DNA of 32,054 nucleotides from Bacteroidales bacterium. GTDB taxonomy: Bacteria; Bacteroidota; Bacteroidia; Bacteroidales; Muribaculaceae. The stretch is from contig SUXJ01000015.1 of assembly GCA_015061005.1 (NCBI GenBank), positions 1 through 32,054 of the forward strand, read 5' to 3'. The number at the start of each line of letters is the position of its first letter. Within the stretch, counting starts at the first letter, position 1. The notes below the pieces were generated by a model. It was not told where the DNA came from, searched no databases, and worked only from the letters and a program-made list of their open reading frames with translations. Position numbers and translations under genes: made by a program. Below, in pieces: positions 1 through 32,054 of this stretch.

Positions 1-1861
1 AAGAGACTGTCTAACAATAAAAAGTTGGGGAGTCTCTTTTTTGTGCAAAAATTGCAGAAATTAAGCAGCCTTCGTTACGTAAAAGAATTCTGTTGCGTAA
101 CAACATAAATCGAGGGGCATACAAAGCCTTCTTTTGAGTTTTGATGACAACATTTTGCTCAAAAAAGAGTTTTCTGCCCATGTCAGGGCAAGTTTCCTCA
201 GATTATGGGCAAGAGCTTTTAGCCCGAAGTCGATTTTCACTCCAATCATCCCCTTAAGTCTAAATCGCCTGAACTTGCCACATTCTTTTATCTGACCAAA
301 TACCGCTTCCGGCTCTATCGGACGGTTGCTTCTGTGTTTCAGCCCTTGTTCGCTTGTAAGCAGTTCTCTTACTCTGGCTTTGTAATCATCAAGTGTGTGG
401 TTGACCTCTATCTGTCTGTTATGCTTTGATTTATGGCATTGCCCCAGAAGTGGACATCCCTCGCATCGGGTCGCCCGGTAAATACTGACAGTCTGTTGGT
501 ATCCGCTTGCTGTATAACGCTTTTCCTGACGTATGAATTCCATTTTTTGTCCCATGGGGCAGACAAAGAAGTCTCCATCGGGATTATAGAACAGGTTGGA
601 TACTCGGAAAGGATTGTTGCGATAGCGTCGTTTTTGCTCAACGTGAAACATATTGTATTTAACATATGGTGTCATTCCATTGGCGAACATAAACTCGTAA
701 TTCTCCTCTGAGCCGTAACCACTGTCTGCAACGATTTCCCGACTATACATTCCGTATCGAGCTCTGAAGGATTCAAGATAGTCTATCATTGTGAGAGTGT
801 CCGTAGGACGCTGATAGATACCAAAGTTAGTTATGTACTGATTCTCCGTAGATATTTGTACATTATAGCAGGGTTTTAGTTGCCCGTTGAGCATGGAGTC
901 CTCTTTCATACGCATAAATGTGGCATCGTGGTCGGTCTTGGAGTATGAGTTGCGGCTGCCCATGGTGGCGAGTTGCTCCTTATATCGCTTCATTCGTGGC
1001 ACCACATTAGTCTCTATCTGTTTTATTACCTTGTGTTCTTCTTTGCTGAGATTTTCAGCATCAACTTTAGACTTAATGCGTTCCACTCTTTGGGCAACCT
1101 CTTCTGCCGTAAGTTCTTCTGCTACGGGATTTTCCTGATTCTCAATGGCATGATTATGCTCTATCTGATTGAGAAGAGCCTCTGTTTTAGCTTTTAACTT
1201 TGCATCATATTTTTCAACTGAACCACGCCATACAAATGTATACTTGTTGGCGACCGACTCTATCTTTGTGCCATCAATATATTGTACTTTCAATGATACA
1301 AAACCCGCTTGATGAAGTAACTCCACAACTTGGGTAAACACGGAATCAAAACCATCTTTCAAGCGTTTGCCCCGATAATAATTGATTGTACGAAAGTCTG
1401 GACGCTTCATGCCTGACAACCACATGAAATATATATCCCTCTTAAGTAACTCCTCGATTCGTCGCGATGAGTAAACATTGCTCAAATAGGCGAAAACCAG
1501 AACCTTGAGCATCATCTTCGGACTGAATGCACTATTGCCCCCTCCTCGATAGGTCGAAAGTATATCACTGATATCAAGACGTTCAATGACTGCATCAACA
1601 ACCCTTACCATGTGATTTGCGGGGACTAATTCATCTAGCGACGGAGGAAGTAGGAGTTTTTGTTTTCTAACATCAGATTTTATTGCTAACTTTGCCATGT
1701 TATGTTTTGATTATTAGTCGTTTAGTAGCAACCCAAATTTACTAAAAATCTATGACATAGCAAAGGCTTTCTTGCTGAATTTCAGATAGAAAGCCTTATT
1801 TTTTTATCGCTGTATCACACACAAAAAAAGAGACCGCCTAAACTTGTTAGACAGTCTCTTT
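1..1861 (-). mobile_element. IS1182-family insertion sequence, complete
   Basis: Perfect 17-bp terminal inverted repeats lie at 1-17 (AAGAGACTGTCTAACAA) and 1844-1860 (its exact reverse complement), enclosing one transposase gene. The window begins at the first base of the left repeat, so a target-site duplication cannot be tested. Each end also folds on itself: bases 1-8 pair with 31-38, and 1827-1834 pair with 1854-1861 within A- and T-rich flanks. Both ends can therefore form terminator-like hairpins. The right end lies 72 bp before the pheT -7 box and does not interrupt a visible gene. Family assignment rests on the transposase sequence; the exact IS name cannot be given without a database. 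Confidence 0.88.
61..1698 (-). CDS. IS1182-family DDE transposase
   Basis: A 545-residue cut-and-paste transposase. The N-terminal part (about 1-120) looks like the DUF772 domain found in IS1182/IS5-group enzymes. The probable DDE triad is D142 (in YIDGTKIES), D325 (in VADSGYGSEENY) and E464 (in EPEAVFGQIK). Between the second and third acidic residues lies a cysteine set (C380, C412, C415, C421), spaced like the small zinc-binding module seen in this family. Residues 160-245 are a charged, probably helical insertion. The ATG at 1698 gives full length and there is no frameshift, so the enzyme looks intact. It is transcribed away from pheT. The promoter is not obvious. Confidence 0.9.
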   Translation of the reverse strand: MAKLAIKSDVRKQKLLLPPSLDELVPANHMVRVVDAVIERLDISDILSTYRGGGNSAFSPKMMLKVLVFAYLSNVYSSRRIEELLKRDIYFMWLSGMKRPDFRTINYYRGKRLKDGFDSVFTQVVELLHQAGFVSLKVQYIDGTKIESVANKYTFVWRGSVEKYDAKLKAKTEALLNQIEHNHAIENQENPVAEELTAEEVAQRVERIKSKVDAENLSKEEHKVIKQIETNVVPRMKRYKEQLATMGSRNSYSKTDHDATFMRMKEDSMLNGQLKPCYNVQISTENQYITNFGIYQRPTDTLTMIDYLESFRARYGMYSREIVADSGYGSEENYEFMFANGMTPYVKYNMFHVEQKRRYRNNPFRVSNLFYNPDGDFFVCPMGQKMEFIRQEKRYTASGYQQTVSIYRATRCEGCPLLGQCHKSKHNRQIEVNHTLDDYKARVRELLTSEQGLKHRSNRPIEPEAVFGQIKECGKFRRFRLKGMIGVKIDFGLKALAHNLRKLALTWAENSFLSKMLSSKLKRRLCMPLDLCCYATEFFYVTKAA

Positions 1862-1867
1862 TTGTGC
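1827..1867. terminator. Terminator-like hairpin at IS right end
   Basis: AAAGAGAC (1827-1834) pairs with GTCTCTTT (1854-1861), preceded by an A run and followed by a T-rich run, so it could act on either strand. It contains the right inverted repeat of the IS. In this position it may stop transcripts leaving or entering the element just before the pheT promoter. The function is inferred from the shape only. Confidence 0.5.
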
Positions 1868-1910
1868 TGACAACTTAGCTCAATATTCTCAGAGTGCACA
1901 ACTCGGCGGT

Positions 1911-1940
1911 TTCGGGTTTGAGAAATTTTTCGTAACTTTG
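1911..1940 (+). promoter_or_regulatory. Promoter for pheT-yebC
   Basis: TAACTTTG at 1933-1940 matches the Bacteroidetes -7 consensus TAnnTTTG. The upstream TTTC at 1911-1914 is one base off the -33 TTTG, with an 18-nt spacer. It lies 33 nt before the pheT ATG and just downstream of the IS, so the operon keeps its own promoter despite the insertion. Confidence 0.7.
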
Positions 1941-1972
1941 CACGTTAATTATCGATAATAAGTAACTCATTC

Positions 1973-4459
1973 ATGAACATTTCCTATAATTGGCTGCGCG
2001 AATACGTCGATGGACTCCCCGAACCGAAAGCACTCGCGGCAGCTCTGACTTCAACCGGACTGGAGTGTGACACCGTTGAAGAAGTTGAAAGCATTCGCGG
2101 AGGCTTGCGCGGCATCGTAATAGGTCGCGTTCTCACTTGCGTTGAACACCCCGACAGTGACCACCTTCACATCACCACAGTCGACCTCGGACTCGCCGAA
2201 GGCCCCGTACAAATCGTTTGCGGCGCTGCTAACGTTGCTGCCGGTCAAAACGTAGTGGTGGCAACCGTTGGAACCACCCTCTACGATGGTGACAACGAAT
2301 TTAAAATCAAAAAAAGCAAAATTCGCGGAGTCGAATCTTTCGGCATGATTTGCGCCGAAGACGAAATCGGGGTAGGCTCCTCCCACGATGGCATCATTGT
2401 TATACCCGATGACAAAGCTCCCGCTCCCGGCACTCCCGCCGCCGAATATTTCGGACTCGAAAGCGACTACGTACTCGAAGTTGACCTCACTCCCAACCGC
2501 ATCGACGGAGCAAGCCATTTCGGAGTTGCGCGCGACTGGGCGGCCAAAGCCTCGCTTGAAGGCATCAAACCCAACCTTCGTCGCCCCGAAGGACTCAACC
2601 CGACAGAACTCCCTGCTGGCAAAGCCGTAAAGGTTACCGTTGTTGACCCCTCTGACTGCCCTCGCTACTGCGGCCTGACCATACGCAACGTAAAAGTGGC
2701 AGAATCACCCGACTGGCTCAAAAATCGACTCACAGCCATCGGTCAACGACCCATCAACAACATCGTTGACATCACAAACTATATTCTCCACTCATTCTGC
2801 CAACCCCTCCACTGCTTTGACCTGAGCAAAGTAAAAGGCGAAGAAGTAATCGTCAAGACTCTGCCCGCCGGAACCAAGTTCACCACTCTCGACGGCGTTG
2901 AGCGCACGCTCAATGAGCGAGACCTGATGATTTGCAACTCTGAAGAGCCAATGTGCATGGCCGGAGTGTTCGGCGGATTGGATTCCGGAGTAACCGAAAG
3001 CGCAACCGATATCTTCCTTGAAAGCGCATGCTTCAACCCAACCACTATTCGCAAAGCGGCTCGTCGCCATGCGCTCAATACCGACTCATCATTCCGATTT
3101 GAACGTGGCGTAGACCCCAACGGATGCCTCTATGCGCTCATGGTGGCAGCTAAAATGATTACCGAACTGGCCGGCGGTGAAATCTGCGGACCCGTAGTTG
3201 ACCTGTACCCCAACCCGGTTCAACGCCCCGTTGTTGAACTCTCGTTCGCTCAACTCAACGCCCTCATTGGCGCGGAAATCCCTGCTGATGCTGTAAAAGC
3301 AATCTTGGCAAGTCTCGACATCGAAATTGAAAGCGAAACCAACGGCATGATGACCCTGCGCATTCCGACCTACCGCGTCGACGTCACTCGCCCCTGCGAT
3401 GTAATCGAAGAAGTGCTCAGAATATACGGCTACAACAACGTTGGCTTCACTGACCACGTAAACTCCTCGCTCAGCTACAAATCGCGCACCGACATTGCAA
3501 ACGATTTGACCCGAAAAGCACTCGATCGCCTCGCGGCTCAAGGCTTCCACGAAATACTCAACAATTCTCTGACATCAACATCATATTATCCCTCAGCTGA
3601 CGTCAAAGCCACCTATCCGCTGGAACGCTGCGTGAAATTGATGAATCCGCTAAGCTCGGATTTAGGCGTAATGCGCCAAACGCTGCTCTTCGGTGGCCTT
3701 GAAGTCATTGCCCACAACGCTAACCGCCGCAACCCCGACTTGATGCTTGTGGAACAAGGCAACATCTACTCTTTCAACCCCGATGCACAGTCCACCACCG
3801 AACAGCCCCTCGCCCCCTATTCCGAAGCATCGCGCCTCGCCCTGTGGATCTCGGGCAACGTGAAAGGTGCCTCATGGTTAAGCCCGGCCGAACCGGCATC
3901 AATCTACCATCTGCGCGCCTACGTCGAAGGACTCCTGTCGACTCTCGGTCTTGATGCACGCCAAACTACCGTTACCCCCTCGGCCACCATGCCCGACATC
4001 TTCTCCGCCGAACTCTCAATTTCATCTCGCTCCGGCAAGGCTCTCGGACACTTGGGTATCATCAGCCATGACTTACAGAAGAAATTCGACATCGAACGCC
4101 CCGTATTGTTTGCCGAACTTGACCGCGATGCAATAATTCGCCTCGTTGAAAAACACAACGTAACGTTCACCCCCATTGCGCGCACTCAAGCCGTCAGACG
4201 CGACCTTGCACTGCTCATTGATACCTCTGTAACCTTTGCGCAAATCCAAGAAATCGTGAGCCGTAGCGAACGCAAACTACTCCGCGGAGTGGAACTCTTC
4301 GACGTTTACGAAGGAAAGAACCTCCCTGCCGGCAAAAAGAGCTACGCAATTGCAATCACACTGCAAGACCCCGAAAAAACCCTCCAAGACAAACAAATCG
4401 ACGCCGTTATGCAGAAAATAATCAAAAACCTCCAAGCCGGCGGCGCTGAACTCAGATAA
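1973..4459 (+). CDS. pheT: Phenylalanine--tRNA ligase beta subunit
   Basis: An 828-residue beta subunit of the cytoplasmic (alpha-beta)2 enzyme that charges tRNA-Phe. The domain order is the usual one: N-terminal helix and EMAP/OB-type tRNA-binding domain (about 40-155), B3/B4 editing region (about 215-395), B5 domain ending in DVIEEVLRIYGYNNV (about 410-485), catalytic-like core, and C-terminal ferredoxin-fold anticodon-binding domain from about 733 (TPIARTQAVRRDLALLID) to the end. The length is typical of Bacteroidales PheT. The ATG at 1973 starts MNISYNWLREYV, the standard family start. The yebC gene follows after 29 bp. pheS is not in the window. Confidence 0.97.
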   Translation: MNISYNWLREYVDGLPEPKALAAALTSTGLECDTVEEVESIRGGLRGIVIGRVLTCVEHPDSDHLHITTVDLGLAEGPVQIVCGAANVAAGQNVVVATVGTTLYDGDNEFKIKKSKIRGVESFGMICAEDEIGVGSSHDGIIVIPDDKAPAPGTPAAEYFGLESDYVLEVDLTPNRIDGASHFGVARDWAAKASLEGIKPNLRRPEGLNPTELPAGKAVKVTVVDPSDCPRYCGLTIRNVKVAESPDWLKNRLTAIGQRPINNIVDITNYILHSFCQPLHCFDLSKVKGEEVIVKTLPAGTKFTTLDGVERTLNERDLMICNSEEPMCMAGVFGGLDSGVTESATDIFLESACFNPTTIRKAARRHALNTDSSFRFERGVDPNGCLYALMVAAKMITELAGGEICGPVVDLYPNPVQRPVVELSFAQLNALIGAEIPADAVKAILASLDIEIESETNGMMTLRIPTYRVDVTRPCDVIEEVLRIYGYNNVGFTDHVNSSLSYKSRTDIANDLTRKALDRLAAQGFHEILNNSLTSTSYYPSADVKATYPLERCVKLMNPLSSDLGVMRQTLLFGGLEVIAHNANRRNPDLMLVEQGNIYSFNPDAQSTTEQPLAPYSEASRLALWISGNVKGASWLSPAEPASIYHLRAYVEGLLSTLGLDARQTTVTPSATMPDIFSAELSISSRSGKALGHLGIISHDLQKKFDIERPVLFAELDRDAIIRLVEKHNVTFTPIARTQAVRRDLALLIDTSVTFAQIQEIVSRSERKLLRGVELFDVYEGKNLPAGKKSYAIAITLQDPEKTLQDKQIDAVMQKIIKNLQAGGAELR

Positions 4460-4488
4460 CGAAATCATAAATCAATTAATAACATACA

Positions 4489-5223
4489 ATGGGAAGAGCA
4501 TTTGAATACCGCAAAGCCCGCAAGCTCAAACGCTGGGGCAATATGTCGAGAACATTCACTCGCATAGGCAAAGAAATAACCATCGCAGCCAAGGCCGGCG
4601 GTCCGGACCCCGACACTAACCCGCGCTTGCGTGCACTCATGGCCAACGCCAAGGCCGCAAACATGCCCAAAGACACCGTAGAACGCGCAATCAAAAAAGC
4701 AACCGACAAGGACGCAACCGACTACAAAGAAATCGTATATGAAGGATACGGCCCCTTCGGTATTGCAATCGTAGTGGAAACCGCCACTAACAACAACACT
4801 CGCACAGTTGCCAACGTGCGCTCATACTTCACCAAACACGGAGGCTCACTCGGAACGTCCGGCTCACTCAGCTTCTTGTTTGACCATAAGTGCGTATTCA
4901 AGATTAAAGCCACTGAAGGAATGGACCTCGAAGAACTCGAATTGGAACTCATTGACTGCGGTGTCGATGAACTCGAAGCCGGCGAAGATGGCGAAATCGT
5001 TCTCTATGGTCCTTTTGAATCAAACTCCACTATCCAACACTACCTTGAAGAAAACGGATACGAAATCATTTCCAGCGAATTTGAACGTATCCCCAACGAC
5101 CTCAAGGAAGTAACTCCCGAACAGAGAGTCACCCTCGATAAGCTGCTCGAAAAATTCGAAGAAGACGAAGACGTACAAAACGTTTTCCACAATATGCGTG
5201 AAGACGACTCCGATGAGGCGTAA
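4489..5223 (+). CDS. yebC: YebC/PmpR/TACO1 family protein
   Basis: A 244-residue cytoplasmic protein of the DUF28 family. The N terminus MGRAFEYRKARKLKRWGNMS corresponds to the conserved MAGHSKW-type basic start. It is followed by the conserved region with GPDPDTNPRLRALMANAKAANMP and by YEGYGPFGIAIVVE, which marks the second domain. Family members bind DNA as regulators (PmpR), and some are reported to relieve ribosome stalling (TACO1/YebC type). Which role applies here cannot be told. The C terminus is rich in Glu and Asp. It follows pheT by 29 bp on the same strand and probably shares its promoter. Confidence 0.93.
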   Translation: MGRAFEYRKARKLKRWGNMSRTFTRIGKEITIAAKAGGPDPDTNPRLRALMANAKAANMPKDTVERAIKKATDKDATDYKEIVYEGYGPFGIAIVVETATNNNTRTVANVRSYFTKHGGSLGTSGSLSFLFDHKCVFKIKATEGMDLEELELELIDCGVDELEAGEDGEIVLYGPFESNSTIQHYLEENGYEIISSEFERIPNDLKEVTPEQRVTLDKLLEKFEEDEDVQNVFHNMREDDSDEA

Positions 5224-5247
5224 TTAAAGCATATTCACATATCCAAG

Positions 5248-5293
5248 CAAAACACCCGAATATTTAACCTACGTTAACCACCCTGGTGTTTTG
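5248..5293 (+). terminator. Possible terminator after yebC
   Basis: A perfect 9-bp inverted repeat: CAAAACACC at 5248-5256 and GGTGTTTTG at 5285-5293. The 28-nt loop itself holds TTAAC and GTTAA. T-rich sequence follows. The loop is long for a factor-independent terminator, so the role is uncertain. The rest of the 231-bp gap up to 5454 holds the promoter of the next gene and nothing else recognised. Confidence 0.4.
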
Positions 5294-5335
5294 TTTGCAT
5301 TTTTTAACACTTGTAGGGATAACAATTTCTACCTT

Positions 5336-5371
5336 TTTGCCAACTTCTTAACGCAAAAATGCCTAACTTTG
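5336..5371 (+). promoter_or_regulatory. Promoter for myo-inositol phosphate synthase
   Basis: TAACTTTG at 5364-5371 fits TAnnTTTG. TTTG at 5336-5339 lies 24 nt upstream, which is longer than the usual spacer of about 19 nt, so the -33 assignment is weaker than the -7. The implied 5' leader is about 75-80 nt. Confidence 0.6.
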
Positions 5372-5454
5372 CAGCGGTAATTCCGGCATTATGCTCAATC
5401 GGAAAACACCAACATTCTTTTTGACCTAAAATTATCTCTCAAAATTATACAATT

Positions 5455-6762
5455 ATGAGCAAATCAACAGTTAAGCCCGCCGAAGGCAAACTCGGCGTGC
5501 TCGTGGTTGGCCTTGGTGCCGTTTCCACTACTTTCATGACCGGCGTCCTCATGACTCGCAAAGGTCTCACAAAACCCGTAGGTTCTTTGACCCAGTATGA
5601 CCGCATTCGCGTTGGAAAAGGCGCCGACAAAAAGTATCTCCGTTTCGATGAAATCGTGCCCATGGCAAAACTCGACGACATCGTATTCGGCTCTTGGGAC
5701 GTATATCCCGAAAATGCTTACGAAAGCGCTATCAACTGCGAAGTTCTCAAAGAAAAAGACATCAACCCCGTTAAAGACGAACTCCTCGCTATCAAGCCTA
5801 TGAAGGCTGCGTTCGACAAGAACTATGCAAAACGTCTTGACGGCAACAACGTGAAAGACGCAAAGAATCGTTGGGACATGGTTGAACAGCTCCGCGAAGA
5901 CATTCGCAACTTCAAGAAAGAAAACGGCGTTGATCGTGCTGTTGTCCTCTGGGCTGCTTCTACTGAAGTTTATGTTCCCGTAAACGAAGCCGTTCACGGT
6001 TCTCTCGAAGCTCTCGAAGCTGCAATGAAGGCTGACGACAAGGAAAACATCGCACCCTCAATGTGCTATGCTTACGCCGCTCTCGTAGAAGGCTGTCCCT
6101 TCATCATGGGTGCGCCCAACACCACTGTTGACTTCCCCGCAATGTGGGAACTCAGCGAAAAGACCAAGATGCCCATCGCAGGCAAGGACTTCAAGACCGG
6201 CCAAACTCTCGTTAAGTCCGGCTTCGCTCCCATCATCGGCACTCGTATGCTCGGCCTCTCCGGTTGGTTCTCTACCAACATCCTCGGCAACCGCGACGGT
6301 CTCGTGCTCGATGAACCCGCTAACTTCCGCACTAAAGAAGTTTCCAAGCTCTCTACTTTGGAATCAATCCTCGTGCCCGAAGCTCAGCCCGATCTCTACA
6401 GCAACTACTACCACAAAGTACGTATCAACTACTATCCCCCGCGCAACGACGACAAGGAAGGTTGGGACAACATCGACATCTTCGGTTGGATGGGCTACCC
6501 CATGCAAATCAAGATCAACTTCCTCTGCCGCGACTCTATCCTCGCTGCTCCCTTGTGTCTTGACCTCGTGCTCCTCAGCGACCTCGCTGCTCGCGCCGGA
6601 CGCTATGGCACTCAGCGCTTCTTGAGCTTCTACCTCAAGAGCCCCATGCACGACTACACTCAGGGTGAAGTTCCCGTTAACCACCTCTATCAGCAGTACA
6701 CCATGCTCAAAAACGCTATCCGCGAAATGGGCGGCTACGAAGCTGACGAAGAAATCGACTAA
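5455..6762 (+). CDS. Inositol-3-phosphate synthase (myo-inositol-1-phosphate synthase)
   Basis: A 435-residue NAD-dependent enzyme that isomerises glucose-6-phosphate to myo-inositol phosphate, the first step toward inositol lipids. The Rossmann motif GLGAVS lies at residues 19-24. The conserved NTTVDFPAMWEL segment precedes the family lysine-rich signature GKDFKTGQT (about 242-251), which corresponds to GDDxKSGQT in other MIPS proteins. The size matches bacterial/archaeal-type MIPS, including the Bacteroides enzyme. Codon use is strongly biased to C-ending codons, suggesting high expression. It is a single-gene unit with its own promoter and a strong terminator. The phosphatidylinositol-synthesis partners that neighbour MIPS in Bacteroides are not here. 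Confidence 0.92.
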   Translation: MSKSTVKPAEGKLGVLVVGLGAVSTTFMTGVLMTRKGLTKPVGSLTQYDRIRVGKGADKKYLRFDEIVPMAKLDDIVFGSWDVYPENAYESAINCEVLKEKDINPVKDELLAIKPMKAAFDKNYAKRLDGNNVKDAKNRWDMVEQLREDIRNFKKENGVDRAVVLWAASTEVYVPVNEAVHGSLEALEAAMKADDKENIAPSMCYAYAALVEGCPFIMGAPNTTVDFPAMWELSEKTKMPIAGKDFKTGQTLVKSGFAPIIGTRMLGLSGWFSTNILGNRDGLVLDEPANFRTKEVSKLSTLESILVPEAQPDLYSNYYHKVRINYYPPRNDDKEGWDNIDIFGWMGYPMQIKINFLCRDSILAAPLCLDLVLLSDLAARAGRYGTQRFLSFYLKSPMHDYTQGEVPVNHLYQQYTMLKNAIREMGGYEADEEID

Positions 6763-6785
6763 TTCCACAAACGGAATGCATAGAC

Positions 6786-6824
6786 GAGGGTTGCACCATT
6801 CGGTGCAACCCTCCTTGTTTTTTT
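6786..6824 (+). terminator. Rho-independent terminator after MIPS
   Basis: A perfect 12-bp stem, GAGGGTTGCACC (6786-6797) with GGTGCAACCCTC (6802-6813), closed by the tetraloop ATTC. It is followed by CTTGTTTTTTT. It lies 24 nt after the stop of the inositol synthase gene. Confidence 0.92.
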
Positions 6825-6837
6825 AAACTTATTGGAT

Positions 6838-6868
6838 TTTGAAAAACGATACATTATACTTAATTTTG
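6838..6868 (+). promoter_or_regulatory. Promoter for polyferredoxin-thyA
   Basis: This is one of the best promoter matches in the window: TTTG at 6838-6841, a 19-nt spacer, then TAATTTTG at 6861-6868 (TAnnTTTG). It lies between the terminator and the ATG at 6886. Its position shows that an upstream in-frame TTG at 6832 cannot be the translation start. Confidence 0.82.
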
Positions 6869-6885
6869 CATTAGAAAAAAATCCG

Positions 6886-7797
6886 ATGAACGTTATAACC
6901 GGAAATAGAGGCCAAGGGCTGCTCATGGTGGGCCGTATATTCGTCGAAGCCGCTGCCGCATTCTTCATCACGGCAGCTCTGCTACACTATGGCGCGAACT
7001 GCTTGAGAATAGGCACTTGGTTCGCTTCTTTGCAGCTCGTTCCGGCAGCCATAGCCCTATCATTGCCAATCTTGGCATTCTGGCTCGGGACAACGATGAT
7101 TTTCGGCAGAATATACTGTTCAACAGTATGCCCCTTAGGTGCGCTCATTGACCTTGGCGGACGCGTGCGCCCAAAGTCAAAAGTGTTTCGTTACAAACGC
7201 CCGGCAAATACATTGCGAGCCATCGTTGCCGCCATAGGGCTCGCCCTGTGGGCATCAGGTTGGCTGCTGCCCCGACAGTGGATGGAACCCTTCGGATTAT
7301 ATGCCTCCTTGCTGAAGAGTCTGACTGCCGGAAGCGTAACCTTGGCGGCAATCACATCGGCAGCGATATTGGGAGTGCTGACATATATTGCTTACAAGCG
7401 TGGACGCCTGTTCTGCAATACTCTGTGTCCGGTGGGGACCCTCTTGGGCTATTTCGCCCAACGCTCGGCATTCCATATCGACATCAACACCGACCGCTGC
7501 ATACAATGCCGCAAATGTGTCGATGCCTGCAAGGCGGAATGCATTGACCTGAATGACCACGTAGCCGACATGAGCCGCTGCGTTGTGTGTTTCAATTGCC
7601 TCCCGGCATGTCCGAACGAGGCGATTGCCTACACCTTAAGCCGCCACACTCTTTCCACCCCCCTAATGCAAAAAATCAAATCTCTTAAAACCGATAACCC
7701 CTCAACAACATTGGCATGCGACAATACATCGACCTCCTCAACGACATCCTCCAAAACGGAGTTCTCAAAACCGACCGAACCGGCACAGGAACAATAA
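6886..7797 (+). CDS. Membrane 4Fe-4S polyferredoxin (NapH/YccM-like)
   Basis: A 303-residue integral membrane electron-transfer protein. Hydrophobic segments lie at about 11-35, 50-72, 110-128 and 150-170. Two CxxxCP motifs (C78/C82 and C177/C181) sit at membrane edges, as in NapH-type proteins. Two classical 4Fe-4S motifs follow: C205, C208, C211, C215 and C232, C235, C238, C242. The electron partner is unknown. The ATG at 6886 is preferred because the promoter lies directly in front of it. The last 27 or so residues are Ser/Thr-rich, low in complexity and without motif. They are encoded inside the start of thyA in another frame, so they are probably a non-conserved extension. Confidence 0.85.
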
Positions 7798-8510
7798 GCG
7801 TTTTCGGCCGACAGATGCGCTACGATCTTGCCGACGGTTTTCCGTTGGTAACGACCAAGAAACTGCACCTAAAGTCAATTATCCACGAACTGCTCTGGTT
7901 CCTCAAGGGAGATACTAACGTGAAGTATCTACAAGATAACAGCGTCAGAATCTGGAATGAATGGGCCGACGAAAACGGCGAACTCGGACCCGTTTACGGC
8001 CGGCAATGGCGTGCATGGCCCGACGGGAAAGGAGGCATTATTGATCAGATTGCCGAAGTGGAACGTCAAATCAAAGAAAATCCGGATTCACGACGCTTGA
8101 TTGTCAGCGCATGGAATGTTGCTGCGATACCCGACATGGCACTGCCTCCGTGTCACGCCTTTTTCCAATTCTACGTGGCAAACGGCAAACTCTCGCTTCA
8201 GCTATATCAGCGTTCTGCCGACTGCTTCCTTGGAGTTCCGTTCAACATTGCATCTTACGCTCTGCTGCTCCTGATGATGGCGCAAGTAACCGGGCTGGAA
8301 CCCGGCGAGTTCATTCACACCACGGGCGACACTCATCTCTACACTAACCACCTTGAGCAAGCCCGTCTGCAAGTATCACGTGAGCCTCGCCGACTTCCGC
8401 GCATGCGACTAAACCCTGAAGTGAAATCAATCTTTGACTTCAAGTATTCCGATTTCACATTGGAAGACTACGATCCGCACCCCCACATTTCGGCACCCGT
8501 AGCGGTGTGA
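7716..8510 (+). CDS. thyA: Thymidylate synthase
   Basis: A 264-residue enzyme, the same length as E. coli ThyA. It methylates dUMP to dTMP using methylene-tetrahydrofolate. R21, the nucleophile C146 in PPCHAFFQF, the QRSAD motif with R166, N177, and H207/Y209 in the DTHLYTNH segment are all at expected places. The start [12 protein letters not shown] aligns with the family N terminus, so the ATG at 7716 is firm. The gene therefore begins 82 nt before the stop of the upstream polyferredoxin gene and probably shares its promoter. folA, often next to thyA, is absent; the next gene is convergent. Confidence 0.97.
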
Positions 8511-8531
8511 GTATAGTGGAGAGCGGGGGAG

Positions 8532-9431
8532 TTAGCGGAGGAGGGTTTTGCGGCCGTTGATGATGTAGAGGCCTTTGGCGGGGTTGAGGACTCGGCGGCC
8601 GGTCAGGTCATATATGGGCAGATTGCGGTCGGAGTCGGTGAGTTCCACTTCGGTAATTGCGCTTGAGCCTTCTTGGATAACAAAGGTCAGTTCATCGTTG
8701 GTCAAGTCCTCGCGGAATAGCGAGCAGAAGCTATTCGCCGGCAATACAAGGGTATATTCCGCGCCCTCATCGAGCGTCACCGCCGGGAATGTTGCTCGAG
8801 CTGAGCTAACATTCCAATCTTGCCATTGGATATCGATTGGATATTTGCCGATTGTTTCGCCATTGCGCTGTAAGTACACTACGGGCGAGCCGATGGGATC
8901 AACTTCGGTCCCAATCCAAAGATTACATCCGGTAAATATTTTTGGAGAATCCTCAGAAATATAAAACTCATGCGGCTCCTGTGTGACATAATGATCAAGA
9001 TTCGTAGGAACCACAAGCGGAAAGGAAATTTCTTTATTTGCGAATGTGACATCGTCTAAATCTGCAATACTTCCTGCCTTTATGCGCAACGTATATGTTT
9101 GCCCTAATGGAAGCGCGTTGCAGCTAAAATCAGTAAGTCTAAGAGTTCCTTGTTTGCTCGTGTAATCCGCATTATGCCAATTGCTGATTTCAATTGTGCG
9201 AGGCGATGATATAACTTCGTCTCCTAACAAAACCGATATCTCATAATTTTTAGTCAACTGAAGTTCACAACCAAATCTGATTTCCATGTTATCTAAAGGG
9301 AAAATAAATTCATATAGAGTCAAACCATACAAACCTCTATGCGAGAAGCTTGCCGGTGGGAAATCTTTTGCGTTGATGCTATATGTCATTGAAGCAATCA
9401 GCAGACATAGTGTCAATAAAATTCGTTTCAT
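8532..9431 (-). CDS. Exported protein of unknown function with T9SS-type tail
   Basis: A 299-residue protein when started at the ATG at 9431, which gives a good signal peptide (MKRILLTLCLLIASMTYS). An upstream in-frame ATG at 9467 would add 12 residues that spoil it. The mature part has no domain I recognise; it looks beta-rich. The C terminus carries IYDLTGRRVLNPAKGLYIIN and then GRKTLLR, matching the tails of the proteins at 25890 and 28488. It is therefore probably exported through the inner membrane and then by T9SS. It is convergent with thyA across 21 bp and follows the small ORF ending at 9439 by 7 bp. Confidence 0.75.
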   Translation of the reverse strand: MKRILLTLCLLIASMTYSINAKDFPPASFSHRGLYGLTLYEFIFPLDNMEIRFGCELQLTKNYEISVLLGDEVISSPRTIEISNWHNADYTSKQGTLRLTDFSCNALPLGQTYTLRIKAGSIADLDDVTFANKEISFPLVVPTNLDHYVTQEPHEFYISEDSPKIFTGCNLWIGTEVDPIGSPVVYLQRNGETIGKYPIDIQWQDWNVSSARATFPAVTLDEGAEYTLVLPANSFCSLFREDLTNDELTFVIQEGSSAITEVELTDSDRNLPIYDLTGRRVLNPAKGLYIINGRKTLLR

Positions 9432-9438
9432 AGCGGTA

Positions 9439-9642
9439 TTATTCTCTTGGAGTGTTAATGACTGCATGATAAGCGTTGACTAAGCAGGCATCAGCCAAAT
9501 GGTCAAAGTATTTGTGACAAAAATCCCGGTCAGCGTCAAGGAACGCTTTGTTAGCGGACTGCAAGTCGGAGGTTGCAGCACCATTCACAGTTGCCATTGG
9601 GAGGAACAACGGCAGGAGTATTGCGAGCAGTTGTTTTCTCAT
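9439..9642 (-). CDS. Small exported ORF, possibly a gene remnant
   Basis: A 67-residue ORF. Residues 1-21 (MRKQLLAILLPLFLPMATVNG) form a convincing signal peptide. The remaining 46 residues, with two cysteines, match nothing I know. It ends 7 bp before the start of the next exported protein and is on the same strand, so the two could form a small operon. It may be real, or the surviving 5' end of a longer exported protein. Confidence 0.45.
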   Translation of the reverse strand: MRKQLLAILLPLFLPMATVNGAATSDLQSANKAFLDADRDFCHKYFDHLADACLVNAYHAVINTPRE

Positions 9643-9707
9643 GGTTCGAGTGTTGATTTAAGGGGTTAATGATTGGGGTTTTCGGTCTCACGCTTGAGAT
9701 TTGTGCC

Positions 9708-9740
9708 CAAATATACGAAACCGAAATACGGTTTTGCAAG
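9708..9740 (-). promoter_or_regulatory. Possible promoter for the 9642/9431 gene pair
   Basis: On the minus strand the sequence reads TATATTTG (9715 down to 9708), a TAnnTTTG match. The -33 element is poor: CTTG at 9740-9737 after a 21-nt spacer. It lies 65 nt before the ATG at 9642. Confidence 0.45.
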
Positions 9741-9772
9741 TGGATTGGCGAGTTTTTTTGTTTTTTTAAGAT

Positions 9773-9808
9773 TTATGTAACTTATGTGACTTATGTTGCT
9801 TATGTGGG
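9773..9808. repeat. Four tandem copies of a 9-bp repeat
   Basis: TTATGTAAC, TTATGTGAC, TTATGTTGC and TTATGTGGG follow each other without a gap (unit TTATGTNNS). The unit is a multiple of three and would read Tyr-Val-X if translated, but no credible gene covers it. Similar short tandem units recur between genes in Bacteroidales as far as I recall. The role is unknown. Confidence 0.8.
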
Positions 9809-9830
9809 GTGGAGAGGGGGGGTATGTATG

Positions 9831-9996
9831 ACAAAAGGGGGACTCGGTCGGTGCAAGTTTCCCAGGCTTGCACTGACGGAGTCCCCCTTGAGTTTTTGCC
9901 GACCGCGGCCTACCCGGCGGCGTGTTTGGAATGACCGGGACGGATCATTCACCCTCTTGTTCCAACATTTCAATGTACTCACTTTGACATTCTGAT
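9831..9996 (-). ncRNA. Candidate structured small RNA with own promoter and terminator
   Basis: Read on the minus strand, a -7 box (TAACTTTG, 10008-10001) is followed by a chain of potential stems. CAACAT/ATGTTG (10000-9995 with 9968-9963) encloses AATGT/ACATT (9991-9987 with 9976-9972). Next comes GAATGA/TCATTC (9950-9945 with 9934-9929), whose inner CCG/CGG closes on a triloop. Then there is a GC-rich stretch (about 9923-9899), and finally a 23-bp hairpin (arms 9889-9867 and 9857-9835, with one mismatch and one G-U pair) ending in TTTT. The expected transcript is about 165 nt. It does not look like 6S, RNase P, SRP RNA or tmRNA. No family was recognised. The ends are estimated. Confidence 0.55.
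9835..9889. terminator. Long 23-bp hairpin
   Basis: The arms at 9835-9857 and 9867-9889 pair over 23 positions with one mismatch, one G-U and a 9-nt loop. On the minus strand TTTTG follows, fitting a terminator for the candidate RNA. On the plus strand GAGTTTTTG follows. This stem is much longer than a usual terminator, so it may also be part of the RNA's function or a repeat element. Confidence 0.7.
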
Positions 9997-10000
9997 GTTG

Positions 10001-10029
10001 CAAAGTTACGAAGGGAACAGAGGGTGAAA
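10001..10029 (-). promoter_or_regulatory. Promoter facing the candidate small RNA
   Basis: On the minus strand this reads TTTC (10029-10026), a 17-nt spacer, then TAACTTTG (10008-10001). The -7 box is exact; the -33 is one base off. No credible ORF starts directly downstream (only an 8-codon reading frame), which supports a non-coding product. Confidence 0.6.
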
Positions 10030-10060
10030 GCGTAGATTTTCGTCAGTCGGGGTAAATTTT

Positions 10061-10927
10061 TTAGCGGAGGTTTATGAGTTTGAGGGTTTGCGGAGAGAGG
10101 AAGTTGCGTAATTCCGAATATGGAATGGTGCATGAGGGGTGACCCATTGAGTACGGTGCGATTTCATATTGCTGATAAACGAAGGTGATGCCGCTCTTGC
10201 CGAATTGAGGGTTGCCGGCAGGCAAATCGAGAACTTCGGGGTCTATCAGCAAAGCGGCTCCAAGGCTTTCGTCGGGAAATTTCTTTTCGAAGTATTGCTC
10301 CCACAGGGCATTGCGAATCAGGTCGAGCAAATCCGCCTTCTTGTCGGGGAGAAACACGTTTTCGTTCGTGAGCATTTCGCCGTTTTCGGCATTAAACGTC
10401 TGCCCCATAAGCAAGGTAGAGCCGTGGGCTCCGCCCAAGTACATATATTCGGAGAAAGTATATGTCAGCAGTTTGCCGGAATTATAACTCGGAGCAAACG
10501 ATATGTCAAATTCATAAGGACAGCTCCAATCTTCTCCGTCCGGTCCTCGCATTTCAGCCTCAGAAGTGCGGATAAGTGCATTGCTGCACCTCCTCACAAG
10601 CATTCTGCCGTTTCCGAGCAATTCGGGCGGAGTTGCAAACATGGGTTGCTCGCCCTGATTTGCGTGCGATAAAAAGTCTGCCAGCCACTGCCTTACGGCG
10701 GTCAGCAACTCCGCATTTCCGGACTGAGGATACTGCCCTGAGATTTTCACAGACACATAGCCCGACCCAACATCAACTTTTCGTTCCGAGGTTATGGTCT
10801 TGGCTAAAAAGACAGTGTTATCAGGTTCGGCAGCGATCAGCGTCGTACTGCAGATGGTAACGGCAGCAATTGCCGCAATCAGGCTTTTAATGACTTTCAT
10901 CTTTATTTTCATATCTGATATTTTCAT
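10061..10927 (-). CDS. Exported DUF3298 (RsiV-like) protein
   Basis: A 288-residue protein if started at the ATG at 10927; ATGs at 10912 and 10900 are also possible. All give a signal sequence with core VIKSLIAAIAAVTICSTTLIAA, and the cysteine leaves a lipoprotein possible. The DUF3298 region is marked by the Y-GGAHG motif (EYMYLGGAHGSTLLMGQTF) near the middle and a C-terminal part similar to RsiV/PdaC-type periplasmic domains. The molecular role in Bacteroidetes is unknown. A longer ORF upstream to 11335 is excluded because it lies inside the next gene. It follows the TIGR02757 gene by 8 bp and is the last gene of the operon. Confidence 0.8.
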   Translation of the reverse strand: MKISDMKIKMKVIKSLIAAIAAVTICSTTLIAAEPDNTVFLAKTITSERKVDVGSGYVSVKISGQYPQSGNAELLTAVRQWLADFLSHANQGEQPMFATPPELLGNGRMLVRRCSNALIRTSEAEMRGPDGEDWSCPYEFDISFAPSYNSGKLLTYTFSEYMYLGGAHGSTLLMGQTFNAENGEMLTNENVFLPDKKADLLDLIRNALWEQYFEKKFPDESLGAALLIDPEVLDLPAGNPQFGKSGITFVYQQYEIAPYSMGHPSCTIPYSELRNFLSPQTLKLINLR

Positions 10928-10935
10928 ATAATCGT

Positions 10936-11694
10936 TTATTCCACTCCGAGCCCGAATAATGCAAAATCGAAATACGTCGGGTCCTCGGGACGCAGCGTGC
11001 GCAATGCGGCGGTTATCTCCTCGGCTGTGCGCTTGTCGTTGGCGCGTCGCACGGTCAGCCCAATGGCACGAGAAGTGTTGCCCACGTGCACATCTAACGG
11101 AATATATAAATCGGCCGGAGTCAGTGAGTTCCAAACGCCCATATCGACAATACCGTCGTTTCTCACCAGCCAACGCAAAGCCATATTCAAGCGTTTCAAC
11201 GCCGTGGATTGGAGATTTAGGGGCAAGCATCGCGAATCCGTCCGTCCGCCGTTTGCCGCCGCCATGCGCCGGTTCAGAGCCTCGGCAAGCCGCCATGGGG
11301 CACAATCTTGCCCAACAAGTTTGAGCGAGCCGCAAAAAGCGTCCAAGCTCGGAAATTCGGCATAGATTGAGCGCAAGCCCCGAAGCAAATGCTTCAGATT
11401 TCGGCCGAAAAAGGTGCGGTGAATATTCTGCTCATCGTCAATCGCCTCAAACGCACCCTCTCTCACCCAATCAGCAGGCTGATTTTCGGCAAATACAAGC
11501 AGTCGCTCAATATCACGGCATATCATCTTCCGATTGCCCCACGCCAAGTGTGAAGACAAGAGAGCCACGACCTCAATGTCGGCAACAGTCCGGAACCTCC
11601 GGGGGAATTGTACGGGGTCAGCCGCCACGAACTCCGGAGAGTTAATCCTCGCAGCCTCCCGTTCGAGCATTTCTGCAACTTCCGATGCAATCAT
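10936..11694 (-). CDS. TIGR02757 family protein (DUF2400)
   Basis: A 252-residue cytoplasmic protein that I recognise as TIGR02757/DUF2400. Family landmarks include LLSSHLAWGNRKMICRDIE near residues 45-65, LNMALRWLVRNDGIVDMGVW in the middle and PLDVHVGNTSRAIGL near 200. The family is common in Bacteroidetes and of unknown function; the helical pattern recalls HhH-GPD DNA glycosylases (distant, inferred). Its ATG overlaps the TGA of porX in an ATGA arrangement, indicating translational coupling. Confidence 0.88.
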   Translation of the reverse strand: MIASEVAEMLEREAARINSPEFVAADPVQFPRRFRTVADIEVVALLSSHLAWGNRKMICRDIERLLVFAENQPADWVREGAFEAIDDEQNIHRTFFGRNLKHLLRGLRSIYAEFPSLDAFCGSLKLVGQDCAPWRLAEALNRRMAAANGGRTDSRCLPLNLQSTALKRLNMALRWLVRNDGIVDMGVWNSLTPADLYIPLDVHVGNTSRAIGLTVRRANDKRTAEEITAALRTLRPEDPTYFDFALFGLGVE

Positions 11695-13229
11695 TTAGGC
11701 GAGAGAGTTACTAACGGAATGACCATTTCTTCAAGCGATATGCCACCGTGCTGAAAAGTGTCGGTATAATACTGCACGTAGTAATTATAGTTATTGGGGT
11801 AAGCAAAAAAGTCACGGCCATAGGCAAAGATATAGGCAGTGCTGACATTGGGCGACGGCAAGCCATAGTCAGCCGGGCGCGTAATCTCAAACACCTGCTT
11901 TGGATTATAATTCAGCATCTTGCCAAGCTTATAGCGCAGGTTAGTGTTAGTGTTTCTGTCACCAACCACCTTAATTGGATTGGTCACCCTGACAGTGCCA
12001 TGGTCAGTGGTCAAAATCACTTTATAGCCCTTTTCAGCGACTTTACGCAAGAACTCCAGAGCCGATGAATGCTTGAACCAAGATTCCGTAATGGAGCGGT
12101 ATGCTGCATTTGTCGAAGCTAATTCGCGCATCATCTTTGACTCCGTTCTCGCATGGCTCATCATGTCAATAAAATTGAACACAACGACGTTCAAATCATT
12201 GCTTTCCAGATTTGCAACTTCTCGAATCAAACGCTCTCCGGCAGCATTATCGTTGATTTTGTTGTATGAGAATTTTACTCCCTTGCGCCTGTAACGCTCA
12301 AATTGAGTGGCAATCAGCGGCGACTCGTTAAGATTCTTGCCCCGCTCGTCATCCTCATCGACCCATAAGTCCGGAAACATGCGCTCAATATCACGCGGCA
12401 TCAACCCCGAAAAAATTGAATTACGAGCATACTGAGTTGCAGTGGGCAAGATTGAGCAATACGTATCTTCCTTAATGGTAAAATACTCGCCGAGAAGCGG
12501 ACGCACCATGCGCCATTGGTCAAGACGGAAATTATCGATTAAGATGAAAAATACTTTCTCTCCGGCATCAAGCAGAGGGAAAACGCATCGCTTAAACACA
12601 TCGGGGCTCATCAGCGGACGGTTAACCCCGTCGAGCCAATCGCGATAATTGCGCTTTACAAAACGCCCGAAAGCAACGTTTGCCTCCTGCTTCTGCATTT
12701 CGAGCATCTCATCCATATTGGTCTCACGCCCGGCAAGTTCCAGCTCCCAATAGGTCAGAGTTTCATAAAGTCGCTGCCAATCCTCAAAAGTTTCGCACGA
12801 GCCGATTTTGCTGCTCAAATCCATGAATTCTTGCCTGTAATCGGCTCCGGTCTGCTCGCTGACCAATCGCTCGGCATGGAGATTTTTCTTGATGCTAAGC
12901 AATATCTGATTCGGGTTAACGGGTTTGATGAGATAGTCGGCAATGTTTTGCCCCACCGCTTGGTCCATAATATTCTCCTCCTCGTTCTTGGTAATCATTA
13001 TAACGGGAGTGTGCGGCAAAATTCGCTTAAGCCTCTGCAAAGTTTCCAAGCCCGACAACCCCGGCATATTCTCGTCGAGGAATATTAAATCGGGATGATG
13101 CTCCGCAGCCTGATCAAGGGCGTCTCTGCCATTATTGACAGTGAGAACCTCATAACCCTTGGTTCGCAGAAACATGATGTGAGGCTTCAGCAAATCAATT
13201 TCATCATCGACCCAAAGAATCTTACTCAT
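11691..13229 (-). CDS. porX: PorX-type response regulator with PglZ phosphatase domain
   Basis: A 512-residue protein. Residues 1-118 are a CheY-like receiver: acidic pair D8/D9, phosphoacceptor D52 (LIFLDENMPG), T80 and K102 at standard places. A helical linker (about 119-210) follows. Then comes an alkaline-phosphatase-superfamily PglZ domain with metal-site candidates D232 (IDNFRLDQW), the LPTATQYARNS loop with its Thr nucleophile, D355/H359, D409/H410 and H494. In Porphyromonas and Flavobacterium, PorX regulates T9SS and hydrolyses cyclic oligonucleotides. The ATG at 13229 is preceded by AAGGAG at 13242-13237, an unusually good Shine-Dalgarno for this group; an earlier TTG at 13235 is rejected. 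It lies 18 bp after the esterase-mutarotase gene. Confidence 0.93.
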   Translation of the reverse strand: MSKILWVDDEIDLLKPHIMFLRTKGYEVLTVNNGRDALDQAAEHHPDLIFLDENMPGLSGLETLQRLKRILPHTPVIMITKNEEENIMDQAVGQNIADYLIKPVNPNQILLSIKKNLHAERLVSEQTGADYRQEFMDLSSKIGSCETFEDWQRLYETLTYWELELAGRETNMDEMLEMQKQEANVAFGRFVKRNYRDWLDGVNRPLMSPDVFKRCVFPLLDAGEKVFFILIDNFRLDQWRMVRPLLGEYFTIKEDTYCSILPTATQYARNSIFSGLMPRDIERMFPDLWVDEDDERGKNLNESPLIATQFERYRRKGVKFSYNKINDNAAGERLIREVANLESNDLNVVVFNFIDMMSHARTESKMMRELASTNAAYRSITESWFKHSSALEFLRKVAEKGYKVILTTDHGTVRVTNPIKVVGDRNTNTNLRYKLGKMLNYNPKQVFEITRPADYGLPSPNVSTAYIFAYGRDFFAYPNNYNYYVQYYTDTFQHGGISLEEMVIPLVTLSPK

Positions 13230-13247
13230 TGGCAATCTCCTTAAGAG

Positions 13248-16200
13248 TTAAAAATCCAACTTCAAGACTTCCGACGTTCTGATTCTCGGCTTTAATTCAC
13301 CTCCGTAGAGGTAAAGCGAGCCCTCGCCATCGGGAATCAACGCTGCACCTGCACGCGCCGCATCGGGAGTGGTCAAGACCACTTCCCAGCTGTTGCTTAC
13401 GGGATTATATACAATCACATTCGGATTAAACCGATACCATTCGATCGGGTGCATCAAATAGTCCGGGGCTTGATTTTGCAAAGCCGACAGGAACACGTCT
13501 TTGTTGACTCCTCCACACACGGCAATGCGCCCGTCGGGCAAAGAGGCCGCCACGCCGCCTCCTGTGGCCAGCTCAATGCCATTACCGTCTGACGGCGCGG
13601 GCAGAGGGCTCCACTTTCCGGTCGTCGGGTCATATTTCAGTCCGTCAAGTTCCAGAGTGGCATCTTTTCCACTACCGGCAAATCCTCCCCAAAGATACAG
13701 ACATCCACCTGCCGCAGCCATGACAGGCTGCACTCGCGGATTTCCGGGCATGGACTTCAACTTTTGCCATTTGCCGGACTCCATATCAAGGGCATACAGA
13801 TTCTTTGAAGGCTTTCCGGAGTTATTACCGCCGGCAACATAAACGGTTTTGCCTATTGCCGCAGCAGCGGCATTGTCAACAGCCTCGGGCATAGATGGCA
13901 ACTCGTTTAAGCCGTCAGCAGTGAGCACCCACACCTTGCCATTCGGAGCAATCCACACCGGTCCCTGCTCAGTTTGCGCCGAAGCTCCATAGGCCATAGG
14001 CTCGGGCAACGAGCCGATGCGCTTCCATTGCATATCTGACGGGTCGGCTGCATAGATTCCGCGATAACTCTTTTTTGAACTCGCGGGGCCTAACGGATCT
14101 TCGGGGAAATTACATCCTCCGGCAATCACAGGAAGATGCCCGAGACGACCAAAGAATGGAGCTGAAACCCCGTTTTCGTATCCGGGCTCAATGTCGAAGT
14201 CAGCAGCATTGTCGGCCTCAGCCTTAAATGTTGAGGCAGGCAGCCCTGCACCATTAACCACATTTGCACGAGTAAACGGCTGCCATGCATAACGCACATA
14301 GCGAGGATTCTTAACGTTCATATTTTTCAAAATAATTTTATTGTCAATAATTTCAGCGTCTGCAGGATAATAAACGCCTTCATGTTCTGCAAGTTCAAAG
14401 CAACACGCCGGAGCCCCGTCGGAAGTGGTCAAGCCATCGGCATTACTGAAGCAAAGTACCATTCGACCATTTTCCGAAACAGCACTCTGAAGCGTCGGTC
14501 CGCAATCCACAACGTTGGCATATCCATAGGTGCGATGCAAAGCCAATCGAGCCAGACGGTCTCCCACCGGAGCCTTCTGCTTTGGGTGAACATCGAGCGA
14601 ATCGCCCACATCGCTTGTCACCGCCATGCCCGCAAACGGTATTTCATCGGCCATGCGTCGCTGACTGTCGCGAAATTCAGGCCACGACGGACGGTTTATG
14701 CTGCTAAGTTGCACGAAGTAGAACGGCATCTTGGGGTTAGCGAATTCTCGACGCCATGAGTCAACCAAAAGCGGAAACAGCTGCTCGTGAAGCTCGATAT
14801 TATGAGCATTCGACTCGCCTTGATACCATATTGTGCCGGCTATCGGGAAGCCCATCAGAGGTCTAATCCCTGCCGCAAAGAGATATGACGGCTCATAAGG
14901 ATGACGAGACTCGGAGGCGTATTCACCCAAATTTTCTCTGATACGCCCTTGAACCCATTTTTGCAAATAGTCGTTGCCCTGCGGATTTATCAATATCTCG
15001 GGGACTGAAGCCTCAAGGGTATTGATGTCTATCCAAGATTCCGCAGGCGAGCCGCCTATGGCATTACATATAATTCCGATCGGCACCTGAAGGGAATCGC
15101 GCAACTGAGTGGCAAAATGATACGCCACAGCGGAAAATGCCGCCGTCGGCGCGCCCCACTTTGCCGAGCGATAATGGCGCAGCGCATCTGTTTCGGCTCT
15201 GACGGAGTCAGACCACTTGTAGATATCCGTATGGGCAATGGGCTTCATATCATAGACGCGGAGCAATGAGTCTTCGCGCGGAGTCTGACGCAAATGGTAC
15301 TCCATATTGCTCTGGCCGGAAGCAAGCCAAACCTCGCCGGCAAGAATCTTGCTCAACACAATGGTGGAATCTCCGTCGGTAACGGTTAGCGTATATTGCG
15401 GTCCTGTGACTAACGGCGAGGTCTTCACCCACCATTCTCCACGATTGTTTGCCACGGCACGAAATCTGCGCCCGTCCAACTCAACAGTGATTTTCTTGCC
15501 GGCATCTGCGCGACCGCGTATGGTCAATGGGACATTGCGCTGCACTATCATGCCGCTTTGCCACACCTCCGGGAGGCTAAGTCCGCCGTAATTGCCTGTA
15601 ATAGCTCCGCGAACCGTTTCCGCCAGAATTGTCGCACCTTCGACATCAGGGTGTATGCCGTCGAAAATCAAATCCTGACGATCGCGGAGCGGACTGTCGA
15701 AATCAATCAGTTCCGCACCCGTAATCTCAGCCACTTCTCTGATTGCGTCTTGAATCTTCAAGCGCCAATCGCGAGTGCCGGTTCTGAAACGAGGATGAGA
15801 AGATCGGAGCGGACTGAGCAAGGCAACGAGTATTCGTGCATGCGGATTTCGCTCCTTGAATGAATTTATCAAACCGACATAATCGCCGATAAATTCCGCA
15901 TTAAAATTGGGCCAATTGCGCGGATCGGTGTCGTTTACACCCAAATGAATCACCACGATGTCGGCAGCAAACTCTAATGCCGCCTCATATTCCGGCAACT
16001 TCATGTAGGGTCTGTGACCTCGATTAAGGAGCGTTGCTCCCGAATGTCCGAAGTTTTTCACCTCATATCCGTTGCCAAGCATACGTTGCAATTGAGACGG
16101 GTAGGCATTGACCTCACGGTCGGGCAACAAATAGCCATAGGTGATACTATTGCCAACGCAAGCAACCTTGACAGGTGCGACGGTTTCGCCATAGGCAAAC

Positions 16201-16253
16201 GTCACCGCCGTTGCCACCATGACCACAATCGCAATCAGTCCTCTTTTCAGCAT
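13248..16253 (-). CDS. Exported double-esterase/kelch mutarotase fusion (NanS-NanM type)
   Basis: A 1001-residue protein with signal peptide 1-22. Domain 1 (about 27-218) is an SGNH hydrolase: GNS with S36, G70, G105/N107 (LGVND) and D198/H201 (DGIH). Domain 2 (about 225-580) is a sialate O-acetylesterase: GQSNM with S315, QGESN 478-482 and D554/H556. Domain 3 (about 690-1001) is a kelch propeller with repeated VAGG/LWGG/CGG/LYGG blades, similar to the cyclically permuted NanM mutarotase (N-acetylneuraminate epimerase). Two esterase modules are known in NanS/EstA of Bacteroidetes; the fused mutarotase is uncommon as far as I know. All catalytic residues look present. It probably acts in the periplasm. 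It starts 1 bp after the epimerase gene. Confidence 0.85.
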   Translation of the reverse strand: MLKRGLIAIVVMVATAVTFAYGETVAPVKVACVGNSITYGYLLPDREVNAYPSQLQRMLGNGYEVKNFGHSGATLLNRGHRPYMKLPEYEAALEFAADIVVIHLGVNDTDPRNWPNFNAEFIGDYVGLINSFKERNPHARILVALLSPLRSSHPRFRTGTRDWRLKIQDAIREVAEITGAELIDFDSPLRDRQDLIFDGIHPDVEGATILAETVRGAITGNYGGLSLPEVWQSGMIVQRNVPLTIRGRADAGKKITVELDGRRFRAVANNRGEWWVKTSPLVTGPQYTLTVTDGDSTIVLSKILAGEVWLASGQSNMEYHLRQTPREDSLLRVYDMKPIAHTDIYKWSDSVRAETDALRHYRSAKWGAPTAAFSAVAYHFATQLRDSLQVPIGIICNAIGGSPAESWIDINTLEASVPEILINPQGNDYLQKWVQGRIRENLGEYASESRHPYEPSYLFAAGIRPLMGFPIAGTIWYQGESNAHNIELHEQLFPLLVDSWRREFANPKMPFYFVQLSSINRPSWPEFRDSQRRMADEIPFAGMAVTSDVGDSLDVHPKQKAPVGDRLARLALHRTYGYANVVDCGPTLQSAVSENGRMVLCFSNADGLTTSDGAPACCFELAEHEGVYYPADAEIIDNKIILKNMNVKNPRYVRYAWQPFTRANVVNGAGLPASTFKAEADNAADFDIEPGYENGVSAPFFGRLGHLPVIAGGCNFPEDPLGPASSKKSYRGIYAADPSDMQWKRIGSLPEPMAYGASAQTEQGPVWIAPNGKVWVLTADGLNELPSMPEAVDNAAAAAIGKTVYVAGGNNSGKPSKNLYALDMESGKWQKLKSMPGNPRVQPVMAAAGGCLYLWGGFAGSGKDATLELDGLKYDPTTGKWSPLPAPSDGNGIELATGGGVAASLPDGRIAVCGGVNKDVFLSALQNQAPDYLMHPIEWYRFNPNVIVYNPVSNSWEVVLTTPDAARAGAALIPDGEGSLYLYGGELKPRIRTSEVLKLDF

Positions 16254-16254
16254 A

Positions 16255-17445
16255 TTATTTTTTCAAAATTTCGTCAATAATCATTGGAGCCTTGATGAGC
16301 ATTCGCGGAATGTGGAAAGGCCCCTTGAAGATATTGCCCTTGGCCGGCTGCGCCACCGATCCGTCGCGATGCAAATAGCCGTACCATTCGCCGAATTCCG
16401 AGTCGGGCAGATGGTCATAGGTCCAATCATGAGCCATTGCAAACATCTTCAAATATTTGTCATCTCCGGTGGCTTCATAGGCATAGAGAGTAGCAATTAT
16501 GGCTTCGCATTGCGGCCACCAGAACTTCATGTCTTGAGAATAATCTTGAGGAGGGAAATTCTTGCAATCCTTGAAGTTTATAATGCCGCCAAATTCATTA
16601 TCCCAACCCCATTCCCAGCTCCAATCGAGAATGGTCAACGCCATCTGAGTGAGTTCGGGCTCCCAATTGCGATACTTGGCTTCTTCAAGCAGGAACCAAG
16701 CCGTTTCGATGCAATGACCGGGGTTTATGGTGCGCCCATTGAGCGTATCGATGATTTCGCCCTCGGGAGTAACCATTTCGAGCAATGCTTTTACTTCTGG
16801 GTGCATAAACTTATCGCGAATTTGCTTGACGGAATAAAGGATTTGCTCGTCAAGAATCGGGTCGGGAATCACCTGACGAATACGCGATGCAGTGTTGATA
16901 AGAATCATCGTGATGCTGTGGCCAATGGCCTTCAGCTCGGGCAGATACTTCGGTTCGAGCACGCCGGTATCAATGAAGCGCAAAATGTCGTGAAACAGTT
17001 GCAACGCTTTTTTGGCATACTCCTCTGAACCTGTTGCCAAGGCGTATTCGCTGAACGCTATGGCGGCAAAACATTCTGAGAAAACGTATCTGCGCTTACG
17101 GAGCGGTTTGCCCTCGGCTGTCACTTCGAAATACATTCGCCCGTCTGTGCGGTCAAAGCAATGCGACTCAATGAAATCTATGCAACTCTTTGAAAATTCA
17201 AGATATTCAGGGTTCTTCTCAAGATTATTATAGGCAAACGCATAAATGAACCCGCATCGACCCTGAAACCATACCGATTTGGTCGAGTCCATGAGATTTC
17301 CTTCGCGGTCAAGGCACGTGTAAACGCCACCATTGACCTTGTCCCAACCTTTTTCAAGCCAAAAGGGGAGAATGTTGGTCAGTGCGTCTTTGCGATAAAG
17401 CTCCCGATGTTCACACAAAAATTCACGAGTGAGGTCTGAAATCAT
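16255..17445 (-). CDS. nanE: N-acylglucosamine 2-epimerase (ManNAc to GlcNAc)
   Basis: A 396-residue (alpha/alpha)6-barrel enzyme of the AGE/renin-binding-protein family. Family segments seen are GYLHRDGSVAQPAKGNIFKGPFHIPRMLI at the C terminus (quoted here by its key residues W, H, K, F, H and R), NPGHCIETAWFLLEEA and FWWPQCEAIIATLYAYE, with the histidines expected for epimerisation. In Bacteroides fragilis an AGE-type NanE converts ManNAc released by the lyase to GlcNAc without prior phosphorylation. It starts 3 bp after the lyase stop and ends 1 bp before the next start, so the operon link is firm. The substrate is inferred from the neighbours. Confidence 0.9.
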   Translation of the reverse strand: MISDLTREFLCEHRELYRKDALTNILPFWLEKGWDKVNGGVYTCLDREGNLMDSTKSVWFQGRCGFIYAFAYNNLEKNPEYLEFSKSCIDFIESHCFDRTDGRMYFEVTAEGKPLRKRRYVFSECFAAIAFSEYALATGSEEYAKKALQLFHDILRFIDTGVLEPKYLPELKAIGHSITMILINTASRIRQVIPDPILDEQILYSVKQIRDKFMHPEVKALLEMVTPEGEIIDTLNGRTINPGHCIETAWFLLEEAKYRNWEPELTQMALTILDWSWEWGWDNEFGGIINFKDCKNFPPQDYSQDMKFWWPQCEAIIATLYAYEATGDDKYLKMFAMAHDWTYDHLPDSEFGEWYGYLHRDGSVAQPAKGNIFKGPFHIPRMLIKAPMIIDEILKK

Positions 17446-17448
17446 GGC

Positions 17449-18372
17449 TTATAACTTGTTGCAGCGTTCAAAAAATCCGATTTCTTCAAGTTCTCGCTTC
17501 ATTTGTGCTTCTTCTTCATCGGTCACATTACGGAAGGGAGTGCGATTCGGGCCGAGGTCCAAACCGATCAGTTTCATGATCCGCTTTCCGCCGACAATAT
17601 TGCCGCGATAACGACAAATAACGTTAATCACCTCTTGCGAGAAATTTTGATGCTCACGCGCCGCCTCAATATCACCGCGATTCCAAGCGTCGATTATTGC
17701 GGTCAGCTCTCGGCCGTTATAGTTGGTGGTGCCGCCAATGCCTCCTCGTGCGCCACCCATTGCCAAACAAGGCAAAATGGTTTCGTCCTGACCATGAAGC
17801 ATATCATATTTTCCGTCTTTGTAGAGGCGACATTGATTGTATTCATACAGGCTCTCAAACGTGTACTTGATGCCGGCGAAGTTGGGCACTCTGCCGTCCA
17901 CAGCTTTCAGCACGTCGAGCATAGGCAAAAACGCGCCGTTAAATGCCGGAATATGGTAAAAATAGAACGGCAGCGAGGGCGCACCACACGCGATTTCTTC
18001 AATGTATTTCACCAACTCTTCCACTCTGGCGATTTTAGGGAACGGAGGAGCCATAGCGCCGATACCCCATGCACCGATTTCTTCAGCATGGCGAGCAAGT
18101 TCGCGACTATCGCGCACGCAGCAACTGCCCACGTGGACAATCACCTTAAAACCTTCCGGAGCAGCCTTTACCCATGCTTCTGCCAGAGCTTTTCGTTCTT
18201 CGGTAGTTAGCATATAGCCCTCGCCTGAGGAGCCGTTAACAAACACTCCCTTGAGACCGTTTTTTTGCAACATCGCTGCATAAGCCGGAATAGGCGCCAA
18301 ATTCACATTGCCATCTGCATCAAACGGAGTAAACGGGGCATCAATAAGCCCTACTATTTTTTCAAATTCCAT
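17449..18372 (-). CDS. nanA: N-acetylneuraminate lyase
   Basis: A 307-residue class I aldolase of the DHDPS/NAL family. GSSGE (48-51) binds the carboxylate; Y139 (FYFYHIPAF) and the Schiff-base lysine K169 (FAGIKYTFE) are in place. The FYFYHIPA segment and the sialic-acid gene context favour NAL over dihydrodipicolinate synthase. It cleaves Neu5Ac to ManNAc and pyruvate in the cytoplasm. In Bacteroides the same gene is called nanL. It follows the transporter by 24 bp. Confidence 0.93.
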   Translation of the reverse strand: MEFEKIVGLIDAPFTPFDADGNVNLAPIPAYAAMLQKNGLKGVFVNGSSGEGYMLTTEERKALAEAWVKAAPEGFKVIVHVGSCCVRDSRELARHAEEIGAWGIGAMAPPFPKIARVEELVKYIEEIACGAPSLPFYFYHIPAFNGAFLPMLDVLKAVDGRVPNFAGIKYTFESLYEYNQCRLYKDGKYDMLHGQDETILPCLAMGGARGGIGGTTNYNGRELTAIIDAWNRGDIEAAREHQNFSQEVINVICRYRGNIVGGKRIMKLIGLDLGPNRTPFRNVTDEEEAQMKRELEEIGFFERCNKL

Positions 18373-18396
18373 AATCTGTCCTATTATTTTAAGTTA

Positions 18397-19656
18397 TTAT
18401 TTATCGGTTTCTTCTAAATCCTTATCGTCATATTTGGGACGCAACACGAGCAGCTGCAAAGCCAGAGCAACGAGTAATATGCCGCCCATCATTGCAAAAC
18501 ACAGACCCAGCCCTACGCTATCGCTCAGGCGTCCGAGCAGTTGTGTGGTAACCGCACCCATCATGACTCCCACGGAGTTCATGAAGCCATAAGCCATTGC
18601 CCTGCGGCGAGATGAGACGAACTGACACAGGATAGGCATATTGTTGGCATCAAACATGCCATAGCCCACACCGAAACACAGTCCGGCAAGGATGGAGAGG
18701 AATGCGTTGTCGGCCAGTCCGATAAGCACTAATGCCGGAATCATCATCGACAAGCCGATGGCACTCGTGAAGATACGACCTCTAACGTTGCGACGCACCC
18801 AGCGGTCACTGAGCGGTCCGCCAATCATCACGCCGATAAAGCTTGAAACGGCGATGGTCAATGTTGCCATCGGTCCTGCCCAATCCATGCCTATGCCGAG
18901 GTTTTCATGGAACAATGTGGGCAGCCAGTTTTTAGTTGCCCAACCGGGAATCGAACTCGTTGCAAAGAAAAAGAGTATCACCCAAAACGCCATGGTGGAG
19001 AACACGGCAACGAGTGACTGCACCACGCCCTCACTCTTAGCCTTCGGGGCGGTGGCGGCAACGGGGATGTTCGCTTCACGAGGCTTCTCGTGGAGCAACA
19101 CAATGAGCAAAGCGGCATATACCACACCTATGATACCGAACCACTGGAAGGTGGCTTGCCATGACCATGTCGATGCCACCATTGAGCCAAATCCGCCCAG
19201 GGCTTGACCGCAATAGAGTCCGGTCATGTGCAGACCGATTGCAAGCGACCTCCCTTTGCCGCTGAAGTAGTCGGCAATCAACGACAGAGCCGAGGGAATA
19301 TAAAGTGCTTCACTGATACCCATAATTCCGCGCAGCACCATCAATTGATTCAAATTATCACACAGTCCCATAGCATAGGTAACCGCAGACCACACGCCCA
19401 ACGAGCCGACAATGAGCCACTTACGGCTGATACGGTCGGCAACGGCTCCGGAAAACGGGCTCGCCACACCATAAACCCACAAGAATATTGCCATCAACGC
19501 GCCAAAAGCTTCCGCATTATGCAATGCCGGAATGTCGATTGCGATGCTGCCCTGCATTGTCGACAGCATTTGACGGTCAAGATAATTTAACAATGCCACT
19601 ATCCAAAGCAGCCCCACTACCACCCACGGATAGATTTTCATTTGTTGTAATTTCAT
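18397..19656 (-). CDS. nanT: MFS transporter, probably for sialic acid
   Basis: A 419-residue major facilitator with about 12 membrane helices. The first helix begins PWVVVGLLWIVALLNYLDRQ, typical of the anion:cation symporter branch. The loop motif DRISRKW follows helix 2, with a matching loop (GGPLSDRWVRRN) in the second half. Substrate cannot be read from the sequence alone; being first in an operon with the lyase and epimerase points to Neu5Ac, as NanT in B. fragilis. The ATG at 19656 lies 28 nt from the -7 box. Confidence 0.85.
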   Translation of the reverse strand: MKLQQMKIYPWVVVGLLWIVALLNYLDRQMLSTMQGSIAIDIPALHNAEAFGALMAIFLWVYGVASPFSGAVADRISRKWLIVGSLGVWSAVTYAMGLCDNLNQLMVLRGIMGISEALYIPSALSLIADYFSGKGRSLAIGLHMTGLYCGQALGGFGSMVASTWSWQATFQWFGIIGVVYAALLIVLLHEKPREANIPVAATAPKAKSEGVVQSLVAVFSTMAFWVILFFFATSSIPGWATKNWLPTLFHENLGIGMDWAGPMATLTIAVSSFIGVMIGGPLSDRWVRRNVRGRIFTSAIGLSMMIPALVLIGLADNAFLSILAGLCFGVGYGMFDANNMPILCQFVSSRRRAMAYGFMNSVGVMMGAVTTQLLGRLSDSVGLGLCFAMMGGILLVALALQLLVLRPKYDDKDLEETDK

Positions 19657-19683
19657 GGATATTTTGATTTAAAGTCTATGTTG

Positions 19684-19715
19684 CAAAGATAATGTTTTTT
19701 TCGTGAAAGGTCAAA
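19684..19715 (-). promoter_or_regulatory. Promoter of the nan-porX operon
   Basis: On the minus strand: TTTG (19715-19712), a 20-nt spacer, TATCTTTG (19691-19684). Both boxes are exact matches to the Bacteroidetes consensus. The -33 box overlaps the last two codons and stop of the upstream GH3-family gene. No further TAnnTTTG was found in the short gaps between the seven genes down to 10061, so this may be the only promoter. Confidence 0.8.
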
Positions 19716-21222
19716 GACCGCCAAGCATTTCCAAAATCGGATCGACAATGCGCCGGTCAGGACTCAAACGCGGCACTTTGCGCTGCCCGCCGAGCTTGCC
19801 GGTCGAAGCAAGCCATCGATTAAACGTTCCGCCGGGCACTTCAATAACCTCAATCGGGTCAAGAAATATCGAGCCGCTGCGTTTGGCATCATAATCGCTG
19901 TTTTGCTTGCGCAAGTTCTCATCGAGTTTTGCTGCAAACGCGGCAATATCTGCCGGCGACTTCGAAAACTCCACCAACCATTGGTGACGTCCCTTTGAGC
20001 CGTCGGTGGTGTAAACCGGAGCTGCCGTGTAATCATCGGCGGCGCATGCGAGTTCTCTGCACGTTGCCGAAAGTGCGGCATCGGTGTTATGCACCATCAC
20101 TTCCTCGCCAAACGCATTGATAAACAATTTGGTGCGACCGGCAATGGAGATGCGCAACGGAGCCACGCTTTCGATTCTCACCGTGTCACCTATCGGATAA
20201 CGCCAAAGCCCATTCGGTGCAGTGATAATCAGCGCATAAACTTTGCCTTGCTCCACTTCCCATGACTTCAACGGCTCTCTGCCATCCATCGGATCGAACT
20301 CATAAAATACTCCTGCGTCGGGCAGAAGCAACATCGAACCGGGAGCTCTCAGATCTTGAACACCGAAGAATCCCTCCGAGGCATTATACGTTTCCAAATA
20401 TCTCATTTTGGAGGTGTCGGTTATGCTTTCATATTGCGCCCTGTATGGACCGAATGCTATGCCTCCGTGGAAAAACACTTCCAAGTTGGGCCACACATCA
20501 TGGATTGTCTCCGCTTCGGCAGCTTTTATCACCTCGCGCAGCACGGTCAAGAACCACGACGGGACTCCGGAAATAGTTCGCACATCGGCGGCGATTGACG
20601 CCTGCACCAATGCCGGAAGTTTTTCACGCCAATCAGCCATCAGCGCAACGTCTTTCTTGGCGGGAATACGCAGCATTGCCGACGCTCCGGGCATTTTCTC
20701 AATCAATTGGGCGGACAAATCGCCGATACACACTGTCGGCGGCACATCGCTGAGGGTGGATGCGAAACTCCCTCCCAAAATAAACGAACGACCGCCAAGG
20801 ACTTTACTATCCGGATATAGTCGCAAGTATTGTGCAACCACTGATGCCGAACCTCGAAAGTGATTACGCTTAAGCGAATCATCGGTAACGGGCACATATT
20901 TGCTAAAGCCGTCGGAGGTGCCCGAGGATTGGGCAAACCGGCGACAAACGCCTCGCCACAACACATCGCTCTCACCTCTTATCATACGCATAACGTCCTC
21001 TCGAATAGCCTCATACGGACGCTGCGGGACTCGTGAACAATACTCGTTGGCACTCCCGATTGACGCAAACGCATACTTGCTCCCCATTTCAGTTGAGCGA
21101 GCATCATGGAGCAATGTGCGGAGCACTCTGGTTTGCGACCGCTCTAAGTCATCGGCATGGTGAGCCAATTCCTTGGCTCGAGCCACGAAAAACGGTCGGC
21201 ATATAGGCGTTAAATTTATCAT
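19711..21222 (-). CDS. GH3 auxin-responsive-promoter family adenylating protein
   Basis: A 503-residue cytoplasmic member of the ANL adenylate-forming superfamily. The ATP-binding motif SSGTSDGFSKYVP lies at 99-111. The later motifs YNASEGFFG and GLWRYPIGDTVRI, then GRTKLFINAFGEEV, are those of GH3 enzymes. Plant members conjugate acyl acids to amino acids; the substrate of the Bacteroidetes members is unknown. The ATG at 21222 (MINLTPICRPFF) matches family starts; the in-frame extension to 21285 runs through the promoter and is rejected. The -7 box is only 5 bp upstream of the ATG, so the mRNA may be leaderless or nearly so. Confidence 0.87.
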   Translation of the reverse strand: MINLTPICRPFFVARAKELAHHADDLERSQTRVLRTLLHDARSTEMGSKYAFASIGSANEYCSRVPQRPYEAIREDVMRMIRGESDVLWRGVCRRFAQSSGTSDGFSKYVPVTDDSLKRNHFRGSASVVAQYLRLYPDSKVLGGRSFILGGSFASTLSDVPPTVCIGDLSAQLIEKMPGASAMLRIPAKKDVALMADWREKLPALVQASIAADVRTISGVPSWFLTVLREVIKAAEAETIHDVWPNLEVFFHGGIAFGPYRAQYESITDTSKMRYLETYNASEGFFGVQDLRAPGSMLLLPDAGVFYEFDPMDGREPLKSWEVEQGKVYALIITAPNGLWRYPIGDTVRIESVAPLRISIAGRTKLFINAFGEEVMVHNTDAALSATCRELACAADDYTAAPVYTTDGSKGRHQWLVEFSKSPADIAAFAAKLDENLRKQNSDYDAKRSGSIFLDPIEVIEVPGGTFNRWLASTGKLGGQRKVPRLSPDRRIVDPILEMLGGL

Positions 21223-21227
21223 ACACG

Positions 21228-21258
21228 CAAATTTACGCGTTTTCCACAATTTCCGAAA
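21228..21258 (-). promoter_or_regulatory. Promoter for the GH3-family gene
   Basis: On the minus strand TAAATTTG (21235-21228) fits TAnnTTTG, with TTTC at 21258-21255 after a 19-nt spacer. It is almost in contact with the start codon at 21222. Confidence 0.6.
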
Positions 21259-21301
21259 CTTTTTTCGGCAAAATCTACGCTTCAAGCCGTCTTTTTAAAG
21301 G

Positions 21302-21309
21302 TAATTTTG
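21302..21309 (+). promoter_or_regulatory. -7 box for the 21324 gene
   Basis: TAATTTTG matches TAnnTTTG and lies 14 nt before the ATG at 21324. No good -33 TTTG is seen. It is divergent from the GH3 promoter, with about 65 bp between the two -7 boxes. Confidence 0.6.
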
Positions 21310-21323
21310 CAATAAAAAAGCCC

Positions 21324-23225
21324 ATGAATTTCAAAATCGATTTACCCAAAGCCGCAGATTGGGATGCCGCGGAAAATTATGCCGAAAATCTGCGTGAAAC
21401 GAAAGTGGCAGGCATCACAGGTTGCATTCCGGTCGGCACACCGGCAATTTTGGCGGAAAATGCCGGAGCAATCACCGAAGTGTTGCCCGGCGGAAACATT
21501 CTCGCAGTCTCCGATGACCGCCATGACCTTTTTCTCAACGGAGACGCTGCCGGCAGCCTTAGTTCACCTTTGGCAGCCATTCTGCCTCAAGGCAATAACG
21601 AAGCCTTGCTTTTTACCCCGGACGGCGTTGAAATCTTTGCCAACGGCAAACTGCAAGAAGGAGCTCCGGGACTTGACAGCGTGCAGATTTCTGTCAATGA
21701 AACCACAGAGCCGGCAACCGAAGTGGTTGAAATGCCACCGTTTTCAGGCTCTTATTCGCGGCCTTACGGCGTTCTGACCGATGCCGACACCGACGCAGCC
21801 GCCGAAGCGGTCTCCGCTGCCCTGAACTCTTTGGAAGCTCGCGCTCGGGCAGCCGGCAAGTGGATTTTTCCGGTGCAAATTGCGTGGCGCATGCTTGATT
21901 CCGACGGCCGCATAATCCTTCAGTCGCCTCCGATTGCAGTCGGGACTATGCCCAAACTCTCACCATTGCAGTTCAATGCCATTCATTCCGAGACTTCACT
22001 ATCAGTTGTTAACACCTCGCTTCTGCAAGTCAACTTCTTTGACCTACGGGTGCAAATAAAGGCATCTGCATCGCAATTCTGGCAAAATCGCGTTGCAGCA
22101 ATCGAAATAATATCATGGCCGATGCTCGCCCGACCGGTAGGCGTCAGCGGCAGTTTCACCCAAACAGACTCCTCAGCGTCTTCACTGACCCTCACCGCGT
22201 CTTTGTCGGAACCGGACTTTGACTCTACCGCCCCACGCTTGATTGCGCGAATCAAATCGCCCTTAGAATTCGGGGCAGACTCCGCGCTTAATCGAATCGA
22301 TGAGTCGCCTTGCGAGTATCAGTATTCCACCGATTGCAACATTATTCTTCCGTCAGCTGTCTGTGATGCCGGAACCATCACTGCCTACGGGCTGTCCGAC
22401 AAGCCCGGGATGCTGGCCGTGGCATCGGGCAGCGATCCGCTGCTCATTCGAGCCACTCGTCGAATCTGCATGTCGAAGATTTTGCGCATAACGCCTCCGG
22501 CAGGCACAGCCGGCGGCTGGAACTACGGACGCCATCACTTGCTGGCATTTACCGTCGACGGGATATATGCTGTCAGCATAGACAGCAGCATGCGCACCAT
22601 ATCATCATCGCGATTGGCACCGCTGGGCATTGAGCGAGCCGATGCGGTCTCCGTTTCGCCCGAAGCAATCTACGTGGCGTCGATCTCCGGAAATCTACTC
22701 CGACTTAAAGGCACTCGCATCGAAACGCTGAAGATTCCGATAACCCCGAAAGCGGTGTGCCGAAACGTTCGCAACGGCGAACTATGGGTGGCACCGGAGT
22801 TCGGATGCCCCATGGTGATGAACGATTCCGGCGGAGTGAGTCTTCGCACTGACATAACCATTGCCCGCTTCATTGAACCGGCCATGGCGATCGACTCGTC
22901 GGGGCGATTGCGAAATCTCGCCGATGAAAATCCGGCGGACGATACTTACATAGAATGGCGCAGAAGAGAAATCTGCGAAGTCCGAGAGCAGATGCATAAG
23001 GCTCTCTGGGTCATCGACGCCGAGAGAGCCTCAAATTTGTCGCTTCAAGTTTTGGCAGATTCGGGAGGGGCTCCGCAACGCTTATTGGAGTTGACTGCCA
23101 ACGGACCCATCAATGCGCCTGTTGCCGCTTCATTTCGCGCACCGCGACGCGCCTTCTACACCGCCAAGCTCCGCGGTTCGCTCCGCAGTCCGGCAAGACT
23201 GCTTCAGCTCACTCTTACTCGCTGA
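21324..23225 (+). CDS. Large protein of unknown function
   Basis: A 633-residue protein with no signal peptide or membrane segment, so it is probably cytoplasmic. I do not recognise a family. It looks beta-rich, with short recurring strand-turn units such as ILAVSDDRHDLFLNG, LLFTPDGVEIFANG and LAFTVDGIYAVSI that could be propeller blades. The segment IAWRMLDSDGRIILQSPPI resembles, loosely, a motif in large hypothetical proteins of Bacteroidales prophages. The C terminus is basic (RRAFYTAKLRGSLRSPARLL). It stands alone between a divergent GH3-family gene and a convergent exported glycosidase. Confidence 0.7.
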   Translation: MNFKIDLPKAADWDAAENYAENLRETKVAGITGCIPVGTPAILAENAGAITEVLPGGNILAVSDDRHDLFLNGDAAGSLSSPLAAILPQGNNEALLFTPDGVEIFANGKLQEGAPGLDSVQISVNETTEPATEVVEMPPFSGSYSRPYGVLTDADTDAAAEAVSAALNSLEARARAAGKWIFPVQIAWRMLDSDGRIILQSPPIAVGTMPKLSPLQFNAIHSETSLSVVNTSLLQVNFFDLRVQIKASASQFWQNRVAAIEIISWPMLARPVGVSGSFTQTDSSASSLTLTASLSEPDFDSTAPRLIARIKSPLEFGADSALNRIDESPCEYQYSTDCNIILPSAVCDAGTITAYGLSDKPGMLAVASGSDPLLIRATRRICMSKILRITPPAGTAGGWNYGRHHLLAFTVDGIYAVSIDSSMRTISSSRLAPLGIERADAVSVSPEAIYVASISGNLLRLKGTRIETLKIPITPKAVCRNVRNGELWVAPEFGCPMVMNDSGGVSLRTDITIARFIEPAMAIDSSGRLRNLADENPADDTYIEWRRREICEVREQMHKALWVIDAERASNLSLQVLADSGGAPQRLLELTANGPINAPVAASFRAPRRAFYTAKLRGSLRSPARLLQLTLTR

Positions 23226-23259
23226 ATATCAACCGTTGCCGACCTCTTTAAGCTCGCGC

Positions 23260-24849
23260 TTATTCAGCGCGCTCAATGGCACGACGCACCGACGCAACCT
23301 GCTCAGCGGAAGTCAAGCCCTCGGCGTTCAGCGCGGCGTCCACTTCCGTCATATCTGCACCGGATTCGCGCAGCAGTCTGATTTTTTCAGTCATCTGTAT
23401 GCCTTCGCGCAAACGTTCCTGACGAATCGACGTGCGCGGTCCGGGATACATGAAATACGTATCGCCGGCACTGAACAAACGAAATCGAGTGTCTTCCAAC
23501 GGAGTCTGATTCCAATTTATCCACGACCAATGCAAGTAACCGTCAAAACCTTTGGCAATGGCATAGAGCGGAAGCCATGCAGCATCGCTCGGATTGTTGT
23601 TGCTCAAAATATTTGGCTCCGATTCCGTGCAGCAGGTGTACATTGTGGTTACTCTGCCGGCAGCCTTGCGTGAGTTCATTTCCTCGGCAGTAAATGACTT
23701 TCCGTAAGGAATACAATAGTCATGCAACTTATCGACCAATTCTTCGTGGCGATTTCCCGCAAGAGCCATCTTCATATCCGGCACGGTGCGCTTTACCAAG
23801 TCATAGGCGTCCATCATCGACTTCAAGCCGCGCTCGTCCATGGCTATACAAGTTTTTTCAAACCATCCCTTTTCTTTTAAATGGCGCGCAAAATCAGTTA
23901 AAAATGCGCCCCACAGGTCATCATAAGCCGCCGTGCCGGTCGGAGTGTCGAGAGTCTGATATTTACCGGTTAATTGGTCAAAATATCTGAAACTCATGTC
24001 CCACGGCACCATCGAATAGCAATTTATTTGCTTGCTGATGCCGCACTCTTCCATCATTTCTACGTAGCGGTCGAATATCGTATAATCGAAACGCCAACTC
24101 CCGTCAAGGCGGCGCACCGTCTCTACCATCGGGTCAAATTTATCTTCGCTTTGCACTCCCCACGGCTCATAGAACAACACCGTGCTCACCACCTTTTGGC
24201 CCAAACTTGCCAGCTCACGCATGTAGGGTTTCAGTGCCTCAATATGCTCATCGCTCCATCGTTCCAAGCCGTAATAGCGACTCACCGAGTAGGGCTGCTG
24301 CCACAAATCAAGATGAAATGCCCAATCCTTCGGTTCGGTCAGCACTCGTTCGCTGATTTTCACCACCAAAGGCAGTTCTCCCACGGTTTTGCCTTTTTCG
24401 TCTTTGATTTTAAGCGCCGTTTTCATTTCGCCGGGGCGCGCATCTGCCGGCACGTCTATGCTGCACCAAACGGGATACAGGCGTCCGGCTTCGGGAGTAA
24501 CGCAGCGTTCAATGTCTATGATGTCGGCTACCAGCCATGGCGTCAACTTAAAATTATGATCGCCACAAGAACGCTGATCATCAGTGACCACATAGCGCAT
24601 AAATCGGGCATCGCCGCCTTTCATTTCAACCGAGAGCGGTCCGTCGAGTCCGTCACTGCTCATCAAAGCCGCCTCTACTGCCACCTTTTCCCCACGCCAT
24701 GCGCTGATGGTGTCAGGTCCGGCATACATTTCTGCGGGAAGAGCATTGGGAACGTGATGAACATCTTTACTAACCCAGCCAAACTTCAATTCGGCATTCG
24801 CGGTCAAAGCCACGGCTGCAACAGCCATAAAAGTGAATATCTTTTTCAT
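23260..24849 (-). CDS. Exported DUF4091 / GH123-like glycoside hydrolase
   Basis: A 529-residue protein with signal peptide 1-19 (MKKIFTFMAVAAVALTANA). An N-terminal beta-sandwich domain (about 20-170) precedes a TIM-barrel region and a DUF4091-type C terminus with GYLHWSWINWN. The acidic pair D338/E339 (CIAMDERGL) is placed like the Asp-Glu catalytic pair of GH123 beta-N-acetylgalactosaminidases, which use substrate-assisted catalysis. Activity on GalNAc glycans is therefore plausible but inferred. It has no T9SS-type tail, so it is probably periplasmic. The ATG at 24849 is chosen because the -7 box lies at 24868-24875, inside the longer ORF. Confidence 0.82.
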   Translation of the reverse strand: MKKIFTFMAVAAVALTANAELKFGWVSKDVHHVPNALPAEMYAGPDTISAWRGEKVAVEAALMSSDGLDGPLSVEMKGGDARFMRYVVTDDQRSCGDHNFKLTPWLVADIIDIERCVTPEAGRLYPVWCSIDVPADARPGEMKTALKIKDEKGKTVGELPLVVKISERVLTEPKDWAFHLDLWQQPYSVSRYYGLERWSDEHIEALKPYMRELASLGQKVVSTVLFYEPWGVQSEDKFDPMVETVRRLDGSWRFDYTIFDRYVEMMEECGISKQINCYSMVPWDMSFRYFDQLTGKYQTLDTPTGTAAYDDLWGAFLTDFARHLKEKGWFEKTCIAMDERGLKSMMDAYDLVKRTVPDMKMALAGNRHEELVDKLHDYCIPYGKSFTAEEMNSRKAAGRVTTMYTCCTESEPNILSNNNPSDAAWLPLYAIAKGFDGYLHWSWINWNQTPLEDTRFRLFSAGDTYFMYPGPRTSIRQERLREGIQMTEKIRLLRESGADMTEVDAALNAEGLTSAEQVASVRRAIERAE

Positions 24850-24867
24850 AACAATTTTAATTTTCCG

Positions 24868-24897
24868 CAAAGTTACTAAATTCCTTAAACAAATAAA
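24868..24897 (-). promoter_or_regulatory. Promoter for the GH123-like gene
   Basis: On the minus strand TAACTTTG (24875-24868) is an exact -7 box. A TTTA at 24897-24894 is one base off the -33 element with an 18-nt spacer. Confidence 0.65.
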
Positions 24898-24913
24898 ACC
24901 CCTCCTCTCTCTA

Positions 24914-25249
24914 CTAAATCCCGGGGATCACGCGCATTCGCGCCTTCAGTCGTTTGAGCAGCTCGGGGCGCGCACTGCGATGAGTCAATCGAGCCAACAT
25001 CCTGTCGGTCACGACTTCTTCCAACGCCGCCCGATAGTCGCCGCCAAGCTCAACCGAGTCAACTCCTTGCACGGGTTTGCCCAATTCAACACACAGTCCG
25101 GCAAAGGCATCGCGCCCCAGCGCATCCAACGCATCAGAGTCTTGCAAACCCAACGGTCCGGGCAGTCGCGGATCATTCAACTTCATGTTTAGCGCCGACA
25201 GCGCATAGATTGTCTCTTTTATTCTCTCTAAACTAATCTGATTCAACAT
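24914..25249 (-). CDS. Small protein of unknown function
   Basis: A 111-residue protein from the ATG at 25249; a TTG two codons earlier is rejected. No signal peptide or known motif. The N-terminal half reads as a helix (LERIKETIYALSALNMKLN) followed by a Gly/Asp-rich turn region, and the C terminus is basic and helical. It starts 6 bp after the stop of the 155-codon ORF upstream, so the two are probably co-transcribed. I could not name a family. Confidence 0.65.
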   Translation of the reverse strand: MLNQISLERIKETIYALSALNMKLNDPRLPGPLGLQDSDALDALGRDAFAGLCVELGKPVQGVDSVELGGDYRAALEEVVTDRMLARLTHRSARPELLKRLKARMRVIPGI

Positions 25250-25255
25250 AATCAA

Positions 25256-25666
25256 CTAATATTTTTCATTTTTCACTCTCCATTCTCCACTCTCCACTAA
25301 ACTCATAGCTACCTTGGGCGAAATATAAAATCGCGATGCCGTTGCGCCCGAAACGACCCTACACGCCGCCTCCGTCAGACTAACGCCCGGATTTTTAGCG
25401 CAAAAGTCATCGAATATGCTGAATATTTCGTCCCACATACGGCGATTTTCCTCGCTCATGTTCTTAGGCAGCGTTCCGGCTCGACGCCGCCGATTCATCA
25501 CCAACAAATGGTCGGCACTCACAAAAATTCCCTGTTTCACGGGGGAATTCAGAACCCTATCGACCAAGCAGCGTGCATTAGCCTCCATTCGCTCTTTTGC
25601 CGCTCGGCGATAGGCGATCCTGAATCGGTGGTTTCTCATAGCAGTTAGAGTAATGTAACTTTTCAT
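25256..25666 (-). CDS. Small basic protein of unknown function
   Basis: A 136-residue protein from the ATG at 25666; the in-frame extension to 25723 crosses the -7 box at 25699-25706. The N-terminal third is very basic (MRNHRFRIAYRRAAKERME, then NRRRR), suggesting nucleic-acid contact. The middle is helical (RRMWDEIFSIFDDFCA). The last dozen residues (ESGEWRVKNEKY) are encoded by a short repetitive intergenic-type sequence and may not belong to the ancestral protein. Family unknown. Confidence 0.65.
   Translation of the reverse strand: MKSYITLTAMRNHRFRIAYRRAAKERMEANARCLVDRVLNSPVKQGIFVSADHLLVMNRRRRAGTLPKNMSEENRRMWDEIFSIFDDFCAKNPGVSLTEAACRVVSGATASRFYISPKVAMSLVESGEWRVKNEKY
25261..25300. repeat. 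Short repetitive CTCCACT/CTCCATT sequence
   Basis: The stretch holds consecutive near-copies of a 7-8-base unit (CACTCTC, CATTCTC, CACTCTC, CACT) after ATTTTTCATTTTT. Sequences of this kind occur repeatedly between genes in Bacteroidales, to my recollection. Here it forms the 3' end and stop codon region of the basic small protein gene. Confidence 0.6.
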
Positions 25667-25698
25667 GGTATTTATTTTTAGAGTTGTAATTTCGTTGG

Positions 25699-25728
25699 CA
25701 AAATTACAACATAGTATGGGCAAATTTA
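25699..25728 (-). promoter_or_regulatory. Promoter for the two small genes
   Basis: Two -7-like boxes on the minus strand: TAATTTTG (25706-25699) and TAAATTTG (25728-25721), both fitting TAnnTTTG. The nearer one lies 32 nt before the ATG at 25666. Which one is used cannot be told. Confidence 0.55.
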
Positions 25729-25800
25729 ACGCCCCTATACGTTAAACAACCTATCGCCAAATGCAAATCAATGTTAAAATCTCAATGTTTTTAATGATTT

Positions 25801-25834
25801 TTTGCCAAATTAATCTCAAAAAATCTTATATTTG
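25801..25834 (+). promoter_or_regulatory. Promoter for the 25890 gene
   Basis: TTTG at 25801-25804, a 22-nt spacer, then TATATTTG at 25827-25834. The leader to the ATG at 25890 is about 50 nt and AT-rich. The remaining bases between 25729 and 25800 show nothing else. Confidence 0.65.
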
Positions 25835-25889
25835 CCGATTATTTTTCATTTTAAACCTTTATTATTAACCATTTATCACAATCCATCGC

Positions 25890-28358
25890 ATGAAAAAATT
25901 CTTTACTTCTGCTTTGTCGTTGCTCGTTGCAGCAACAGGATTGGTTTCAACTTATGCAGCTGTACCTGAAAATGGGGTGTATGAAATCAAGCACAACGAC
26001 CGTGGTTACTTGACCCAGAACGTTGAGGCCGGCACTATTCACCCCGGTGACGCCACTCTCGGCGGCTTCACTACTGCCAACAAGTGCGTTGTTGGTCGCA
26101 CTGAAAACGGCTACAACCCCTATTGGTATCTCTACACATCCGAGAAAACCGGTTCGTCTTACATTTTCAGCGCAATCGACGGCAAATTCCTCGCCTACGA
26201 TAACGGCACTGCTTCCGGCGACAATGCTTCACTGCTGAACCTGTCGGAAACTCCTGCTCCCTTCGACATCACCGAAGCCACAACTTCCGGAATGTATGAA
26301 ATCCACGGAAAAGGAGTGACTGATACCGCGTTTTCAAACAGCATCGGTTGGGGCATAAACGTTACTTACCGTTTCGCCAACATCTTCACTGACTACGACG
26401 GCATTGCTCATGCTTTCGTTGCCGCTACAGTAGAGAATGACGAAGAAGTAATCAACGCCGGAATCGCAAAGATCCTCGCATCTGAAAGCGACACTCAAGC
26501 CACTATCGACTCTTACACCGAATTCTTCAACAACGCAAAAGCCACTTATGCCGACAACGCCGACATTGTTGCTATTGCCGATGAAGCCCTCGCTATAATT
26601 GCGACTATCGATCCCCTCGTAGAGATTCCCGCTGAAACAATTGAAGCCCTCGAAGCATTCAAGGCTGCAATTGAGGTGCAGGTTCTCATCGCCGAGAAGA
26701 AGGCCGCCCTTGAACCCCTCTTCGCCGCAGCAAACGACCCCGAGTTCTACATGGACATTCTCGGTCAGTTCGATTGGTGCGAAACTGCTGAAGAAGTGGA
26801 AGACACCTACAACAACCTCCTTGACAATGCATTCATGTTCATGCAGAGCAACCTCGAACTCGGCAGCCTCTGGAAAAACAACCGCGCCGGTCGCTACATG
26901 GGCAGCGTTGTTGCAGCTGACGGCACCGTTTCTTATCAGCTCATCAACGACCTGACCCTCAACTCTTACTGGATTGCAGAATTCACCTCTGACGCCGGCG
27001 GCGGCATCGCACCCATGACGGAAGGTGAAGTAGTTGAAGGTGGTGAAGAAGATACTTACGAAAGCGACACAATGCGCCGCACTTTCTATCTCCGCAACGT
27101 TTTGACCAACACCTACGTAGGCATCCAAACCGTAAACAACTCAGTTGTTCCCGTTGCAACCTCAAAGGAAAATGCCGCCGAACTCAAGCTCATTGCCGGA
27201 GCGAACGGCTTTGAATACCTCATTATCAGCGGAGACGTGGAAAACAACTTCCTCAACGTTGCCAACGAAGAAAATGCACCCCTCGTAACCTATCAAGTTA
27301 CTGGCGATGCCGGCGCATTCTGGTCAACCAAGGCTCTGCCGTCATTCCCCGAAAAACTGGCTTATGTCACCGAGGTTAAATTCACCGGCGAATACACCTT
27401 GAGCGAGTGGGGCTGGGAAGAATGGTCCGCCATCAAGGGCGTTGAAATCAGAGTGGCAAAGGGTGCCAAACTCACTGAAATCGGCGCGATAGAAATCTTC
27501 CACTACAGCGATGACTGGTCCAGCACTATTGTTGACTACTCAGCATCCCTTGCTTCTCTGCTCGAAGGCGTTACTCCCACTGCCGGCACATATAAATATG
27601 ACAACGGTTATTGGGACGAAAACGGGAACTACGTTGAACAGTATGAATACTTCGACCAAGACGTTTATACAATCACCCTCGAGACTCCCTTCACCGACTA
27701 TAAAGAATATTACCTCTCACTCAAAACCGGTTCATTCTATCTCACTGACGAAACTAACGGCACAACCTATAGCGGCGAAGCCTCTGCATGGGCTGAAATC
27801 GTTGCTCCGCCGGCTCCTTTCGACGTTGTTGTAACTCCTGTTGAAGGTACTCTGGTTGAGCTCACCGAAATCAACTTCGGTTGCGACAAGAATATCTATG
27901 CAAACTGGAACTGCTGGGATGCCATGACTCTCGTTGCCAACGGTGAAACCACACTCTTCGAGCTTTATGCCGGCAACATGGACGCATACGCATACTGGGA
28001 CTTCGACGATCCTAACGCTCCTTACTTCAAGATTCCCGTTGCTGAAGCTGTTACCGCTTACTACAACAGACTCATTGAAAATGCAGGCGAAGGCGAGGAA
28101 ATCACAGTGCCCGAATTCAATCCTGCAGCTGCCGGAACATACGTGCTCACAGTGCCCGAAGGCTTCTTCACCGATGATCCTGAAAACGAAAGCAACCCCA
28201 TTACCGTTACTTGGACCATCGAAGAAAAAGACGGCATCAACACTATCACCAGCGTGACAGTTAACGGAAACGTTATCTATGACCTCCAAGGCCGCCGCGT
28301 AGCTAACCCCGACAAGGGCATCTACATCATCAACGGCAAGAAAACTCTCGTTAAGTAA
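25890..28358 (+). CDS. Large exported acidic protein with T9SS-type tail
   Basis: An 822-residue protein. Signal peptide 1-23 (MKKFFTSALSLLVAATGLVS then TYA). Residues 25-165 form a beta-rich region with GVYEIKHNDRGYL and a YWYLYTSEKTGS-type repeat that recalls ricin-like/beta-trefoil modules (weak). A helical acidic stretch runs about 180-290, then beta-rich repeats, two of them rich in Tyr and Asp. The C-terminal tail reads VIYDLQGRRVANPDKGIYI and ends INGKKTLVK, as in the other two tailed proteins here. It is therefore probably displayed on or released from the cell surface by T9SS. No enzymatic motif was recognised; a binding or adhesion role is possible but unproven. Confidence 0.82.
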   Translation: MKKFFTSALSLLVAATGLVSTYAAVPENGVYEIKHNDRGYLTQNVEAGTIHPGDATLGGFTTANKCVVGRTENGYNPYWYLYTSEKTGSSYIFSAIDGKFLAYDNGTASGDNASLLNLSETPAPFDITEATTSGMYEIHGKGVTDTAFSNSIGWGINVTYRFANIFTDYDGIAHAFVAATVENDEEVINAGIAKILASESDTQATIDSYTEFFNNAKATYADNADIVAIADEALAIIATIDPLVEIPAETIEALEAFKAAIEVQVLIAEKKAALEPLFAAANDPEFYMDILGQFDWCETAEEVEDTYNNLLDNAFMFMQSNLELGSLWKNNRAGRYMGSVVAADGTVSYQLINDLTLNSYWIAEFTSDAGGGIAPMTEGEVVEGGEEDTYESDTMRRTFYLRNVLTNTYVGIQTVNNSVVPVATSKENAAELKLIAGANGFEYLIISGDVENNFLNVANEENAPLVTYQVTGDAGAFWSTKALPSFPEKLAYVTEVKFTGEYTLSEWGWEEWSAIKGVEIRVAKGAKLTEIGAIEIFHYSDDWSSTIVDYSASLASLLEGVTPTAGTYKYDNGYWDENGNYVEQYEYFDQDVYTITLETPFTDYKEYYLSLKTGSFYLTDETNGTTYSGEASAWAEIVAPPAPFDVVVTPVEGTLVELTEINFGCDKNIYANWNCWDAMTLVANGETTLFELYAGNMDAYAYWDFDDPNAPYFKIPVAEAVTAYYNRLIENAGEGEEITVPEFNPAAAGTYVLTVPEGFFTDDPENESNPITVTWTIEEKDGINTITSVTVNGNVIYDLQGRRVANPDKGIYIINGKKTLVK

Positions 28359-28381
28359 TCACCTGCCTTTAATAAAAAAAC

Positions 28382-28413
28382 AGGCGATCCCGTGTGGGGT
28401 CGCCTATTTTTTT
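28382..28413. terminator. Terminator after the 25890 gene
   Basis: A 10-bp stem (AGGCGATCCC, 28382-28391, with GGGGTCGCCT, 28396-28405; one G-U pair) with tetraloop GTGT, followed by ATTTTTTT and preceded by an A run. It separates the two large exported genes into different units. Confidence 0.9.
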
Positions 28414-28447
28414 GTCATCAATCACACTCACTCTCCACATTTTTTCG

Positions 28448-28455
28448 TATTTTTG
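28448..28455 (+). promoter_or_regulatory. -7 box for the GH18 gene
   Basis: TATTTTTG matches TAnnTTTG, 32 nt before the ATG at 28488. No convincing TTTG at the usual -33 distance. Confidence 0.55.
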
Positions 28456-28487
28456 CGCCATAATAACCTATCTCACACATAATCACC

Positions 28488-31400
28488 ATGAAACGACTTC
28501 TTTACGCCCTGATTCTATGCTTAGCTTCTCTGCCGGGCACTGCACAAGTAACAAATATGGCCCTGAGTTTTGAGGGGAACGGCAGAGTTTCGTTAGGCAT
28601 CATGCCCGCCGCCTCCTCGACATCTGACGGCACCACTCTGCAATTTTGGCTCTGCCCCCAACATTGGATTCCCGGCTCCAATATCATCACGTGGGGTTCC
28701 GGTCTTAACATCCGGTTAGGCTCTCCCGGCCAACTCGCCATTCAAACCGCAGACTCTTCTTTTGCCTTTTCCGATGCCAATTTATCGACCGGGAATTGGG
28801 CTCACGTCACTCTGATGTTAGATGACACAACGGCAACCATGCTTGTCAACAATGCCAACGAGCAAACCGCCCCTCTTTCCGCGCCTTTTGTTGTCCCGAC
28901 AGAAGATCCCCTGCTGCTCGGAGGAGGATTCCTCGGACGCATTGACGAAGTGAGACTCTGGAACTTTATTCTCCCGAATGACTACAACCGATTCTGGAAC
29001 AACACTATAGATAAATATATCCCTTCGTGGAAACACGTTGTGGCTTATTGGAAATTTGACCAATCGCGCCTCGCCTCAAACGTCTATGACTATCGAGGCA
29101 AGAACCGAAACGGTACTTTCAGCGAAACCGGAGTGAAGCGCACTGCCGTCACCGATAACTCCAAATTCGTTTATCGCCGCAACCTTGCCTACGCCGACTG
29201 CTCCAGATTCTTTGACCGCGAAGTTCAAAAGGGGCAATACCTCAAGAGCAACGTCATCAGCATGATCGGCGCAACAGCCCAAGCCGACGGCTCACTGAAA
29301 TACAAGCAGCCCGACAATGCCGGCACTATTACCAACGGCTCGTATCTTGAGTCATACAGCGGACGCTCCGGAGTGCTCGACCTGAACGGAGAGGGCGCAA
29401 AGATGAACACCGGGAAGGAAACCCTAATCGCTTTCAATAACAGCAACTACCTCGAAACGACGTCGGCATATACGTTCATGACATGGATTTCATTCGATAC
29501 GTGGACTCCGGGGGCGTTCCTCATCAAAAAAGAAAGTTCCTCAAAAAATGGGATTTCGCTGCGCTTGGGCGAGGATCAAGGTGAATTCATCTTGCGATGC
29601 AACGGAGTGGAATTTACCTACTCAACCACTCTGTCGCTTGACAAATGGTATCACATCGGGTTCTCAACAAATGCCGGCACTCTTGGCAGCGAGTTTGTTT
29701 TCTTGGTCAACAGCCGAAACCTCAGCCCGACCTATTCCCACACCGAAGCCGCCTCAACAGCCCTCTCCGGCCTCCGCTCCACCAACTGCTACATAGGCCA
29801 AAACCTTGACGCAAAACTCGATGAAACAATCACTTGGTCACAAGCATTCAATGCCGACAACATAATAGCTCAAGGCACTAATCCTATTGAACCCGCAATC
29901 GGCAAGCCTATTAACGGAGCCTATGCGCGCTCGGTCGATGGCTTGTGGAAATACGACCTCGCCGATGACCTCGGACGCGACAGCTACTCCACTCCCGAAT
30001 GGTTCAGAATGATTAAGGGAGTTTTCGACGGCTATGAGGGTGCTTACGTGACCGTCAGCATTGACAAATGGTCAGATGAGTTCTTCACCAAAATAAACAA
30101 CAATGCCGACTATCGACAAACCCTTGCCGCAGCAATCGCAAAGATGGGCAACGAACCCTTCCTTGACGGCGTTGACTATGACTTTGAGTGGAACAACAAT
30201 TGGTCCGGAATTGGAACCCTCTGCAAATTAGTGCGCGAACAGCTTGAACCCGGAAAGATTCAAGCCGTATCTCCCCATGAGCTTTATTACAGCTTCCCGG
30301 TCGATAAAATGCAATACGTTGACTACTTTAACTTCCAGGACTACGGACCCGGCAACAAAAACCTGTTTACCTTCAACAACTATAAAAATTTCTTCACCAA
30401 AGCGAAAAACTACGGCTATCCGGTGGATAAAATAATGCTCTCATACGCCACCACAACCAGCGGCGCAATGTATAGCAACGGAAGCCGACCGGCAAGTTCT
30501 CACGCTGAATACTACCCCACCGGCTGGCGTTCCATGCCATACTCATCGTTTGAGTATTCCCAAAACTCCTACGACGTTGGCGAAGGACTCACCCGCTACT
30601 TCACCGGAATGGAACAGGTATGGCTCAGAAGTGAATACATGAACGCAAACGGATGTGCCGGCATTTTCTACTGGGACATGGGCAACGACACGCCGAGTTG
30701 CACCAACGCCCACTCCCTATCTTCGTTCGCTTCCTACGGCGTTAACTCAAACGTTCAGAAAATCATAGAATCGGTTGATGTGGCTGCCGCTCAACCTGAA
30801 GAATACGAATTCGAAGCTACAGAAACAGAATATTATCGCATCAGAGGAGCTGCCGACGGGCACACCACTCATCATCTCTATCAAAACGGCGATGAACTCT
30901 TTGCCGGCACAGACGGAGGTTTCGCGGCAAGCGTTTTCTCATTTGAAAAGTTCGATGACTCCGACGCTTTCTTCCTCAAAGCCAATGACGGACGCTATGT
31001 GCAAGACCGAAGCAAACTCCAATCAACCAACTCCATCTATCGATTTGACTTTACCCCGGCGCCATACGCCTTAAAGAGCACGGAATATGACTATCCGGAA
31101 GGACACTACTGCTTCGAACAAACGCAGTACACCCCCGGGAAAGAAGGCTTCACCGACGTGCAACGCTGCCTCAAATGCAATGGCGACAACGAAGGGGTTT
31201 CCACTTGGGGACCATGGACTGCCGCCTCTCATTGGGCCGTTGAACCTCTCTATGGCTACGATATCTACTCCATTGCTCTGGGCAACGGCATTGATGCCAT
31301 TTCATGCCTCATTGACGGCTACTCCGGCAGCCCCGTGATCTACTCCGGCGGCTTCATCGTTCTGCCTTCCGGAGCGGAAATCACTCCCGACAACATTTCA

Positions 31401-31607
31401 GCCACCAACACCGACAATATTACCGTAAAAATTGACTCTGCCAAAAAGCGAATCACCGTAACAGCCGGTTCAGACTCTGCCATCGAACAAATCGAAGCCG
31501 AATCCGGTCTGCCTGATGAAATCTACGATTTGTCCGGACGCAAGCTCAAACAAATCAATACGCCCGGCATCTACATCATCAACGGAAAGAAAACCCTCGC
31601 AAAATAA
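28488..31607 (+). CDS. Exported LamG-GH18 glycosidase with T9SS-type tail
   Basis: A 1039-residue protein. Signal peptide 1-20 (MKRLLYALILCLASLPGTAQ). Two LamG/concanavalin-like modules follow: about 22-195 (IDEVRLWNFIL near 152-162) and about 280-460 (YTFMTWISFDTW at 328-339). The GH18 barrel spans about 475-760, with the motif DGVDYDFE at 560-567, putting the catalytic acid at E567 and its helper at D565. GIFYWDMGND (725-734) is the expected last strand. GH18 covers chitinases and endo-beta-N-acetylglucosaminidases; surface display and the neighbouring nan genes favour host N-glycans, but this is inference. The C terminus has IYDLSGRKL and then GIYIINGKKTLAK. Confidence 0.87.
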   Translation: MKRLLYALILCLASLPGTAQVTNMALSFEGNGRVSLGIMPAASSTSDGTTLQFWLCPQHWIPGSNIITWGSGLNIRLGSPGQLAIQTADSSFAFSDANLSTGNWAHVTLMLDDTTATMLVNNANEQTAPLSAPFVVPTEDPLLLGGGFLGRIDEVRLWNFILPNDYNRFWNNTIDKYIPSWKHVVAYWKFDQSRLASNVYDYRGKNRNGTFSETGVKRTAVTDNSKFVYRRNLAYADCSRFFDREVQKGQYLKSNVISMIGATAQADGSLKYKQPDNAGTITNGSYLESYSGRSGVLDLNGEGAKMNTGKETLIAFNNSNYLETTSAYTFMTWISFDTWTPGAFLIKKESSSKNGISLRLGEDQGEFILRCNGVEFTYSTTLSLDKWYHIGFSTNAGTLGSEFVFLVNSRNLSPTYSHTEAASTALSGLRSTNCYIGQNLDAKLDETITWSQAFNADNIIAQGTNPIEPAIGKPINGAYARSVDGLWKYDLADDLGRDSYSTPEWFRMIKGVFDGYEGAYVTVSIDKWSDEFFTKINNNADYRQTLAAAIAKMGNEPFLDGVDYDFEWNNNWSGIGTLCKLVREQLEPGKIQAVSPHELYYSFPVDKMQYVDYFNFQDYGPGNKNLFTFNNYKNFFTKAKNYGYPVDKIMLSYATTTSGAMYSNGSRPASSHAEYYPTGWRSMPYSSFEYSQNSYDVGEGLTRYFTGMEQVWLRSEYMNANGCAGIFYWDMGNDTPSCTNAHSLSSFASYGVNSNVQKIIESVDVAAAQPEEYEFEATETEYYRIRGAADGHTTHHLYQNGDELFAGTDGGFAASVFSFEKFDDSDAFFLKANDGRYVQDRSKLQSTNSIYRFDFTPAPYALKSTEYDYPEGHYCFEQTQYTPGKEGFTDVQRCLKCNGDNEGVSTWGPWTAASHWAVEPLYGYDIYSIALGNGIDAISCLIDGYSGSPVIYSGGFIVLPSGAEITPDNISATNTDNITVKIDSAKKRITVTAGSDSAIEQIEAESGLPDEIYDLSGRKLKQINTPGIYIINGKKTLAK

Positions 31608-31616
31608 AGCAAAATC

Positions 31617-31648
31617 AAGGGGCGCAACCATCGATGGCTGCGCCCCTT
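31617..31648 (+). terminator. Terminator after the GH18 gene
   Basis: AAGGGGCGCA (31617-31626) pairs with TGCGCCCCTT (31639-31648). The loop contains the self-complementary CCATCGATGG, so the stem can extend beyond one A-C mismatch. AATTTTAT follows. It begins 10 nt after the stop and could also serve the convergent gene at 31732. Confidence 0.8.
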
Positions 31649-31731
31649 AATTTTATATTATAACGTGAGTTCGACGAATTTTAATTATCTGTAACTTTGT
31701 CCGCGGATGACGCAGACGATACGGATTAAGA

Positions 31732-32054
31732 TTACTTCTTGCTCAAGCTCAAGATAACGGTGAAGGTATCGAAGGTAGTCAAGAATTCGGTTTCCAGCTC
31801 CTTGATTTGCGCTTCGGTCATCTTCAGGCCTGTGTTTTCCTTTTCGATGAGTTCTACAAAACCACCCATCCAAGCTGCTTGCTTCGGAATGATGATGAAG
31901 AGGCGGTCGCCGTCCTCGTCCGGGAAAGCAGTGGCATTTACCTTATATACTTCGCTGCCTTCGTAGAGGTTGAACACCAACGAGTTTCCATCGAGGGTGT
32001 AATTCTTGTGCTTGGTTTCGCCACCCATTTGGTGTTCCAACTTGCCATCGGCTG
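31732..32054 (-). CDS. Lipocalin-like protein, 3' part only
   Basis: The frame is open to the right edge, so the gene starts outside the window. The visible 106 residues are the C-terminal part, read in from ADGKLEHQMGGETKHKNYTL. Alternating strands (YTLDGNSLVFNLYEGSEVYKV, DRLFIIIPK) and the KLEH-type opening recall lipocalin-like domain proteins of Bacteroidales. A helical segment with KMTEAQIKELETEF precedes the end LSLSKK. The apparent start at 32040 is a TTG within the open frame and is not taken as real. Confidence 0.6.
   Translation of the reverse strand, partial: ADGKLEHQMGGETKHKNYTLDGNSLVFNLYEGSEVYKVNATAFPDEDGDRLFIIIPKQAAWMGGFVELIEKENTGLKMTEAQIKELETEFLTTFDTFTVILSLSKK

Follow-up and report, generated by a model that had tools for sequence, protein, structure and literature searches.

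Probable read-through from a nan promoter into porX after a proposed lineage-specific rearrangement in a Muribaculaceae genome

In P. gingivalis, the type IX secretion system (T9SS) regulator PorX acts together with the kinase PorY, which is encoded at a separate locus (PMC10951265, available sections), and therefore the amount of PorX need not be limiting. With regard to sialic acid, the accessible parts of two papers describe that the nan genes of B. fragilis respond to this sugar and have a putative repressor NanR (PMC3969230) and that B. theta possesses a NanR of the ROK type (PMC3878776). No work joining Muribaculaceae, sialic acid and type IX secretion was found in the literature searched; the available portion of PMC4936053 contains no link between PorX and sialic acid, and that of PMC12839542 makes no statement about a nan-porX gene order. 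Here we describe a locus in which porX stands directly behind a set of nan-type genes. The window, which is the whole stretch of DNA that was analysed, comprises 32,054 nucleotides and is an entire contig (C5) of a Muribaculaceae genome of 2.12 Mb that is 99.93% complete. We consider it quite probable that a lineage-specific rearrangement has placed porX and its TIGR02757 neighbor behind the nan operon and that the porX mRNA is produced by read-through from the nan genes.

The run consists of seven consecutive genes, all of them on the minus strand. It starts with an MFS transporter gene (putative NanT, 18397-19656, PF07690), which is followed by a gene of the N-acetylneuraminate lyase (NAL) family (17449-18372, PF00701), an AGE/NanE-like N-acylglucosamine 2-epimerase gene (16255-17445, PF07221) and a gene for a fusion of an SGNH esterase, a SASA acetylesterase and a NanM-like cyclically permuted mutarotase (13248-16253; PF13472, PF03629 and PF24996). 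Then come porX, coding for a response regulator with a PglZ domain (11691-13229; NF052313, PF00072 and PF08665), a TIGR02757/DUF2400 gene (10936-11694; TIGR02757 169 bits, cut-off 139.2) and a gene for a DUF3298 protein (10061-10927; PF11738 48.8 bits, cut-off 24.1). The gaps are exactly 24, 3, 1, 18, -4 and 8 bases, with TIGR02757 and porX overlapping by 4 bp. The start of porX is the ATG at 13229, and a TTG located 6 bases earlier opens the mechanical open reading frame. Coordinates and gaps given for this run in a preliminary description of the window were reproduced exactly, and the seven-gene arrangement is real. No Rfam model reached its gathering threshold in the window.

Both a NAL-family lyase and an AGE-family epimerase, the pair by which we recognized a nan operon, are present in the run. 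The nearest solved structures of the lyase are NALs (203 bits), and the epimerase reaches 409 bits to the solved N-acylglucosamine 2-epimerase 8bry. As the best NCBIfam equivalog scores of the two enzymes stay below the cut-offs (lyase 145.7 bits versus 281, epimerase 340.8 bits versus 600), the sialic-acid reading is based on the combination of genes. The top NCBIfam model of the MFS protein is a D-galactonate transporter, and none of the 25 matches listed is over its cut-off. The fusion protein has 1001 residues, and its mutarotase part scores 240.5 bits with TIGR03548, marginally below the cut-off of 243.2.

The assignment of PorX held up well. The protein is a full-length member of its family, scoring 815.1 bits with NF052313 against a cut-off of 300 and covering profile positions 2-513 of 513. 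It aligns from end to end with the solved chain 7pv7 (752 bits) and reaches 582 bits with 8ted; both chains are listed as 'response regulator' and are presumably derived from P. gingivalis and F. johnsoniae (PorX and PorX-Fj), respectively. The alignment with 7pv7 revealed FLDENMPG, LIDNFR, TATQYARN and TTDHGT as common motifs, which we take to be the phospho-acceptor region and the metal-site motifs of the PglZ domain. The genome of the window also encodes SprA/Sov (2606.7 bits) and PorW (645.9 bits), and the T9SS sorting domain model TIGR04183 has 21 matches in it at E <= 0.001 and 35 at E <= 0.5. As SprA/Sov, PorW and many of these CTD proteins are present, PorX plausibly keeps its usual role here, and the same matches rule out that porX was merely kept after a loss of the T9SS. 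The preliminary description had also counted three T9SS-tailed proteins in the window, which could not be confirmed: at E <= 0.5 no TIGR04183 match is located on this contig, and no sorting tail was detected by NCBIfam (E <= 0.1, 9 proteins) or Pfam (E <= 0.001). Read by eye, two proteins that have no TIGR04183 match (25890-28358 and 28488-31607) end in YDL.GR...GIYIINGKK, which resembles T9SS sorting tails. The second of them has a GH18 match below cut-off.

To place this gene order in a wider frame, PorX was searched in 148 genomes, the window's own included, and was over the cut-off in 136 of them. Neighborhoods were read in 60 other species (9 congeners, 31 of the same family and 20 of the same order), each represented by one genome, and in a second collection of the best 80 porX loci, from which the window's own genome is possibly absent. 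Both sets overlap, and the loci L123 and L124 apparently are the contigs of the congeners G002 and G010. A porX preceded by nan genes was encountered neither in the 60 species, which include all nine readable congeners, nor in the best 80 loci; the upstream reach is short in some cases, with less than 1 kb before porX in five of the 80 loci and about 1.1-1.3 kb in L049 and L060 of the 60. An order confined to this one genome had been set beforehand as the outcome refuting a link between the nan genes and porX, and among everything tested the nan-porX order was found in this genome only. The most common upstream neighbor is porW/sprE (named by NF052312), present in 35 of 60 species and 58 of the best 80 loci; it was counted if PorW matched on the same strand at no more than 1500 bases from where porX starts. 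Genes for tsaE and birA, named in L052, often follow porX in the relatives. Within the genus, 8 of 10 congeners and the window's genome have a PorW over the cut-off, that of G004 being partial, and in nine stretches from the genus neither porX nor tsaE or birA was found beside porW. G007, listed as 99% complete, has SprA and PorX and no PorW over the cut-off. The nan core is more stable: the lyase was detected at E <= 1e-60 in every genome of the genus (11/11) and, outside the genus, in 14 of 137 genomes searched, and the lyase-epimerase order is kept in 9/9 readable congeners. As the contexts of porX differ among these species, it is porX that moves in the genus while the nan core stays.

The genus is represented by 11 species in this comparison, one of which (G008) was left unused as its porX is cut by the contig end. 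The remaining 10 species show five porX contexts: the nan genes (window only), porL-M-N, DegT, an AraC-type gene and a private promoter. In G001 (by profiles) and in G005 (by clustering) porX follows porL-porM-porN (L034:7251-10965 and L038:7279-10966) with gaps of 202 and 28 bases; here the T9SS regulator adjoins T9SS core genes. A DegT aminotransferase gene lies 33-75 bases before porX in G002, G006 and G010, where it was read from the sequence by eye in G006, and is itself preceded by WxcM-like and adenylate kinase genes (profiles in G002 only). G007 carries an AraC-type HTH gene 3 bases upstream of porX. In G003, G004 and G009 a divergent leucine-rich-repeat gene (leucine-rich profile in G003 only) is located beside porX, and the porX ATG has a TAACTTTG box upstream that ends 4 bases before it (L036, L037 and L041). 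Judged by the -7 position of this box, the porX mRNA of these three species is predicted to be leaderless. For B. theta, only about 3.7% of the 5' UTRs are shorter than 10 nt according to the available text of PMC7366714. Together with the porW state, the five contexts amount to six states, and no tree can accommodate these with fewer than five changes.

A Bacteroidetes-type promoter of the form TTTG-N20-TATCTTTG is located at 19715-19684 on the minus strand, 27 bases ahead of the ATG of the first gene. This exact pattern match, already reported in the preliminary description, was confirmed, and it is the sole exact TTTG-N17-23-TAnnTTTG match on the minus strand of the run. On both strands of the window this pattern occurs four times, with 0.82 matches expected and as many in 3 of 100 shuffles. 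With a degenerate promoter score, the region before the nan genes reached 10/10 (as good in 1% of 300 shuffles). The best score before porX was 8/10, equalled by 72% of 300 shuffles and hence not above chance, and the six genes after the first are all without an above-chance score, with 61-98% of the shuffles doing equally well. The 18-bp junction between the stop of the fusion gene and the porX ATG (13230-13247) contains no promoter box, and no terminator-like site was found in it by an E. coli-type promoter and terminator scan, which is of little use in this phylum. The same type of motif occurs as a perfect TTGACA-N17-TATAAT in the DUF3298 gene (10509-10481, minus strand), which is odd for this phylum. 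The TAACTTTG box, located immediately ahead of the porX ATG in three congeners, is likewise missing before porX here. As there is no above-chance promoter, no terminator-like site and no TAACTTTG, the nan promoter probably drives porX, and read-through would be the likeliest source of its mRNA; the nan genes and porX are probably co-transcribed as a single transcript. A solitary -7 box (TANNTTTGY) inside porX at 11832-11824 could serve as promoter for the last two genes.

It is also conceivable that porX has an internal promoter within the fusion gene or is read by another sigma factor, which would make the operon-like look cosmetic. A -7-like TATCTTTG at 13697-13690, about 460 bp before porX, would allow for a weak promoter, and a second, rarer promoter motif exists in B. 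theta, as far as the available sections of PMC7366714 report. With only 2 of 4 bases of a -33 partner, this internal box is no better than chance, the best internal score is the one equalled by 72% of the shuffles, and porX of the window lacks the private box that G003, G004 and G009 have at the ATG. Therefore, we regard an own porX promoter of this kind as rather unlikely. The preliminary description had further pointed to a strong Shine-Dalgarno sequence of porX. AGGAG indeed precedes the gene, but as Shine-Dalgarno sequences are generally missing in Bacteroidetes (PMC3155529, in the part available), it says little and has small weight as evidence.

In the PorX tree the contexts track supported groups, namely G001 and G005 (100), G002, G006 and G010 (98) and G003, G004, G007 and G009 (99). 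The window adjoins the last of these groups, and the three porW-type species are separate (98). In the lyase tree and in the joint tree the genus does not form one group, as the porW-type species G018, G021 and G028 stand among the congeners, with supports of 91 and 87 in the joint tree; the lyase tree pairs the window weakly with G003 (59). As these trees mix porW-type species with congeners, the porW link need not have been lost only once. In this genus porX no longer follows porW and would have been captured by several unrelated transcription units.

For the window species, an already existing porX-TIGR02757 pair would have come to lie directly behind the MFS-lyase-epimerase-esterase/mutarotase operon. 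The 4-base overlap of TIGR02757 and porX is found in the window as well as in G003, G004 and G007, and G009 has a spacing of about 45 bases. The fusion gene is followed in G003 and G007 by a creatininase-family gene (PF02633, profile run for G007), whose place is taken by porX in the window; the landing site would be the position at which two congeners carry the creatininase gene. A creatininase homologue is present in 8 of the 11 genomes of the genus and was not found in those of the window (99.93% complete), G004 (85%) and G009 (84%). In six congeners the homologue (62-67% identity) and the nan genes are on separate contigs, and therefore creatininase at the nan end is not general. The nan-creatininase unit and TIGR02757-porX are neighbors in G007 and run towards each other. 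Starting from a G007-like order, we infer that loss of the creatininase gene and an inversion of the porX-TIGR02757 pair could have led to the order of the window. The window has a GH3-type gene upstream of nan, and a gene related to it (74% identity) occurs in G009 (L041:11001-14911), where it is convergent with porX-TIGR02757, another trace of reshuffled pieces. An IS transposase gene (DDE_Tnp_1_6) is located at the contig end (window 61-1698), and mobile elements may help to explain the reshuffling.

A selected coupling would imply that the nan promoter is switched on by sialic acid and that the resulting rise in PorX tunes T9SS output for foraging on host glycans. The likely common transcription unit, SprA/Sov together with the many CTD matches in the genome and the sialic-acid response of the B. 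fragilis nan genes mentioned above are in line with this. In addition, BNR_2, a family of sialidase-type fold that is not specific for sialidases, has three matches in the genome: one is over the cut-off (36.2 versus 31.4 bits), a second reaches it only with frame neighbors and the third stays below. Against a coupling stands that the nan-porX order occurs in no other species tested and that the partner kinase of PorX in P. gingivalis is encoded elsewhere. Furthermore, a ROK-type NanR was not found in the genome, as its two PF00480 (ROK) proteins are kinase-like by eye and have no N-terminal HTH. In G003, G004 and G009 the nan promoters upstream of the MFS gene share a stretch like TTTGTGGGGTRATWTTAAC that lies at the -7 box and beyond it (L096, L098 and L099); this stretch is absent from the window even if up to 3 mismatches are allowed. 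Taken together, we regard a selected coupling as quite improbable. Control of porX by sialic acid is possible and is the least supported part of the reading; the earlier proposal that sialic-acid supply sets the PorX level found no support in the sequence, as no ROK-type NanR was found. It is doubtful whether Neu5Ac changes the PorX level or whether such a change matters for T9SS output. From the idea of porX as a member of the nan operon, the shared promoter stands as probable, whereas a conserved or selected link is unsupported.

An assembly chimera, with a false join of two unrelated sequences between fusion gene and porX, would explain why the order occurs in one assembly only, but both open reading frames are complete and 18 bp apart and G007 has the same two units adjacent in other orientation, which makes a chimera extremely improbable.

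We therefore favor the rearrangement followed by read-through, with the porX mRNA of this species most likely derived from the nan promoter, which lies 6.5 kb upstream, and the nan-porX order looks like a species-level placement of a gene wandering in the genus and not like a designed link. A more far-reaching version, in which the porX promoter changed at least five times in the genus and is here wholly nan-dependent, so that promoter capture tied secretion to sialic-acid metabolism, has in our opinion a low probability. If porX is read only from its host operons, the related species would represent a natural experiment with one regulator under five controls, and it would become testable whether PorX level or phosphorylation limits the T9SS. 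If the PorX level is irrelevant, the case demonstrates that functional guesses may be led astray by gene order.

Compared with the PorXY pathway of P. gingivalis (PorX) and F. johnsoniae (PorX-Fj), PorX of the window is a full-length homologue with receiver and PglZ domains. It belongs to the same family as PorX of the porW-porX-tsaE-birA block of Bacteroidales, but in contrast to this block porW is not upstream of porX in the window's genome or in any of the nine readable congeners; in relatives porX stands mostly behind porW, in the window behind nan genes. Similar to nanLET of B. fragilis and the nan genes of T. forsythia, the run groups the families of lyase, AGE-type epimerase, MFS transporter, acetylesterase and mutarotase. 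Unlike these clusters, it includes no regulator, TonB-type receptor or sialidase gene among its nan genes and ends with a secretion regulator.
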